64,000 nt of DNA from a candidate division FCPU426 bacterium (GTDB lineage: Bacteria; Oederibacteriota; Muellerivitia; Muellerivitales; DAHXKG01), in NCBI GenBank assembly GCA_027366525.1, contig DAHXKG010000001.1, positions 220,075-284,074 of the forward strand, given 5' to 3'. The notes under the pieces were generated by a model. It was not told the origin of the DNA. It was given only the letters and a program-made list of their open reading frames with translations, and did not search any database. Below, in pieces: positions 1 through 64,000 of the stretch. How positions within the stretch are numbered: position 1 is the stretch's first letter; every line of letters starts with the position of its first letter. The translations under genes were made by a program, and so were the position numbers.

Positions 1-436
1 GTTCTTTAACGGGCTGACGTTGAACTACACCTGGAGCTCGGATTTCCAATCGTCGAAACTTGGTTGTTTGAATGGGACCCTTCCCATCTAAAGGCTGTCC
101 TAATGGATTAATCACTCTTCCTAAAAGAGCCTCCCCCACTGGAACTTCTGAAATTCGTCCCGTTAGGGAAACTGTATCTCCTTCATGAACTTTTTGCGTT
201 TCACCAAAAATAACAGCTCCAATGACATCTGTTTCTAAATTCAACGCAATGCCATATACATTCTCCTGAAATTTCAAGAGTTCTCCCGCCATGGCGTTTT
301 TCAATCCATAAATGGTTGCAACCCCATCACCCACGCGTAATACTTCACCTGTTTCTTCCCAACGAGCACTCGGAAGAAATTCAGCAATACGATCTTTTAA
401 GATTTTAGTAATTTCATCTGCCGTTTGAGTAGTCAC
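1..436 (-). CDS. atpA: ATP synthase F1 subunit alpha, N-terminal part (cut by window edge)
   Basis: This is the N-terminal 145 codons of the alpha subunit of F1Fo ATP synthase, the non-catalytic nucleotide-binding subunit of the F1 head. The start is GTG at 436, preceded by an AAGGAG ribosome site about 7 bases upstream. The translation has the beta-barrel and early nucleotide-domain signature of AtpA, including VGDGVATIYGL, GRISEVPVGEALLGRV and NPLGQPLDGKG. It is the last gene of the operon visible here and follows atpH by 55 bases. The P-loop and the gamma, beta and epsilon genes would lie beyond the left edge. Confidence 0.97.
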   Translation of the reverse strand, partial: MTTQTADEITKILKDRIAEFLPSARWEETGEVLRVGDGVATIYGLKNAMAGELLKFQENVYGIALNLETDVIGAVIFGETQKVHEGDTVSLTGRISEVPVGEALLGRVINPLGQPLDGKGPIQTTKFRRLEIRAPGVVQRQPVKE

Positions 437-491
437 TCTTGAACTCCTTAAATCAAATTAAATGCTTTTTAGGTGCTGACCCCTTGAATAA

Positions 492-1031
492 TTAGGAAGC
501 AATCAGTTTTTGTCGAAATTTTGCAAGCTGCCCCAAGATGCTTCCATCCAAACATTGATCACCTATATATATAATCATGCCCCCTAAAATTTCCTCTCGA
601 ATTTCTTCCCGCAATTCGGCCTCAAAATGAAATTGCTTGTTCAAATAGTCCTTAAGCTCTTTTTTTTGAGCAACCTTTAATGCCTCAACACTTACTACTT
701 GAACAATAATTTTCCCCTCTTCTCTTAGTTTTAATTGTTCATATTGCGCAATGATCACAGGTAATTCTTTGATTTTATTTTTCATCCACACTAACAACAA
801 AAAATTACTTATTAATTTTGAAAATTTTAAATTTAAAATTTTTTCCAACATGACTAATTTATCTTTTTCCCCAATTCGTTGATTTTCTAAAAACTCATTA
901 ACTTTGGGGTCAATTTTCAGTAATTCTTTCAATTGGAGTAATTCCATAAAAATTTTTTCAACCTGCTGATCCAATTGAGCCATCCCAAATAATGCTTCAG
1001 CATATTTTTTAGTTATACTTGATTCAATCAT
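492..1031 (-). CDS. atpH: ATP synthase F1 subunit delta
   Basis: Delta (OSCP-type) subunit, about 179 residues, the usual family length. It clamps the F1 head to the peripheral stalk. The helical N-terminal domain begins SSITKKYAEALF, and the C-terminal region has LREEIREEILGGMIIYIGD, the glycine-rich signature of the family. I chose ATG at 1031, which follows a GGGGA stretch, over an in-frame TTG at 1049 that almost abuts the atpF stop. It sits between atpF and atpA, as in most bacterial atp operons. Confidence 0.94.
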   Translation of the reverse strand: MIESSITKKYAEALFGMAQLDQQVEKIFMELLQLKELLKIDPKVNEFLENQRIGEKDKLVMLEKILNLKFSKLISNFLLLVWMKNKIKELPVIIAQYEQLKLREEGKIIVQVVSVEALKVAQKKELKDYLNKQFHFEAELREEIREEILGGMIIYIGDQCLDGSILGQLAKFRQKLIAS

Positions 1032-1050
1032 ATGTATTCTCGTCCCCAAA

Positions 1051-1539
1051 TTAATTAGAGTGACTACTCATCTCACTAATTTCTTTCTGAACAAGCGCTT
1101 CCTGAATTTTAGAATCAATGGAAGCACGAATAAGTTTTTCGGCGATCGTCAATGCCATGCCCCCTACCTCTTGCTGAATTTTTTTTGTCATTTCCTTTTT
1201 CTGTTGTTCTATCAATATACGTGTTTCTGTCAAAATTCGGTTGGCTTCTTCACGTGAAGCTTTGATAATTTTTTCTTTTTCTTGATCCGCTTGTTTTCGA
1301 GTTTCCCTCAACGTCATTTCGACTTTTTCTTGTAATTCGCTCAGTTGCTGTTCAAACTTTGATTTCAAAACTTCAGCTTGATGTTGTTGTTCTTCCGCCT
1401 GTTGAATTTGATTTTCAATCCGTTTTTTGCGATCCGCCATCCATTGCTTCAAATAGGGAAGAAACAACTTGGATGCAATCCACATACTTAAAAGAAATGA
1501 AATCAATTGAAGAGCAAATACTCCAAAATTAAAACTCAT
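1051..1539 (-). CDS. atpF: ATP synthase Fo subunit b
   Basis: Subunit b, 162 residues, forms the peripheral stalk that holds F1 against the rotor. One N-terminal transmembrane helix (about residues 5-27) is followed by a long charged heptad-like helix rich in Glu, Lys and Gln through to about residue 150, as expected for the right-handed coiled-coil dimer. ATG is preceded by AGGAG. Only one b-type gene is present, so the stalk is probably a homodimer rather than the b/b' heterodimer of phototrophs. Confidence 0.95.
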   Translation of the reverse strand: MSFNFGVFALQLISFLLSMWIASKLFLPYLKQWMADRKKRIENQIQQAEEQQHQAEVLKSKFEQQLSELQEKVEMTLRETRKQADQEKEKIIKASREEANRILTETRILIEQQKKEMTKKIQQEVGGMALTIAEKLIRASIDSKIQEALVQKEISEMSSHSN

Positions 1540-1581
1540 TTGTATTCTCCTGCGTTACAAATCCATGGATTTAAATCATCC

Positions 1582-1998
<417 letters not shown>

Positions 1999-2030
1999 TC
2001 AACCAAGCAAAGCTTGGAACTTCGATATCG

Positions 2031-2828
2031 CTAAATCTCCAACTCTTCCGGTTCCGATTTAATAGCCGTTCCTATATATACCATCGCTAAGAGCATAAAA
2101 ATAAAAGCTTGAACAAAACAGATAAAGATGCCTAATAGGATCATAAAAATTCTTAATGCAAATGGAAGAATTGCAACCATTTTCATCATTGAATTTGCTT
2201 GGAAAAAAACTATTATCAACAAAAGTAATACTGCTAAAACCTTTTCTTTACCCATAATATTTCCGAATAATCGAAGGGTTAACGAAATTGGTTTTGTAAT
2301 CTCCCCCATTAAATGAATTAGTGGCATTAAAAAACATAAAATACCATAAATACTCGCCATTAATATTTTTAAAAAAAATGATGATGTTGGTGCTGAAAGT
2401 TTTGGTGGCAAAAAATGCTTAAAGTAATGAATCAATCCTCTTTTTTTTATTCCAAAGTAATGCGAAGAAAGGAAAACAATCAAAGCCATACTGAGATTAA
2501 TATCCACCCGTGAAGTTGGTGAAACAAGACCGGGTACTAGTCCAATAAGATTACTAAAAAAAACAAAGAAAAATAACGTCACAAATAATGGGAAAAAAAA
2601 TTCAGCTTCCCTCCCCACAAGAGGATTGGATAAGTTTTCAATAAATTCAATGCACATCTCAACAAAATTTTGAATGCCACTTGGAATTAATTGGAGGCGC
2701 CTTTTGGCCATCCATAACAGCACTAAAAAGACAATGAAAATTACTCCAGCCATAATCAGTGGGTTAATCCAATTCCTAAATCCTAAAAAATGGGCTGAAA
2801 TTATCAATGGGGTTTCAGCTGTTTTCAT
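2031..2828 (-). CDS. atpB: ATP synthase Fo subunit a
   Basis: Subunit a, 265 residues, the stator channel protein next to the c ring. Several hydrophobic helices are visible. The fourth major helix has ISLTLRLFGNIMGKE, which holds the essential Arg of the proton or sodium half-channel interface. The C-terminal helices include FVQAFIFMLLAMVYIGTAI, typical of AtpB. It is the first gene of the operon here; no atpI precedes it, and atpI and atpZ homologues lie 4.6 kb away on the same strand. Confidence 0.95.
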   Translation of the reverse strand: MKTAETPLIISAHFLGFRNWINPLIMAGVIFIVFLVLLWMAKRRLQLIPSGIQNFVEMCIEFIENLSNPLVGREAEFFFPLFVTLFFFVFFSNLIGLVPGLVSPTSRVDINLSMALIVFLSSHYFGIKKRGLIHYFKHFLPPKLSAPTSSFFLKILMASIYGILCFLMPLIHLMGEITKPISLTLRLFGNIMGKEKVLAVLLLLIIVFFQANSMMKMVAILPFALRIFMILLGIFICFVQAFIFMLLAMVYIGTAIKSEPEELEI

Positions 2829-3125
2829 TGAATTTAACCTTTATCTTTTTCAAATTTTTCAAAATAATGAGATCATCAAAATTGAAAACCACTAAAAAAG
2901 CACTAAAAGTTTAAACATTTCATTTTAAATAGTCAATCATGGAACGTATAATTAATAACTCTTACTGAAAACATTTTTATTTTATAGTTAACTTATTTAA
3001 ACCTATGTGAGTTAAATCAACTTCAAATAAAAATTTATTCTTCAAAAAATCCAAATCTGAAATTTAAGACAGGATCGTAATAATTATAATTTACTAAGAA
3101 TATTACATTTATGGGATATACATGC

Positions 3126-4895
3126 TTACAAAGGAGAAAAAACCTTTATGGAACCTGAATCATGATCGCCTACAAAAATATCCCCTAATGAATTAATCGC
3201 GATTCCTAAAATTCCATTAGGATATCCATAAATTGAACTTGAACCCAGAGAGCCCTCTGCGAGCGCAACACCCCCAAAAGAGGCTTCATATTTCCCTAAT
3301 CGATCAAATTCGTCAATCCGATCGTTCCCATGATCGACTACAAAAATATTTCCCCTTTCATCCATTACAATCCCTTGTGGATCATTAAGTTCTCCCAAAC
3401 TTGTTCCCGATGCTCCCCATTGATTAAGCACAACTCCTGATGGACTAAATTCCTCTACAACATTTCGAGCCGCATCTGCAACATAAATATTCCCGTGTGC
3501 CGTAACTAAAATACCGGTCGGTTGCTCTAATTGAAAATTGCCGGTACCAACCCATGAACCTAAATAATCTCCCTGAGAAGTAAATCTAAGAATCTGTCCC
3601 TGAGCGGCATCGGTGACATACACCACCCCATGACCATTGGTGGCAATTCCAATGGGACTATCCCCATTAGGACTAGGAAGTGGCCATTGCAACAACAAGT
3701 TCCCATGTAATGCATTGAATTTTTCAATTTCTTTTTTTTCAGAGTCCACAACATACAAATTATCACCAGCACTTACAGCTATCCCCATCGGTATTCCAAT
3801 AATATGCATACCGATACTACCGATCCAATCTCCTTGCCCATTAAATTCTTGAATATCATCACTGTTATCATCCGAAACATAAAGTACATCGGAAATATTA
3901 GACGCTAAAAACGTTGGAGCCATAGTGGGAACTTGCCCGGTAAATGTGATTGAACTTCCATTCATAAGATTATATTCAATTACCTCGTTCGCTTGATAAT
4001 TGGTTGTCCAGAGATCATATCCGTGTTGAAAAACACCCCATGTTCCCGCTATTGAATTCACCAAAGAACGAATTTTAGTTCCACTAGAATTAAATTCACT
4101 AATGCCATTATAATAATCCGCTACATATATATCATCCTGCGCATCAGTGGCAATTTGTGTTAAATAACTTGCCCCTGTATTAATAGAATTAGATAAAAGG
4201 GCCTTTTGTGGGTAGCTATATTCCTCAATTGCTCGAGTACTCCACACGCCTATATCCAGCGTTTCTTGTCCATTCAAATATCCAACCGCTATTCCATAAG
4301 CGCCATTCCCATTAGCAGCTATCCATGATGTCAAATAATTTCCGGCATTGGTTAGTACATCAACTACTCCATTATCAAAATTTTCAATAAAAATATTTCC
4401 CGATGAATCGACGGTTAATGCCGTGGGATAATCCAACGTTGGAACTGTTGTAGCAGAAACAGTCCATATTAACCCCCCATTAGGATTGAATTTTTCAATT
4501 CGACTATTGTCAGTATCAGCAACATAAATATTGCCGTTAAGGCCTATTGCCATATCATACGGATCTTCCATTTGTCCCGCACCAGTTCCATACCCGCCCC
4601 ATTGAGTTACAAATTGTCCCAAAGCATTTAAAAGCGTAATCGTTGAATCGCCTGTGCTTAAAACATATATATCCCCTTGACTATTAACTAAAACTTTCTG
4701 AGGACCTGAAAAGGCATTATTAAGCTTATTCGGAATTTCCAATTTAAAAGTATATTGTGGAGTTGAAGATAAGGCTGTTGAAGGAGGTACCGGAGCTGGA
4801 AGAAAACCTTGTGGCGAACTTGGACTGATGCGTTGCTGGCATGCCGATAACATTACTTCTACGACTATCATTAAAAAAAACCACACCGTAAACAA
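3126..4895 (-). CDS. NHL-repeat beta-propeller lipoprotein
   Basis: A 589-residue secreted protein made almost entirely of NHL repeats. Recurrent units have the form P-x-G-I-x-V-x-x-x-G-x-I-Y-V-A-D-x-x-x-x-R-I-E-x-F, for example GNIYVADTDNSRIEKFNPNG and GNIFVVDHGNDRIDEF. The N-terminus is hydrophobic and ends in MLSAC, a plausible lipobox, so the mature protein is probably lipid-anchored outside the inner membrane. There are enough repeats for two six-bladed propellers. The start is a TTG just after GAAGGA, with GTG slightly downstream as an alternative. Function is unknown; NHL propellers usually bind proteins, glycans or RNA. A related shorter lipoprotein is at 49098-50099. Confidence 0.85.
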   Translation of the reverse strand: MFTVWFFLMIVVEVMLSACQQRISPSSPQGFLPAPVPPSTALSSTPQYTFKLEIPNKLNNAFSGPQKVLVNSQGDIYVLSTGDSTITLLNALGQFVTQWGGYGTGAGQMEDPYDMAIGLNGNIYVADTDNSRIEKFNPNGGLIWTVSATTVPTLDYPTALTVDSSGNIFIENFDNGVVDVLTNAGNYLTSWIAANGNGAYGIAVGYLNGQETLDIGVWSTRAIEEYSYPQKALLSNSINTGASYLTQIATDAQDDIYVADYYNGISEFNSSGTKIRSLVNSIAGTWGVFQHGYDLWTTNYQANEVIEYNLMNGSSITFTGQVPTMAPTFLASNISDVLYVSDDNSDDIQEFNGQGDWIGSIGMHIIGIPMGIAVSAGDNLYVVDSEKKEIEKFNALHGNLLLQWPLPSPNGDSPIGIATNGHGVVYVTDAAQGQILRFTSQGDYLGSWVGTGNFQLEQPTGILVTAHGNIYVADAARNVVEEFSPSGVVLNQWGASGTSLGELNDPQGIVMDERGNIFVVDHGNDRIDEFDRLGKYEASFGGVALAEGSLGSSSIYGYPNGILGIAINSLGDIFVGDHDSGSIKVFSPL

Positions 4896-4977
4896 ATATC
4901 CTTCATGGATTCACTGTATCAAAATCCATGTTCCAAATACATCTTTTATTCGCTTCTAAATTTCATACGTTTACCCT

Positions 4978-5007
4978 TGATGGAGTATTCTTCAGAATAC
5001 TCCATCA
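4978..5007. repeat. Perfect 14-bp inverted repeat
   Basis: TGATGGAGTATTCT and its exact reverse complement are separated by only two bases. The element lies between the stop of the small membrane protein (5082) and the start of the NHL lipoprotein (4895), both on the minus strand. No U-rich tail follows on either strand, so it may be a mRNA-stabilising hairpin or a palindromic binding site rather than a canonical terminator. Confidence 0.75.
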
Positions 5008-5081
5008 TTAAATTCAAATAAATTTTTGTTTTTGAAAAAACATATCGGCTATTATTTTTTTCATGTTTTAATTATTTCTGC

Positions 5082-5387
5082 TCAATGCTTTAAAACTGGT
5101 GAACGATTCATATATCCATGATAGGCTGGTCGCCCATATTGACTAGCTCGCCAGCAGCCATACCCCCAATTCCTAAACATGAAAAAATGAAATATCACAA
5201 TCAATAAAAGTACTACTATAATGATTCTCCAAAACCCGAAATGATGGCAACAGCAGCCACTCAATCCGCTGCCACAATGTTTTTTGCGCCATATTTCGCC
5301 ATGCTCTTTAAAATATTCTTTTCGAGCTGTCATACGAACATTTTCTTCTGCAATAATTCTCTCTTTTTCCTCTTGATTCAATTCCAT
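5082..5387 (-). CDS. Small single-span membrane protein with Cys/His cluster
   Basis: 101 residues. An acidic/basic N-terminal helix (about residues 1-36) leads into a Cys/His cluster, KHCGSGLSGCCCHHFGFW (about 36-53), then one transmembrane helix (about 53-71), then a Tyr/Gly/Arg-rich tail. The cluster of one Cys, three consecutive Cys and two His just before the membrane is a plausible metal or redox site, which is inference. The gene is divergent from the two-component system starting at 5569, suggesting shared regulation. I do not recognise a characterised family. Confidence 0.7.
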   Translation of the reverse strand: MELNQEEKERIIAEENVRMTARKEYFKEHGEIWRKKHCGSGLSGCCCHHFGFWRIIIVVLLLIVIFHFFMFRNWGYGCWRASQYGRPAYHGYMNRSPVLKH

Positions 5388-5495
5388 AATTAATCCTCCT
5401 TTTTGAATATGGATTTAAACTCAAATCCATTTCTGATAAATTATAAATAAAAAATAAATGCAAATTTGTTAAAAATCGTTTCAATTTGTAACACT

Positions 5496-5524
5496 TTTCC
5501 AAATTATTTAACCAGTGCTATAAT
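5496..5524 (+). promoter_or_regulatory. Extended -10 promoter upstream of the two-component operon
   Basis: TATAAT at 5519-5524 is preceded by TG at 5516-5517 (TGCTATAAT), a consensus extended -10. A weak -35-like TTTCCA lies 17 bases upstream. The -10 is about 45 bases before the response-regulator ATG at 5569. The same TGCTATAA core occurs before the genes at 30870 and 45863. Confidence 0.6.
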
Positions 5525-5568
5525 GACCACTATTTACAATTCAAATCAATTTCATCGAGAGGATATGA

Positions 5569-6279
5569 ATGTCTAGTCACTATACTCATATTTTAATTAT
5601 TGATGATGACATGAAACTCAATGAGCTTTTGAAAAATTATTTATTAAAATTTAACATGAAAGTATCTTATACCGATCAACCGGAGGAGGGTTTGCGACTA
5701 TTTCATCAAGGCAAACCTCATTTAATTATTCTCGATATAATGCTTCCCGGGACGGATGGATTTCAAGTACTAAAAACCATTCGAAAAACTTCTTCTGTTC
5801 CAATTATTATGCTTACAGCACGAGGAGAAGTTTCAGACAAAGTACTCGGATTGGAAACCGGAGCCGATGACTACTTAAACAAACCCTTTGAGCCCAGAGA
5901 ACTTGTTGCACGAATTCAAAGTATTTTGCGACGAATTGCTCGATTGCCTTTAGATTCTTCGATTCTGGCTGCCGGTGCACTTCAAGTAGATTTAAATAAA
6001 AAAATGACTTATTTGCATGGTAAGATTATCAATCTAACCACCACTGAATTTGAAATTTTAGCTTTTTTTATGAAAAATGCAGGTACTGTTTTAAGTCGAG
6101 ATGCCATTATGAACCACTTAAAAGGAATCGACTGTGATGCTTTCAATCGCTCTATCGATATTTTGGTAAGCCGCATTCGAAAAAAAATTCACGACTCCTC
6201 TAAGCATTCTCACTTCTTCAAAACCATGTGGGGTACAGGGTATCTATTTATCGAAAAGGTGAAAATTAGTGAGTCGTAA
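5569..6279 (+). CDS. OmpR/CpxR-like DNA-binding response regulator
   Basis: 236 residues. The N-terminal receiver domain has the acidic pocket IDDD at 11-14, the phosphoacceptor Asp56 in ILDIMLPG, a conserved Thr in MLTARG and Lys in NKPFEP. The C-terminal half is an OmpR-type winged helix with LTTTEFEILAFFMKNAGTVLSR. The stretch MLTARGEVSDKVLGLETGAD is most like CpxR/RstA regulators, which control envelope-stress or metal genes. The next gene, its histidine kinase, starts 11 bases before this one ends. Confidence 0.93.
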   Translation: MSSHYTHILIIDDDMKLNELLKNYLLKFNMKVSYTDQPEEGLRLFHQGKPHLIILDIMLPGTDGFQVLKTIRKTSSVPIIMLTARGEVSDKVLGLETGADDYLNKPFEPRELVARIQSILRRIARLPLDSSILAAGALQVDLNKKMTYLHGKIINLTTTEFEILAFFMKNAGTVLSRDAIMNHLKGIDCDAFNRSIDILVSRIRKKIHDSSKHSHFFKTMWGTGYLFIEKVKISES

Positions 6280-7366
6280 AAAAAATGCATCAACCCAATC
6301 ACCCTATACTTGCTTCCCAGCCAATTTGAAATCCCGCATTTCCCCAATGGACAAATGGACGGTTCAACCTATTCACTGGTTTTTTATTCGAATTTTGATT
6401 TTTTTTCTATGGGCCTGTATTATTTTAACACTTGCCCTAATCCATATTTTGCATGCGCATGGTCGAATGTTACATTGGTTTTTCCATATTTTTTGGATTC
6501 TTCTTATCATTATTATTCTTGGATCCCTGGTTCTCCGAAGAATGTTTGGCCCTTTACGATGGTTACTTCATGGTGTTCAAGAAATTTCAAATGGTAACTT
6601 GGATTTCCAATTTCAAGTTCAAAAATACCACGGAGAAATATGGTGCATTGCTCATCAATTCAACTTAATGGTTCAACATATCAAAAATATGATTCATTCC
6701 AAAGAACAGCTCTTATTGGGCGTAAGCCATGAACTTAGGAGCCCTTTAACACGCATGAATGTGGCACTCGCCATGCTACCTGAAGGAAAACTCAAAAATT
6801 CTATTCGGCAGGATCTTTCAGAAATGGAAACCATGTTAGAAGAAATTTTAATAACTGAGCAATTGAAAAACAATAACGGGCAATTGAAACTAAGCCAAAT
6901 CCATCCCCTCTCATTGGTGCGTCAACTGGCAGTTCACTACAAAAGCAGAAAACCTAAAATCCGGGTCATCGTTCCGACTCATGATATTATATTTCAAGCC
7001 GATGAAGAACGAGTTGCTATTGTTTGTCGAAATGTCATTGAAAATGCCTTGAAATATTCTTCACACCAAAAAAAGCCTGTGAAAATTTTTTTTAAAGAAA
7101 CTCGAAGCCATGTAAAGATTTATATTCAAGATTATGGAATTGGGATCCCTCAAGAAGAACAAGAACGAGTTTTTGAACCCTTTTACCGTGTTGATAAATC
7201 ACGCACTAAAACTTCTGGTGGCTACGGGCTAGGATTAAGTTTATGTTTCGAAATCATGCGAGCCCATGGAGGAACTATTGAACTCAAAAGCAGTTTAAAT
7301 CATGGAACGCTCATCACTTTAACTTGGCCTAAATATCCTTCTAATGCTGTTCAAAAGTCTTCTTAA
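6269..7366 (+). CDS. HAMP-type sensor histidine kinase, CpxA-like
   Basis: 365 residues from a GTG overlapping the regulator gene. There are two hydrophobic segments (about residues 40-62 and 70-90) with almost no periplasmic loop between them, then a HAMP-like linker and the DHp helix with phosphoacceptor His154 in GVSHELRSPLTRM. The ATPase domain has an N box (VIENALKYS), G1 DYGIGIP, an F box with FEPFYRVD, and G2 GYGLGLSL. The near-absent sensor loop suggests it detects signals in or at the membrane, or through a partner such as the divergent Cys/His membrane protein; that is inference. Confidence 0.92.
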   Translation: MSRKKNASTQSPYTCFPANLKSRISPMDKWTVQPIHWFFIRILIFFLWACIILTLALIHILHAHGRMLHWFFHIFWILLIIIILGSLVLRRMFGPLRWLLHGVQEISNGNLDFQFQVQKYHGEIWCIAHQFNLMVQHIKNMIHSKEQLLLGVSHELRSPLTRMNVALAMLPEGKLKNSIRQDLSEMETMLEEILITEQLKNNNGQLKLSQIHPLSLVRQLAVHYKSRKPKIRVIVPTHDIIFQADEERVAIVCRNVIENALKYSSHQKKPVKIFFKETRSHVKIYIQDYGIGIPQEEQERVFEPFYRVDKSRTKTSGGYGLGLSLCFEIMRAHGGTIELKSSLNHGTLITLTWPKYPSNAVQKSS

Positions 7367-7404
7367 CGATGAATTGCTAAAAATCTGAGAAATTTTTCAC
7401 TTTA

Positions 7405-7794
7405 TTAAGCCTTCATTTCATTTTTCAATTTATGAATTTTAAATTTTTGAAACGCTCCAAAAATAAACACCCCGATGGACCATGTATATGTAATCAGGGC
7501 CGCAATCAAACATTGCCAAGAAAGATGAACCAACATTATCAAAATTAAAAAAATTATAATCCAATGAACCAGGTAATATATCCAAATTTTTTTAAGTTGA
7601 TACTTTTCTTTAAAAAGTTTTCCAATTAATTTTTCTCCATAAAAAAAGAAAGCAAGTGCAAAGATGCTCCCACATAAAAACCCAACGCTCCACCAAATGG
7701 CATGTTTTAAAAATGCGATGAGAACTAAAATACCAGTACCCCAAATCGAAATTTTGAACGATGGCCAAAGCAATTCATTTTTAAAGTCGGTCAT
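7405..7794 (-). CDS. atpI: AtpI-like ATP synthase accessory membrane protein
   Basis: About 129 residues with four hydrophobic helices, no large soluble domain and a Lys-rich C-terminus, consistent with the AtpI/ATP synthase I family. AtpI assists c-ring assembly. It is directly downstream of atpZ, and the ATG at 7794 lies 7 bases after the atpZ stop. An alternative ATG at 7833 would overlap atpZ. Conservation of this family is low, so the pairing with atpZ is the main support. Confidence 0.7.
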   Translation of the reverse strand: MTDFKNELLWPSFKISIWGTGILVLIAFLKHAIWWSVGFLCGSIFALAFFFYGEKLIGKLFKEKYQLKKIWIYYLVHWIIIFLILIMLVHLSWQCLIAALITYTWSIGVFIFGAFQKFKIHKLKNEMKA

Positions 7795-7801
7795 AGAATT
7801 T

Positions 7802-8041
7802 TTATTTTCGAAATCCTTTTTCAGATTGCGCATTCAGTTTTCGAAGGTCGTCAAATAGTAAATAATACCCTGTAACAATTCCAAGTAGGATACCAACAAT
7901 AATTACCCAATGACCCCAATGCCATAACTGCTGAACTCCCCACCCGAGTGCCAAGCCGACCAAGATACTGATCACAAAATTTAATCCGATGAGGGAGACT
8001 CGTACGAGGTGGGCGCCGGTGGATAATTTTCTCGGATCCAT
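7802..8041 (-). CDS. atpZ: AtpZ/AtpI-family small membrane protein
   Basis: 79 residues with two transmembrane helices. The pattern, a polar N-terminus, a glycine-rich first helix (LVGLALGWGV), a short basic/polar turn, then a second helix ending YYLLFDDLRKL, is characteristic of the AtpZ family, whose genes usually begin atp operons. The ATG is preceded by AAGGAA at a good distance, so the start inside the upstream gene is credible. That gives a 61-base overlap with the DUF3343 gene in another frame. Confidence 0.8.
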   Translation of the reverse strand: MDPRKLSTGAHLVRVSLIGLNFVISILVGLALGWGVQQLWHWGHWVIIVGILLGIVTGYYLLFDDLRKLNAQSEKGFRK

Positions 8042-8316
8042 GGTTGATTTCCTTGAACTTGAAATGCAGCCTTAATATAAACGGCTTCTGCTAATAGTAT
8101 TGTTTCAATCTGACTCCGATTTTCTCTTAATATTACCAGTCCTAAACCGCAATCATCTTGAATGTCTCGGGGTCTTGGAACAATGCGGAATTTCAGATGA
8201 TGTTGCTTTAACACTGATTCCGCATGCATTGTTTCATGCGTAGTATGAAACAGGAGCACCATATGTGATTCCGTTAACAAAGCCAGTTTGCCTTGATGTG
8301 TAAAAGCTTGCTTCAT
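7981..8316 (-). CDS. DUF3343 (putative Se/S carrier-like) protein
   Basis: 111 residues. The core matches DUF3343: VLLFHTTHETMHAESVLKQ, then IVPRPRDIQDDCGLGLVI, with the invariant Cys in DCGLG. Members are small proteins suggested to carry sulfur or selenium, often found near selenophosphate or YedF-like genes; the role is not settled. The last 20 codons overlap the start of atpZ. The tail (Pro/Ser/Tyr-rich) is outside the conserved domain and may simply result from that overlap. Confidence 0.8.
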   Translation of the reverse strand: MKQAFTHQGKLALLTESHMVLLFHTTHETMHAESVLKQHHLKFRIVPRPRDIQDDCGLGLVILRENRSQIETILLAEAVYIKAAFQVQGNQPWIRENYPPAPTSYESPSSD

Positions 8317-8383
8317 TGCTTCTCATGATTCAAGTTGATTTTTTCAATATTTTCACCGCATCCCCATATCCCAATAGTCATGC

Positions 8384-8884
8384 TCATGAATCTGACGGCG
8401 GATTCAAATTGGTAAAGTCTGTTGGCGAGAGGTTTTGGAGAAATTTTTTAAACTCCGACATTTCATTTTTGTATTTTTCTTTATCAATAATAGTCGCATT
8501 GATGACGACTTTTTCGGCTACAAAAATAGGTGCCGCCATTCTCAGAGCTAACGCAATGGCATCAGAGGGTCTTGAATCCAACTCATATCGTTCCCCCGTT
8601 GCTGCATGATCCAAAATAATTTTGGAAAAAAAAGTAGTTTGATCCACATCATTAATAATGATCCGTTCTGCTTGAGATCCCAGCGTTTGAATAACATTTT
8701 TTAGCAAATCATGGGTCATCGGTCTTGGAAAAACTTGATCACTCAGTTGAATAAATATTGCCGTTGCTTCCGGAATTCCAATGGGTATTGGTAAATATCT
8801 CTTTTCTCCCTCATCTGTTAAAATAACAAACGGGGTTTTCAAATCCGGATCGACCGCAATGCCTCTGACTTTCATTTCAATCAT
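8384..8884 (-). CDS. Bifunctional nuclease (BFN/DUF151) domain protein, copy 1
   Basis: About 166 residues from the ATG at 8884. The BFN family signature is clear: MIEMKVRGIAVDP at the N-terminus, YLPIPIGIPEATAI, ERYELDSRPSDAIALALR and PIFVAEKVV. Members in plants and Thermotoga have been linked to nucleic-acid cleavage, though bacterial roles are poorly known. It lies 63 bases downstream of a closely related paralogue in the same direction, so the pair arose by tandem duplication. C-terminal residues are more divergent than the core. Confidence 0.88.
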   Translation of the reverse strand: MIEMKVRGIAVDPDLKTPFVILTDEGEKRYLPIPIGIPEATAIFIQLSDQVFPRPMTHDLLKNVIQTLGSQAERIIINDVDQTTFFSKIILDHAATGERYELDSRPSDAIALALRMAAPIFVAEKVVINATIIDKEKYKNEMSEFKKFLQNLSPTDFTNLNPPSDS

Positions 8885-8947
8885 AAAACATTCCATTTCT
8901 TGTTTAATCAAAATTTTAAACAAACTTATTTATTAAACTTCACTCCG

Positions 8948-9445
8948 TCATGGATCTTTTGGATTAGAATTAATAAAATCTGATAGCGAAATATGTTCCA
9001 AACGTTTTTTAAATTCCGACAACTCGGTTTTGCATCTTTTTTTATCAACAATGGTCGCTGTTACGACTACTTTTTCTGCTACTAAAATAGGCGAACACGT
9101 CCTTAGCGCCAACGCAATCGCATCCGAAGGCCTAGAATCTATTTCATATTTTTCTAACGTTTTTACATTTTCTAAAAAAATTTTAGAAAAAAAAGTATTT
9201 TTATCAATGTCGTTAATTACGATTCGAGTTACTTGCACTCCATGCACTTCTATTACCTGTTTTAAAAGATCATGTACCATAGGTCGAGGCAACTGCTGTT
9301 GACTCAGTTGAATAAAAATAGCCGTTGCTTCTGTTACCCCAATCCATATCGGAAGATATCGCTGCTCTTCTTCATCTGTTAAAACAACAGCTGGAGTTTG
9401 TAAAGTCGGATCAACCGCAATACCTCGAATTTTCATTTCAATCAT
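8948..9445 (-). CDS. Bifunctional nuclease (BFN/DUF151) domain protein, copy 2
   Basis: 165 residues from ATG 9445 (a TTG two codons earlier is possible). It has the same architecture as its neighbour: MIEMKIRGIAVDP, YLPIWIGVTEATAI, EKYEIDSRPSDAIALALR and PILVAEKVVV. The DSRPSDAIALALR segment is identical between the two copies, while the substrate-side loop YLPIWIGVTE differs from YLPIPIGIPE. This copy keeps the Trp more common in the family, so it is probably the ancestral-type gene. Confidence 0.88.
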   Translation of the reverse strand: MIEMKIRGIAVDPTLQTPAVVLTDEEEQRYLPIWIGVTEATAIFIQLSQQQLPRPMVHDLLKQVIEVHGVQVTRIVINDIDKNTFFSKIFLENVKTLEKYEIDSRPSDAIALALRTCSPILVAEKVVVTATIVDKKRCKTELSEFKKRLEHISLSDFINSNPKDP

Positions 9446-9566
9446 AATCAAACTCGCTTCTGCTGTAATTTTTTACCCCAATAATATTATAAGTTTCTTT
9501 CTCGAACCTTTCAATTGTCTGCATTCCTTGCAATATATAATATTTTTGAAGCATTCATCAAAAAAA

Positions 9567-10136
9567 CTAAAAACCCGACAAATGGTTTTCACTCAAAATT
9601 TGAGCTTCAAAAGCCAAAACCTCCGCTTTTCGCTTCCAAGCATCCTTAGCTAAGCCAGCCTTTAAGCACGTTTGCTCTAAAAATGTTTCTTTTGACCATT
9701 GATGCTCTATAGCAACTTGTGGTAATAATAAACCCATTTTAGCATTTTCACGTATGATCAATCCATGAATGCCCACCTGAATTTCTTGGGGTTGTATTAA
9801 ATAGGGCTGGGTTAAAACTGAAATTTCAACTTCAATTTTTTCAAATTCGTTCAATTGAAGCGGCGAAAACCGTAAATCGTGGAAAGCCGCTGAAACGGCC
9901 GCCTCTTGCACCGCTTCTGCCAAAGGATATGTTGCAAAAGAGAATCCAATGCACCCTCGTAATTCACTTTCCAATCGTAATGTCACAAAAACTCCACATT
10001 TTTTTTGTAACTGAGGATCGAACGTAACGGCTGGAATCATTTGGTATTTTGAATACAATGAGGTTCGGATGGCCTCTCTTGCCAACCGTAGAAGAATACG
10101 CTGTTCTGGGATATTAAGACCTTTTGATGATTCCAT
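9567..10136 (-). CDS. amrA: AMMECR1-domain protein (AmmeMemoRadiSam system protein A)
   Basis: 189 residues covering the AMMECR1 fold. The diagnostic LRGCIGF hexapeptide is present, followed by PLAEAVQEAAVSAAFHDLRF and EIEVSVL-like strands. In bacteria this domain occurs with a MEMO1 protein and a radical-SAM protein (AmrS); the biochemical role is unresolved. The MEMO1 gene is immediately upstream, 15 bases away, which supports the assignment. No radical-SAM member is in the window. Confidence 0.9.
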   Translation of the reverse strand: MESSKGLNIPEQRILLRLAREAIRTSLYSKYQMIPAVTFDPQLQKKCGVFVTLRLESELRGCIGFSFATYPLAEAVQEAAVSAAFHDLRFSPLQLNEFEKIEVEISVLTQPYLIQPQEIQVGIHGLIIRENAKMGLLLPQVAIEHQWSKETFLEQTCLKAGLAKDAWKRKAEVLAFEAQILSENHLSGF

Positions 10137-10151
10137 ACCTCATCTCAATCT

Positions 10152-10988
10152 TCACAACGTCTGCATGGAAAAAACCACGGATGCATAACCAACCGCTCTA
10201 TGATTAGAATTCATCACTTCACCTGAATTACAATATTTCAAAACTATTTTTTCACTTTTCATCAATTTGTCAAGTTTCATTAAAAGCGATACTGGCCCCT
10301 TCCCACAATGCGTACAAAAAAAATTTTCGACCCCTTCTGTTAGAAGCATTGTTTCTTGATTTTGGATAGCCACTTCATCATTCTCTAATAAATAGTTCAA
10401 AAAAATATGGTCAATTTTTGAAGCCATAAAAGCAGAAGGATAATGCGATAAATCGGAAGATGCAATAAAAACACCCTCTTTTTTTTGAATAATATTTTTC
10501 AATGTTTCTGACAGAAGTTGAAGCTGCTCAGAGGAAGTATTACCTAGAATCATAGGAACAACATAAGTTTCAGGCCAAAATTTCTTAATCATGGGGAAAT
10601 GAACTTCTACTGAATGTTCTCGTAAAAAAGCCGGTTTATACTCTCGACAAAATGCATGGTTCGTTACAATTTCTTGAACCACTTGCTGATCAACAAGTAT
10701 ATCCCCTAAGGGTGTCTCAACTGTTTTGCCTAAAAACAGGGCAATTCCTTCAAACTCCACAAAATGACTTGGACCAGCAACAATCACGATTTTAGGAGGA
10801 CAGACCTTCCAATATCCTAATGCAGCCGTAGATCCAGAATAACTATACCCTGCGTGAGGCAATAATAACCCCATCGCTTTATAAATCCCTTGCATTCCAT
10901 CACGCCAACTTACTTGACTCATCATTTGATCCAATACCAAGGGATGACTTGGATAAAATGAACCATTGACTCTCATTTTCAATTTCAT
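10152..10988 (-). CDS. amrB: MEMO1-family protein (AmmeMemoRadiSam system protein B)
   Basis: 278 residues. MEMO features: an N-terminal GSFYPSHP, LLPHAGYSYSGSTAALGY with the first putative metal His, AGPSHFVEFEGIAL, EHSVEVHFPMI, SSDLSHYP and a C-terminal GYASVVF. The His, Asp and Cys ligand positions of the extradiol-dioxygenase-like fold are retained. MEMO proteins bind metal, and in human MEMO1 copper or iron binding is reported. It is coupled to amrA downstream and preceded by a DUF1802 gene only 4 bases away. Confidence 0.9.
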   Translation of the reverse strand: MKLKMRVNGSFYPSHPLVLDQMMSQVSWRDGMQGIYKAMGLLLPHAGYSYSGSTAALGYWKVCPPKIVIVAGPSHFVEFEGIALFLGKTVETPLGDILVDQQVVQEIVTNHAFCREYKPAFLREHSVEVHFPMIKKFWPETYVVPMILGNTSSEQLQLLSETLKNIIQKKEGVFIASSDLSHYPSAFMASKIDHIFLNYLLENDEVAIQNQETMLLTEGVENFFCTHCGKGPVSLLMKLDKLMKSEKIVLKYCNSGEVMNSNHRAVGYASVVFSMQTL

Positions 10989-10992
10989 AAAA

Positions 10993-11568
10993 TCAAATGG
11001 GTTTTATAAATTTATTGAGCTTTTCTTCTGTCATTCTCCAAACCGAATCTGGAAGCACTGGTAAAGATCCTGCTGTAAATAATGAGGTTCCTAACGGAAC
11101 CCAGGATTTACAACCTTCATATGCAGATTTCATGGGAAGATCCATCGGCAATGGCAATGCATAAACACGCACAAGCATTAAATAAATACCTTGCCATTCT
11201 CCATAATAAAAGCGCTTTTCAACTTCCTTTTCACTAAATATCGTCATGGGAATTATTCGTTTACACAAATCCCAATCAATAACCCGAGTAGCCCATTGCG
11301 TCACACCATAAATCTTAAAAATAATTCGTTTAACATCCCGAGTTTCCTTTTGAAGTTGAAGAAATTTGGGACGCCAATCTGCCTTAATACTCTCTAAGTT
11401 TTCATGCTCAAACGTTGGGAAAAGGAAAAATTCAGAATATTCTGGCTTAAATTCACCCTCCGATTCTGAAATACCTCCTTTTTTAAAAAGCAGTGTTTGC
11501 TTCCCTTCTTCCAAAGCTTTAAGAACTATTGCCCATTCTTTTAGGGCCATGTCATTTTGTGTTTTCAT
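10993..11568 (-). CDS. DUF1802 family protein
   Basis: 191 residues matching DUF1802, with ALKEWAIVLKALEEGKQTLL and KKGGISE at the N-terminus and a central block ending RRYYWGEW-like (RFYYGEWQGIYLM). The family has no assigned function; it was noted in cyanobacteria and other bacteria. It is the first gene of a probable operon with the MEMO1 and AMMECR1 genes (4- and 15-base gaps), which makes it a candidate accessory gene of that system. Confidence 0.8.
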   Translation of the reverse strand: MKTQNDMALKEWAIVLKALEEGKQTLLFKKGGISESEGEFKPEYSEFFLFPTFEHENLESIKADWRPKFLQLQKETRDVKRIIFKIYGVTQWATRVIDWDLCKRIIPMTIFSEKEVEKRFYYGEWQGIYLMLVRVYALPLPMDLPMKSAYEGCKSWVPLGTSLFTAGSLPVLPDSVWRMTEEKLNKFIKPI

Positions 11569-11660
11569 AACTCAAAAAGGTATGGTTTTTAAGAATAGAA
11601 GTCAAGAGTAATATTTTCAAACTAATTAATTTATTAAACCCAATATTAAGTGCAGCATTG

Positions 11661-12572
11661 CTACGATAACGATAAGAGAAGGATTCCACCTATTACCAAT
11701 ATACTTCCTAGTACTACTCGTTTAATTTGAGATTTTGGTAATTCTTTAAAAACAAAAAAAGACCATGCTGCATATAGAAGAACATTTGAATTAATAATAG
11801 GAATCGCTTTGGCTAAGCCTAAAATATCAATTGCTTTTAATGAAAAAATCATTCCAAAAGCCCATAAAATAGCAGAGCCTGCTCCAAGCCCCACCTCTCT
11901 ATATCCACCTTTTAAAAGTCCATGAATTCCAAAAAAGAAAGCAGTGATGCCCGCACCCATCATTAACCCAGATAAAACTAATAGTGTTGACGGATTCGAT
12001 GTTGGATTCAAGGCTTCCCATTTCAATAACCAAGGCCATTTCAATTGACTTGAAATTTGAAGAGCTTTAATTGGTGCAAAATAAATACCCCAAAAAATGG
12101 CCGCTAATAATGCCAACAAAACTCCTACTTTCAAGTTACCTTCTTTATGATTATCTGCTTCGGAGACCGATACAATAATCGCTCCCGCTAAAAGTAAACC
12201 TGTCCCCAAAATAAGAAAAAGATCTTTTGAAAAACCAGTTACTTCCCCAAATAAAAAAACTCCAACTAAAATATTGCCCAGTGTATTCAAATTAAATAGT
12301 ACTGAACCTTTTGCTAAACTCAATTCTTCCAATGAAAGATTTGCGAATCCTTGTCCTAGAGCCCAAAGCATTCCAGAAAAAATGGAACCCCAAAACCAAA
12401 CAGGATCTTTCCATAATTCCAAAAACTGTCGAATAAAAATTATATCAACTAATAAAATACCGATTCCAATAAATGACAAAAATCCTAATCCTTTTACTTT
12501 TGAAAACCGAAGCGGAATTTGATAACAACCAAATCCAATAAAACCCAATAAAGCATCTAAATATCCATTCAT
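11661..12572 (-). CDS. GRP-family (DMT superfamily) sugar permease
   Basis: 303 residues from ATG 12572, which follows AAGGTGG. Ten hydrophobic segments are arranged as two five-helix halves, typical of the drug/metabolite superfamily. The start GYLDALLGFIGFGCYQIP and the helix LWALGQGFANLSLEELSLAKG fit the glucose/ribose porter (GlcU/RhaT-like) branch, which moves sugars with protons. Substrate is not predictable. The MFS gene upstream ends 28 bases before this start, so the two are probably cotranscribed. Confidence 0.75.
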   Translation of the reverse strand: MNGYLDALLGFIGFGCYQIPLRFSKVKGLGFLSFIGIGILLVDIIFIRQFLELWKDPVWFWGSIFSGMLWALGQGFANLSLEELSLAKGSVLFNLNTLGNILVGVFLFGEVTGFSKDLFLILGTGLLLAGAIIVSVSEADNHKEGNLKVGVLLALLAAIFWGIYFAPIKALQISSQLKWPWLLKWEALNPTSNPSTLLVLSGLMMGAGITAFFFGIHGLLKGGYREVGLGAGSAILWAFGMIFSLKAIDILGLAKAIPIINSNVLLYAAWSFFVFKELPKSQIKRVVLGSILVIGGILLLSLS

Positions 12573-12599
12573 TATAATAACCACCTTTTCTTGTTGAAT

Positions 12600-13958
12600 C
12601 TAAGCAATAGCTGCCCGAGTTCGTAACTGTAAAGCTGAATAACGCAACAAAGCAATTCCGATTCCACGTGCTAATAAAATCACTACAATTAATACCAATG
12701 GAGAAATTCGGGTATATAAAAATACACCAATCGGAAGAGCAATTAACATACTAATCTGAATAAAAGCCGTAGTTAAAGCAATCACTGCTGCACGATCAGA
12801 TTCTTCAATTAAATTCATAAATACCGGAAAATTCAATGGGTAAACTAAACCACTTGCTATAGCTCCCAATATTGTGGCAATTAGCGAAAACCATATTGAT
12901 TCGCCATATATTCCTATCCCAAAAAAGGTGAACGACAAAAATGAAAAGAATTGATCCAATCCTAATATGGAAAATATTTTTTTTTGATTTAAATAAGGGA
13001 CAACCAGAATCATTGTCGCTAATGAAACCCATGCGCCCGCTTCTGCAAGTGCAGAAATAGTCGAATCATGAATTTTTAAAAATTGGACTAAATACAACGA
13101 TGAATAAATTAGCCAGATCGAAGTAACCCATTCTTCAATCACTTTAGATGCCAACAAGCTACCTGTTCCTTTAACTTTAAAAAAACGATGCATTGAATTT
13201 CGATACTTTTCTAAAGCTTGTTTTAAATTTTCATACCAATGATTAAGGGATTTCATCTTAGGTGCAACATTTGGTAAAAACTTCCATCGAACAACCAATG
13301 CAACTACTAAAAAAACCAAAAACATTTCAAACATATCTCGTTCTGCAAAAATTAAACCACACTTGTGTACCCAATATCCTGCTAATAATGGAAGAAAAAA
13401 AACTGATGGAAGAATATTAAATATTTGAAATAATGCAAAAATCCTTGGACGCGTGTGTGGTCGTGTACCCTCGACTAAAAAACACATATAGGATGAATTC
13501 CCTAAAGAATTCAGTCCGAATAAAAGCTGCGCCGCAATACACCAATATGCATTTAAAGCAAATGCCATAAAAAAAACCAAAGATCCCCAACTAATAATAT
13601 CAAAAATCATCAATGTTCGTTTAGGACCCCAAATTTCCGATAAATATCCGCCTACTAAAAATCCGATCAAACTTATAAATCGAACAATTGTCATCGTCAT
13701 TCCTAATTTCCAATCAGAAACACCCATAGCTACCATATATAAGTTTGAATAAATAGTCACCATCGCCAATGGAATATTCCAGAGGATACCTGAATAAATC
13801 GTTACTGCAGGACTCCGATCTAATTTCCGAAAAAGATGCCCAATTTCTAATTTTTGACGCTGAATTAAATATTTTGGAACCTTCCATAAGTAATAATTCA
13901 TTTTCATTCGTATCAATGAAGTATATTGATCAATATTTAAAAAAGAGAATTCAAACAT
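12600..13958 (-). CDS. MFS transporter
   Basis: 452 residues with about twelve transmembrane helices. A motif-A-like loop between TM2 and TM3, GGYLSEIWGPKRTLM, places it in the major facilitator superfamily. A central hydrophilic loop (about residues 225-270) separates the halves. The cytoplasmic N-terminus is unusually long and basic (about 50 residues) before TM1. The ATG has GGAG upstream. Substrate unknown; its pairing with a GRP sugar permease hints at carbohydrate traffic. Confidence 0.8.
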   Translation of the reverse strand: MFEFSFLNIDQYTSLIRMKMNYYLWKVPKYLIQRQKLEIGHLFRKLDRSPAVTIYSGILWNIPLAMVTIYSNLYMVAMGVSDWKLGMTMTIVRFISLIGFLVGGYLSEIWGPKRTLMIFDIISWGSLVFFMAFALNAYWCIAAQLLFGLNSLGNSSYMCFLVEGTRPHTRPRIFALFQIFNILPSVFFLPLLAGYWVHKCGLIFAERDMFEMFLVFLVVALVVRWKFLPNVAPKMKSLNHWYENLKQALEKYRNSMHRFFKVKGTGSLLASKVIEEWVTSIWLIYSSLYLVQFLKIHDSTISALAEAGAWVSLATMILVVPYLNQKKIFSILGLDQFFSFLSFTFFGIGIYGESIWFSLIATILGAIASGLVYPLNFPVFMNLIEESDRAAVIALTTAFIQISMLIALPIGVFLYTRISPLVLIVVILLARGIGIALLRYSALQLRTRAAIA

Positions 13959-13992
13959 ATAAACTCCAATTATCTTACAACCTACTAAAGCG

Positions 13993-14433
13993 TTATTCGA
14001 TTAAGTCCCGATACATAACCCACGCATCTTCTCCCGTATCAGCATAGTAACCTTTCCGAATGGCTACCAATCGAAACATACACTTTTCATAAAGATGTTG
14101 CGCTATTTGATTGCTTGCTCTAACTTCTAATGTCATCAACCGTGCCCCTCTTTTCCTTGAAAATTCAATACAAAAGGCTAAAAGGCGAGTCGCGATTTTT
14201 TGATTTCGATATAAAGAATGCGTTGCCAAAGTAATAACATGAGCTTCTTGCGGCGCTTCCCAAAATCCTATATACCCTGCAATTTGTTGATTCTCCACCG
14301 CTACAAAATAAAAAGCCAAGGATCGACCTAATTCTTCTTCAAATAACTCTTTGGTCCACGGAGACGGCATTGACTGATTTTCAATATATATTACTTGATC
14401 CAAGTCACTTAATAGCATGGGACGAATTTCCAT
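13993..14433 (-). CDS. rimI: Ribosomal-protein-alanine N-acetyltransferase RimI-like
   Basis: 146-residue GNAT acetyltransferase. It has IYIENQSMPSPWTKELFEEE at the N-terminus and the acetyl-CoA loop region HSLYRNQKIATRLLAF, then LEVRASNQIAQHLYEKCMF, all typical of RimI. RimI acetylates the N-terminus of ribosomal protein S18 in E. coli. Its TAATG overlap with tsaB and the tsaE-tsaB-rimI order are widespread in bacteria and strengthen the call. Confidence 0.9.
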   Translation of the reverse strand: MEIRPMLLSDLDQVIYIENQSMPSPWTKELFEEELGRSLAFYFVAVENQQIAGYIGFWEAPQEAHVITLATHSLYRNQKIATRLLAFCIEFSRKRGARLMTLEVRASNQIAQHLYEKCMFRLVAIRKGYYADTGEDAWVMYRDLIE

Positions 14434-15119
14434 TAAGCATTCTCATCGGCTGCTGGAATACGAAGATAAATTGGTTGAAGTGTTTCCAAGGAAGGGCGTT
14501 CACCCGATTTCCACCGCTGATATGCCAGTCGCGCAATACTCGATGCCGAAGGACGATGTAGCTGGGTAAAAGCTAAAATTCCGCGAGACCCTAAATTGAT
14601 ACGCAATTCTTTTTCATATTTCACTGCACCAGGCCCTACTAGCCATACCCGATCCTTGAATAATGTATTGAGTTGTTGAATGGGCCAAATAGCTGGTGGG
14701 CCTAGAGAATAAAACGCATCTTTTTCCACTTGATAATGTCCAACAAAGCATTCATTACGCTGAGCATCAATTAGGCAAAGAACCTCACCTTCTAACCCTG
14801 CATGACAAAAATTTTCAACAAGTCCATCCAGAGTGGATATGCCAAACGCATATAGCTGGGAGGGTAATCCTAACCCTAGAGCTGTTGAAATTCCTACACG
14901 AATTCCGGTAAAACTTCCCGGTCCTACCGAAACTGCAACAACTGATAAATCAGACGCCGTAAGTGCTTGTTGTTTTAAGAGTTCTTCTAATGCCGGAATT
15001 AACGCTGAGGCACTATCCAATTCACTTGGCAAAGAAATAAAACCCACTTCTTCTCCAGAAATCAAGTCAAGAAGTGCAACGCTACCTGGCAAGGTTGATA
15101 CTTCTATTGCGGCCAACAA
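14433..15119 (-). CDS. tsaB: tRNA t6A biosynthesis protein TsaB
   Basis: 228 residues of the ASKHA-fold TsaB family, a non-catalytic partner of TsaD in forming threonylcarbamoyl-adenosine at position 37 of ANN-decoding tRNAs. It has AIEVSTLPGSVALLD at the start and VSVGPGSFTGIRVGISTALGL, the family hallmark. It overlaps tsaE by 16 bases upstream and rimI by one base downstream. TsaC and TsaD are not in the window. Confidence 0.93.
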   Translation of the reverse strand: MLAAIEVSTLPGSVALLDLISGEEVGFISLPSELDSASALIPALEELLKQQALTASDLSVVAVSVGPGSFTGIRVGISTALGLGLPSQLYAFGISTLDGLVENFCHAGLEGEVLCLIDAQRNECFVGHYQVEKDAFYSLGPPAIWPIQQLNTLFKDRVWLVGPGAVKYEKELRINLGSRGILAFTQLHRPSASSIARLAYQRWKSGERPSLETLQPIYLRIPAADENA

Positions 15120-15580
15120 CGCATTAATTCCTCTATTCGAGCGGATTGTTCCTCATCCATTGCTAAAAAAGTTAATCGGCGTTGATTTTCAGAAACCATT
15201 TCAAATTCTACCGATAAAGTTCGTTGCGGAAATAGATTTTTAAATTTATTTCCCCACTCAACTAATATAACTCCTTTTTTTTCTATCCATTCCATCCATC
15301 CCAATGCCTCTACTTCATCCGATGTTAAAAGTCGATACCAATCAAAATGATACAAGATAATCGTCGGACATGGATAAATATTTTGCAAAGCAAAAGTAGG
15401 TGACGTCACCTTTCCAGAAAACCCCAATCCTTTTGCAAATCCTTGAACAAAAACCGTCTTCCCTGTACCCAAATCTCCTGATAAATTCCAAATCTCTCCT
15501 GGGGAAGCCTGGGCTCCTACTATTGTTCCCAATTCAAATGTTTGTTGTTCATCCGTTAATACAAAACTAGTTGTGATCAA
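15104..15580 (-). CDS. tsaE: tRNA t6A biosynthesis ATPase TsaE
   Basis: 158-residue P-loop ATPase that drives the TsaB/TsaD/TsaE cycle. The Walker A GDLGTGKT is preceded by a short beta strand; then come TSPTFALQNIY and YHFDWYRL, and the acidic VILVEWGNKF segment, all diagnostic of TsaE. It is the first gene of the tsaE-tsaB-rimI operon. Confidence 0.93.
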   Translation of the reverse strand: MITTSFVLTDEQQTFELGTIVGAQASPGEIWNLSGDLGTGKTVFVQGFAKGLGFSGKVTSPTFALQNIYPCPTIILYHFDWYRLLTSDEVEALGWMEWIEKKGVILVEWGNKFKNLFPQRTLSVEFEMVSENQRRLTFLAMDEEQSARIEELMRCWPQ

Positions 15581-15629
15581 TTTTCAACCCTAATAGAAAA
15601 TGTTACCGTTCGAATTGATTTAAAAAAAA

Positions 15630-15860
15630 TTATAGTTTAATAATTCCTGTTAGATTTAAAAAGTGATAAGCAAGAAGCAAGATCATACTTATCAAATACA
15701 CTCTTAAGATAATCAGCGATAATCGTACCGTAAAAGTCATCTTCATGGGTTCAAAATTTGAAAGATCTTTTTTCTGTTCTGGTTGATCATCCAGTGGATG
15801 AATTACCACATAGGACTGTTCATCCGAGTGTTCCTTTTTAAACAAATCGCGTGATTTCAT
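15630..15860 (-). CDS. Small membrane protein next to NRAMP transporter
   Basis: 76 residues: a charged, His/Asp/Glu-containing cytosolic N-terminus of about 45 residues, then one transmembrane helix (about 46-72). It starts 16 bases after the NRAMP-family gene ends and is in the same direction, so it is probably cotranscribed. I know no family for it. The location suggests an accessory or regulatory subunit of the transporter, which is inference only. Confidence 0.6.
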   Translation of the reverse strand: MKSRDLFKKEHSDEQSYVVIHPLDDQPEQKKDLSNFEPMKMTFTVRLSLIILRVYLISMILLLAYHFLNLTGIIKL

Positions 15861-15876
15861 AAGTCCCTTTTCAAAA

Positions 15877-17199
15877 TCAAGAAGAAAATAATTGAGGTAA
15901 TACTACTTGAACGGCCAATATTATCGAAAGCGCAAAAAGACCAATGATAATCGTCCAATTAATCCAGTTATTCCAAGGACGATTTACAAATTCATTTCCT
16001 AATAACTCCCGATCATTTAACAACAATTGTAAAAAAATCATTGATGAGGGTAACATAATTCCAGCAAGTACTTGAACGGTCATAATAATGAGTTGTAACG
16101 GCGCTTTAGGGATTAGGACCAGGCCTGCCGCGGCTAGTACGCCCAAAATATAAATCAAATAAAATCCAATAGCTTGTTTAGGTTTCAATTCTAAACCAGT
16201 AGGCCAATTCATCACTTCAGCATAAGCCCATGCACTTGAAAGCGAGACTGCCGTAATACCTAAAATTGAGGCATTACATATTAAAAGCAAAAGTCCGCTC
16301 TTTACAATGGTTCCAAAATATGCCCCTAAACTAGTCGCCATTTGAGCTGGATTTTTATAAACATATCCAATTGCACTATGAACTGCCATGTATCCGACAA
16401 TCATCATGCACCCGGCAACAATAATAGTAAAAATAGCTCCAATCATTGTATCCAAACGTGCATAACCTAAATCACTAAACCTCAAGCGTTTATCCGCAAC
16501 ACAACTTTGCTGAAAAAAGAGCTGCCATGGAGCAATGGTCGTTCCTACGACAGCGATCACTAAAAAGATATAACTTGATGTTATGCCTTGCCCTGAGGGA
16601 AAAAATGAAATCGCTGCAGGAGTAATTTTCTCAAAAGAGAACCCTAAGCGAATTGCATAAATAATCCATGCAATATCTAGCAAGCATAAAAAAACAGTAA
16701 TGCTTTCCCAGCGTCGATAACTCGCTGTTAAAACCATAATAATCGTTCCAACTGCTACAAGTGGTACGGTAATATCTGGCGATAACTTCATTTGCGAAGT
16801 GGCCAAGTTAATACCGGCAAATTCTGTTACTAATGTTAAAAAATTTAGCAACTGTAAATCAAAAACTGAAAAACGTCCCCACCATTTTCCAAATCGCCGA
16901 TAAATCATTGTGGCGTGACCCTTGCCAGTGGCAATACCCAATCGGGCAACCATTTCTTGAGAAAAATAGGTTATTGGTAGCAAAAGAAGCAAGACCCAGA
17001 GCATATGCAAACCATACTGAGCACCAGCTTGCGTATATGTTGAAACTGCTCCTGCATCATTATCGGCTTCCATGACAATAAGCCCTGGTCCAAAAACAAC
17101 CAAAAACAACATAATCTTTTGCATCCATCGATAACGCGTTCGAATCACAGTTGATGGTTGATCTACACGATCCGGAATTTTATTCGATTTTTCTTCCAT
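15877..17199 (-). CDS. NRAMP-superfamily divalent-cation transporter, non-canonical
   Basis: 440 residues with about eleven transmembrane helices of the NRAMP/LeuT fold. TM1 has FGPGLIVMEADNDAGAVSTY where canonical NRAMPs have a DPGN core, and TM6 has VVGTTIAPWQLFFQQS where manganese/iron NRAMPs carry a metal-binding Met in MPH. Thus the soft-metal-selecting Met is replaced by Ala. This points to the divergent NRAMP-related branch, some members of which carry hard cations such as magnesium. Substrate cannot be fixed from sequence. A small membrane protein follows in the operon. Confidence 0.85.
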   Translation of the reverse strand: MEEKSNKIPDRVDQPSTVIRTRYRWMQKIMLFLVVFGPGLIVMEADNDAGAVSTYTQAGAQYGLHMLWVLLLLLPITYFSQEMVARLGIATGKGHATMIYRRFGKWWGRFSVFDLQLLNFLTLVTEFAGINLATSQMKLSPDITVPLVAVGTIIMVLTASYRRWESITVFLCLLDIAWIIYAIRLGFSFEKITPAAISFFPSGQGITSSYIFLVIAVVGTTIAPWQLFFQQSCVADKRLRFSDLGYARLDTMIGAIFTIIVAGCMMIVGYMAVHSAIGYVYKNPAQMATSLGAYFGTIVKSGLLLLICNASILGITAVSLSSAWAYAEVMNWPTGLELKPKQAIGFYLIYILGVLAAAGLVLIPKAPLQLIIMTVQVLAGIMLPSSMIFLQLLLNDRELLGNEFVNRPWNNWINWTIIIGLFALSIILAVQVVLPQLFSS

Positions 17200-17785
17200 A
17201 ATCTAAATTCCACTCATTCTAAAATTCAATAATTCAACACTCGCTTTAAAAACCTATTATGAAAGGAGTTTGAAATTAGCTCACTTAGTTATTTAAAAAT
17301 GCTCTTAATAAAACTGAGTACCAAAGAGAACTTACTGAAAAATTTTTATTCAGTTTGCTAATGTCAACCATCTTTTACCGATAAGACTTAAGAAAGCTGC
17401 TACTTTACCTGCCCTTTGAATAAGGGCAACTTCTATCTGAAATTGGTGCACTGAAGTTCTAGAGTTTCTGCGTTATTTCATCTCAATATGCGTATAAAAG
17501 TATATATTCTTGCATGTGTATATACTCCTAGTATTACAAATCTGTCAATAAAATTAAAAACAATTGTAACAGTTCGTTCCATTTGGAAGCGACCCCAAAT
17601 CCTTTTGAGATGGCACCCGGAATATTTTTTGAACTTCCCAATCAAGACTCGTGGAATCGCTCATCCGTCTCCATTACTTAACCCCAGCGTAATCTTGTTG
17701 GGTTTATTTTTTGGGGGCCAACTGTCGCACTGCCTATTATTCTTGGTATAAGTCCATCGCTTGACCAGCATGAGCGACGCGTTTT
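17200..17785. other. Intergenic region with possible decayed reading frame
   Basis: About 590 bases without a convincing gene. On the plus strand around 17660-17750 one frame reads PSPLLNPSVILLGLFFGGQL, which resembles the late helix of AI-2E/PerM-type membrane proteins. It stops shortly afterwards, and the continuation appears in another frame. This could be a relic, or chance hydrophobic coding. No clear promoter or riboswitch was recognised upstream of the NRAMP gene. Confidence 0.3.
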
Positions 17786-17828
17786 AAAAATCAAACTAAG
17801 TGAATACCTTGAGCTTAGTTTGATTTTT
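17786..17828. terminator. Bidirectional intrinsic terminator
   Basis: A perfect 15-bp stem (AAAAATCAAACTAAG with its complement CTTAGTTTGATTTTT) around a 13-base loop, flanked by A and T runs, so it can end transcripts on both strands. It lies about 70 bases beyond the end of the SRPBCC gene (minus strand), and is the natural terminator for that gene and for any plus-strand transcript from 17.5-17.8 kb. Confidence 0.8.
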
Positions 17829-17896
17829 ACTGCAATCTTAGGCATGTGACATTGCTATTTGCAGAGCCACGTCGCAGGATCTAAGTCTAGACTAAA

Positions 17897-18391
17897 TTAA
17901 GAGTGGGTGAGTCGGCTCTTCCTAGAAGCGTTCTGTGGAGCACCCTTTTCTTTCGGATCGGGCCGACCCTTGCCAGTTTCAATAAAGCGTTTAAGACTCT
18001 CTGTGATGTAGTAATTCCATCCCTTGGAACACTGCTCATAACATTCAATTTTGGGTTGGAGACCTCGATGGGTAAATTTCAGTTCGGTTTTCTCGCCCTT
18101 CGTTGTAATATTGAAGATAATATCCGTATCCGCCCACTCGGCATGATCCTTGGCAAAACTAATATAGCTTTTGGTCACATGCCAGACAACCTTGGCTCCT
18201 GGAATCAACTTAGTAATTTTTTGAGTGGTCCTGTGGATGTCCCCGTGCTGATAGGTAAATTCAGCACCTAATTTATCACTTTCACCGGCTATGCCTTTGC
18301 CCCACCACCCTCGAACATTAGTGATGGCTTTGTAAACTTGTTCTGGGTTCTGATCAACCATACAAACAATGGTAAAGTTTTTATTTTTCAT
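17897..18391 (-). CDS. SRPBCC-fold (AHSA1-like) protein
   Basis: 164 residues of the START/Bet v1-like superfamily, with the typical opening VDQNPEQVYKAITNVRGWWG, a central acidic strand region and the C-terminal helix GWNYYITESLKRFIETG. Proteins of this type bind hydrophobic ligands or act in stress responses; the substrate is not predictable. The last 20 residues are basic and look disordered. The terminator at 17786 follows it. Confidence 0.8.
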   Translation of the reverse strand: MKNKNFTIVCMVDQNPEQVYKAITNVRGWWGKGIAGESDKLGAEFTYQHGDIHRTTQKITKLIPGAKVVWHVTKSYISFAKDHAEWADTDIIFNITTKGEKTELKFTHRGLQPKIECYEQCSKGWNYYITESLKRFIETGKGRPDPKEKGAPQNASRKSRLTHS

Positions 18392-18506
18392 AATAGCTTT
18401 TGTGTCAAGGTTTCAATAGTTCAAGACTAATAAATTGATTCTTCGATTGCAAGCCTTTCGACATTATTTTTTAATCGGGCTCTAAAATTGATTGATGCAA
18501 TGACCT

Positions 18507-19511
18507 CTATTCATTCGCCTGGAAATGATCGAACCCCAATGCTTTAAGTGGACTACGATGCCCTTTCATATCAATCCAAGAAACACCTTGAGACTTTGGA
18601 AGAATACGACCAATGGATTTACATGCAATTCCTGTTTGAGGAACCAATTCATTTAAAACTTTTGAAATTTGTTGAGGTGAAACAGTAAACAGCAATTCAT
18701 AATCTTCTCCCCCATGAAATACTAAATCCGTTATTTTATAAAAATGTTGGTTACAAAATTGCTGTAATTCCGTGGATGTTGGGAGTGCTGATTCATGGAT
18801 TTCCGCTCCAACTCCTGATTCCTGACAAATGTGGTGAATTTCACTTGAAAGCCCATCTGAGATGTCAATTGCTGAATGGGCCAATTTATATTGAGCTAAA
18901 TAGCGTCCCACTTCACATCGTGGACTTGGTGAAAGATGTCGTTGAATTAAAAACTGTTCTTGTTGATTAAATGTTTTTTTAAAATTTTCTTCTAACAATT
19001 TTAATCCAGCCGATGAATCCCCTAAGGTGCCTGTCACAAAAACAGCATCGCCTACTTGAGCCCTGCTGCGCTGCAAAGCTTTCTCTTGCTCAACCCACCC
19101 AATCAAAGCAATATTAATGACCCAGCAAGGGCTTTTCACCGTATCCCCACCTACCACTGAAACACTAAATTTTTTTCCGATTTCTTCGATCCCACTATAA
19201 AAGTCCAAAATCATGGCTTTAGAACATCCCACTGGAATCCCCAAAGAAATCGTTGCCGCTACCGGGTGTGCACCCATCGCCGCACAATCGCTAATATTGA
19301 CGGCCATCGATTTTACGCCTAATTGCTTTGGAGTTATCCAATCCATACAAAAGTGAACTTTCTCAATCAACATATCGGTAGTAAAAATCAAATCTTTTTT
19401 TAAAAATGATTTCACAATAGCAGCATCATCCCCAATACCTAAAAGGATATCTTGATTTCTGATTTGGAGATGTTGACGGATTGCTTGGATCAATTCAAAT
19501 TCACCGAACAT
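18507..19511 (-). CDS. thiL: Thiamine-monophosphate kinase
   Basis: 334 residues, typical ThiL length. It phosphorylates thiamine monophosphate to the diphosphate, the last step to the active cofactor. Conserved motifs: LLGIGDDAAIV at the N-terminus (metal and nucleotide site), AVNISDCAAMGAHPVAATIS, VGGDTVKSP, IDISDGLSSEIHHI and FHGGEDYELLF. It lies 23 bases downstream of argJ on the same strand. No thiamine riboswitch is visible in the short gap. Confidence 0.95.
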   Translation of the reverse strand: MFGEFELIQAIRQHLQIRNQDILLGIGDDAAIVKSFLKKDLIFTTDMLIEKVHFCMDWITPKQLGVKSMAVNISDCAAMGAHPVAATISLGIPVGCSKAMILDFYSGIEEIGKKFSVSVVGGDTVKSPCWVINIALIGWVEQEKALQRSRAQVGDAVFVTGTLGDSSAGLKLLEENFKKTFNQQEQFLIQRHLSPSPRCEVGRYLAQYKLAHSAIDISDGLSSEIHHICQESGVGAEIHESALPTSTELQQFCNQHFYKITDLVFHGGEDYELLFTVSPQQISKVLNELVPQTGIACKSIGRILPKSQGVSWIDMKGHRSPLKALGFDHFQANE

Positions 19512-19534
19512 AAAATTTCCCTTTTATCCAAGGA

Positions 19535-20737
19535 TCAAGTTGTATATCGCCCATTAATCTCGATATAGTTTGTACCAAGATCGCAAGTATAAATTTCCGC
19601 TTGTCCGACCCCCAAATTCAATTGAATTTCAATTGTTATTTCTTTTTTTGAAAAAAGCTTTCTCAGTTTTTCCCGTTCCCAGCGAACTGGCTTACCACCA
19701 TTGAAAACCAGATATTTCTCAATTCGAACCTTCGTTTGCATTTCCTGAATATCCGCTCCAGAATATCCAACGGCTGCTAAAATTCTTCCCCAATTTGGAT
19801 CTCCTCCAAAGAGGGTGGTTTTTACTAATAATGATTGCGCCACTGCCATCCCAGCTTGGCGTGCTTGAGCAGGCGTTTTCGCCTTTTGAATTTTAATGGT
19901 AATAAATTTAGTTGCCCCCTCCGCATCACGAATAATATCGCGAGCCAGCTCTAAGCAAATATTTTCTACTGCACTGCGGACTTTAAACAAATCGGAATCC
20001 TTCGATGACACAATTCGAGTATTGCCAGAAGCACCATTGGCTAAACCAATCACGGTATCATTGGTTGACGTATCTCCGTCCACGGTAATACAATGAAAAC
20101 TTTTTTCAATCGCTTCATGAATGATTTGACGCCACAGAGCTTGTTGAATATTAAGATCGGTCATCAGGTAAACGAGCATGGTGGCCATAGCGGGATGAAT
20201 CATGCCGGAGCCCTTGGCAATTCCTAAAAATTTAACCTGCGTCCCATGAATATTTACCACTTTCGACTGGATTTTAGCTTTTTGGTCAGTAGTCAAAATC
20301 GCGTGAGCTGCTGCGAATCCTCCAGCGGGAGATAAAGAGGTTGTTAACAGTTTAATGCCTTGAAAAATTTGTTTCATTGGCAACGGTACACCAATTACTC
20401 CTGTTGAATGAAATAAAATTGATTTAGAAGGAATACCCAATTGTTGAGATACCCATTGAACTCCCGACAACACATCCTGCATGCCGCGCGTTCCAGTTAA
20501 ACAATTAGCATTTGAAGCATTAATTAAAATAGCTTGGATAGGTTGTTTTTCGTTTAATCGTTGTTCCGTATGTCTGGCTGGTGCAGCTTTAACCCGATTG
20601 GTGGTAACCATCCCTGCAGTTGCTGCCGGAAATGATGAAAATAATAGCGCCATATCCAACTTGCCATTTTTTTTCAACCCTGCATGAACTCCCGCCGCAG
20701 AAAACCCTTTTGGAAGTTGAACTGTTCTTTTATGCAT
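19535..20737 (-). CDS. argJ: Bifunctional glutamate N-acetyltransferase / N-acetylornithine acetyltransferase
   Basis: 400 residues from ATG 20737, which has AAGGAT upstream; a longer in-frame extension has no family match. ArgJ makes N-acetylglutamate and recycles the acetyl group from N-acetylornithine in arginine synthesis. The precursor self-cleaves before the nucleophilic Thr in MIHPAMATML, giving alpha and beta chains. The C-terminal GDPNWGRILAAVGYSGAD and the final THNYIEINGRYTT-like end (GTNYIEINGRYTT) are standard. It lies between an AlgL-like gene and thiL in one direction. Confidence 0.95.
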   Translation of the reverse strand: MHKRTVQLPKGFSAAGVHAGLKKNGKLDMALLFSSFPAATAGMVTTNRVKAAPARHTEQRLNEKQPIQAILINASNANCLTGTRGMQDVLSGVQWVSQQLGIPSKSILFHSTGVIGVPLPMKQIFQGIKLLTTSLSPAGGFAAAHAILTTDQKAKIQSKVVNIHGTQVKFLGIAKGSGMIHPAMATMLVYLMTDLNIQQALWRQIIHEAIEKSFHCITVDGDTSTNDTVIGLANGASGNTRIVSSKDSDLFKVRSAVENICLELARDIIRDAEGATKFITIKIQKAKTPAQARQAGMAVAQSLLVKTTLFGGDPNWGRILAAVGYSGADIQEMQTKVRIEKYLVFNGGKPVRWEREKLRKLFSKKEITIEIQLNLGVGQAEIYTCDLGTNYIEINGRYTT

Positions 20738-20769
20738 TTTTAATCCTTTAATAATAAATGAATACTCCC

Positions 20770-21831
20770 TTACGCAGGAGGCAATCCACCTAGATATAAA
20801 TAATTTAAGGATCTTGACCGACTGATCAAGCGGGAAATAATTGGATTGGGGAAGCGATGGACATAAGGAACTGCCCACTCAATATCGCCAGCCGTAATAA
20901 ATTGCCCAGGCGTATCCTGCTTGACTCCCGTCTGTTTTTGAAAATACTGGTTATTCATCAACCCCGCAATTACACGATTTACCAACCGATGCAATGCTCC
21001 GTGATTTTTTTTGTACAAATTTAATCCATTGTCGGTTCCATATTCTGCTAAATAAACCAATGGAGCCACTGCAAATAAATGGTAATGAAGTGCTCGTGGC
21101 CCTCGGCGCATTTCTAATGGTAAAGTACCTTGATTCGTAATTTGACGAACGCCATTTTGATAAGCTAGCATCCCCCATTGAAATAACTTTGAATCGTTGG
21201 ATACAATCCCTACGGAAGCCACTTCCAGTCCAGCCCAATAGAACAAATTATTCAAATTATGCTTCCAAGCCTTGGCTAATCGAGCGTTATAATATATCTG
21301 CGTTTGACGCGCAATTTGCTGCATCCATTTAGTAATTGATTGATATTCTGATGGTGTGACTAGACCACTCTCTCGAATCTTTAGATAGGCAATGGCAAGC
21401 GCGTTGGTAAGCCAAACACTCACAAACAACCCTTGCCGAGAAAGTTTTCCCCTAAAAATTCCCTCATTCGCCATCCGCTGTAACCCCTGAATAACACATT
21501 GGGCAGCTAGACGACTTCCGGTTTGCTGATAAGCATCAGCGGCTGTTATAATATGTGCTACCATTCTTTTGTAGGGCCTTGAACATTTTTGATAAACTTT
21601 CATTTTTTTAATATCAATAATTGACGCAAGAAACGGCGTGTTTTTTTTATAGAACCCATGAAATTCTGCATTGGGTGATAATTTTTTCCATTTAGGGCAA
21701 TGATAACTATAATTTGTCAGTTTTATTTTTTTATAGTCCCATGGAGATCTCAACGTGGATTTAGCCCATACAAACGAATGACTGAAACTGACTAAAACAA
21801 CTACCCAGCCCCAAAAAATTAAGCGTTTCAT
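20770..21831 (-). CDS. PL5-type alginate (mannuronate) lyase-like secreted protein
   Basis: 353 residues from the ATG at 21831 after GGGGAG; an adjacent ATG is possible. A signal peptide ends near FVWAKS. The body matches AlgL of polysaccharide-lyase family 5: YWAGLEVASVGIVSNDSKLF, QITNQGTLPLEMRRGPRALHY and LAEYGTDNGLNLY. By alignment, AlgL Asn201, Arg249 and Tyr256 are kept as Asn195, Arg243 and Tyr250. The catalytic His202 position is Leu196 (a TTG codon at 21244-21246). Spacing between those sites is identical to AlgL, so the substitution is real rather than an alignment shift. Activity may be lost or altered. Confidence 0.85.
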   Translation of the reverse strand: MKRLIFWGWVVVLVSFSHSFVWAKSTLRSPWDYKKIKLTNYSYHCPKWKKLSPNAEFHGFYKKNTPFLASIIDIKKMKVYQKCSRPYKRMVAHIITAADAYQQTGSRLAAQCVIQGLQRMANEGIFRGKLSRQGLFVSVWLTNALAIAYLKIRESGLVTPSEYQSITKWMQQIARQTQIYYNARLAKAWKHNLNNLFYWAGLEVASVGIVSNDSKLFQWGMLAYQNGVRQITNQGTLPLEMRRGPRALHYHLFAVAPLVYLAEYGTDNGLNLYKKNHGALHRLVNRVIAGLMNNQYFQKQTGVKQDTPGQFITAGDIEWAVPYVHRFPNPIISRLISRSRSLNYLYLGGLPPA

Positions 21832-22047
21832 CATTAGCTCCCCTTGAGCCTTTAGTTCCATAAGTATAACTAAGTATTACTTTAATTCAATTTATTTTAT
21901 ACAATATGATTTGAGCGTCTGTTGGGATTGTTTTTAGTACTCATTTTGATTAAAGTATGCTACTCAAGTTGCTTGCCGATCAAAAATTTTCAATTGCACT
22001 AGAGCCGTCTTTTTTTAAACTCTTCATCCACTTTAGAAGGATCGACA

Positions 22048-22725
22048 GTGTTTCCACAAGACATTTTACCTATTTCATCCCTCCTCTTTGATTTAGATGG
22101 AACGCTCATTGATTCACGGCAAGATCTTGTAAAAGCCGTAAATTATACCCTGGATCAATTACAATTTCCGTGTCTGCCTAGTTCAACTATTGAATCATAT
22201 GTAGGACGCGGACTTTCATTTCTTCTAAAAAACGCTTTTCAAACTTCTGATTCTATTATTCTCCAAAAAGCCATTCAAATTTTTAATCAATTTTATGAAA
22301 CCCATTGCGTCGATACTACGTGTCCGTTCCCACAAACAGTGGAATTTCTTCAAGCTATTCAATCGCAACATATTTTAATGGCCATTGTCTCCAACAAACC
22401 CCAACGATTTACTGAACTCATTCTTAAAAAACTTAATTTGCATTCATTTTTTCAGTTCGCATTAGGACCGGAATCGGTTCCATTTCCCAAACCACATCCC
22501 TCTGCATTACTCACCGCTTTAAATCAGTTACAAACATCCCCTATATTATCCTTATTTATTGGTGATTCTCCCATGGATATCCAAGCAGCACACGCTGTAC
22601 CCATGAAAGTTGGGATCATTCCACATGGCTTTAGTTCGCAAGAAGAACTGAAAAAATACAACCCCGATTTTATGGTTCCTCATTTCAAAGATTTTTTACC
22701 GTTGATTCGTTACGCCCCCAGATAA
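22048..22725 (+). CDS. gph: HAD-family phosphoglycolate phosphatase-like hydrolase
   Basis: 225 residues of the HAD superfamily with a C1 cap. Motif I LLFDLDGTLIDS contains the nucleophile Asp, motif II is IVSNKP, and motifs III/IV are FPKPHPSALL and FIGDSPMDIQAA. Length and YVGRGLSFLLKNA in the cap fit Gph, which removes 2-phosphoglycolate, but related pyrophosphatases share the pattern. It is followed by yceI-like and faces pdxH. Confidence 0.8.
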   Translation: MFPQDILPISSLLFDLDGTLIDSRQDLVKAVNYTLDQLQFPCLPSSTIESYVGRGLSFLLKNAFQTSDSIILQKAIQIFNQFYETHCVDTTCPFPQTVEFLQAIQSQHILMAIVSNKPQRFTELILKKLNLHSFFQFALGPESVPFPKPHPSALLTALNQLQTSPILSLFIGDSPMDIQAAHAVPMKVGIIPHGFSSQEELKKYNPDFMVPHFKDFLPLIRYAPR

Positions 22726-22795
22726 TTACTACATCTTTAATCTTGACTTTTTATTTGGATTTTTTAAACTCTAGTGAAAAAATAAAGGAGTATTT

Positions 22796-23398
22796 ATGAA
22801 ATCTTCCAACGCGTTTTTTGTGGGTTTGATGATTGCTGTATTATCCGTATTATCGATTTCTCCATTATGGGCTTCAACTTTTACCATGGATACACAACAC
22901 ACTCAAATCGGCTTTAAAGTTAAACACATGACTATTGCTTATGTACGAGGTCGTTTTGATCGATTCCAAGGAAGCTTCACGTATGATCCCAAGGATCTCA
23001 AAGCCTCCCATGCAGAAATTCGTATTCAAGCTGCAAGCATTGATACCGGTTCTACGGCCCGAGATAAAGATCTTCGATCTGCAGCTTTTTTATGGGTTCA
23101 AAAATATCCCTGGATTACTTTTACAAGCACTAAAGTTATTGGCTCCAATCCCCAAAAATTTAACTTGCTAGGAAAGTTAACTATTCATGGAGTGACCCAC
23201 ATCGTTCAACTGCATGTTCAATTAGGTGGCCAAATACTTTTTAATGGAAAAGAACAAATTGCGTTTCATGCTTCTACCCTGATTAATCGCAAGCATTACG
23301 GTATTATTTGGAATAAGATTTTGGATAATGGTGGATTCTTAATTGGCAATCATGTTTATATCACTTTAGAAGTCCAAGGATATCCTTCAGGGAAATAA
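22796..23398 (+). CDS. YceI-family periplasmic lipocalin-like protein
   Basis: 200 residues with a clear signal peptide ending SPLWAS. The mature part starts TFTMDTQHTQIGFKVKHM and contains GRFDRFQGSFTYDP, KDKDLRSAAFL-like RDKDLRSAAFLWVQKYP, and GKLTIHGVTHIVQL. All are YceI hallmarks. The fold is an extended barrel that binds isoprenoid-type lipids. It overlaps the 3' end of the convergent pdxH gene by 12 bases. Confidence 0.93.
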   Translation: MKSSNAFFVGLMIAVLSVLSISPLWASTFTMDTQHTQIGFKVKHMTIAYVRGRFDRFQGSFTYDPKDLKASHAEIRIQAASIDTGSTARDKDLRSAAFLWVQKYPWITFTSTKVIGSNPQKFNLLGKLTIHGVTHIVQLHVQLGGQILFNGKEQIAFHASTLINRKHYGIIWNKILDNGGFLIGNHVYITLEVQGYPSGK

Positions 23399-24037
23399 TC
23401 GTTTTAATTGCCATTGATGCTTTACATGGCGATAAACTAATCGATCATGAAGTCGATTAGGTTGGCCCTGCCAAAATTCAAATTGAGAAGGAACGAATCG
23501 ATATCCCCCCCAACTCGGGGGGCGGGGAATTACTTTACCCTGATAAAGATGTTTGAAATACTTAATGCGTTCCAATAATTCATGACGACTTTTAAGAACC
23601 GAACTTTGTTCGGAAGCCCATGCACTAATTTGGGATTGACGAGGTCGAGTTTTAAAATATTCCGTTGATTCATTAAAACTCAATTTGAAAACTTGCCCTT
23701 CAATTCGTATTTGGCGATTAAGCTTCGGCCAATAAAACAGCAAAGAAGCACGAGGATTCCGATCTAGTTCTTTACCTTTATCGCTTTTATAGTTTGTAAA
23801 AAACACAAACCGATGTTGATCCATTTGCTTCATTAACACAACTCTACTACAAGGAAATCGAGTTTTTCGAATCGTAGATAAAACCATCGCATTAGGATCT
23901 ATCTCTTTAAATTTAACTGCTTGTTTGAACCACCTTTCAAATAGCTTAAATGGCGATTGAGGACTCTTTTCCTCCAACAATCCAGTTGAGTAATATTCAC
24001 GCCGCAATTGATATAAATATTTTTTTTCGAGTGCCAT
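23387..24037 (-). CDS. pdxH: Pyridoxamine 5'-phosphate oxidase
   Basis: 216 residues, the usual PdxH size. It oxidises pyridoxamine or pyridoxine phosphate to PLP with FMN. Motifs: YSTGLLEEKSPQSPFKLFERW at the start, FPCSRVVLMKQMD, FFTNYKSDKGKELDRNPRA (FMN phosphate contacts), RQIRIEGQV, and the C-terminal PPSWGGYRFVPSQFEFWQG with RLHDR. It ends 12 bases inside the convergent yceI-like gene. Confidence 0.95.
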   Translation of the reverse strand: MALEKKYLYQLRREYYSTGLLEEKSPQSPFKLFERWFKQAVKFKEIDPNAMVLSTIRKTRFPCSRVVLMKQMDQHRFVFFTNYKSDKGKELDRNPRASLLFYWPKLNRQIRIEGQVFKLSFNESTEYFKTRPRQSQISAWASEQSSVLKSRHELLERIKYFKHLYQGKVIPRPPSWGGYRFVPSQFEFWQGQPNRLHDRLVYRHVKHQWQLKRLFP

Positions 24038-24478
24038 TTTCCCCTACTTAATCGCACCTGTAGTTTGGTCTATCTTATAACTTTTTAAAAATCCAGCAAT
24101 CCATTTTGATCATATTGACAAGATACTTTAATTATTTTCAACTCTATTTAATGAAATGATTGCAGCAATTTTCAAATCCTTGGAATCAAGTCCCACTATC
24201 AAAAAATCGCCTGTTTTATAATTGGAGTTGTAAAATCAGCGAAATTTAAGTATTTAATCCAACTCTTTGTTTAAAAAGTTTTTTACTTCATTATGTAAAT
24301 TAATCAATCTCTGTTTGACCTGCGTTACCATTGTAAGGACACCAACTAGTGAACCTACTAATAAAATCAACTTAATTATCTTTTCAGCTAGATTTAGACT
24401 CCTAACTTTCCAATTCTAAGCAGCTAATTTTGTTCTTGAAATAAGCGTATCAGGTACATCTGCCCCCTAGTTACAAAA
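24038..24478. other. Intergenic region, possible short ORF without a start
   Basis: About 440 bases between pdxH and the anti-sigma gene. On the minus strand 24415-24254, a 53-codon open frame encodes a hydrophobic segment (LILLVGSLVGVLTMV) followed by a basic/acidic tail ending NFLNKELD. An AGGAG lies near its beginning, but no ATG or GTG follows at a proper distance. It may be a relic or chance. I see nothing else in the region. Confidence 0.3.
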
Positions 24479-25168
24479 CTATTTTTTCCATTTTGAAAAC
24501 CACCAAGTTCCTATTAGCAAAGCAATTAAAATCATAATTAAAAAAGATAAACCATAGATTGCCATAACATAACATGATTCACAAATGGGATAAAGCAGTT
24601 GCGAAATTCCCATTCCCATTAAAAAAGCAGCCATACTTACCCAAATTCCAGTCCACATTGGTTGAAGAGGGGCGTTTTTAGAAATTAAAAATCCAAGTAC
24701 AATCCAAGGAATGGCACTTAAAGCTAAAACACATCCAAAACAACGTGGTTGTTTAATAACACATGTAAATAAATTCATGTAGTTCCAGTAAAAATGGGCA
24801 TCATAAATTGGGAAAACCACTACCAAAATTAGTGTAACCGTTAAAATTATTTTAAAAATATTTTTAGTTATTCGTCCAGGTATGCTAGATGCTATGGCTT
24901 TCCATCCAGCCAATGCAGCACCTAAAATTGAAATAATCAAGAAATCATGCGCTTGCTGATTTGACATCATACTCATTTGACACGTTGATTTCCCCATCAC
25001 CCAGACGGCTATACTCATACCTGCAATTGATAAGGCAATCCAAGAAAGCCACTGAACCCAAATGGAAGCAATTGATTTTTTAGGGTGATGCGTTTTGATC
25101 AATTGACTCATCACTTTTTGATGAACTTCATTTACTGTAACCCGATGAAATTTTTTATTGGACTTCAT
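24479..25168 (-). CDS. NrsF-like (DUF1109) anti-sigma factor
   Basis: About 229 residues with six hydrophobic helices and a short N-terminal cytosolic helix, the architecture of NrsF/DUF1109 anti-sigma factors. The start ATG overlaps the sigma factor's TGA (ATGA), implying coupled translation and balanced stoichiometry. The C-terminal half has CFGCVLALSAIPW and a late CESC pair, giving several Cys in membrane-proximal positions as in related redox- or metal-responsive anti-sigma proteins. The identity is inferred from topology and the sigma partner. Confidence 0.75.
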   Translation of the reverse strand: MKSNKKFHRVTVNEVHQKVMSQLIKTHHPKKSIASIWVQWLSWIALSIAGMSIAVWVMGKSTCQMSMMSNQQAHDFLIISILGAALAGWKAIASSIPGRITKNIFKIILTVTLILVVVFPIYDAHFYWNYMNLFTCVIKQPRCFGCVLALSAIPWIVLGFLISKNAPLQPMWTGIWVSMAAFLMGMGISQLLYPICESCYVMAIYGLSFLIMILIALLIGTWWFSKWKK

Positions 25169-25734
25169 AGCCGATCCTTCAACATTTTCCGCAGTAGAAT
25201 ATATCCACAATGCGCCCTGGATTTTAAAGCTGCAACTGAAATTTTCAAAATTTTTGCAGCTTCTTCTAATGAAAGTCCTTCTAATTTCAATAACTCAATT
25301 GCTTCTCGGTTCAACTTGGGCAGTGTGCATAAGGCCTCATAAAGGTCTTCCTTCCATCCAAACGATTTATTGACGGAGATCGTATCGGGAATAATTTCCA
25401 AAACAAATTCTCTTTCCTTTTGCTTTTTATACTTTCGCAATGAATCCCACATAGAATTCCGAACTACCGCAAAAAGCCATGGACCCAATGGTTGCTGAGG
25501 GTTATATGTATGGTAGGCTTTGTGAAATTTCAGCAATGTTTCTTGATATATGTCACCTACTTGCTGACTATCAAATATTCTTTTTCGAATATATTGATAA
25601 ATAATCGGACCTACTTCATTCAAAAATTGAGCATAGGCGTCATGATTCCCTGCTTGTATTTGAGCAATAAGCTTTGACCATGATTGCCATTGTAATGGAT
25701 TTTGAATCCTATGCTTTTGATTATGGTCATCCAT
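25165..25734 (-). CDS. ECF-family RNA polymerase sigma factor
   Basis: 189 residues. Region 2 spans about residues 33-100, with VGDIYQETLLKFHKAYHTYN and PWLFAVVRNSMWDSLRKY (core binding and -10 recognition). Region 4 spans about 130-185, with LPKLNREAIELLKLEGLSLE and the helix-turn-helix EEAAKILKISVAALKSRAH. It overlaps the NrsF-like gene by four bases, a typical ECF/anti-sigma pair. The target genes are not evident in this window. Confidence 0.93.
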   Translation of the reverse strand: MDDHNQKHRIQNPLQWQSWSKLIAQIQAGNHDAYAQFLNEVGPIIYQYIRKRIFDSQQVGDIYQETLLKFHKAYHTYNPQQPLGPWLFAVVRNSMWDSLRKYKKQKEREFVLEIIPDTISVNKSFGWKEDLYEALCTLPKLNREAIELLKLEGLSLEEAAKILKISVAALKSRAHCGYILLRKMLKDRL

Positions 25735-25740
25735 AAAAAA

Positions 25741-26424
25741 ATTATCTATTAAATTATGTCGTATTGCAAGGTTTGGGCATTCTCAACTTCAAAATCAACT
25801 ATCAAAAGTCGCTGATAATTCCGTAGTACTAGAATTCAACATGCATCTCAATACCGTGAATAAAACTCTTCGAAAATTTCAAACCCAAGAGCTTTCATAG
25901 ACACGTTGTGGTCAAAAAGATAATGGGTTTAATTTCTCAATCGAAACAACGCCCTCTATCTTGAGCCCCCAAGACTCACTGTATGCTTCCATGCGTCTCC
26001 GGTGGAAAATATCTCTTAAATCCGCACATGAACCTTGAATGAAATTCCAGGTTTAAAAACAATGCATCCCTATAGGATAGCTTATAAAAATGCCGATCAA
26101 ATCAAACATCAAAAACAAAATTTTGAAATTAAAATGTTCTAATTTCGAGATTTCATCAACTCTTTATCTAACCTTCTCCATAATTTAGCCCGATATAAAC
26201 TTAAGGGTATAGCAATTTCAGTGCATTTCAAGGAAGGTAGGCTTGTCATACATGGTCAACAACGAATGTCTGTTGCGCAAGCGACACGCCTCAGAGCGTT
26301 TCAACAAATTTATTTGGCAGGCAGAGAATCCGTTTTAAAGTCTTTAGAAAAATTTTCTACAAATCATTTAAAGCTGAATCATTTTTAAACATTATTCAGT
26401 AACTGTTAAAAAAACTGCTAAAAA
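25741..26424. other. Intergenic region with a start-less open frame at 26143-26388
   Basis: About 680 bases upstream of the sigma-factor gene and beyond the csp terminator. On the plus strand, 26143-26388 is an 81-codon open frame directly after ATG TTC TAA. It encodes an amphipathic, protein-like sequence containing LARYKLKGIAISVHFKEG, QRMSVAQATRLRAFQQIYLA and a Lys-rich end. No usable start precedes it, so it is either a truncated gene or an ORF opened by a frameshift. I see nothing in 25741-26100. Confidence 0.35.
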
Positions 26425-26460
26425 TAAAAAACCCTTAAAAAAAATTTCAAGGGTTTTTTA
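26425..26460 (-). terminator. Intrinsic terminator of the cold-shock gene
   Basis: TAAAAAACCCTT and AAGGGTTTTTTA form a perfect 12-bp stem with a 12-base A-rich loop, 24 bases after the stop of the csp gene. The A/T tracts within the stem let it work in both directions. Confidence 0.85.
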
Positions 26461-26483
26461 TTTAGACAGACTATCCACATTAT

Positions 26484-26684
26484 TTAAATTTTATGGACAT
26501 TTTCGGCTTTAGGACCTTTTTCTCCTTGGGTGAGCTCAAATTCTACTCGATCCCCTTCATTGAGACTCTTATAACCGTCTGACTGGATGGCTGAATAATG
26601 TACAAACACATCATTCCCTCCATCTTGGGCAATAAATCCAAATCCTTTTTCATTTTTAAACCACTTTACTGTTCCTTTAGGCAT
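26484..26684 (-). CDS. Cold-shock domain protein (CspA family)
   Basis: 66 residues, one cold-shock domain. RNP1 is [11 protein letters not shown] and RNP2 is DVFVHYSAI; the start [17 protein letters not shown] is standard. It binds single-stranded RNA and melts secondary structure. It has an AGAGGAT ribosome site, and a strong terminator immediately follows, so it is monocistronic. Confidence 0.96.
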
Positions 26685-26940
26685 CTGCTATCCTCTTCTC
26701 TTCTAAAATTAAATTACCCCGACTGAGCAACATCCTCATAATCATGGGCGGCATTATTGTACCTCAAAATCTTAAAAAGAAAACTTTTTTTTTAAAAAAA
26801 TACAATCAAAATATTCTAAATTTAAAGGATTTTCCATGTATTCGAAATAAATAATTAAGACTCCGCCTTAAACTTTGGGCTATAAAAAATCAAAAAAATG
26901 GTCAAGCTTGGCTAAAACAACTAGCCCCCCATTCATAAAT

Positions 26941-27396
26941 TTATTTATTTAATTGCCTGGTATACACAATAAAATCCGTAGCGGGCGGCTCAAGCCCCGA
27001 TTGTTTAAGCGCTGTTGCAATTTGTCCACGATGATAAACGCCATGTGTTCCCAATTGCACGAGAATATCCTCCAAATTTGAGCGGGATGGCTCGCCTTTC
27101 ATATTGCGATATTCCAGTATTTTTTTCAATTCCAAATCATCAATCGTATTTAAATAATCGATTATTTTTTCACAAAACTTTTTAGCACACACTTCAAAAT
27201 CATCTTGAGTTTGAAATAAACTATTATCCGCCACCGCTCCTGTAATGCGTTGTAGCCAAATTTGATGTGCTCCAAGAATATGCGTCATTTTGGCTTTCGC
27301 TCTTTCATTGATTGGACTAGTTTTAAACATGGCTTGAATCATTAGAAGATTGGCCCATAAATCATATTGAAATAACTTAATAAAAAATGGTTTCAC
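26941..27396 (-). CDS. DinB-family protein
   Basis: 151 residues of the DinB/YfiT four-helix-bundle superfamily, with the characteristic LFQYDLWANLLMIQAM opening, ILGAHQIWLQRITG with the first metal His, and LGTHGVYHRGQIATALKQSG with the HxxxH-type pair. The three His are the usual divalent-metal triad. Members include thiol-dependent enzymes (bacillithiol transferases), but the substrate here is unknown. Confidence 0.88.
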   Translation of the reverse strand: MKPFFIKLFQYDLWANLLMIQAMFKTSPINERAKAKMTHILGAHQIWLQRITGAVADNSLFQTQDDFEVCAKKFCEKIIDYLNTIDDLELKKILEYRNMKGEPSRSNLEDILVQLGTHGVYHRGQIATALKQSGLEPPATDFIVYTRQLNK

Positions 27397-27698
27397 TTTT
27401 TATCCTTTTTAAAAGAATATGTATTCTATTTTTATAAATTAAAAACTAAAAATCAAGTTGTTTATATTAAGAAGATACTTGTCGCTGAGCCTGTCATGAT
27501 GCACAATCTATTGGTTGTTATTATGTCTCCATCGCATATATTTACTAGCCCTCTTAGAGCACTTTGACATGATCCACTGTTTTAAATTTTCAACCTAGCG
27601 TTGAGCGTATGATCGTTGAATTTCAAGTTCCCGATAGAATGTCGCTCATCCTTAACCCATGAATCCGACCTAACCTGAAACATAAATCTTTTTACATC
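27397..27698. other. Intergenic region, nothing recognised
   Basis: About 300 A/T-rich bases between the DinB gene and the RNA methyltransferase gene. No reading frame, repeat or stem-loop stood out. Confidence 0.5.
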
Positions 27699-28676
27699 TT
27701 AATTTTTTTCTAGAAACAATTTCACATTATCTACAGCTTTTGTTTTTTTCAATCGAGCGACAAAAAAACCTTCCCATTGATCATTCGGCAAAATTCGACG
27801 ACTTAAAGAAAGTGAAGCATCAAATTGTTGACCCTGAAATCTGGTTAATCCATATTGAGCTCTAGGAAAAAAAGTATTAATGGGTTCTAAGCAAATTTTC
27901 CCATCCCACATTGCAAGAATATCATTTAAAATCCCCTCATTTTCTTCTGGAGCAAATGTACACGTTGAGTAAACAAGAATGCCCCCCGGTTTCAAGGCTA
28001 ATACTGCAGAATTTAAAAGTTGCCGTTGAAGCTTCGCCATTTGTTGAATGACTTGGATATTCCAGTGTTGATACGTTGAATTATGGGACGCTAAAAATTT
28101 TCCCTCCGAACTACACGGAGCGTCCAACAAGACTTTATCAAACTGTTCGAAATAGTGTTGACCTAATCGTCGCCCATCACTTGGTTCTAAAAGTAAAATC
28201 GAGGTCGCATTTTGACGAATAATGTTAAACCGTAGTTTTTGCCATCGAATTTTGTCTTTTTCATTGGCAAAAATTCGAGCTTGATTTCTCGCAAGACTTG
28301 CCAACTGAGTAACTTTCCCACCCGGTGCTGCAGCTAATTCTAAAATGGTTTCTCCTGGTTGTGGATTTAATACTAAAGGAGGAATCATACTAGAAAGATT
28401 CTGCAAGTAAATTCTCCCATCCAAATAAATATTCGTTTTTTCCAAATCCCGTTGTTTTAATTTTTTAAGCACATATGCGTCTGAATACCATGGTACCGAT
28501 TGAACTCCAAAACCCAGGTCTTGAAGTTCTGAAATTACTGTTTGATCCGAATCAATTAATCGATTAATTCGAAAAGTAGTTTTTCGCACTTGAGTTAAAG
28601 ATTTTAAAAAATCATTCCAATATAATTTTGGAATAACCATTTGCATTCTAGATAAAAACAAATCTGGAATTCTCAT
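27699..28676 (-). CDS. RsmB/RsmF/NSUN-type RNA cytosine-C5 methyltransferase
   Basis: 325 residues. SAM-binding motif I is LELAAAPGGKVTQLA. Motif IV, with a catalytic Cys, is LLDAPCSSEGKF, and motif VI, with the nucleophile Cys, is VYSTCTFAPEENEGI. A short N-terminal domain (about residues 1-95) precedes the Rossmann core. It methylates cytosine in rRNA or tRNA; whether it is RsmF-like (16S C1407) or a tRNA enzyme cannot be said. An RsmB-type NusB domain is absent. Confidence 0.88.
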   Translation of the reverse strand: MRIPDLFLSRMQMVIPKLYWNDFLKSLTQVRKTTFRINRLIDSDQTVISELQDLGFGVQSVPWYSDAYVLKKLKQRDLEKTNIYLDGRIYLQNLSSMIPPLVLNPQPGETILELAAAPGGKVTQLASLARNQARIFANEKDKIRWQKLRFNIIRQNATSILLLEPSDGRRLGQHYFEQFDKVLLDAPCSSEGKFLASHNSTYQHWNIQVIQQMAKLQRQLLNSAVLALKPGGILVYSTCTFAPEENEGILNDILAMWDGKICLEPINTFFPRAQYGLTRFQGQQFDASLSLSRRILPNDQWEGFFVARLKKTKAVDNVKLFLEKN

Positions 28677-28943
28677 AGTTTAGCTTTCAAAAAAAGCAGC
28701 TTGTTTAAAGAGCGGTAAAGTATTATCACTGTTCGTTTATTTCGAGTTACATTGAATTTATTCTGCTAAGTTCAAAGCAAATTTTAAAAAGCCCAATGAG
28801 TCTCTGACGTGTATCTTTGAAATACTTGGGGCTGATAAACCCTGCACGCCCACTCAATTCCAATAAAATATTATTTTGTATTTTAACTCAGTAAAAATAT
28901 TTCAGCAATTTTACGTTTTGCAAAAAAATCACCCATTTACCAG

Positions 28944-29525
28944 TCAATAAATTTGGAAGTTAATGCGTAATTTCACAGATGCATTGATAGGAATGCTGTT
29001 ATCTGTAGCTGGAAGAAATTTCCACTCTTTTACTGTTTTTAACGCAATGGCATCTAATATTGCATTCCCACAAGAACTTAATAGTTGAGCAGATACCGTT
29101 CCATATTTGTCAATAAAAATTTGGATAATCACTGCTGTATTCATCACTCGATTTCTCAGATAATTTGGTATGACCGGATGGGGTGTATACAAAGCTACAG
29201 GTCCATGTGTTGGTCCCAAAGGAGAACCCGACCCTTGTTTATTCTGAGTTGTTTTTATAACAGGTTTAACTTTAGCGTGTGTAAGCGATTTGCTAATAGT
29301 ATCTTTTGAAACATGGTGCGCGGCACGTTCGCTTGGCAGTTGGATTAACTGGGCTTGAATCAGTGTGGCCTGTGGGAAAGTTTGTGACGGACTTGAAAAA
29401 ATAAACCCTCGAAGAATTCCAACACCAATTAAAATTAAAAGCTCAAAAGCAAATGCAATGCTCAAAGCTATTAGTATCTCTTTATATCCTGAATCGTATT
29501 TTTTTATCTCCGCTAAGGACCTCAT
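28944..29525 (-). CDS. tonB: TonB-family energy transducer
   Basis: 193 residues with one N-terminal membrane anchor (about 17-42), a Pro/Lys/Thr-rich linker and the C-terminal TonB domain, seen in AVIIQIFIDKYGTVSAQLL, AIALKTVKEWKFLPATDN and final beta strand KLRINFQIY. It transmits the proton-motive force to outer-membrane receptors. It overlaps exbD in an ATGA junction, giving an exbB-exbD-tonB operon. Confidence 0.9.
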   Translation of the reverse strand: MRSLAEIKKYDSGYKEILIALSIAFAFELLILIGVGILRGFIFSSPSQTFPQATLIQAQLIQLPSERAAHHVSKDTISKSLTHAKVKPVIKTTQNKQGSGSPLGPTHGPVALYTPHPVIPNYLRNRVMNTAVIIQIFIDKYGTVSAQLLSSCGNAILDAIALKTVKEWKFLPATDNSIPINASVKLRINFQIY

Positions 29526-29929
29526 GGCTTTTCGGTTTGAGAGGCTAATGCAAATTTGCGAATACCCACCGCTCGAGCCGCATTCATCGCATGAATAATC
29601 AATCCATAATTGGCATTTTTATCGGCATTAATGATAACCACACCCTGAGGATCTTGTCGCATTTTAATGAGCAATTCCGGACCAAGAGTTTTTAAAGTTA
29701 CGACTTTTCGATTAGCCCAAAGCTCTCCATTTTTTTGGATAGTTAAAATGACATCTTGCTGAATGGTTCCTGGTTGAGAAGTAGTTTTAGGAAGATTAAC
29801 TTTCATTCCATTGAATTTAGTCATCGCCAAAGAAGACAACATAAAATAAACCAAAAGAAAAAAAATCACATCGATCATATTCATGATTTCAATTCGAACT
29901 CGTTTAGTTGATCGTTGACGAATTTGCAT
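29522..29929 (-). CDS. exbD: ExbD/TolR biopolymer transport protein
   Basis: 135 residues: one transmembrane helix (about 14-34) with the functional Asp in NMIDVIFFLLVYFML, then a periplasmic domain including LTIQKNGELWANRKVV and VIINADKNANYG. It forms the proton channel with ExbB. Its ATG immediately follows the exbB stop and it overlaps tonB by four bases. Confidence 0.93.
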   Translation of the reverse strand: MQIRQRSTKRVRIEIMNMIDVIFFLLVYFMLSSLAMTKFNGMKVNLPKTTSQPGTIQQDVILTIQKNGELWANRKVVTLKTLGPELLIKMRQDPQGVVIINADKNANYGLIIHAMNAARAVGIRKFALASQTEKP

Positions 29930-30556
29930 TTATCTTTTATGCCTATCATTTGCTAAACGAACTTCAACGAGTCGCGAAGCAGAAGATTCCATTTCATAAA
30001 TAAAATTTTTAATTCGGGTATTTAAATAATTAAATGCAATTACACAAATAAGTGCAACAATTAGGCCTGTTGCCGTTGCAATCAGAGCAACTCCGATGTC
30101 CCCTGTAATTGTTGCGCCTTTATCAACACCATGCATCGAAAGCACCTTAAAGGCCGACATCATTCCCATAATCGTTCCTAGTAATCCCATCATGGGAGCA
30201 ACTGTAATGATGGTATCTAAAACATGTAACCATTTTTCCAATGAAGGCATCCAACTCTCCCCCTCATTTTTCATTGCCAATTCCATTTCCTCGATGGGAT
30301 TTTTCAAATGTGCAATTCCCGAAGCTAAAACAGAAGCTACTGGAGTTGAGATTTTACGGCATTCTTCTAATGATGCTTCCGTATGTCCTTTTTGAACTTG
30401 CTCCAATATATTAAAAACAAAAGATTTAGGAGTGTAATATTTTTTATTATAGATATATAATCGCTCGAAAATAATAGCCAACCCCACCACGGAAGTGATC
30501 AATAATGGAATCATCATGATTCCGCCTTTAAAAATCAAATCCAGACCATTTAACAT
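29930..30556 (-). CDS. exbB: ExbB/TolQ proton channel subunit
   Basis: 208 residues, three transmembrane helices with the long cytoplasmic loop between TM1 and TM2. The conserved block LDTIITVAPMMGLLGTIMGMM and TATGLIVALICVIAFNYL are MotA/TolQ/ExbB signatures. It energises TonB; the paired tonB gene points to Ton rather than Tol function. Confidence 0.93.
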   Translation of the reverse strand: MLNGLDLIFKGGIMMIPLLITSVVGLAIIFERLYIYNKKYYTPKSFVFNILEQVQKGHTEASLEECRKISTPVASVLASGIAHLKNPIEEMELAMKNEGESWMPSLEKWLHVLDTIITVAPMMGLLGTIMGMMSAFKVLSMHGVDKGATITGDIGVALIATATGLIVALICVIAFNYLNTRIKNFIYEMESSASRLVEVRLANDRHKR

Positions 30557-30869
30557 AATTTTCCTTTTTAAAATATTAAGAATTTATTTCTAAAAAAATT
30601 TAAAATCATTAATTCGGTTCATTGTCTATTTTTAATAATATACGGCGATATAAATCAAAAATTAGTTGCACTATATCGTGATTTTTTTGAATTGTTATAA
30701 TAAGCATCCTATCTTTGATAGTTCACAAACACAATTAAATTTTGAAGTTACACTTCTGCATTCAGCAATCATAACAAGACAAATGTGCTATAATGCGTTA
30801 AAGTTTTAAATTGCACTGTTGAATAATTGGTGAGGCATCTAAAAAACATCTTTAACTAAAAGAAAAGTT
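30557..30869. other. Intergenic divergent promoter region
   Basis: 313 bases between exbB (minus) and the DUF4139 gene (plus). It contains two TATAAT sequences on the plus strand, the better one annotated separately. No coding potential was seen. Confidence 0.5.
30786..30794 (+). promoter_or_regulatory. Extended -10 element for the DUF4139 gene
   Basis: TGCTATAAT, a consensus extended -10, lies about 75 bases before the ATG at 30870. No strong -35 is visible, as is usual for extended -10 promoters. Confidence 0.55.
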
Positions 30870-32270
30870 ATGTGTCCTATGCAATCATCCGGAAACAATT
30901 TTCAAAAATTAACTATTTTTTTTTATTCATTTATTCTTTTAATTGCCCTTCCCGGATTGTGTTTTTCAAATGCACTTTCCTCCACGGTAGTAATGGAAGA
31001 TAATAATATCGCTTGTGTCACTCGACGAATTCCAATTACACTCAAATTCGGTTTGCAACCATTTCAATTGAAATCGATTCCCCTTGAAATTCTTCCTACA
31101 AGCATTCTAATTTGGCCCCCCCCAAATACATCCATCCAATCTCAACAAATTCATATTCAAAAAGCGATAACTTCTCAAATGCTTGCTCAAATATTCATCC
31201 ATTCGAATATTTCTATTTTAAAAAACTCAAAACTTTTTTCTGGACAATTGATTGGTCATCATCAAGAAACTTGGATTTTAAATCAACCGGATGGGAAAAT
31301 ATCTGCCGTGATTTCACCTTCTGAAATACAATTTTCAAAAAAAGCTTTGTTGCTTTTTAAACCCTCTTTCCTAAAATTTAAACTATTTTGTTCACATCCC
31401 CAAAAAGCGATTCTTCGAATTATTTATCTTACCCATGGACTTTCTTGGAAGACGCATTATTTTTTTCTGATTTCCCATCACCGAAAATCTGGACACCTAT
31501 TAGGATTTTTCGATATTCATAATGGAACGGGGATGAACTTAGACCATTGCACATTTGATGTCTTATCGGGAATTATTCATCAATTGAAAGCCCCTTTGCT
31601 CTTTTCACCTGAGATTCACCTAGCTTCAACAAACATGAGACCTATAAACCATCCTCAAAAAATAGGCGAAAACACATTATATACTTTACCACTGCATTCC
31701 ATTCAAAATCTAGAAACCAAACAAGTGGTTTTTTTAAAGTCGACGGCAATACCAATTCACTGGATATACCAATACCGCCCTTCACTGGTTGCGTATGGAT
31801 CGCGCTTTTATCCTACGCATTTAAGAGTCATTTTAAGATTTCGGAACCCCGCCTTCTTAAACATGCATCTACCTCTACCCTCCGGGAAAATCACTGTTTA
31901 TCAAATGAATTCTGAACAACAAACAACCTTTTTAAGCGAAAATCATCTTCCCGTGGTTCCACCCAGAAATATGATTCAACTTAACCTTGGGCGTTCTTCT
32001 TATGTAACAGGACTTCAAAAACAGGTTAACCAAACACATCCTTCGCCCAAAATCATGATTGAATCATTCCGTGTATTTCTTAAAAATCATCAGAAATTTC
32101 CCATTCATGTTCAAGTTTTGGAGCATTTTTTAAATTATCAAAATTGGGAGATCCTTCACTGTTCTCTACCATATCAAAAAGAAAATGCACATACGGTATT
32201 ATTCAAGGTTCCCGTTTCCGCTCACGGTCAATCGACGTTCACTTACCAAGTTCGCTATTGGCAAAATTAA
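30870..32270 (+). CDS. Secreted DUF4139-domain protein
   Basis: 466 residues with a hydrophobic signal ending LPGLCFSNA. From about residue 180 it follows the DUF4139 pattern: ILRIIYLTHGLSWKTHYFFL, LGFFDIHNGTGMNLDHCTFD and VLSGIIHQL, with later strands IHWIYQY and a C-terminal VSAHGQSTFTYQVRY. The family is widespread, extracytoplasmic and uncharacterised. The 3' end overlaps the convergent bluB gene by four bases. Confidence 0.78.
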   Translation: MCPMQSSGNNFQKLTIFFYSFILLIALPGLCFSNALSSTVVMEDNNIACVTRRIPITLKFGLQPFQLKSIPLEILPTSILIWPPPNTSIQSQQIHIQKAITSQMLAQIFIHSNISILKNSKLFSGQLIGHHQETWILNQPDGKISAVISPSEIQFSKKALLLFKPSFLKFKLFCSHPQKAILRIIYLTHGLSWKTHYFFLISHHRKSGHLLGFFDIHNGTGMNLDHCTFDVLSGIIHQLKAPLLFSPEIHLASTNMRPINHPQKIGENTLYTLPLHSIQNLETKQVVFLKSTAIPIHWIYQYRPSLVAYGSRFYPTHLRVILRFRNPAFLNMHLPLPSGKITVYQMNSEQQTTFLSENHLPVVPPRNMIQLNLGRSSYVTGLQKQVNQTHPSPKIMIESFRVFLKNHQKFPIHVQVLEHFLNYQNWEILHCSLPYQKENAHTVLFKVPVSAHGQSTFTYQVRYWQN

Positions 32271-32959
32271 ATTTCCAAAGATGTTTTTCTGTTCCATTGC
32301 TCATCAAAAACAAGAGATTTTAAATTCATTCGTTGTTTCCAACCCACTTCCTCTAAAAGTGGTTTCTCACGAAACTCCTTGGGGTATCCTAAACAAAGAT
32401 AGGCCACTAATTGAACTCCATCTGGTAATTTAAGAATTTCTTCTGTCACTTTTCGATTAATAATACTCACCCATCCAATGCCAATACCTTCGGCTCTAGC
32501 TACCAACCACATATTTTGGATTGCCAAACAAGTACTATAGAGATCTGTTTCGGGCATCGGTGCATTTCCTAATATAAATGGTCTATCACGACGATGGTCA
32601 CAAGTAACTGCAATATTCAATGGTGTTTCTAAAATTCCTTCCAATTTAAGTTTCGAGTAAATAGTTTTTCGATCTTGCTCAGAAATTCTTGTTAATTCCG
32701 TTTGATTGATTTTTTCAAATTGATCTTTTATTTTTTTTCTCGTTCTTGCTGACCGAATCAAAATAAAATTCCAGGGTTGCATAAACCCAACCGACGGAGC
32801 GGCATGCCCCATTTTTAAAATGTGGATCAAAATTCGATTTGGAATGGGTTTAGATAAAAAGTGGCGAATGTCGCGTCTGCTTTGAATAATCCATTGCAGT
32901 GATGTTCGAGCTGATTTTGAAAATTTCTTTAAAATTTTCTTTCTTTTATTAATATTCAT
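32267..32959 (-). CDS. bluB: 5,6-dimethylbenzimidazole synthase BluB
   Basis: 230 residues of the nitroreductase fold. BluB-specific motifs: SRRDIRHFLSKPIP, HAAPSVGFMQPWNFILI, GNAPMPETDLYSTCLAIQNM, ARAEGIGIGWVSI and YLCLGYPKEFREKPLLEEVGW. It cleaves reduced FMN with oxygen to make the lower ligand of cobalamin, so the cell builds B12-type cobamides under oxic conditions. The cobalamin-dependent MetH at 55482-58958 is a user of the product. The first 20 residues are a basic extension. Confidence 0.92.
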   Translation of the reverse strand: MNINKRKKILKKFSKSARTSLQWIIQSRRDIRHFLSKPIPNRILIHILKMGHAAPSVGFMQPWNFILIRSARTRKKIKDQFEKINQTELTRISEQDRKTIYSKLKLEGILETPLNIAVTCDHRRDRPFILGNAPMPETDLYSTCLAIQNMWLVARAEGIGIGWVSIINRKVTEEILKLPDGVQLVAYLCLGYPKEFREKPLLEEVGWKQRMNLKSLVFDEQWNRKTSLEI

Positions 32960-33007
32960 AGGTATCCTTAACTTATTTTATTCTATTAAAATCTTTTTGA
33001 ATCATCC

Positions 33008-34375
33008 ATGAAACGATCTTCAATCCAATCTAGCTTAGTTCAATCTCATCAAACCTCAGCCTCCTACAAACCCTATGCGGTGTTTCAGCAATCTCCCTCT
33101 TACTCTTGGTTTACCCTTGGAAACTTATTCTATAATCTTGGTCAACAAATGTTGAGCGTCGCGGTAGGATGGCAAGTATTTGAACAAACACATTCATTGC
33201 TAAATTTAGGCTTCATCGGTCTCGCCTTATGGCTACCAGTGGTTCTCTTTACCATCCCTTCGGGATATCTAGCTGATCATTATTCAAGAAAAAAAATTGT
33301 GCTTGTATCTCAATTGATTCTTATGTTTTGCTCTTTAGGTCTCCTATTTATGACCAGTTATCCCTTTTATTTTATTCCAAGGATGCCATGGATTGCCTCT
33401 AAAAATAATCCATCAAGTACATTTCCAATAAATTGGTTCTATTTAATTCTTTTTTTAAATGGGAGTGCTCAAGCCTTTAATGATACTTCTAAACAATCAT
33501 TATTTCCTGAGCTTGTCACACCCCAACTGCTCAATAGCGCCATAACTTGGAATAGTAGCATTTTTCAATTGTCTTCGGTGATTGGGCCAGCTTTAGGTGG
33601 TTTTCTAATAACTATATTCGGATGTACTGGTGTTTATTGGATAACCAGTTGCTGTTCATTAATTTTTATTATTTGTTTATTCTGTGTCCGTCACAATCAC
33701 ACACCTACGATATCACCCGTATTCCAATTTCAAAATTTATGGTCTGGTATTCGCTTTATTAAGAAAGAAAAAATTATCTTAGCGACTATTACCTTGGATT
33801 TATTTGCCGTTTTATTTGGAGGGGCTATAGCGCTATTACCGGCCTTTGCCCAAAAAGTGCTTCACTGCGGCGCTATTGGATTAGGTTGGTTGCGTGCTGC
33901 TCCCGCGATTGGAGCTTGTCTCATGTCGATTATCTTAACTCACCTTCCACCATTAAAAAAAGCTGGACCATTATTAATTTTTTCTGTTATTGGATTTGGC
34001 ATCGCTACTATAATTTTCGGATTTTCGCATTTTTTCATACTTTCATTTCTCATGCTTTTATTCACTGGCATTTTAGATAATATCAGTGTTGTCATTCGTG
34101 CAACACTGATTCAAATTCTCACACCCAATACCATGCGAGGACGCGTAACGTCCATTAGTTATATTTTTATTCATTCGTCAAATGATCTCGGAGGATTTGA
34201 ATCAGGTCTTGCTGCTTTTCTGTTCGGTCTTCAATTTTCTGTAGTCTTAGGTGGTATTGGCTGTGTCCTAGCCGTGCTTGTTGCCGCTTGGATTTGGCCT
34301 GAAATTTGGAAATTAAATTCGCTTCACCAAGCTCATTTAAAAGAAAGCCCTCCTCCTACTTTTGCAAAAATTTGA
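33008..34375 (+). CDS. MFS exporter (EntS/MFS_3-like)
   Basis: 455 residues with about twelve transmembrane helices. Loop 2-3 has the motif A-like IPSGYLADHYSRKKIVLV. The N-terminal pattern NLFYNLGQQMLSVAVGWQVF and helix 5 NSSIFQLSSVIGPALGGFLI fit the MFS_3/EntS branch, often siderophore or drug exporters. Substrate is unknown. The 3' end overlaps the convergent nucleotidyltransferase fusion gene by 20 bases. Confidence 0.82.
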   Translation: MKRSSIQSSLVQSHQTSASYKPYAVFQQSPSYSWFTLGNLFYNLGQQMLSVAVGWQVFEQTHSLLNLGFIGLALWLPVVLFTIPSGYLADHYSRKKIVLVSQLILMFCSLGLLFMTSYPFYFIPRMPWIASKNNPSSTFPINWFYLILFLNGSAQAFNDTSKQSLFPELVTPQLLNSAITWNSSIFQLSSVIGPALGGFLITIFGCTGVYWITSCCSLIFIICLFCVRHNHTPTISPVFQFQNLWSGIRFIKKEKIILATITLDLFAVLFGGAIALLPAFAQKVLHCGAIGLGWLRAAPAIGACLMSIILTHLPPLKKAGPLLIFSVIGFGIATIIFGFSHFFILSFLMLLFTGILDNISVVIRATLIQILTPNTMRGRVTSISYIFIHSSNDLGGFESGLAAFLFGLQFSVVLGGIGCVLAVLVAAWIWPEIWKLNSLHQAHLKESPPPTFAKI

Positions 34376-36866
34376 TTTTATTGACATATGTTGAAATTAA
34401 TTCTTCTGCCTCTTTGCGATTATCAGACGTGGCCGTAATATGAAACAATGCTTTATCGCTATCTGGAAGGATCATTAATACACTCTTGTTTTTCTTGAGT
34501 TTGATTCCATCTATCAAATCTCGAGACTGGCCTACCGTATCTTCAATCAAACATCGCATAATCGTTCCTTTCATTTCCCAGGAACATGGAACATCTTGTG
34601 TCATTTGGATTCTTTTAGGCAAATGGTCTATAAAAGAAGAAAGTGGCTGCTTTGAAACTGATAAAATTTCCATCACTTTAGCCGTCGACATCATTGCATC
34701 CATAAATGGAGCAAACTGAGGAAAAATACATCCTCCACTTGGATCTCCAACAAAAGACACCTTTGGACGTGTTGCTGACTCCATTAATGAATAATAGTTT
34801 GTTCGAATCCATTCAATTTTTCCATGATGTTTAAGTGCCAATTCTTCTAGGATTTCAGGACTATTTACAGGAACCATAACTATCCAATCCGGTAACGTTT
34901 TGAAAAAAAACGAACAAAAGAATGCTTGAAGTTCTTCTCCTAAAAGAACATGACCTTTTTCATCTACTATAAAAATTTTCTCAGCACCAGCATCAAACAG
35001 AACACCAAAATCGGCTTTTAACGTAGGTACAATGCCTGAAAGTTGTTGAAGTGATCGTTGAAAAGCCTCCGGGGTTTTAGTCAACTGTGTTGCATCTAAA
35101 TAAGCATTTAATGCGATGACTTCGCATCCTAACCCTCCCAACAACGATGGGAAAATGGGGGAAGCGGAGGAAAAAGCATAATCAATCACAACCTTGGGTT
35201 TATACTCAAGAATGGCAGGAACATTAATACTATTTAAAAACCCTTCGCGATAATATTCCAATACGCGATGTGGATAAATTAAATCTCCTGTTTCTTCCAT
35301 TTGAGCTCTTCGAAAATCTTCTCGATAAAATAAATTTTCAATGCCTTTTTCCTTCCCAGATGACAATGCCATTCCATTGGAATCAAAAAATTTCATATCA
35401 ACATTTTTAGAATCAAAGGAACTTTTTTGTGTATAAAGCCCTCCTACGGCCCCTAATCGTGGAACAACGTATCGTGCTACTGAAACCGGTATTTCTCTCA
35501 AATCATAAACATTGACGCCCGCGGAAAGAATTCCTGACATCATTGCTCGATTAATTAATCGACTCGTTTTATGAATATCTCTGCTGGTTACAACAGCTGA
35601 ATTCCGAGGCAACGAAGCACCGTATGCTGCTCCTAATTTACTGGCAAATTCCGGTGTCATATCAATGCCGGCAACACCACTCACTCCATACTGTCCAAAT
35701 AAAGAGCGGGACCATTTATCACCCCATACCAAGGATGTTGAAAGATGGGAACCATCTTCCAATGTTTTATTCGGCCAAACCTTAACACCCGCTTTCAAAA
35801 CAACGTCTTTCCCAATCGTACAATTATCTGAAATAATAACGCCTTCAAAAATATTAGCTTTTTCTAAAACGCGTGTTCCTGTGGCAATGACACATTCTCG
35901 AGCTTGAACTCCAGCTCCAATAGATACTTTTGACCATAAAATAGTATTGATCAACGAAGCCCCTTCCTCAACACAACAATCATCTCCTAACACAGAATTT
36001 ACTAATCTTACATTTTTACCGATTTTGACATTTTTCCCCATTACGACTGTTCCTGAAAGTTGAGCAGTCGAATCTATTCCGGCATTTTCACCCATCCAGA
36101 TTTCACGGCCGATCTTATTTAATCGCAATCCAGGAATAGCAATATCTACTTTTCCACTGAAAATATCTTGATGTGATAATCGATACTGTTCCAATGTACC
36201 AATATCACGCCAATAGCCTTGAGCCACATACCCATATATGGGCATCTTTTGCTTCAGCATCAGTGGAAACAAATCTTTAGAAAAATCAAATTCTGTTTTA
36301 GCGGGAATAATATCCATAACTTCCGGTTCTAAAATATAAATACCGGTGTTGACCGTATCAGAAAACACTTCACCCCAAGTGGGCTTTTCCAGAAATTTTT
36401 CGATACGCCCCTGAGCATCCGTAATCACCACACCAAACGCCAGTGGATTTTCGACTCGCGTTAAGATCATGGTAGCCAATGCATGATGTTCTTGATGAAA
36501 TTGGATGGCCGCTGTCAAATCAAAATCGGTTAAAACATCTCCGGAAATTACAAGAATTCTTTCTCCTTGAATCATGGACTGACAATTTTTAACAGAACCC
36601 GCCGTGCCCAAATCACTTTCGGCAGCTTGATATTGCATCGAAATATTCCATGGACTTCCATCCCGAAAATACTCCGTAATGGATTCTGGTTGATAAAAAA
36701 CCACACTAACCATTTGATGAATTTGATGTCGTTTCAAAAGATCAACAATAATTTCCATCATGGGCCGATTCACCATTAAAACCATGGGCTTTGGCACATT
36801 GATCGTCAAAGGTCTCATGCGAGTTCCAAATCCCCCTGCCATAATGACCGCTCTCATTGATTCCAC
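34356..36866 (-). CDS. Sugar-1-phosphate nucleotidyltransferase / phosphomannomutase-like fusion
   Basis: 836 residues. Residues 1-235 are a nucleotidyltransferase with MAGGFGTRMRPLTINVPKPM (the GTR and Lys active-site signature). About 250-360 is a left-handed beta-helix with hexapeptide repeats (GTVVMGKNVKIGKNV). About 375-830 is a phosphohexomutase domain. In that last domain the usual TASHNP catalytic-Ser loop is TQKSSFDSKNVDMKFFD, and the DGDxDR metal loop is FDAGAEKIFIVD, so mutase activity is doubtful; this degeneration is shared by fused homologues I know. Likely a GDP-mannose or dTDP/UDP-sugar producing enzyme. Confidence 0.88.
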   Translation of the reverse strand: MESMRAVIMAGGFGTRMRPLTINVPKPMVLMVNRPMMEIIVDLLKRHQIHQMVSVVFYQPESITEYFRDGSPWNISMQYQAAESDLGTAGSVKNCQSMIQGERILVISGDVLTDFDLTAAIQFHQEHHALATMILTRVENPLAFGVVITDAQGRIEKFLEKPTWGEVFSDTVNTGIYILEPEVMDIIPAKTEFDFSKDLFPLMLKQKMPIYGYVAQGYWRDIGTLEQYRLSHQDIFSGKVDIAIPGLRLNKIGREIWMGENAGIDSTAQLSGTVVMGKNVKIGKNVRLVNSVLGDDCCVEEGASLINTILWSKVSIGAGVQARECVIATGTRVLEKANIFEGVIISDNCTIGKDVVLKAGVKVWPNKTLEDGSHLSTSLVWGDKWSRSLFGQYGVSGVAGIDMTPEFASKLGAAYGASLPRNSAVVTSRDIHKTSRLINRAMMSGILSAGVNVYDLREIPVSVARYVVPRLGAVGGLYTQKSSFDSKNVDMKFFDSNGMALSSGKEKGIENLFYREDFRRAQMEETGDLIYPHRVLEYYREGFLNSINVPAILEYKPKVVIDYAFSSASPIFPSLLGGLGCEVIALNAYLDATQLTKTPEAFQRSLQQLSGIVPTLKADFGVLFDAGAEKIFIVDEKGHVLLGEELQAFFCSFFFKTLPDWIVMVPVNSPEILEELALKHHGKIEWIRTNYYSLMESATRPKVSFVGDPSGGCIFPQFAPFMDAMMSTAKVMEILSVSKQPLSSFIDHLPKRIQMTQDVPCSWEMKGTIMRCLIEDTVGQSRDLIDGIKLKKNKSVLMILPDSDKALFHITATSDNRKEAEELISTYVNKIKFLQK

Positions 36867-37034
36867 CTCTTTAAAAAGCTATATTAATTATTTTAGAGTT
36901 TCTTGCTTCGTTTTAAAATAAATTAATTGTAAAATTTCCAAGCTAATACCCAATTATATAGTAGTTATGTTATAAACATTAAGACGACACCATATATATA
37001 AGCCGCTTTATAAAAAACAAGGAGCCTCATCCGT

Positions 37035-38390
37035 ATGAATATAAACTCTGCAGATATATTAAAAGCACTTCAAAAAATTCAAGATCCCGATTTACACCAA
37101 GATATTGTTTCATTAGGTTTTATCAAAAATCTAGTCATTGAAAATGGAAAAGTGAGTTTTACGATTGAGGTAGCTACTCCCGCATATCCTGCCAAAGAAC
37201 AATTCAAATCACAGGCACAGGAAATCATCCAAAAAATGTCAGGAGTAACTGAAGTGGTCATTCAAACAACATTCAAAGTGCGCCCAGCTCCTCTTGGAAT
37301 TAAGAACATTCCGCTTCCAGATGTAAAAAATCTCATTGCAGTAGCTTCTGGAAAGGGCGGTGTTGGAAAAAGCACTGTCGCTGCCAATTTAGCTTTAGCG
37401 CTTGCAAACACAGGCGCTCAGGTTGGGCTCATGGATGCTGATGTTTACGGACCTTCAATCCCTCGAATATTGGGAGCCTATCATCAGTCTCCCAACTCCG
37501 ATCCTGTTTCTCAAAAAATTCTCCCATTTGAAAAATTCAACATTAAATTTATTTCTATTGGAATGCTTCAAAATACAGATGCTGCTTTAATTTGGCGTGG
37601 TCCTATGGCTAGTAAAATGATACAACAATTTCTAGCTCAAGTAGAATGGGGAGCCTTAGATTACCTTATCATTGATCTTCCTCCTGGAACAGGCGACATC
37701 CAACTGACATTAACTCAATCGGCCCCATTGGCTGGTGCCGTTTTAGTAACAACCCCTCAAGAAGTTGCAAGCACCATCACCCAAAAAGGACTGCGAATGT
37801 TTCAACAAGTTCATGTTCCAATTTTAGGCATCGTCGAAAACATGAGCGGATTTATATGCAGTCACTGTCATACCATGACTCCTATTTTTAAAAAGGGCGG
37901 CGGAAAAAAAATGTCAAGTGCTCTTGGTGTCCCCTTTCTTGGAGAGATCCCTCTTGAACCGATTATTGCTGAAGATGGCGATATAGGCTATCCAACCATC
38001 CTATCGCATCCTGAGTCTGTTTCGGCTCAGGCATATGCCAATTTAGCTATCCGAGTTACCTCTGAATTATCCAAAATTAACATGCTCACTGAATCTGTCA
38101 AACTCCAGCCTCAAAAGATCAATATCGATAACCCCCAAAATATTATCCTTCAATGGGAAGGAGGGAAAGAAACTTCTTTTTCGAGTCGATATCTGAGAAG
38201 CATGTGCCCTTGCGCTTCTTGTGTGAATGAAAATACCGGCCAACGAATGATTACAATCGATGCGATTCCGCCTGACATTAAAGTTTTAAAAATTTCTCCC
38301 GTAGGACGCTATGCCATCCATTTTGAATGGTCTGATGGCCACGGTAGCGGATTATATCCCTTTGATTTATTGCTTAAGCTATCACAATAA
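37035..38390 (+). CDS. apbC: Mrp/NBP35-type Fe-S carrier ATPase with MIP18 and DUF971 domains
   Basis: 451 residues in three modules. Residues 1-85 form a MIP18/DUF59 domain (LQKIQDPDLHQDIVSLGFIK). The Mrp ATPase is about 98-350, with GKGGVGKS at about 106-113 and the Fe-S-binding CxxC in GFICSHCHTM. A DUF971 domain (about 365-451) has RSMCPCASCVNENTGQR. The protein carries Fe-S clusters to apoproteins. Its stop overlaps the start of a Rieske-type ferredoxin (TAATG). Confidence 0.92.
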   Translation: MNINSADILKALQKIQDPDLHQDIVSLGFIKNLVIENGKVSFTIEVATPAYPAKEQFKSQAQEIIQKMSGVTEVVIQTTFKVRPAPLGIKNIPLPDVKNLIAVASGKGGVGKSTVAANLALALANTGAQVGLMDADVYGPSIPRILGAYHQSPNSDPVSQKILPFEKFNIKFISIGMLQNTDAALIWRGPMASKMIQQFLAQVEWGALDYLIIDLPPGTGDIQLTLTQSAPLAGAVLVTTPQEVASTITQKGLRMFQQVHVPILGIVENMSGFICSHCHTMTPIFKKGGGKKMSSALGVPFLGEIPLEPIIAEDGDIGYPTILSHPESVSAQAYANLAIRVTSELSKINMLTESVKLQPQKINIDNPQNIILQWEGGKETSFSSRYLRSMCPCASCVNENTGQRMITIDAIPPDIKVLKISPVGRYAIHFEWSDGHGSGLYPFDLLLKLSQ

Positions 38391-38695
38391 TGTGGTATTT
38401 CGTTTTAAATTCAAATTGCCTATTGGATAATTCTGGACAGCAAATTGAAGTACACTCTGTCCCTCTTGCCATTTTTCGACTACAAGGAAAGCTCTACGCC
38501 TTTCAAGCATATTGCCCACATCGCATGGGACGACTCGGCGTTGTCGGATTGCTTGATCATCCTTACCTAATCTGCTCACTGCACAATTGGAAATTTGAAC
38601 TCCAAACGGGGAAAAATTTACAAACCTCTGATCATTTAAGAACTTATCCTATTCGTGAATCAGAAAATCAAATCTGGGTTCAATTAGAAATTTAA
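38390..38695 (+). CDS. Rieske [2Fe-2S] ferredoxin-like protein
   Basis: 101 residues. Rieske ligand boxes are YCPHRMGRL (Cys-x-His) and ICSLHNWKFEL (Cys-x-x-His), the NirD/ferredoxin-component type. The ATG overlaps the TAA of the mrp-like gene, indicating coupled expression, so this protein may be a client of the upstream Fe-S carrier or an electron donor to an enzyme encoded elsewhere. Confidence 0.88.
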   Translation: MWYFVLNSNCLLDNSGQQIEVHSVPLAIFRLQGKLYAFQAYCPHRMGRLGVVGLLDHPYLICSLHNWKFELQTGKNLQTSDHLRTYPIRESENQIWVQLEI

Positions 38696-38816
38696 TTAAA
38701 AAAGCATTGATTTTATGCATATCCCATATTTAAAAAAATTTCAAACAACTTTCTATTGAAAAAAAACGTATTCATATGAACAATGCTTATGAAGTTATCT
38801 TTTAGGAGGAATTTTT

Positions 38817-39188
38817 ATGAAAAAATTTTTGGGTCTCTTAAGTATATCGCTTTTTCTTGCTGTAAGTACCGCTACTGCTTCACCTATGTGTTATATGCAC
38901 TCATCGACAAAGATGAAATGTCACACTCAAGTATGTAAAAAATACAAACAATGTATGGATGGCACCCACTGTAATACCAAAATTTGTCAGAGCAAATTTA
39001 AATCAATGATGCAACCTCATTGCAATTTAAAAATGTGCAAAACCAATAAAAAATGCATGACGGGCAAACATTGTAATGATCCTAAAATGTGTCAAAACAG
39101 CAAAATGCAATCGTCTGATCATTCCAAAATGAGCAAGATGGGTCAAAAATGCATGATGGGTGAGCATTGTAACACCTCCTCCCATTAA
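38817..39188 (+). CDS. Secreted Cys/Met/His-rich peptide with CMxGxHCN repeats
   Basis: 123 residues, strong AGGAGG site before the ATG. The signal peptide ends at about Ala21 (TATA-S). The mature part contains 13 Cys (25, 35, 40, 46, 52, 57, 69, 74, 80, 86, 92, 112, 118) and about 15 Met, with three imperfect CMxGxHCN repeats near 46, 80 and 112. The repeats resemble metal-thiolate/thioether sites, suggesting copper or another soft metal is bound in the periplasm. I recognise no family. It precedes a thioredoxin (34 bases) and DsbD, which could keep the thiols reduced. Confidence 0.8.
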   Translation: MKKFLGLLSISLFLAVSTATASPMCYMHSSTKMKCHTQVCKKYKQCMDGTHCNTKICQSKFKSMMQPHCNLKMCKTNKKCMTGKHCNDPKMCQNSKMQSSDHSKMSKMGQKCMMGEHCNTSSH

Positions 39189-39221
39189 CTTTGAAATATT
39201 TTACTGAAAACGAGGATCTTT

Positions 39222-39665
39222 ATGAAACCATCCATTAAATTATTGCTTCTGATCACGGTGGTTGGAGTTTTTTTAACCACGGGATTATTAATTGCCAAGG
39301 GGACAAGTAAGCCCAATTCGTCTAAAACGATTTTATGGGAGACTAATCTGCCCAAAGCCTTTGCCGAGGCTCGTCACAATCACCAGCCTCTTTTACTCGA
39401 TTTTTATGCGACTTGGTGTGGCCCATGCCAAATGCTTAAAAAAATCACTTGGGGCAATGCCCAAGTGATTCGAGCCATGCACAAGTGGATTCCGGTTCAT
39501 CTGAATGTTGATTACCATCACCACCTAGATAACCAATATAAAGTGAGTGCTATTCCGATGGTTGTTTTTTTAAAACCCAATGGAAAAATCATCAACACTT
39601 CTGTTGGATTTGAATATCCAGGGACAATGTTGAAACTGATGAAGCAAGCTTATTCTCAGCGATAG
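39222..39665 (+). CDS. Periplasmic thioredoxin-like protein
   Basis: 147 residues. A membrane anchor or signal (about 5-26) leads to a thioredoxin fold with LLLDFYATWCGPCQML (Cys66 and Cys69), a cis-Pro loop in VSAIPMVVF and FLKPNGKIINTSVGF. The active site is the classical CGPC. It is 34 bases downstream of the Cys-rich peptide and 110 bases upstream of DsbD, which probably supplies its electrons. Confidence 0.92.
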   Translation: MKPSIKLLLLITVVGVFLTTGLLIAKGTSKPNSSKTILWETNLPKAFAEARHNHQPLLLDFYATWCGPCQMLKKITWGNAQVIRAMHKWIPVHLNVDYHHHLDNQYKVSAIPMVVFLKPNGKIINTSVGFEYPGTMLKLMKQAYSQR

Positions 39666-39774
39666 TATTTAAATTTTAATGCATTTTAAATTTTTATTAT
39701 TCAGTGATCCTAGGCTTAAACAAATTTAAACCTAGGGTCGCTGCTCTCTACCCCCCACTATAGAGGAACTGATT

Positions 39775-41610
39775 TTGAAAACTGTACTTAAAAAATTTTC
39801 TGCTTTATTCAATCATCCAGAATATAAACGACCGATCTTTGCATGGTTTTTTTATGGAATTCTCACTTCAATAATCACTGCAGAAATTTTCATGCCCAAA
39901 GCTGTTCAAGCCACTTTAATTTCTAGTGCTTCCGTTGTAAAAATAGAAGGCTATTCTTCACTAGCACCAGCCCATCCAGGTGAAATCATAACGCTCGGAT
40001 TACAATTAAATATTCTTTCTCCATGGCATATTGAGGCCTCTCATGGACTTCCTCACGGATTTTTCCCACTGAAAGTATCTCTTAAATCCATTCAGGGGGT
40101 TCAACAAATTTCTTCGCCGAGTTATCCCACTCCTAAATTGGATCACTTAAAAGGATTTCCAAAATCGATACCTGTTTATCAAGGCTCCATTCCCATCCTT
40201 GTTGCAGTTCATCTCCCTTCGCACTTGAATTCCCGCATTCTAAAAATTCCATTTCAGGTTCAAATTCAAGCATGCAACAATCAAGTATGCCTTCGTCCCT
40301 CCCGCTTATCCATAATCATCCCCATTCAAATAAATTCTAGCATCCAGCGGCCTGCGTTTCCCGCATCATTTCAAAAACTCCTAAATCAAGAATCTTTTCA
40401 AAAAACTAATATCATTGCAAAAATTCTTAAATCCAAAGGATGGATTCTAACTTTTGTGCTCATTTTTTTGGGTGGCTTAGCTTTAAATCTTACGCCTTGC
40501 GTTTACCCGATGATTCCTATTACCATTTCCTTTTTTGGATCAAGAAAAAATGATCGCGCAAGTATTATTTTATTACGGGCCATCGCTTACGTTGTTGGAA
40601 TTTCAGTTACTTATAGTCTATTAGGGATTACCGCGGCTCTAACCGGAAAAATTCTTGGTTCAACTCTTCAATCGCCCTTGATTCTTGTTGGCATCTCAAT
40701 TTTTTTAATCATTCTATCGTTATCCATGTTTGGAGTTTACGATATTCAAGCACCTGCTTGGTTACTGAACCGAATTTCCGGAGCCACTACTCAAGGTCTC
40801 CTCGGGGCATTCGGAATGGGCTTAGTATTTGGAGTGGTGGCCGCTCCATGTGTTGATCCATTTTCGATCGGATTATTGACTTATGTGGCTACGCAAGCCA
40901 ATCCTTGGCTTGGATTTTTTATGTTCTTTACTCTATCGCTCGGACTGGGATTTCCTTATATTTGGCTGGGTTTTTTTTCAACCTCGATCCAAAAACTACC
41001 TCGATCTGGATTATGGATGGTGTGGGTGAGAAAAGTTTTTGGTTTGATTCTTTTAGGAATGCCGTTTTATTTTTTAAACCCACTGCTTCCAAAACATTTT
41101 GATTCGATCGCCGTTCCGCTCTATTTGATGCTAGCTGGTTTACTTCTCGGCTGGTGGACACATCAAGACATTCAACCTTCCTTTAAGCGCTTTCAACGCA
41201 TTTTTGGAATTGGTCTTGTTATCCTTGGTATTGGATTATTAAAGTTCTGGCCGCACGCCTCACAATTACCCTTTCAGCCTTATAATCAATCGACTTTTCA
41301 AGAAGCCTATCAATCGCACCAATCTATTTTAATTGATTTTACAGCTAACTGGTGTCTCCCTTGTCGGGAAATTGAACTCCAAACATTTTCTAATCCTCAG
41401 ATTCATCAAGCACTTAAACATTGGACATTATTAAAGGCCGATTTAACTCAATATGCTTCGCCTGCAGTAAGCCGGTTGAGGAAACGTTTTCATGTTTTAG
41501 GTGTTCCAACGCTTTTATTTATCACACCCATGCATCCATTGCAACATCCAATTCGACATGTGGGATTTATTTCTGCAGCTCAACTGTTAAAAATTTTAAA
41601 AGCGTTTTAA
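39775..41610 (+). CDS. dsbD: Thiol:disulfide interchange protein DsbD
   Basis: 611 residues from a TTG start with an AGAGGA ribosome site 8 bases upstream. The N-terminal periplasmic domain (about 45-210) contains the CNNQVCL pair. The membrane domain (about 220-500) has eight helices with redox Cys242 (LNLTPCVYPM) and Cys359 (AAPCVDPF). The C-terminal thioredoxin domain has NWCLPCRE (Cys527/Cys530). It moves electrons from cytoplasmic thioredoxin to the periplasm; the two upstream genes are likely beneficiaries. Confidence 0.95.
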   Translation: MKTVLKKFSALFNHPEYKRPIFAWFFYGILTSIITAEIFMPKAVQATLISSASVVKIEGYSSLAPAHPGEIITLGLQLNILSPWHIEASHGLPHGFFPLKVSLKSIQGVQQISSPSYPTPKLDHLKGFPKSIPVYQGSIPILVAVHLPSHLNSRILKIPFQVQIQACNNQVCLRPSRLSIIIPIQINSSIQRPAFPASFQKLLNQESFQKTNIIAKILKSKGWILTFVLIFLGGLALNLTPCVYPMIPITISFFGSRKNDRASIILLRAIAYVVGISVTYSLLGITAALTGKILGSTLQSPLILVGISIFLIILSLSMFGVYDIQAPAWLLNRISGATTQGLLGAFGMGLVFGVVAAPCVDPFSIGLLTYVATQANPWLGFFMFFTLSLGLGFPYIWLGFFSTSIQKLPRSGLWMVWVRKVFGLILLGMPFYFLNPLLPKHFDSIAVPLYLMLAGLLLGWWTHQDIQPSFKRFQRIFGIGLVILGIGLLKFWPHASQLPFQPYNQSTFQEAYQSHQSILIDFTANWCLPCREIELQTFSNPQIHQALKHWTLLKADLTQYASPAVSRLRKRFHVLGVPTLLFITPMHPLQHPIRHVGFISAAQLLKILKAF

Positions 41611-41636
41611 TCCTTATTGAACTCCGAACTGCCCGC

Positions 41637-42665
41637 TTAGATAATTGAGGCCCCAATCGGCTGTGTGGAATGCCGAATAATTAACTCAGGTTTCAATATC
41701 GTTACGTTGCTTTCCAACACTTCTTGAGAACAAAGATGAAACATTTTTTGTGCAGCTACTTTTCCCATTTCATAACCTGAAAATGAAATCGTCGTTAAAG
41801 CCGGTTCATGATAATGGGTTTCTTCCATGTTATCAAATCCTATAATTGATATATGCTCAGGAACTTTTAATTCCGCTTCTCGAATAGCACGAATCGCCCC
41901 GATAGCCATAAGATCACTTGCGCATAAAATCGCCGTAGGATGGTGCGCATTGGCTAAGATTTGTTTCGCCGCCTCATAACCACCCTGCTCCTCAAAATTA
42001 CCATCGTCAATCCATTCATTACGAAGTTCAAGATTATTCATTGCCATTTTTTCTTGAAAAGCTTGAAAGCGTTCCAACGCATTTGTAGTATTCATCCGTC
42101 CATTAATCATGCCAATCTTCTGATGCCCTAATCGAAACAAATAATCCAAGGCCTTGTCAACACCACCTTTATTATCGACCCCTACAAACGGTAAATTATT
42201 ATGCCCAATAATTTTTCCATTAATTAGAACAAATGGAACTTGAGCCTCTGTTAGATCGCGAATAGAAGTATCCGTCGACCAGGCATTCAAAACAAACATG
42301 CCATCCACACTTCCATCGCCCAATAACATCCGATAGGAAATTTGTGAACGTACCATCTCACTTAGGGGATGAAGAAGAAGCCGATATTGATCTTCCGCTG
42401 CCACCTCCTCTAAGCCAGATAAAATAGAGGATAAAAAGGAACTTTTAAAAATTTTTGTTTGATGCGGCGCTATAACGCCCCAAATTTTGGAATATTTTTG
42501 ACGCAATCGTCGTGCATGAGCTTGAGGTTTATAATGCAGTTCTTGTATCGATTTTCGAACGCGTTGTTTGCACTCTTCACTCACCCATTTTTTATTATTC
42601 AAAACCCGTGAAACTGTACCGATTGTAACACCAGCATGTTTAGCAACATCTTTGATCGTTACCAT
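41637..42665 (-). CDS. LacI-family transcriptional regulator
   Basis: 342 residues. The N-terminal helix-turn-helix has TIKDVAKHAGVTIGTVSRVL and the hinge continues to about residue 60. The periplasmic-binding-protein-like sugar domain includes VDGMFVLNAW, VPFVLINGKI, AILCASDLMAIGAIRAIREA and SIIGFDNMEETHYHEPALTT. It is probably a sugar-responsive repressor. No operator or target was identified nearby; the flanking genes are not obvious sugar genes. Confidence 0.93.
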   Translation of the reverse strand: MVTIKDVAKHAGVTIGTVSRVLNNKKWVSEECKQRVRKSIQELHYKPQAHARRLRQKYSKIWGVIAPHQTKIFKSSFLSSILSGLEEVAAEDQYRLLLHPLSEMVRSQISYRMLLGDGSVDGMFVLNAWSTDTSIRDLTEAQVPFVLINGKIIGHNNLPFVGVDNKGGVDKALDYLFRLGHQKIGMINGRMNTTNALERFQAFQEKMAMNNLELRNEWIDDGNFEEQGGYEAAKQILANAHHPTAILCASDLMAIGAIRAIREAELKVPEHISIIGFDNMEETHYHEPALTTISFSGYEMGKVAAQKMFHLCSQEVLESNVTILKPELIIRHSTQPIGASII

Positions 42666-42857
42666 AACACCCTCGTTCCAACAAATTAACCCTAGTCGTA
42701 TCTTAGCAAATTTTTAGACCCTGAAAAAATAAATTCTAAAAACTTTTTAAAAATCCAATTGTATGGCTTGTTTTTAATTTAATTAGACGAAAATCGTTTG
42801 CAATAAGTTGATCACTTTTTGATTTTTTTGAAATCTTTCGTGTCCACGATACTTGCA

Positions 42858-43847
42858 TTAACTTGGAAGACGTATCACCATATTTTTCAAATTAAACCAC
42901 AGTGAGTACACTCCCGCGCGATTGGGCACTAACCTCTGGTGATTTTGAAAAATCTGAACTTTATTTAAATTGATTCGAGGGGATTTTGTTATCAATCGCA
43001 TTTTTAAAATTTCATGCGGTGGAAAATGCTTAGGAACTTTCCATTTCCAAATTTGAATGTGTTGCTTGTTTTGAATTATTGCATGACGAAAACAATCATT
43101 TGCCCACAAATAAACCCCCACGCGACCCATCGGTTCTATCCAGAGTGATCGTTGAGGTCGTTGTTGCAACCAACGTGCAAATTGCTTCCACCATATCGTT
43201 AATGGACGAAATGGTCTTTGAAAAGCTAAAAGAATCCAACTTTGATTTCGTTCCGACCTCACAATTTGATTTTGAACACTCGCAAGAGAGCTTTTCGCAG
43301 AAATTGGAATTGATGGTAAAATGCTCCAATTGGGGCTACTGTTCCATAAAATAGTGGATTGATTGGGGGGGCCTAATCCGCGTCCAAATAAAAACTTTTT
43401 TCTTACCCAAGTTTCAAGGCTAGGTGTTACAACAAAATGAGGATAGGCAAAAACATATAATGGAACTCCCAGCATGTTTTCCAGCACTTTTAAACCACCC
43501 CAAACCTGAGCTTTAGCACTCTCAAAAAAACGTTGTCCAGGAAGATTTCCATTCAAAGAACCACTGCCAAGCTCATTTCCATCGGCTAAGACATTTCTCC
43601 ACTGACTCTCTTCTTGCCATTGAACGTGATTCGTAATCAAAAAAAAAGTTGCAAGAAGATGTCCTCGTTTCAAAGAGCGGATAATCGGGCTGAGTGGCGT
43701 ATAATTTGAGTCATCAAAAGTTAAAGAAAGAGCTGAACGAAATTGATTCCAAGGCACAATTTGAGGATAAACCGGAAATGCACTTGCCTGAACTTGTGAA
43801 ATGCATATCACTCCAATCCCCAAAAGCACCAGCATTTTATTTATCAT
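42858..43847 (-). CDS. NodB-like polysaccharide-deacetylase-fold protein lacking metal histidines
   Basis: 329 residues from the ATG at 43847, which starts a signal peptide ending QVQAS; an upstream open frame is inside the PII gene. The deacetylase motif 1 SLTFDDSN (catalytic and metal Asp) is present, but motif 2, normally HxxxH after a G-hydrophobic-G, reads ELGSGSLNG, so both zinc His are absent. The C-terminal 90 residues (about 240-329) form an additional beta-rich domain. Activity is doubtful; it may bind glycans. It ends the amtB-glnK operon. Confidence 0.75.
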   Translation of the reverse strand: MINKMLVLLGIGVICISQVQASAFPVYPQIVPWNQFRSALSLTFDDSNYTPLSPIIRSLKRGHLLATFFLITNHVQWQEESQWRNVLADGNELGSGSLNGNLPGQRFFESAKAQVWGGLKVLENMLGVPLYVFAYPHFVVTPSLETWVRKKFLFGRGLGPPNQSTILWNSSPNWSILPSIPISAKSSLASVQNQIVRSERNQSWILLAFQRPFRPLTIWWKQFARWLQQRPQRSLWIEPMGRVGVYLWANDCFRHAIIQNKQHIQIWKWKVPKHFPPHEILKMRLITKSPRINLNKVQIFQNHQRLVPNRAGVYSLWFNLKNMVIRLPS

Positions 43848-43872
43848 GGCGTCTCTTAATAACGCGGCACTA

Positions 43873-44211
43873 CTAAAGAAGAGCTTTTTCCCCTTTTTCT
43901 CCAGTACGAACCCGAACTGCCGTAACCACTGGTGAAACAAAAATTTTTCCATCGCCAATTTCTCCCGTTCGAATCGCTTGACAAATGGCCTTAATAATTT
44001 TCGAAACATCCTTATCTCGAACTACAACATAAATAAGAATTTTTGAGAGCAGACTCTCAATTTTCTGACCACGGTACGATTCGGTAATTCCCCGTTGTTT
44101 ACCATGCCCTTGGACTTCCATAACCGTAATACCCGAATATCCCACAATTTTTATAGCCTCTAAAAGTCTCTGTAACGCACTTGGACGGATAATAGCTTCA
44201 ATCTTCTTCAT
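43873..44211 (-). CDS. glnK: PII nitrogen regulatory protein
   Basis: 112 residues. PII framework: MKKIEAIIRP start, GKQRG with Gln39, and the C-terminal B/C loops RTGEIGDGKIFVSPV and RVRTGE. The T-loop YRGQKIESLLSK has Ile at position 51, where uridylylated PII proteins have Tyr, and is one residue shorter than in E. coli GlnB. It cannot be uridylylated at Tyr51. It directly follows amtB, as GlnK proteins do, and should bind AmtB under low 2-oxoglutarate. Confidence 0.92.
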   Translation of the reverse strand: MKKIEAIIRPSALQRLLEAIKIVGYSGITVMEVQGHGKQRGITESYRGQKIESLLSKILIYVVVRDKDVSKIIKAICQAIRTGEIGDGKIFVSPVVTAVRVRTGEKGEKALL

Positions 44212-44236
44212 TTTTCAACCCCTTAATAATTTTATT

Positions 44237-45574
44237 TTAATATCGATACGCCTCTTCGCCATGTTGGGATAAATCTAAACCAATTTCTTCTTCTTTGGCC
44301 GATACGCGCATACCCACCGTTTTATCGACAATCCAAAACAGAATTAGGGTCATCACCGTTGCATACAGCGCTGTTGCTGCCACAGTTTTGAGTTGAACTA
44401 AGAATTGATGAGGATTTCCATAAAACAAGCCATTGTTTCCATGCGAATTAACCCATTGAGTTGCAAATAGTCCCGTAGCCAACGCTCCCCAAGTGCCTCC
44501 GATTCCATGAATCCCAAAGGCATCTAGTGAATCATCATATTTAAATCTCAATTTTAAAAGAATGGCGTTATAGCAAACTAAACTTGCTACGATTCCGATC
44601 AAAATAGCTCCAACTATATCAACATATCCACACGCTGGTGTAATCGCCACTAACCCAGCCACTGCACCCGAAGCGGCACCTAATGATGATGCTTTGTCTT
44701 TATGAAGAGCCTCTAAACAGCACCACGTCAAGGCCGCAACTGCTGCTGCAGTATTTGTCGTCATAAACGCATTGGCGGCTAGTGCATTCGCACCCAACGC
44801 CGAGCCTGCATTAAACCCAAACCATCCAAACCATAAAAGACTCGCACCTGTTAAAACCAAGGTCAAATCATGTGGAATCATTGGATTTTTTCCGTACCCG
44901 ATGCGAGAACCCAGTAATAAAGCAAGAACTAAGGCAGAAAAACCTGACGACATATGAACTACCGTTCCTCCTGCAAAATCCAAAGCTCCCATTTTTTCAA
45001 AAATCCCACCTCCCCAAACCCAATGACATATGGGGTCATAAACTAACGTAGTCCACAAAAGCGAGAAAAATACAAATCCCTTAAATTGAATGCGTTCGGC
45101 AAATGATCCGGAAATTAATGCTGGTGTAATCGCCGCAAACATACATTGAAACATTACAAACGCCAATCCTGGAATGGTTGGAGCCGATGGGTTTGGAACA
45201 CCTGCACCTCTCAAAAAAGCCCAAGAAAGCCCTCCAATAAAATCATTTCCTGGACTAAAAGCTAAACTATATCCAATAATCACCCATTGTACACTGATTG
45301 CGGCCAAGAGAAAAAAGCTCTGTAAAATAGTTGAAAGCACATTTTTTTGTCGAACCATGCCACCATAGAACAATCCTAAGGCGGGTGTCATTAACATCAC
45401 CAAAGCTGCTGAAACCAACACCCATGCCGTATCTCCCGATGAAATCGTCGAAGAAGCACCAGAAGTAGTTTGGGCAAAACTCGTATTAGGTAAAAGGATC
45501 AATAAACCGATCACGCTATAGCTTATGTTCCAAATCCACTTTAAGTAATTAGACTTACTGTTAAAAAATTTCAT
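44237..45574 (-). CDS. amtB: Ammonium transporter AmtB
   Basis: 445 residues with an N-terminal signal (ending NTSFAQ) and eleven transmembrane helices. The pore histidines are in GGTVVHMSSGFSALV and DAFGIHGIGGTWGALATGLF. The FYGGMVRQKNVLS loop and the cytoplasmic tail VGMRVSAKEEEIGLDLSQHG fit the Amt family. A GAGGAG ribosome site lies before the ATG, and the PII gene follows 26 bases on. Confidence 0.96.
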   Translation of the reverse strand: MKFFNSKSNYLKWIWNISYSVIGLLILLPNTSFAQTTSGASSTISSGDTAWVLVSAALVMLMTPALGLFYGGMVRQKNVLSTILQSFFLLAAISVQWVIIGYSLAFSPGNDFIGGLSWAFLRGAGVPNPSAPTIPGLAFVMFQCMFAAITPALISGSFAERIQFKGFVFFSLLWTTLVYDPICHWVWGGGIFEKMGALDFAGGTVVHMSSGFSALVLALLLGSRIGYGKNPMIPHDLTLVLTGASLLWFGWFGFNAGSALGANALAANAFMTTNTAAAVAALTWCCLEALHKDKASSLGAASGAVAGLVAITPACGYVDIVGAILIGIVASLVCYNAILLKLRFKYDDSLDAFGIHGIGGTWGALATGLFATQWVNSHGNNGLFYGNPHQFLVQLKTVAATALYATVMTLILFWIVDKTVGMRVSAKEEEIGLDLSQHGEEAYRY

Positions 45575-45775
45575 TTGATGCTCCTCAGCTCTGTTAAGAA
45601 TAAATTTAAAATTGAAACGGTCGTATCTTTTTTAAAATAACTGTTGCGGATATTCTAGTGCTTTTACGACATTTTTGGGAATCATCCATACTTTTGTGAT
45701 ACAGATTACACTGTCTGCTAAATGGGCTTCTAAAAATTCAATTTACATGAGCGAAAATATTATCATAATTTAACT

Positions 45776-45784
45776 TGCTATAAA
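45776..45784 (+). promoter_or_regulatory. Extended -10 element upstream of the TPR gene
   Basis: TGCTATAAA, one mismatch from a consensus extended -10, lies 79 bases upstream of the TTG start at 45863. The region also has to serve amtB divergently. Confidence 0.45.
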
Positions 45785-45862
45785 ATAAAAATGTATCGAG
45801 GCGTTATTAAATAATTCCCGGTCAATTGCTCAATCTCTATATAATATTAGGAGGAAGTATTC

Positions 45863-46948
45863 TTGATATCTACATTTCATCGTTCACGCCATCTTGTTTC
45901 TTTATGGGAAAAAGCTGATTTTTTTCAACAAAAGTCACGTTTTAACGATGCATTAAAATCCTATTCTAAAATAATCAAGCTTACGCCTTCTTCCAACGAA
46001 AAAGCGAATGCCCATTTAGCTATGGCTGGAATCCACCGTCTCCAAGGGCGATTGGCTGTTTCCATTTATCACTACCAACAATCCATGCATTGGTTTAAAT
46101 CAATTCGTTCGGATCAAATTTGGGATGCTAAAACAGGATTAGCTTTAGCACTACGATTTCAGGGTGACAATTTTACGGCGTTCAACATGTTGACGCGTTC
46201 CTTTCAATTTTACAATAAAAAAAAGGATCAAGCTGGCATTGCCTTTTCCTATTGGGCTTTAGGAAGTACCGAACGCTTTCGGGGGCACATGATCCAAGGC
46301 CATACAAAATTACTATTGGCTTTAAAAAAATTCAGACAACTCCGCAATACAGAAGGGCTCATTTATACTTATTGTGCCTTAGGGGGAGTTTCACGCATGA
46401 TGGGGGACTTAACCAATTCGTATCGATTTTACCATCGAGCTCAATTTTTAGCTCAAAAACATTCCGATTTTTTTGCAATTGCGTATTCTTATTGTGGTCT
46501 AGGGAATGTTTGGCGTATGCGGAATCAATTTTCCATTGCCTTTGATTTTTTTAATCGAGCTGAAAAATATTACAAAAAAATACACGATCGTGTTAGTTAT
46601 GCCTATACGCTTTGGTCCATGGGAACTGCCTATAAAATGATGAGTCAGTATGCAAGAGCTGAAAATTTTTTTCGGCGAGCCGAGTCTTTATTTAGCCGCA
46701 CTCGGGATCCCCGGGGACTATTATATATTTATTTAAGCCGAGCTGAAATAGCTTGGATTTTAAAAAAATATTCCAAGTCTAAATTCTTTGTAAAATCATT
46801 TCACCAAATTCTTCAACAAAATTCGTTCCCGTTTGAAAAAAACCACATGCGAAATTTTAAAAAAATCACTCAAACCCCAAACAACTTAAAACCAAATTCG
46901 ATGCCTTTTTTTATTGCCACTGCAACCTTGCCTATCAATTGGCCTTAA
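45863..46948 (+). CDS. Tetratricopeptide-repeat protein
   Basis: 361 residues, TTG start supported by AGGAGGA seven bases upstream. About seven helical pairs follow the TPR pattern, for example ALGGVSRMMGDLTNSYRFYH, CGLGNVWRMRNQFSIAFDFF and SMGTAYKMMSQYARAENFFR. There is no signal peptide or enzyme domain, so it is likely a cytoplasmic adaptor. It precedes the propeller protein by 117 bases on the same strand. Confidence 0.85.
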   Translation: MISTFHRSRHLVSLWEKADFFQQKSRFNDALKSYSKIIKLTPSSNEKANAHLAMAGIHRLQGRLAVSIYHYQQSMHWFKSIRSDQIWDAKTGLALALRFQGDNFTAFNMLTRSFQFYNKKKDQAGIAFSYWALGSTERFRGHMIQGHTKLLLALKKFRQLRNTEGLIYTYCALGGVSRMMGDLTNSYRFYHRAQFLAQKHSDFFAIAYSYCGLGNVWRMRNQFSIAFDFFNRAEKYYKKIHDRVSYAYTLWSMGTAYKMMSQYARAENFFRRAESLFSRTRDPRGLLYIYLSRAEIAWILKKYSKSKFFVKSFHQILQQNSFPFEKNHMRNFKKITQTPNNLKPNSMPFFIATATLPINWP

Positions 46949-47065
46949 CCAGGTTAAAACCCGTTGAAGGTAATTTTCCCAAATCATTTCTCTCTTGACT
47001 AAACCAGCGATCTCAAAGAAAATCATATCGCTAACTACCCTCAACCATCTTTTGAACTGAATTTT

Positions 47066-48307
47066 ATGAAATTACGCAAACAATTTACTCGATATGGTCT
47101 GATCACTATTTTGAGTTTTATATTCATCTGGGGCGTGCTTTCTTCCAATGAGGCTTCTTTCTTAAAAAAATTATATCTTCGCGCGGTTTCCCTTCCTCAT
47201 TTGGGAGTCCGAAGTGGTCTCGATTCTATCCGATTTATTTCAGCTGGGAATTTTTGGGCTGTAGGAGCTTACCAAAATTATCAAACCGATCGATTACTCG
47301 CCCTTCAGTGGTTTCATAACCATTGGATAAAACGCCTAGCCCCTAATCCGGGTCAAGGCTGGGCTCATTTTTTCAATGTAGCGGGTTACAACAATCAACA
47401 TATTTGGGCTGTCGGTACTTTTGCTTTCAATAACAGTGGATGGCCCCGATTGCCTTTTAGAGCACTCACGGAATTTTGGAATGGATCTCGTTGGTCTATC
47501 ATCCCCGCAGCTAATCCTGGTAAAACTAATGTTTTCTTTGATATTTGCGTACTAGGCCCCCACAATGCTTGGGCTGTGGGTGGATATTACCTTGCTCCGA
47601 TGTCGTTTCAAGATGTTCAATTTGAAAACACCAGTCGAACTCTAATTGAACATTGGAATGGAATCCAGTGGCACCAATTTTCAAGCCCTAATCCAGGGCG
47701 AATCGCTTCCTTTCCACAACCCGGATCCTATCTTCGAACAACCGGTAATACTCTATCGGGAATTGCATTTGTTAATCCCAGAAACATATGGGCTGTTGGA
47801 CATTATTGGAATGGTCATGCCAATCGAACCCTCATTCTTCATTGGAATGGATTACGATGGTCGCGTATCTATTCGCCCAATGCTAGTCCAAGTTCCAATG
47901 TGCTTTATTCAATTGCCGTATCCAATCCTCATCGAATTTGGGCGGTTGGGACTTATCGCCCTTCACCGTCTCAACCTTATCAAACACTCACCTTATTGTG
48001 GAATGGACGGCGATGGTCGCGAATTCCCAGTCCAAACATGCCGGGTCAAAACAACCAACTGTACAGTTCCGCTGCCTATAAAAATCAAGTATGGGCCGTT
48101 GGACGTCATGGTAACAATTCTGGCAGTGGACTTGTACTACACTGGATGGATCAACGATGGATCCTCATACCTAATCAAAAACTCGGAAATCACTGTCTTA
48201 ATACCTTTAATGGAATTGCGATTGGACCTCAAAAACTTTGGGTGGTCGGAGAATACATGAATAATTTTCTCCATTGGGATCTTGCGGAAACTCTCGGGCG
48301 TCCTTAA
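47066..48307 (+). CDS. Secreted seven-motif WAVG beta-propeller protein
   Basis: 413 residues. The N-terminal hydrophobic segment (about 8-27) is followed by seven repeats with the core (I/F/A/V/L)WAVGxY, then (T/L)LxxxWNGxxWSRIPSPNPG. The seven are FWAVGAY, IWAVGTF, AWAVGGY, IWAVGHY, IWAVGTY, VWAVGRH and LWVVGEY, which suggests a seven-bladed propeller. Similar repeats occur in predicted surface proteins of several phyla, with no defined role. The count and topology are from sequence; the fold is inferred. Confidence 0.78.
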   Translation: MKLRKQFTRYGLITILSFIFIWGVLSSNEASFLKKLYLRAVSLPHLGVRSGLDSIRFISAGNFWAVGAYQNYQTDRLLALQWFHNHWIKRLAPNPGQGWAHFFNVAGYNNQHIWAVGTFAFNNSGWPRLPFRALTEFWNGSRWSIIPAANPGKTNVFFDICVLGPHNAWAVGGYYLAPMSFQDVQFENTSRTLIEHWNGIQWHQFSSPNPGRIASFPQPGSYLRTTGNTLSGIAFVNPRNIWAVGHYWNGHANRTLILHWNGLRWSRIYSPNASPSSNVLYSIAVSNPHRIWAVGTYRPSPSQPYQTLTLLWNGRRWSRIPSPNMPGQNNQLYSSAAYKNQVWAVGRHGNNSGSGLVLHWMDQRWILIPNQKLGNHCLNTFNGIAIGPQKLWVVGEYMNNFLHWDLAETLGRP

Positions 48308-48438
48308 ATGTTTTTGCATTCATCAAATTTCAACTTTGATATAAAAGCTCTTTCATCAAAATAAAATCTTGAATTTTTTATCAAAACCCATTTTAATAGT
48401 ACTGTTATTCATTACGAGTTAATTCAGAGCTATATTTG

Positions 48439-49101
48439 ATGAAAAAAATTTTCATTTTTCATAGTATCCACGATCAACGTTTTTTTGTTTTCTTTTCAAG
48501 AATCCTACTTACCGTTGAAATTGATTATACGTGGCAAACGTATGAAACTTTTCAAACAGCGTCTGCCAACTCCCCGCTGTCTGAAATGCCGGATGAATTA
48601 TTTTTCATCCTCGATAAAACAACCGATTGTTCTACTCAAATTCCACTCATTTTATCCCGTTATCCTAATGCATCCGTTTGGGTCTTTGAGAGTTGTGAAG
48701 ATTTGAAGCGTATCACTTCTATTTTTCCAAAATTAACTCATTCCGTTGAGCTCTATATCACCAACGCGTGGGCTGATTACGTCTCTAAAATAGTTGAATC
48801 CTTTGAGAAAACTAAATCGGCTTTTTCAGTTACTGAAAATCCACAGGTCCGCTTAAAGTCATTAGAACTACCTGAAATAAACCGTTATTTCGATTCCACC
48901 ACAGGTCAATGCTTATTTGATTATTCTACGGCTCGTAGTACAGGATTTAAAATTACGTGCCCTCATTGCCAACAATCTTATGGGCTTCATTTACCTACAG
49001 AAACCCACATTACGCGATGTCGTCGATGCGGCTCTTTTAATGAATTAAAACTAGAAACGCCTGCAGCCGCTACCGTCCCCACTTCAGAAAATAAACCCTA
49101 A
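48439..49101 (+). CDS. Protein with Rossmann-like N-terminus and C-terminal zinc ribbon
   Basis: 220 residues from ATG 48439. The N-terminal 120 residues alternate strands and helices, starting IFIFHSIHDQRFFVFFSRIL; HSxxD is superficially like TIR domains but too weak to call. The C-terminus contains CPHCQQSYGLHL and RCRRCGSFNELK, a four-Cys zinc ribbon. No function can be assigned. It converges on the NHL lipoprotein gene, overlapping it by four bases. Confidence 0.65.
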   Translation: MKKIFIFHSIHDQRFFVFFSRILLTVEIDYTWQTYETFQTASANSPLSEMPDELFFILDKTTDCSTQIPLILSRYPNASVWVFESCEDLKRITSIFPKLTHSVELYITNAWADYVSKIVESFEKTKSAFSVTENPQVRLKSLELPEINRYFDSTTGQCLFDYSTARSTGFKITCPHCQQSYGLHLPTETHITRCRRCGSFNELKLETPAAATVPTSENKP

Positions 49102-50099
49102 CCGTTAGGTTTAAATACTTCAATTCGATTATTGCCTGAATCTGAAACATAAATATTTCCAAAATTATCTACGGCAATATAAGTAGGATCTATAAATTGT
49201 CCTGGACTGCTTCCCGAGCTTCCAAAAATTGTTTTCAACGTCCCTGTCGATGAAAATATTTCAATGCGGTCATTCAAACAATCAACCACATATACATTCC
49301 CCGATGAATCGACGGTAATTCCATAGGGTGCGTTAAACTGACTGGATCCTCCCCATTGAGTTACTGGGGTCATTGCAGGTAATTGATATTCCAAAATTCG
49401 ATTTTTTCCTGTATCGGCTACATAAAGGTACTTATTATAAATCGCAAGTCCTAAAGGACCTCCATATGTGTTGGCCGGATTGGTAGTTCCAAAATTATAC
49501 CCATTTGATGCATCATATTCCGTCACAGGTTGAAATTGCGGTGATAATTCCCAAATACTATGGTTGGAAGCATCTGCGATCCAAAAATTTCCGGATTTAT
49601 CTTCTGCAATTGCGGCTGCATAGCCCATACCTGTTACGCTGATTGAAGATTGATAGCTTCCATTGGATGAAAAATTAATAACTGGCGGCTGCGTTCCTGT
49701 AGTAGTAGGTCCCTCTGTAACTAAAACCGTGGTAGTAGCCTGATCCCAACTAACATTTAAAGGCGACGCCGGAAAGGAATATGTCACTGGTCCAGATGCT
49801 GACCAAAATGTTGAATAATTTGCACTCGTAGAAGTCAAAGAAAAAACCTCTACTCCCTGACCTCCACTATCAGCTACAAAAAGCAGTCCATTAGGATCCA
49901 CCATTAACCCCAGCGGATCTTGAAAAGAACCAATTACCTGTGATGGGATAGAACCTGCGCCCAGTTGATACATAAAAACATATGGGGGAGCGGAGGCCAA
50001 TGGATTTTTATTGGATGCGCATCCAATCATTTCAGAACTTAGAAAAATTGCCATTTCAATCCAAATTAATATCATGAAATATTTTTTTTTACTATTCAT
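49098..50099 (-). CDS. NHL-repeat lipoprotein, short form
   Basis: 333 residues from ATG 50099 (CAGGATCATG context). The signal ends SSEMIGC, a plausible lipobox. Five to six NHL units follow, for example GLLFVADSGGQGVEVFS, GNFWIADASNHSIWELS, NVYVVDCLNDRIEIFSSTG and GNIYVSDSGNNRIEVFKPNG. It is probably one six-bladed propeller anchored by lipid. It is the same type as the larger protein at 3126-4895. Confidence 0.85.
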   Translation of the reverse strand: MNSKKKYFMILIWIEMAIFLSSEMIGCASNKNPLASAPPYVFMYQLGAGSIPSQVIGSFQDPLGLMVDPNGLLFVADSGGQGVEVFSLTSTSANYSTFWSASGPVTYSFPASPLNVSWDQATTTVLVTEGPTTTGTQPPVINFSSNGSYQSSISVTGMGYAAAIAEDKSGNFWIADASNHSIWELSPQFQPVTEYDASNGYNFGTTNPANTYGGPLGLAIYNKYLYVADTGKNRILEYQLPAMTPVTQWGGSSQFNAPYGITVDSSGNVYVVDCLNDRIEIFSSTGTLKTIFGSSGSSPGQFIDPTYIAVDNFGNIYVSDSGNNRIEVFKPNG

Positions 50100-50178
50100 G
50101 ATCCTGCCCATTGATACTTTTATTTCAACCATACTTCCCAAATTTCATTTTATCCTAAAATTTTTGCAAAGTAAGCTC

Positions 50179-50868
50179 TTATTCGCTTAATTTCAATTGT
50201 TTTAAAAAATCCACTGCAACTTGAAGTGATTTTTCACTAATCTCATGCCCCATATTAAATGTTTTCAATTGAGGATGAAACCCAACCTGTACTAATTGTT
50301 CACACGCGTGCTGTGATCCTTGAACAGGAATAACCAAATCTTCAGTTCCATGTAAAAAAAGGATCGGCAGCGACTGGGAGGCTTTGATGGCAGGTTGAGT
50401 TCGAATAGGATCGGGCCAATATCCACTCATTACAATGATGCCAGATAAAAAACCATCATAGCGAAGACCGGTTTCTAAGGCTAGAACACCTCCCTGTGAA
50501 AATCCAAAAAGAATTGTGGGTAAATTAGGTGTGGTTGTTATCGGTGCATACATTTTTTGAAAATATGAAATTATTTGCATGAGATAATTACAACTTTGTT
50601 GAATCTGAAACCTTTGCTGCACTTCAGATTCAATTTCAATATCATACCATGCATATGAGCGAACACCGGAATGTGGTGCTGTAAAAGGTGCATCTGGAAA
50701 CACAAAACAACAAGAACCGATCGCCAAATATTCGGTTAAAGAAACTAAGTCATTCGCAGAAGTGCCAAGACCATGAAGTCCAATAAAAAGAACTTGAGGT
50801 GATCGACTCGTCGAAGATTCCCAAACGAGGCATCGATGACCGGATACTTGTTCCGAGCGCATTTTCAT
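50179..50868 (-). CDS. Phospholipase/carboxylesterase-type alpha/beta hydrolase
   Basis: 229 residues. Nucleophile elbow LFGFSQGGVLALETGL, oxyanion region FIGLHGLGTSANDL, Asp in LFLHGTEDLVIPVQ, and catalytic His in FNMGHEISEKSL. This is the YpfH/EstB-like carboxylesterase family, cytosolic, with broad acyl-ester substrates. Its ATG overlaps the stop of the HEAT-repeat gene (TGATG), so it is translationally coupled to it. Confidence 0.88.
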   Translation of the reverse strand: MKMRSEQVSGHRCLVWESSTSRSPQVLFIGLHGLGTSANDLVSLTEYLAIGSCCFVFPDAPFTAPHSGVRSYAWYDIEIESEVQQRFQIQQSCNYLMQIISYFQKMYAPITTTPNLPTILFGFSQGGVLALETGLRYDGFLSGIIVMSGYWPDPIRTQPAIKASQSLPILFLHGTEDLVIPVQGSQHACEQLVQVGFHPQLKTFNMGHEISEKSLQVAVDFLKQLKLSE

Positions 50869-51755
50869 CAGGAATGAACTTTTAAAGCCTTTAAGGCTGC
50901 TTCGCGAACCTTTAAATTTATAGCACTGTGACTTAATTGTACTAACTCGTTGTGAAGCCCCGCATTATTTGGAAATTCCAAGGCTCCCTGAATAGCCGCC
51001 AGTTGGGCCGATTGTATAAGAGAATTTGAAAAATGAGAGTTGGGGTTTAATTTAAGCATTTTCATCAAAACAGGAATGGATTGAGGATTTTTGAGCCGCG
51101 CCAATCCAACCGCCGCATTATATCGAATCGAGGGTTTAAAACTTTTCAAATCGCTGATAAAAATTTTTTCGGCGGGGCGATATCGCATTGAACTTAAAAC
51201 ACCTAAGGCCAGTTCACGAATTTCCAAATCTTTGGATTGGGCTTGACGCAAAACCGCTGATCCCGCAGCCGGATCCCCAATATTGCCGAGGGCCCACAAA
51301 CAATAAAATCGCACACTGCCTTTGGGATCCTTGACTCCATGAATCAGGGTTGGCACAGCCGCTTTATCTTTTAATCGTCCAAGAACCAATGCCAAATAGC
51401 TTCGCACGCGGGGATCATCTTGTCCTGCATTTTGAAATGCTTGGACAATCTGATTTTGAAAAACAGGATTCATAAAAGCCTGAGGTTCTTGATCGAGAAG
51501 TCGCGATAAATTAAAAGCCGCTTGCCACTTATTATTATTATCTTCGGTTTCTAATGCTCTTAAATAACTTTGAGGCGTTTGTGGATGTTGAAGCTCTACG
51601 GCAATCAAAATGAATAAACCTAAAACCGCAAATACAATTAAAGCCGGGATAATAAATAGTTTCACAAAAATCATGAAGCTTGACTCATTAGCATAAATTG
51701 GATCATTGTCGGATGAGGGCGTCTGATTTTGATCAGGCTTAATCATTGAATCCAT
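50868..51755 (-). CDS. Membrane-anchored HEAT-repeat protein
   Basis: 295 residues. A polar N-terminus leads to one transmembrane helix (about 27-53) and then HEAT-like repeats from about 90 to 260: VRSYLALVLGRLKDKAAVPT, VRFYCLWALGNIGDPAAGSA and IRYNAAVGLARLKNPQSIPV. Such repeats act as protein scaffolds. It is coupled to the esterase downstream, and lies 28 bases after the zinc-ribbon gene. Function unknown; AAGGAA precedes its ATG. Confidence 0.82.
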   Translation of the reverse strand: MDSMIKPDQNQTPSSDNDPIYANESSFMIFVKLFIIPALIVFAVLGLFILIAVELQHPQTPQSYLRALETEDNNNKWQAAFNLSRLLDQEPQAFMNPVFQNQIVQAFQNAGQDDPRVRSYLALVLGRLKDKAAVPTLIHGVKDPKGSVRFYCLWALGNIGDPAAGSAVLRQAQSKDLEIRELALGVLSSMRYRPAEKIFISDLKSFKPSIRYNAAVGLARLKNPQSIPVLMKMLKLNPNSHFSNSLIQSAQLAAIQGALEFPNNAGLHNELVQLSHSAINLKVREAALKALKVHS

Positions 51756-51782
51756 AAAATTCCTTAATCCAAGTTTTAAAAA

Positions 51783-52229
51783 TCATTCAACCGGAGTCTT
51801 GTTTTTGAATTTGTATTCATCATGAATTTTCAAATCAAATCCCACAACTTTCGAAGGCAAGGGAACTCCGCGATAAATCGATTCACAATAGTAACAAACT
51901 CCTATTTCAGGTAAAAGCCAGTATAATATAAAATCCAAAATGGCCATAGCGATAAGAATTTTTAAGAACCATGTGTGAAAAATCAAGGCAAGGCCAAAAC
52001 CCAATCCAATAATCCACAATCCCAATTTTGTATTAAAATCTTTACGACGATAAAACTCGGTCCCTCCACAAATGCCACATTTGTAAAGAGATCCATCCGG
52101 ATTCAAACCGCCAGTCCCAGTTGCCCATCGTCCTTTAGAACACTGGTGACAATGAATTAATCCCTTTTCAGGAAAACGATCCAAGAAAATGCCATTCTCA
52201 CATTCTGGACAGTAAGTATTAATCTCCAA
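51783..52229 (-). CDS. Membrane zinc-ribbon protein
   Basis: 148 residues. Three CxxC pairs in the N-terminal third (CPECENG, CHQCSKG, CGICGGTEF), then two hydrophobic helices (about 72-112), then a fourth pair CYYCESIYRG near the C-terminus. The Cys arrangement suggests two zinc sites, one on each side of the helices in sequence, together on the cytosolic face if both helices cross. No known family. It is flanked by a polytopic membrane protein and the HEAT protein. Confidence 0.72.
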   Translation of the reverse strand: MEINTYCPECENGIFLDRFPEKGLIHCHQCSKGRWATGTGGLNPDGSLYKCGICGGTEFYRRKDFNTKLGLWIIGLGFGLALIFHTWFLKILIAMAILDFILYWLLPEIGVCYYCESIYRGVPLPSKVVGFDLKIHDEYKFKNKTPVE

Positions 52230-52244
52230 CCCACTCCTCCATTT

Positions 52245-53024
52245 TCAGACTGGAATTTGGAGATGAAATGTAAGATACCATCCTAAAGCCTCTCCAATGA
52301 GCGTTGCCACCAGTGCTGCATACAAAATACCCGTTGCGGACTGGGTTGATCGAATTTTAACCGTTCCCCAAATCCAATATGCCAACGCCAAAGGAAGAAG
52401 CACGCCCCACAAAATTCGAAAGATTAAGAAAAATTGTTCTTGCATCCACTCCCTTTGCATCACTTGGGGTAATATCGAACTATGTAACAAGTTCCATCCC
52501 ACTCCGCCCAAAACCAATGTACCCAATTTGATGATCATAAACCCGATATAACATGCTGCATAACGCTTGAGTGGATCAATTGATAGTTTGGGTATCACTA
52601 AATAAAAATGGCCTAACATCATTGCTAAAAGGCCCGAGCCCATCAAAAAAGCTGAGCTCACTCCATTCACTTCAAATATCCAAGCTTGATTACATGCACT
52701 CCAAGGAATCCATAATATTATTCCTCCCGTAAGCATTGCCAAAGCCCATGCACTCCAGAACCATACCCGTCTATGAATTTTTAATAAGAGCGTATAGACT
52801 AGTGTAAAAATTAAAAAGCCAATAATACTTTCTGACATCCAAGAATTGAACTGATGAAATCGCTCAAACTGAAAAATCCAAGCTATCATTTCCATTCCAA
52901 CACATAAAAAACCAAAAAAACGATAAAAAGCCTGCCCAACCTGTCTCAAAGAAGCCAAGGGTAAGATCCCTAACGAACCCCAAGCTAGGGCCAAAAAATA
53001 AAATTGCATAGTTTTTAAAATCAT
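52245..53024 (-). CDS. Polytopic membrane protein of unknown function
   Basis: 259 residues with about eight hydrophobic helices and few charges between them. A notable segment is MLGHFYLVIPKLSIDPLKRY, whose GHxYLVxP form is a possible heme- or metal-site helix end; that is inference. The final helix has GEALGWYLTFHLQI. It lies 15 bases before the zinc-ribbon gene on the same strand. I do not recognise the family. Confidence 0.68.
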   Translation of the reverse strand: MILKTMQFYFLALAWGSLGILPLASLRQVGQAFYRFFGFLCVGMEMIAWIFQFERFHQFNSWMSESIIGFLIFTLVYTLLLKIHRRVWFWSAWALAMLTGGIILWIPWSACNQAWIFEVNGVSSAFLMGSGLLAMMLGHFYLVIPKLSIDPLKRYAACYIGFMIIKLGTLVLGGVGWNLLHSSILPQVMQREWMQEQFFLIFRILWGVLLPLALAYWIWGTVKIRSTQSATGILYAALVATLIGEALGWYLTFHLQIPV

Positions 53025-53074
53025 GCCAATAATTCGCTTCTTATTCTTCGATCCACTTTAACAACAGCCCAAAG

Positions 53075-53527
53075 TCAATGTTGGTACCCATCAAATCGCG
53101 GCATCATGACAAATTTTCTCCAATCGCCTCCATGGGCCCATACAGCATGCAGCGCATCCACATCAAATTTTTCTTTTGGAAACAAATACACATAAGCAGA
53201 TAATTGTGCCCCCGTTGACGATAGCGTAACTGGCCGCACCTCACGAAGTAGATGGCTCCCCTTTATATTTCCCTCATCATATCCCTCTTGTCGGTCAATC
53301 ATTGATACGATGCGTTCAGGATGGTGAAACGACATCACTTCGCCCCATACAACACCAGTTGCCTCATCAATCACCACCGGTAAGCCCGTTGCTAATTGAT
53401 AAAGCTTCCCCGTTATTTGCCCGCGTTCCCAAGTTTTGACTTCCATTGCAATATCTTGATGTCGAACACAATCCTTCATAAAAACGTCATACAAGAAAAA
53501 ATAAGGTGTAACTAATTCAGTTGTCAT
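53075..53527 (-). CDS. Gamma-glutamylcyclotransferase/AIG2-like protein
   Basis: 150 residues of the GGCT-like fold: ELVTPYFFLYDVFMKD in place of the usual YGxxxxG strand, then GQITGKLYQLATGLPVVID, VVWGEVMSF and IDRQEGYDEG with the catalytic Glu retained. Family enzymes release pyroglutamate from gamma-glutamyl compounds. The first signature loop is degenerate, so activity is uncertain. It is 50 bases before the polytopic membrane gene, in the same direction. Confidence 0.75.
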   Translation of the reverse strand: MTTELVTPYFFLYDVFMKDCVRHQDIAMEVKTWERGQITGKLYQLATGLPVVIDEATGVVWGEVMSFHHPERIVSMIDRQEGYDEGNIKGSHLLREVRPVTLSSTGAQLSAYVYLFPKEKFDVDALHAVWAHGGDWRKFVMMPRFDGYQH

Positions 53528-53678
53528 AGACCCTCCAAAGTATTTGAATATCTTTCATATTTTACGAAGGAGAATTATTATAAATCGAAATGATTTAAAT
53601 TGCCAGAAATCCCTAAATGACACGTTGCAAAGTATTTTTCGAATCTGACAACCGGTTGAGGATTGAACTAATTATAGA

Positions 53679-54068
53679 CTAAACCGGCAGTGATTGATGA
53701 CGTTTTTTTGTTTTTCGAAAGCTCTTGAGCGTGGAAAGCGCTTTTTTTCCATGTTCCTTGGTTCGAATACGAATGGCATCCTTGACGGCAGAAATAAAAA
53801 TTTTCCCATCTCCTATGCGCCCAGTTCGGGCAATCTTCATGATACAATGAACTACGGCATCAGTATCTCGGGTTTCTACTACAATTTCTAATTTAATTTT
53901 TGGCAAAAAAGGAACTCGTAAGTGCGCTGGCCATTCCGGGTGAATACCCTGTTGTCGTCCATGACCTACGATTTCTGTTACCGTCATACCCGGATATCCA
54001 ATTTCCTGAATTTGTTTCACCAATTGACTCAATTTTTCTGGTCGAATAATCGCTTCAATTTTTGTCAT
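53679..54068 (-). CDS. PII-family protein with atypical T-loop
   Basis: 129 residues. The PII core is intact: MTKIEAIIRP, VGHGRQQG with Gln39, GRIGDGKIFISAVKDAIRIR. The T-loop reads IHPEWPAHLRVPFLPK with no RGxxY and no Tyr51, and is one residue shorter than usual. The C-terminal 20 residues are a basic tail (KSFRKTKKRHQS) missing from the amtB-linked PII at 43873. The gene follows a porin gene, which suggests a role in substrate entry rather than glutamine synthetase control. Confidence 0.9.
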   Translation of the reverse strand: MTKIEAIIRPEKLSQLVKQIQEIGYPGMTVTEIVGHGRQQGIHPEWPAHLRVPFLPKIKLEIVVETRDTDAVVHCIMKIARTGRIGDGKIFISAVKDAIRIRTKEHGKKALSTLKSFRKTKKRHQSLPV

Positions 54069-54096
54069 GATTTTATCCTATAAATTCAAATCACTT

Positions 54097-54136
54097 ATCC
54101 TCCTCTTTTTGAATAAGTACCCAAAAAAAGGAGGAT
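54097..54136 (-). repeat. Imperfect hairpin between the porin and PII genes
   Basis: ATCCTCCTCTTTTT and AAAAAAAGGAGGAT pair over 14 bases with one mismatch around a 12-base loop. It sits 9 bases after the porin stop and before the PII start. It lacks a trailing U-tract, so it may attenuate or protect rather than end the transcript. Confidence 0.6.
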
Positions 54137-54145
54137 TTTGAAACC

Positions 54146-55279
54146 TCAAAAGCTATATACAATTCCTGTTGTATATGTTTTTTGAGTACTATGACTGTTG
54201 CTACCTGTTGCATCGGCAAATAAAGGTGTTAATCGACCCATCGCGTTTAAGGCTTCGTCATATCGAAATTCGGCTTTTATTGTCAAAGGGCCAATGGTAT
54301 GAATTAATGTCAAGGTCCCCTCCTGAACAGCTGTGGCCACACTTCCGACCACCGCATTGAATCCGGTCTCATCGGTCGTGTCCGAAAGTCGTTCAACTCT
54401 TGCAGCTAATTTCCAATGAGTTGATAAAGCATAACTGGTATAAAACGCTAAACCCGTATAAGGCCGAACAGCCGTTGAAGTTGGTGCTTGTCCATAAACA
54501 GAGTCCACCCCTAGATAGTATTGACTGGTGGGATTAAAATTGACGATCCCTTCCACGACTTCCTTCAAACCTCCATAAGAAGTTCCATTGGGGACATCAT
54601 CACCTCCCATACCATTTATGGTAAATCCAAAAACGCTTGAAGGATTATCATTCAATTGAAAACCAATACATCGTTGAATACCAATCGTCCCTTCGGGCTG
54701 CCAGCCTGTATTCATTAGATCCACCATGACATTATATTGGTTATTAAATGTATACGTTGCTTTAAAACCAGAAGCTTCAAACGGAATCGCATATCCAAAT
54801 AAAAATGAGTTCGAATAATTGAGATTATTCACTGTACCAATGACTTCATAACCCATATGCGTCACGTATTTACCAAAATCAATACTCAATTGACTTGTTG
54901 GACTGTACGATAAATAAGCTTGCTCCAGTAAGGTATCACTGGGAAAGCCACCATTCAAATGTTGCTCCAGCGTATCGGAGGCTGCAATGATATCCGCCGT
55001 TTGACCGATGTTCACATCCACCACTCCTCCCACATTTCCATCTTGGGCTGTCAGATTTAAAAACACCAAGGCGGTTCGAAACGTATTTACGGATTGATCA
55101 AAAACACGATCGGTTGGGGCTACATTATTCACTGTGTTATATTGAAAATATTCATCAATGAATCCATTATAAGTAAATACGGGTTGAGCCGCTGCCCATA
55201 GCCATGAACTCCACCCCATAATGCCCAACACCATTATCAGCCATCGTTTTTTGATTAAACTCTTCAATTGATTTTGCAT
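54146..55279 (-). CDS. Outer-membrane porin, OmpL-like (bbp2 family)
   Basis: 377 residues from ATG 55279 after AAGGAGG. The signal peptide ends SSWLWAAA. The mature barrel has alternating strands and aromatic turns, with bbp2 hallmarks: FTYNGFIDEYFQYN at the N-terminus, LDFGKYVTHMGYEVIG-like IDFGKYVTHMGYEVIGTVNN, and FLFGYAIPFEASGFKATY. The final residues TYTTGIVYSF have the C-terminal aromatic needed for BAM insertion. Its linkage to PII suggests uptake of a nitrogen source, an inference. Confidence 0.88.
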   Translation of the reverse strand: MQNQLKSLIKKRWLIMVLGIMGWSSWLWAAAQPVFTYNGFIDEYFQYNTVNNVAPTDRVFDQSVNTFRTALVFLNLTAQDGNVGGVVDVNIGQTADIIAASDTLEQHLNGGFPSDTLLEQAYLSYSPTSQLSIDFGKYVTHMGYEVIGTVNNLNYSNSFLFGYAIPFEASGFKATYTFNNQYNVMVDLMNTGWQPEGTIGIQRCIGFQLNDNPSSVFGFTINGMGGDDVPNGTSYGGLKEVVEGIVNFNPTSQYYLGVDSVYGQAPTSTAVRPYTGLAFYTSYALSTHWKLAARVERLSDTTDETGFNAVVGSVATAVQEGTLTLIHTIGPLTIKAEFRYDEALNAMGRLTPLFADATGSNSHSTQKTYTTGIVYSF

Positions 55280-55481
55280 AACAACCTCCTTAAAAAATAA
55301 TTTGTTAAAAGGCAATATTCATGCCAGTAAATATGCAGAGTTTTTCATTAAGGATTGCGTTTAGAAATTCAAAATTGTTGAAATCCAACAAAATTGTCGT
55401 ATACCCCTTCGCAATGTGCTGCCCTCAGATATATCTAAAAGCTTTTTAAAAAATTTGATATCTGAATAATCAGTTTAATTC

Positions 55482-58400
55482 TTATTGAACCGAAAAATAT
55501 TCGGCTGATGGATGATGAACAATCAAAGCCGAGGTGGATTGCTCTGGGATCATCATAAAAGCTTCCGTCAATCGAACCCCAATCATTTGGTCGGGATCCA
55601 ACAATTGAAAAATCTTCAATTGATCTGATTGTTCGGGACAAGCTGGATATCCGGGTGAATATCGCAGACCTTGTCCTATGGGAACACCTAAATCTTTCCT
55701 GATTTTTCTATGCGTCCATTCCGCCAAGGCTTCCGCTGTTTGAACTGAAAGTCCATGCCAATAATAGGCCTCGGTATATTTCCCCGCCTCATTCAATGCT
55801 TCAATAAGTTGCGTCGCCTTGTTTCCAATAGTCACGACGTGAAAGGCAATAACATCCTTATGATTAGATAATACGGGTAAAAAATAGTCCGATAAACATA
55901 AATGCCGTGGATTGTTTTTCTGCCGGTGAAATTTGAATCGTAGTTTTTCGTTGGATAAGTTTTCTTCATAAATGATTAATTCATTGCCCTGAGCATTGGC
56001 TGGCCAAAACCCATAGACCACTTGCGGTTCAAAATATCCACGCGTAATTGCCTCCTCTTGAAGTTTTATTCTTAGCGGCTCAAATTGATTGTGAATTAAC
56101 TGTTTATACTGGTCCGCATCCTTACCTTTGACACCCCAATTCAATTTATAAAGTTGAGTCAAATCCAAAAAAGGCCAAACCTCCCGCAATGGAATCTGAC
56201 GGAGAACAGAACTTCCATAAAAGGGTGCTTTAGGAATATTTTCTGCGGGCAATACGGTCGGCGGAAATTCAATAGCACTCACTTCTTCCAAAGCATTGAC
56301 TTTTTCCATAAATCCATCGTGTTTGGACTGCAATGCCTGCTCTTTGACTTTGGTTCGAAATTGCTCTCGAGAACCTAAATCCATTAATGCATTTAAAATA
56401 TCTAACCCTTCAAAAGCATCTTTCGCATAAAACACTCCAGGCTCATAAAATTTCTCACCTTGAATAAAACTAATACGATATCCATAGCGGCGATTAATCG
56501 CCGCTCCACCAACTAATACCGGGTATGACAACCCCATTTTATCTAATTCTTCCACACAAATGGGCATTTGCTTGGACGTTGATACCAATAAAGCGGATAA
56601 ACCAATGGCATCGGCTTGAACAGCCTTAGCTTTTTCAATAATCGTCGCAATGGGAACTTGCTTTCCTAAATCGTAAACCGTAAATCCATTATTGGATAAA
56701 ATTGTTCGAACTAAATTTTTTCCAATATCATGAACATCTCCATAAACCGTAGCTAACACAATCGTGCCTTTAGTTATTGAATTATTCTTATCTAAAAATT
56801 GTTCTACATACGCTACTGCTTTTTTCATAACCTCAGCGGATTGCAAAACAAAAGGTAAAATGAGTTCGCCCGATCCAAATTTATCACCCACCTCCTTCAT
56901 GGCTGGTAACAAAATCGTATTCAAAACAGCCACGGGATCTTGGTCTTTTAAAACCGCTGCCAAATCTTCTTCAATTTGATCTGATTTTCGATTGACAATC
57001 TTCCAGTGAATTTTTTGAGCTGAAGTTAAGTGCTCTAGTGGATTTTCTAATTCCGTTTTATTTTTTTCAACAAATCCGCTGAAGTACTGTATAAAATTTG
57101 CCAAAGCCTGCAATTCTCGGTTAAATAGAAGATCCTCGGCCAGATTTTTTTCTTGTGACGATAAATTACTATACGGGCGAATATCCACGGGATTCAGAAT
57201 GGCCATATCTAAACCCGCCTGAACTGCATGATATAAAAACACGGAATTTAAAACTTCTCGAGCTGGCTTGGACAACCCAAAAGAAACGTTGGACAACCCT
57301 AAAACTGTTCGAACCTGAGGTAGGGTTTGTTTAATCATGCGAATACCTTCGAGCGTTTCTACTGCAGAATTTCTAAATTCTTCTTCTCCGGTGGCTAAAG
57401 TAAACGTCAGCGGATCAAAAACAATATCTTCAGGCGGAATATCATATTCATTGGTACAAGCTTCATAAATTCGTTGTGCCACTTGCAATTTTCGATGCCG
57501 TGTTTTCGCCATCCCTTTTTCGGATGGAACGGAAGGATTAAAATATAGATCATCAATGGTCAAAGCTACGACTACCGAGCCATATTTTTTTATTAACGGA
57601 CAAATGCGTTTGAGTCTAGAACCATCGCCTTCTAAATTGATCGAATTTACCAACGCACGACCTGGATAATTTTTGAGAGCGATTTCAATCACATCGGCTT
57701 CCGTCGAATCAATCATCAGAGGTGCTTCTACCCCTAGCGTTAATTTTTTGACCAACTGTTTCATGGTGGCTTTCTCATCGGCTCGCTCGGTCAAAGCAAC
57801 GCAAACATCCAGTACATGAGCGCCTCCCTCAGATTGATCCCGAGCTATCGCCACAATACCGCCATAATTTTCTTCCAACAAAAGCTTTTTCATTTTTTTG
57901 GAACCTTGAGCATTGATTCGCTCGCCAATGAGGAGCGGTTGAGGATTTTGATCCAATGAAACTCTTTTAATCATTGAAGAAACATCTGACATCTGAAGCG
58001 GTTTTCGGCTCTTCGGCACTTGTGATCCCACCCGATCTACTACTTGCTTAAGGTGCTCATGCGTTGTTCCACAACATCCGCCAATAATTGAAACACCATA
58101 CACCTTGACAAATTCTTCAAGTGCTGAGGCTAACTCCTCTGGCTTTAAAGGATAACACGCTTGTCCTCCACGATTTTCCGGTAATCCTGCATTCGGAATG
58201 GTCGAAATCGGGAAGGGAGAATATTGGCTTAGAAATCGGACTGCATCTTTCATTTCATGAGGCCCCGTTGAACAATTCATCCCCAATACATCGATCGGCA
58301 ATCGAAGGAAGGTCGATAATACTACTCCAATATCGCTTCCAAGCAGCATGCGTCCCGTGGTATCGAGTGTTGTTTGAGCGATAATCGGGATATCCATTTT

Positions 58401-58958
58401 CAACATTTGACGAGCCCGGTGACATCCAAACGTTGCTGCACGCATCTCCAATAAATCTTGACTGGTTTCAATCAAAAGTGCGTCTACTTGCGCTTCAACT
58501 AAAGCACAAGCCTGTTCAAAGTAAATATCTTCCAGTTCGTCCACGGAAATATTCCCAAGATCCGGATCTTCTGAGGATGGAAGCATTCCTGTTGGCCCCA
58601 TGGATCCAACTACCATTCGAGGTCGATCCGGAGTAGAATATTGATTGGCTACTTCGCGAGCCAGTTGAACTGCTGTTTGATTGATTAATTTTACTTGATT
58701 GGCTATACCATATTCTCCCAGTTTTAATCGATTTGATCCAAACGTATTGGTTTCCAATACATCCACGCCAACTTTTAGAAATCCTCCATGAATCTCACGA
58801 ATAACATCCGGACGGGTAAGAACCAAATAGTCATTTAAGCCTTCTTTATCTTGAAAGTCTTCTTTGGAAAGATTATACGTTTGAATATTCGTGCCCATAG
58901 CACCATCAAAAATAATCACTCGTTTCTTTAATAAACTGCGAAATATCGATTCTTCCAT
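55482..58958 (-). CDS. metH: Cobalamin-dependent methionine synthase
   Basis: 1158 residues with all four modules. The homocysteine domain (about 1-325) has zinc Cys in GMNCSTGPHE and IIGGCCGTTHEHL. The methyl-folate (pterin) domain is about 335-610. The B12 cap and Rossmann domains (about 640-880) have the lower His ligand in YGDVHDIGKNLVR. The AdoMet activation domain is about 890-1158, with LRYSPGYPACPEQSD. It methylates homocysteine using methylcobalamin. No cobalamin or SAM riboswitch fits in the 82-base upstream gap. Confidence 0.97.
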   Translation of the reverse strand: MEESIFRSLLKKRVIIFDGAMGTNIQTYNLSKEDFQDKEGLNDYLVLTRPDVIREIHGGFLKVGVDVLETNTFGSNRLKLGEYGIANQVKLINQTAVQLAREVANQYSTPDRPRMVVGSMGPTGMLPSSEDPDLGNISVDELEDIYFEQACALVEAQVDALLIETSQDLLEMRAATFGCHRARQMLKMDIPIIAQTTLDTTGRMLLGSDIGVVLSTFLRLPIDVLGMNCSTGPHEMKDAVRFLSQYSPFPISTIPNAGLPENRGGQACYPLKPEELASALEEFVKVYGVSIIGGCCGTTHEHLKQVVDRVGSQVPKSRKPLQMSDVSSMIKRVSLDQNPQPLLIGERINAQGSKKMKKLLLEENYGGIVAIARDQSEGGAHVLDVCVALTERADEKATMKQLVKKLTLGVEAPLMIDSTEADVIEIALKNYPGRALVNSINLEGDGSRLKRICPLIKKYGSVVVALTIDDLYFNPSVPSEKGMAKTRHRKLQVAQRIYEACTNEYDIPPEDIVFDPLTFTLATGEEEFRNSAVETLEGIRMIKQTLPQVRTVLGLSNVSFGLSKPAREVLNSVFLYHAVQAGLDMAILNPVDIRPYSNLSSQEKNLAEDLLFNRELQALANFIQYFSGFVEKNKTELENPLEHLTSAQKIHWKIVNRKSDQIEEDLAAVLKDQDPVAVLNTILLPAMKEVGDKFGSGELILPFVLQSAEVMKKAVAYVEQFLDKNNSITKGTIVLATVYGDVHDIGKNLVRTILSNNGFTVYDLGKQVPIATIIEKAKAVQADAIGLSALLVSTSKQMPICVEELDKMGLSYPVLVGGAAINRRYGYRISFIQGEKFYEPGVFYAKDAFEGLDILNALMDLGSREQFRTKVKEQALQSKHDGFMEKVNALEEVSAIEFPPTVLPAENIPKAPFYGSSVLRQIPLREVWPFLDLTQLYKLNWGVKGKDADQYKQLIHNQFEPLRIKLQEEAITRGYFEPQVVYGFWPANAQGNELIIYEENLSNEKLRFKFHRQKNNPRHLCLSDYFLPVLSNHKDVIAFHVVTIGNKATQLIEALNEAGKYTEAYYWHGLSVQTAEALAEWTHRKIRKDLGVPIGQGLRYSPGYPACPEQSDQLKIFQLLDPDQMIGVRLTEAFMMIPEQSTSALIVHHPSAEYFSVQ

Positions 58959-59040
58959 TGAAATCCTTTTGCCTTTGAAATAGTTATACTTTAAAGTGAA
59001 TTTCCTGATTCTGCAAGTTGAGGTTCATGATTCCTTTATC

Positions 59041-60117
59041 CTAAGCCTGCCGCAACAAATCTTCACTTGCATCTAAAACACATTGAACCTCTACGGATGA
59101 ACATTTTTGATCCTGGGCCCGAATTCCTACAATGCGATCGCCCCATGGTTTCCAACATTGGGGATCCGTCGGTCCAAAAATTCCTATCACGCGAGACCCT
59201 ACCGCAGCTGCCACATGCAGAGTTCCCGTGTCATTCCCAATACAAAGCATGCTTTTCCCATAAACTCCTGCTAATGTGCGCAATGAAACGTGTTTTAAGA
59301 TTGCTATTTGAAAAGAAAGATCTGTCACCAATTGCTGCGCTAAAAAAATTTCTTGATCCCCTACGCTGACAATCCATTGAAATTTAGGATGTAATTGATG
59401 CATGCCATTCATGAACTCAGAAAATTTTGAAAGAGGCCATCGATTTTCTAATTTACCTGCTCCCGGTATAACACAAATCAATGGTTGATTCTCAAAAACA
59501 CCTAACGCCTTAAGTACTTGTCGGACTTGTTGTTGTTCATGACCTGTTAGAATCAATTGTTCTTCTAAACAATCCATGGATATGCCTAATAATTCTACTT
59601 GTTTCAAATTAATCAAACTTTGATGCAATTCAGGCGATGGCGCTGGCACAAGGATGTTATAAAAAAAATTAGACTGGCATCCTGAAAAAATCATATCTTC
59701 TCGCCCTAAAACCCAACGAGCTCGTGAAAAAAAAGCAATTAAATCACTTGAAAATGAGTGCGATACTGTATTCAAAACTATCGTCAAATCCCATCCCTTC
59801 CAAAGGCCTTTGACAAAGCTTAAAAATCTGCCGATGTGAAAATATTTCCATTTTTCTGGGAAAATCAAAACTTCATCAATATTGGGATTATAGAGTGCGA
59901 CCGGCCACGTATAGGTCCGTACTACAAGCCCCAAATGGGCTTGTGGAAATCGTTTTCGAAGTGCTCGAAAGACTGGAGTGGATAATAAAAAATCCCCCAA
60001 TTGATCATGTTGACGAATAATTAAAATGCGTTTAATTGATCGCAAGGGAATCTCTTGAGAACTCTTGGGCGTTTTTCGAATCCATTTTTCCAAAAATTGT
60101 AATATTCGCTGCTTCAT
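59041..60117 (-). CDS. Glycosyltransferase family 9 (heptosyltransferase-type)
   Basis: 358 residues. GT-B fold: N-terminal RILIIRQHDQLGDFLLSTPV and FRALRKRFPQAHLGLVVR, then the nucleotide-binding half with VIPGAGKLENRWPLSKFSEF and CIGNDTGTLHVAAAVGSRVIGIFGPTDPQCWKPWG. The last motif is diagnostic of WaaC/WaaF-like enzymes. It likely adds a heptose-like sugar to a lipopolysaccharide core. It follows metH upstream on the same strand with an 82-base gap. Confidence 0.9.
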   Translation of the reverse strand: MKQRILQFLEKWIRKTPKSSQEIPLRSIKRILIIRQHDQLGDFLLSTPVFRALRKRFPQAHLGLVVRTYTWPVALYNPNIDEVLIFPEKWKYFHIGRFLSFVKGLWKGWDLTIVLNTVSHSFSSDLIAFFSRARWVLGREDMIFSGCQSNFFYNILVPAPSPELHQSLINLKQVELLGISMDCLEEQLILTGHEQQQVRQVLKALGVFENQPLICVIPGAGKLENRWPLSKFSEFMNGMHQLHPKFQWIVSVGDQEIFLAQQLVTDLSFQIAILKHVSLRTLAGVYGKSMLCIGNDTGTLHVAAAVGSRVIGIFGPTDPQCWKPWGDRIVGIRAQDQKCSSVEVQCVLDASEDLLRQA

Positions 60118-60660
60118 TTTAATTTTGTCCTAAGTCCTATTTATCAACACAACAATCTACTTCATCCCTATTCCGGCATACTTTTGAATTACGCATTCCT
60201 CGCGTTTCAGTTTTATTTCACATATTTCCAACAAATCAAGATATCAGTTTTAAAAAATTCGCGTATTAAAATTTTCACTTATTTTTTTGATTTGATCCTA
60301 ATCAAACCTTTTAGGCAAGACATACTAAAAAAACATTGATGTTGATTATTTGTTAAACTGCACATTATTAGAACGAACCGTCATTTTTACATTTCATACC
60401 CATAGCAGTCCATACTCGCTTCAACCCTGATTGAATAGCCGATTTAACTATAACTATTGAAAGCAAGTATCACACTGCCATTTTAAATAATCTGCAATTT
60501 AAAACCGGTTTTTGAATTTTTGAGGGCAAGCCCACTCTTAAGTTTAAATTTTACCCGAATCAGAAAGGATTAATTTCATTGGTCGATCAGAAACCGTGTC
60601 TCAAAATGATCCGCGCTTATTTCAGATGGAAACCAAGTTATTTTAGCATATAATACCTTC
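60118..60660. other. Intergenic region
   Basis: About 540 A/T-rich bases between the GT9 gene and the small membrane protein. No reading frame with recognisable sequence; the only clear signal is the TATAAT close to the next start, listed separately. Confidence 0.5.
60649..60654 (+). promoter_or_regulatory. TATAAT box close to the start codon
   Basis: A consensus -10 only six bases upstream of the ATG at 60661. Transcription would begin at or next to the ATG, giving a leaderless mRNA. No convincing -35 and no Shine-Dalgarno sequence were seen. Confidence 0.45.
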
Positions 60661-60933
60661 ATGAAAAGTTCCATCTGGTTCCGGTCCAAAAAATATGGTT
60701 GGGGATGGTTCCCTGCAAATTGGAAGGGATGGACTGTGACTTTTTTATATCTATTTTCGGTATTTGTATCAATTTATCTGGTTAAATCTCTTCAGCCGCC
60801 ACACCAATTTCTTGAAACCTTTCTTTTCATTTTTTCTATTTTAACCGCTGTATTCCTTTTTTTATGTTTTTTAAAGGGAGAAAAATTACATTGGAATTGG
60901 GGCGATCCTTCTAACATCAACAAAAAACTGTAA
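60661..60933 (+). CDS. Small conserved-type membrane protein
   Basis: 90 residues with two hydrophobic helices. It begins with aromatic-rich KKYGWGWFPANWKGWTVTF and ends WNWGDPSN. The YGWGW-P-x-x-W-x-GW pattern recurs in many small bacterial membrane proteins of unknown function. No ribosome site is visible; a leaderless start is possible. Confidence 0.65.
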   Translation: MKSSIWFRSKKYGWGWFPANWKGWTVTFLYLFSVFVSIYLVKSLQPPHQFLETFLFIFSILTAVFLFLCFLKGEKLHWNWGDPSNINKKL

Positions 60934-61560
60934 AATTTTTTCTTATGCCTTAAAACCCAAATTTTTAGTGTGACTGATCCGTTTATTAGTGATTCGTTGA
61001 GATGAGTGCGAACGTTTAAGCTTCAATAATAAATTCTTCGGTCTTCATGCGACCTTGAAGCTTACAACAATCCCATCCGATTAAACAATCATCTTAAGTT
61101 TTATTTTTTCAACCCAACGCGTACTTTCTTTAAAATAATATCCGTTGCACACCTGAATAGAGATTCAATCGAATTTAGATCATAATTGCATTGGTGCTTG
61201 AAAACCTTCAAATACCTTTACGTAAACCCTTGCGACTAAAATCAGCCTAAATTAATAACACATAAATTCAAGAAAACGTTTATTAATCCATAACTGCGTT
61301 AAAAATTTTTAGAGTAAAAAACCAATCCATTGCAACTCAACCTCTTGAACTGTTCTATTGAAGCTCGGATTAGATCGACTTTATGTAAGCTCTAACTAGA
61401 GCAATTTTGAAAAACTTTATCCCAGAATACCAAGCCATGGCTAGAAAAACGTCAAATTGATTGGGGGAATCTTGAATAGAGGGTTTGGGCGTTTTAAATT
61501 TCAAGGCTATTTTTTTTAAAAAGCAGTATACTATTGAACATAGTTTAATTTTTTTAAAAT
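60934..61560. other. Intergenic region with short inverted repeat
   Basis: About 630 bases with no convincing gene. AAGCTTCAA at 61018-61026 and TTGAAGCTT at 61055-61063 form a 9-bp inverted repeat with a 28-base loop. The repeat overlaps a minus-strand fragment ending MKTEEFIIEA that lacks an upstream frame. An open frame at 61370-61588 is judged non-coding. Confidence 0.4.
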
Positions 61561-61598
61561 GAAAGGAATTTTTTGGATCCTCTTTCAATCATTCCTCA

Positions 61599-62249
61599 AT
61601 GGTTTTTTTCGTGATTAATCACGAGTTGCACATACTCCTGCATTTGAATTTTTATTTAAAAAACATGGTCCTCCATCATGCTGTTTTAACTTATGGATTG
61701 TTAACTGGAATTATTTTTTGTGAAACAGGACTCGTGGTTACTCCCATCCTTCCCGGTGATTCTATTATTTTTACTGTAGGTGCTTTAAGTGCCCAGCATT
61801 TTTTTAATCTTCCACTGCTCATCTTCTTGTTGAGTCTAGCCGCAATCCTAGGCGATACCATAAATTATCGCATTGGATATTCCTTAGGTCCTAAGGTTTT
61901 TCATCAAAAAAATTCAAAATGGCTTAATCCAGAATATCTAAAGCGGACCCACCAATTTTATGAAAAACATGGTGGTAAAACAATTCTCCTTGGACGATTT
62001 ATTCCTATTATTCGCACGTTTGTTCCTTTTGTCGCTGGCATCGGTCGAATGCGTTATTTTTCTTTTTGGATTTTTAATGCTATCGGTGGACTGCTCTGGA
62101 TCAGCCTCGGAGTTCTTGGCGGATATTTTTTTGGCAATCTTCCAATGATTCAAAATAATTTTTCTCTCTTCCTACTTGGAATTGTACTGATCTCCTTAAT
62201 TCCCGTAGTCTTAGAAGTACTCAAAACTTATCAAATTCATCACCGATAA
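61599..62249 (+). CDS. DedA-family membrane protein, 5' end probably frameshifted
   Basis: 216 residues from the first ATG in the main frame. DedA motifs: IIFCETGLVVTPILPGDSII, AAILGDTINYRIGYSLG, FYEKHGGKTILLGRFIPIIR and FVAGIGRM. These proteins act in lipid flipping and membrane homeostasis. The ATG at 61599 has no ribosome site. A better start, TTG at 61573 after AAAGGA, reads MDPLSIIPQWFF in a frame that hits TGA at the run of seven T around 61602. One extra T would join it to the main frame, restoring a typical DedA N-terminus. Confidence 0.85.
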   Translation: MVFFVINHELHILLHLNFYLKNMVLHHAVLTYGLLTGIIFCETGLVVTPILPGDSIIFTVGALSAQHFFNLPLLIFLLSLAAILGDTINYRIGYSLGPKVFHQKNSKWLNPEYLKRTHQFYEKHGGKTILLGRFIPIIRTFVPFVAGIGRMRYFSFWIFNAIGGLLWISLGVLGGYFFGNLPMIQNNFSLFLLGIVLISLIPVVLEVLKTYQIHHR

Positions 62250-62586
62250 CCGCATTGACCTCGTTTAACTCAATTCGTATTAATCCCCACAACAACAATA
62301 GATAAAATCTAAAATAGCAACCCCGGCGTGTTGATGCGTCTGGCATAAACATTACAAGACCAATAATTGATTTTAAAATCGGATGATGATTTTTGATGAG
62401 CTATCCAAGCTGTCGCATTTATAAATATCCTTGTTTCACAATTACTTTGGAATGAAGTTTTACGAATCAGCACCGTTCCCATTTTCAATATCTGATTCGA
62501 TCTGCTCGCCGTAAAAATGAAATCCCGCTTCCAATTCCCTAAGGCACAAATACTCGAATGAAATCACGCACCCTTGGTCTGCTTTT
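62250..62586. other. Intergenic region, possible remnant frame
   Basis: About 340 bases. On the minus strand the frame ending at 62460 reads ELEAGFHFYGEQIESDIENG with an open stretch back into the next fragment. It has no start of its own, and may be the eroded 3' part of the pseudogene cluster to its right. Confidence 0.3.
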
Positions 62587-62916
62587 CTATAAATAACTTT
62601 TCTTAAGTGTATAAAATGTATTTCCCACCATCCTTCTCAATCGTTTGAAGTTTTCACCAAGTGAACCATGTGCTCTCCACTCATAAGTTCCTCCTTGGAA
62701 TAAAAATGGATCTTGATATATTCCTATGGAAGCATAGTTCGCGATGTTTAAGGCCTCTTCAACGAACGAATAATAGGTCATCTTACCCAGTATTCGATCT
62801 TTGACAATTCTCCTGTGATATCGATTTTGTGCAATTGTCGCTGGCAACCCTGATGAAGTAAATTCTGCAAATTGACCGGAAACAGTTAAAATATCAAAAG
62901 CTCTTCCTCCTTTGGC
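62587..62916 (-). pseudogene. Gene fragment downstream of RHS remnant
   Basis: An open frame of 109 codons without its own good start (an internal CTG/ATG lies at 62847). It reads GRAFDILTVSGQFAEFTSSG, then NIANYASIGIYQDPFLFQGG and LKKSYL. The frame differs from the RHS frame that overlaps its 5' end, so the two are not one intact gene. It may be the displaced C-terminal tip of the RHS protein or part of another gene. I do not recognise the family. Confidence 0.45.
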
Positions 62917-63335
62917 TTAAAAACCCAAGGATACTCTTGCCGATTGTAAACACAGGCAACCATCCGGTTCATGGCGTCGTAATGAAACGTGGTTGAACCG
63001 CTGAGATCGTTTAAGACAGCTAACTGTCCAAATCCATCATATGTCCACGTAATGGTTCCTTTCTGGAAACGCTCACTAATCAATCGGTCACTCTGTGGAT
63101 CATAGTGATACTAGATTGCATTCCCATCAAAGGTCACCTTTTGAAGTAAGTTTCCAGTCGCATCATACGGTTCCAAGGTCTCTTGTTCTCCATCAGAAAG
63201 CGTTTCGCTGGTTTCTTCATTCATTTTGTTATAAGTATGCGTGGTAGTAAATCCGTTGGCATCTGTTTTTGAAATAAGATCGCCGGATGCATCTTTTGAA
63301 ACGGTTTCTCCAACCATCTTACCTAATAGATCCAT
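62886..63335 (-). pseudogene. YD/RHS-repeat protein remnant with in-frame stop
   Basis: 150 codons of RHS-type sequence: TDANGFTTTHTYNKMNEETS, EPYDATGNLLQKVTFDGNAI, then a TAG (63111-63113), then in the same frame YHYDPQSDRLISERFQKG, WTYDGFGQLAVLNDLSGSTT and HYDAMNRMVACVYNRQ. The YD repeat periodicity continues across the stop, so it interrupts a formerly continuous gene. The 5' part is cut off by stops and the 3' end by a frameshift. RHS proteins are usually large surface or toxin-delivery shells. Confidence 0.75.
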
Positions 63336-63568
63336 TGCCCTACTTCAGTTTGAGTAATTTTGATGCCGTTCAAATCAAGTCTAATATTCACCTTTTTCGA
63401 ATCATTGTACCTGTAGCAACAAATGACCCAAGCATTCATTTTATAAATTTAGCTGGTAACTGCATATGTGTAATTGGAAATCTGCTGCCCCATTTTTGCA
63501 CATCTGCATATCCAAAACTTCACAATCTCACCTTCTCTCTCTCTTTATTCATCTTTTGAAAGCACTAT

Positions 63569-64000
63569 CTAGTTTGCTATCCGATGGTAGCACATCACCG
63601 TTACCTTGCCCCCATGGCTTGTATCGGAGTACACCACATAGGGAATCCCTTGATGGATCATCAGCAAAATATGCCTGGCCCTTCCGGTGGAAAATCCTTC
63701 CTTTCCTACCATGACCCACGAACTCCCGGTGTATTTCATCACCGTTACATATCCACCCATCGCTTGATCCCGATAGGCCACATAGGGAGTGCCATCATAA
63801 ATTGCCAAGGACGTACTTTCTGCCATTCCAGGTGAAAATCCTGCCTTCCCCACCGTGACCCATGATGAATCTTGGTATTTCATGACCGTAACTTTATCTC
63901 CCGCTGCTTCGTCCTCATAAGCCACATAAGGAACTCCATTATCAAAGGCGAGTGAGGGATAGTCAGCCTCCCCTGGTGTAAACCCTTCTCTCCCTACATA
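63569..64000 (-). CDS. Repeat protein with VGxxGFS..YVAYxD units, truncated and cut by window edge
   Basis: Open for 143 codons from the right edge to a stop at 63569. About three 46-residue repeats of the form WVTVGKAGFSPGMAESTSLA, YDGTPYVAYRDQAMGGYVTV, MKYTGSSW. The third repeat breaks off at TVMCYHRIAN before its Gly-Ser-Ser-Trp, which suggests a deletion or insertion junction at the 3' end. Such repeats form predicted beta-propellers of secreted proteins. The gene's start is outside the window. Confidence 0.65.
   Translation of the reverse strand, partial: YVGREGFTPGEADYPSLAFDNGVPYVAYEDEAAGDKVTVMKYQDSSWVTVGKAGFSPGMAESTSLAIYDGTPYVAYRDQAMGGYVTVMKYTGSSWVMVGKEGFSTGRARHILLMIHQGIPYVVYSDTSHGGKVTVMCYHRIAN

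Follow-up and report, generated by a model that had tools for sequence, protein, structure and literature searches.

Organization of the locus

Three genes on the forward strand of the window (the whole analysed stretch of DNA, 64,000 nucleotides in length) encode a Cys/Met/His/Lys-rich peptide (38817-39188), a signal-anchored thioredoxin (39222-39665) and a DsbD protein (39775..41610). The source genome (2.02 Mb, 97.5% complete) was the sole genome of its family in the comparison. The peptide open reading frame (123 aa) follows a strong AGGAGG ribosome-binding site and is real by all the sequence signs available. Its N-terminal Sec-type signal, assigned by inspection as MKKFLGLLSISLFLAVSTATA|S, comprises MKK, a hydrophobic core and the junction ATA|S. 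Assuming cleavage at about residue 22, the mature peptide has 101 residues, including 13 Cys, 14 Met, 8 His and 18 Lys, with Val, Ile, Phe and Leu represented once each and Tyr twice. As Cys makes up 1.1% of residues in the window genes, and the binomial chance of at least 13 Cys in 101 residues is ~1e-10, the Cys content of the peptide is not due to chance.

The peptide is built of units of about 17 residues with the form C-x5-C-M-x-G-x-H-C-N-xKx, as exemplified by CKTNKKCMTGKHCN. Exact copies of CMxGxHCN are located at residues 46, 80 and 112, and a degenerate fourth copy, SMMQPHCN, lies between the first and second of these. Among the three exact copies, Cys, Gly, His and Asn are encoded by different synonymous codons, so the motif is kept at the protein level, which suggests that selection on the protein maintained it. 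Steps between Cys residues are 5, 6, 10, 12 and 20, the smallest being 5; the spacings CxC, CxxC and CxxxC do not occur in the peptide sequence, and CxxxxC occurs three times (residues 35-40, 52-57 and 69-74). An AlphaFold model of the single peptide sequence was of low confidence (pLDDT 45.7) and uninformative on the fold. Upstream of the gene, a perfect inverted repeat (TTCATA/TATGAA, 6-11-6, 38771..38793, no strand assigned) overlaps the -10 element of a weak promoter-like site; it is a weakly supported, possible operator, picked post hoc and not counted as evidence.

The thioredoxin gene begins 33 bp after the peptide gene. Its product (147 aa) has an N-terminal membrane signal, exactly two Cys and the active site ATWCGPC, and matches the Pfam families Thioredoxin_7 (6e-14) and Thioredoxin (1e-13), the latter with 51.3 bits against a cut-off of 23.5 and the former likewise over its cut-off. 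No other secreted thioredoxin of the same type was found by search elsewhere in the genome. The closest plasmid-borne thioredoxins are ~30-40% identical to it, and the three plasmid neighbourhoods viewed contained nothing informative.

A further 109 bp separate the thioredoxin gene from that of DsbD, a protein of 611 aa with a TTG start that matches DsbD_TM (1e-47), DsbD_N (2e-4) and Thioredoxin_7 (4e-9). Its three domains contain three redox Cys pairs, located in CNNQVC of the N-terminal domain, in TPCVYP and APCVDP of the transmembrane domain and in WCLPC of the C-terminal thioredoxin domain, so that its six Cys, the only ones present, are all catalytic. The protein scored 275 bits with NCBIfam PRK00293 (curated cut-off 330) and 410 of 805 with the TsoB-like model. 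The gap preceding its gene folds at -27.4 kcal/mol, one of 200 shuffles being as stable, and contains a hairpin of 18 pairs (39702..39743, forward strand, z -4.06) with no U-tract after it. This hairpin is absent from the terminator listing and has no second copy in the window; it may represent an attenuator, a processing site or a regulator site, and its position makes a simple three-gene operon uncertain. Elsewhere in the window, two adjacent genes (8384-8923 and 8948-9451) encode proteins that closely resemble each other (MIEMK(V/I)RGIAVDP...) and seem to have arisen by tandem duplication.

Search for homologues of the peptide

Neither Pfam nor NCBIfam contained a family matching the peptide, the EB module, at an E-value of 0.84, being far under the cut-off. 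Likewise, no match was obtained among solved structures in the PDB, plasmids or viral contigs, and no homologue was detected in the genomes of the same order. A pattern search of genome contigs from 84,980 species, by a method that sees close relatives only, yielded 139 matches and 0 confirmed cases. Among 384 genomes sampled across bacteria the matches were all weak (E 0.002-0.01) and most had internal stops; upon inspection of the open reading frames none had the form of the peptide. A scan of 45 genomes of the phylum with the DNA pattern for CMxGxHC matched three places in the peptide gene and one unrelated place, a number not exceeding that of the backward control.

What the original prediction had observed of the peptide is borne out: the 13 Cys, the three CMxGxHCN copies, the roughly 100 mature residues and the lack of a described family. 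It is Met-rich as proposed, with 14 rather than about 15 Met. The search in other genomes that the prediction had called for upheld the status of an orphan and revealed no recurrence. The peptide is an orphan at the sensitivity used, a qualification that is required because alignment readily misses short sequences of biased composition; and as no homologue was found, the linkage of the genes is based on one genome.

DsbD and its neighbourhood in related genomes

DsbD is present as a single copy in the source genome, and eight of the nine genomes of the order, counting the source genome, have one DsbD each, the copies of the relatives within the order being 51-56% identical. Elsewhere in the phylum, outside the order, DsbD was not found at the threshold used. 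Within the order the gene belongs to a conserved block that also includes the genes for a GlgC-like protein, Mrp, LacI, a polysaccharide deacetylase, GlnK and AmtB. Where both genes were seen in relatives, DsbD shares the strand of LacI and lies downstream of it; only in the source genome is it reversed, convergent with LacI (region 39775-42665 of the window) and placed after the peptide and thioredoxin genes. The latter two are absent from the block in those relatives that have a readable stretch between Mrp and DsbD. The window thioredoxin also grouped with no thioredoxin of the relatives, including the secreted thioredoxins encoded beside SecD in the order, its placement in the tree being a long branch and unsure.

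As the peptide and thioredoxin genes are missing from the block in the relatives that could be read there while DsbD is kept, the two look like a lineage-specific pair added to an older, general DsbD. The link between the turn of DsbD and this pair comes from one genome. These observations modify the original prediction, which had described a periplasmic CGPC thioredoxin followed in the same direction by a full DsbD and had suggested a dedicated relay. The first part agrees with the WCGPC site, the two Cys of the thioredoxin and the three Cys pairs of DsbD; a dedicated DsbD, however, finds no support, the gene being the sole copy in the genome, retained in the same neighbourhood by relatives in which peptide and thioredoxin are lacking, and set apart from the thioredoxin gene by a stable hairpin.

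Several relatives carry, between Mrp and DsbD, the gene for a large iron permease of the EfeU/Ftr1 type with a long N-terminal extension (L045 10210-12165, L046 6024-8033 and L049 2307-4277). This is the site at which the peptide and thioredoxin genes are located in the source genome.

Copper and thiol genes elsewhere in the genome

CopA, CopZ and a CusA/CzcA-family RND pump are encoded on contig C31, and none of them adjoins the peptide; the pump gene is ~3.3 kb from those of CopA and CopZ (L096 7380-15936). Three tandem SCO1/SenC genes are found on the contig of the window (C11, 178.6-180.4 kb; L102 4108-5905), ~40 kb before the window start, with haem O/A synthase-like genes nearby by inspection. 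One of the three lacks the CxxxC copper motif, and most relatives have one SCO gene. VKOR was not found in the source genome. MNIO (PF05114) had no match in the source genome or beside the peptide, under conditions in which the controls matched, and an MNIO (MbnB/TglH/ChrH) gene is present in two relatives of the order (G001 and G008; L090 and L091). On contig C29 of the source genome, genes for an ArsR-type regulator with two Cys, a thioredoxin and a DUF2892-like small protein occur in a row (L074 1103-2004), possibly forming a thiol- or persulfide-responsive unit.

Proposed mechanism and alternative explanations

The explanation tentatively preferred here, which we regard as plausible if somewhat short of probable, is that of a periplasmic Cu(I)-sequestering peptide with thiols reduced by the adjacent thioredoxin, which is in turn fed by a general DsbD. 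Exported by Sec, the peptide would be an unstructured, multi-site periplasmic binder of soft metals, most likely Cu(I), in which the C, M and HC positions of each 17-residue repeat would supply Cys thiolate, Met thioether and His ligands. It would lower free copper and may keep copper in reserve for cuproenzymes. As thiols outside the cytoplasm would oxidise to disulfides, the membrane-anchored CGPC thioredoxin would reduce them, with electrons flowing from cytoplasmic thioredoxin to DsbD, to the anchored thioredoxin and then to the peptide. DsbD would serve as a general thiol-reducing hub brought into line with the pair and not as a dedicated part. We infer the metal, the reduction of the peptide, the electron route and the co-regulation of the genes from sequence and gene order.

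The odd number of Cys means that intramolecular disulfides cannot pair all 13, and this, together with the Cys, Met and His ligands and the lack of a hydrophobic core, argues against an all-disulfide fold and favours a peptide of the metal-thiolate or free-thiol kind. Met thioether ligands favour Cu(I) and Ag(I) over Zn, so that the abundance of Met, equal to that of Cys, would favour one of the former two metals. Reduction of the peptide by the thioredoxin with electrons from DsbD would be the simplest reading of the gene order. Counted for the mechanism were the upkeep of the motif despite synonymous codon changes, the 33-bp spacing, the lack of an orthologue of either peptide or thioredoxin at this place in the relatives, the turn of DsbD to follow the pair, the presence of copper genes in the genome and the Scs/CueP precedent. 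Counted against it were the lack of a homologue, and with it of any recurring linkage of the genes, the location of those copper genes elsewhere, the hairpin before DsbD and the fact that DsbD without the peptide is the rule in the order.

The thioredoxin and DsbD could also serve SCO and CuA sites, and in other bacteria TlpA-type thioredoxins are established reductants of Sco and CuA. The peptide may bind copper while the two redox proteins mainly serve other clients, such as the CxxxC motifs of SCO proteins and the CuA centre in cytochrome oxidase, the neighbourhood then reflecting a common copper theme and no direct reduction of the peptide. Besides the TlpA precedent, this explanation, which is rather unlikely in our estimate, fits a single-copy DsbD that the order retains in genomes lacking the peptide, the three tandem SCO genes on the same contig and the lack of a second secreted thioredoxin of this type; however, it leaves unexplained both the turn of DsbD and the position of the thioredoxin gene 33 bp behind that of the peptide.

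A directly coupled reducing thioredoxin would suit regeneration of a periplasmic thiol/thioether sink for oxidants such as HOCl, peroxide or polysulfide, in which metal binding would be incidental. The 13 Cys and 14 Met would be exposed on a chain without a hydrophobic core, yet the ordered repeats, with their fixed HC pair and Gly, suggest a ligand geometry, and the adjoining genes include none for a methionine sulfoxide reductase, so this explanation seems improbable. Slightly more improbable is a disulfide-linked, cationic secreted peptide with a structural or antimicrobial function, for which the thioredoxin and DsbD would provide an isomerase or proof-reader. DsbD commonly feeds disulfide isomerases, and the signal peptide, the many Cys and the 18 Lys are consistent with such a product, but the odd number of Cys, the 14 Met and the near lack of hydrophobic and aromatic residues are not, and the neighbourhood has no transporter or immunity gene. 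Finally, the Sec signal and three CxxxxC spacings match features listed for MNIO precursors, one group of which shares both (PMC12452194), and two relatives have an MNIO gene, but with none found either adjacent or in the 97.5% complete genome, a bufferin- or CxxxxC-kind RiPP precursor with Cys modified by MNIO to bind copper is very improbable.

Metal stores that rely on thiols are seldom found outside the cytoplasm, since free Cys becomes oxidised there. With its 13 Cys and 14 Met, the peptide, encoded beside a reducing thioredoxin and in line with DsbD, offers a natural test case for an exported, actively recharged store resembling a metallothionein, and the repeat is compact enough for synthesis and titration. 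The broader proposition, that this is a lineage-specific, exported and enzymatically recharged metallopeptide of Cys/Met repeats, unrelated to known metallothioneins and kept reduced in the periplasm by its own membrane-anchored thioredoxin fed by DsbD, seems doubtful at present. If the Cu(I)-sequestering mechanism is true, the peptide would join cytochrome c maturation, the isomerases and Scs/CueP on the list of DsbD clients.

Comparison with known systems

Periplasmic peptides of the SilE/PcoE type use Met and His and are not known to use Cys. The peptide may resemble them as an exported, disordered buffer of soft metals, but without Cys they need no reductase. The bacterial metallothioneins SmtA/BmtA and MymT, which are cytosolic and have CxC/CxxC clusters, are similarly short and Cys-rich with little hydrophobic core; however, the smallest Cys-Cys step of 5, the N-terminal signal and the lack of a Pfam match spoke against assignment of the peptide to them. 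Csp1, a bundle of four helices that is exported by Tat and has its Cys at helical spacing, shares with the peptide its export and many Cys, here putatively also for Cu(I). Unlike Csp1, the peptide has Cys-Cys steps of at least 5 throughout and many Met and His, and the lack of CxxxC spacing and of a Pfam match ruled against a Csp copper storage protein. Bufferins and other MNIO-modified RiPPs are likewise Sec-exported, short, Cys-rich and related to copper, as the peptide may be; it has the Sec signal of such Cys-rich precursors, but not the adjacent MNIO gene (PF05114), and its Cys are presumably unmodified.

By its likely working, the nearest known system is Scs/CueP. According to two reports on Salmonella, the DsbD-like ScsB keeps ScsC reduced, and both proteins bind Cu(I) and interact with CueP (PMC8900818, PMC13201067). 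There as here, a DsbD-like membrane reductase and a periplasmic thioredoxin-fold partner accompany a periplasmic Cys protein, which binds copper in Salmonella and putatively does so here. The components nevertheless differ, as ScsC is DsbA/DsbC-like and CueP a folded chaperone, whereas the present locus encodes an ordinary DsbD, a Cys/Met repeat peptide and a plain CGPC thioredoxin that matches Thioredoxin_7 and Thioredoxin and not DSBA or Thioredoxin_4, and hence is no ScsC-type partner. The peptide itself was ruled out as a CueP, having no Pfam or NCBIfam match. In view of this precedent, the novelty that the original prediction claimed for such a system was stated too strongly: the principle of a copper protein combined with a reducing system is not new, while the form of the peptide is.
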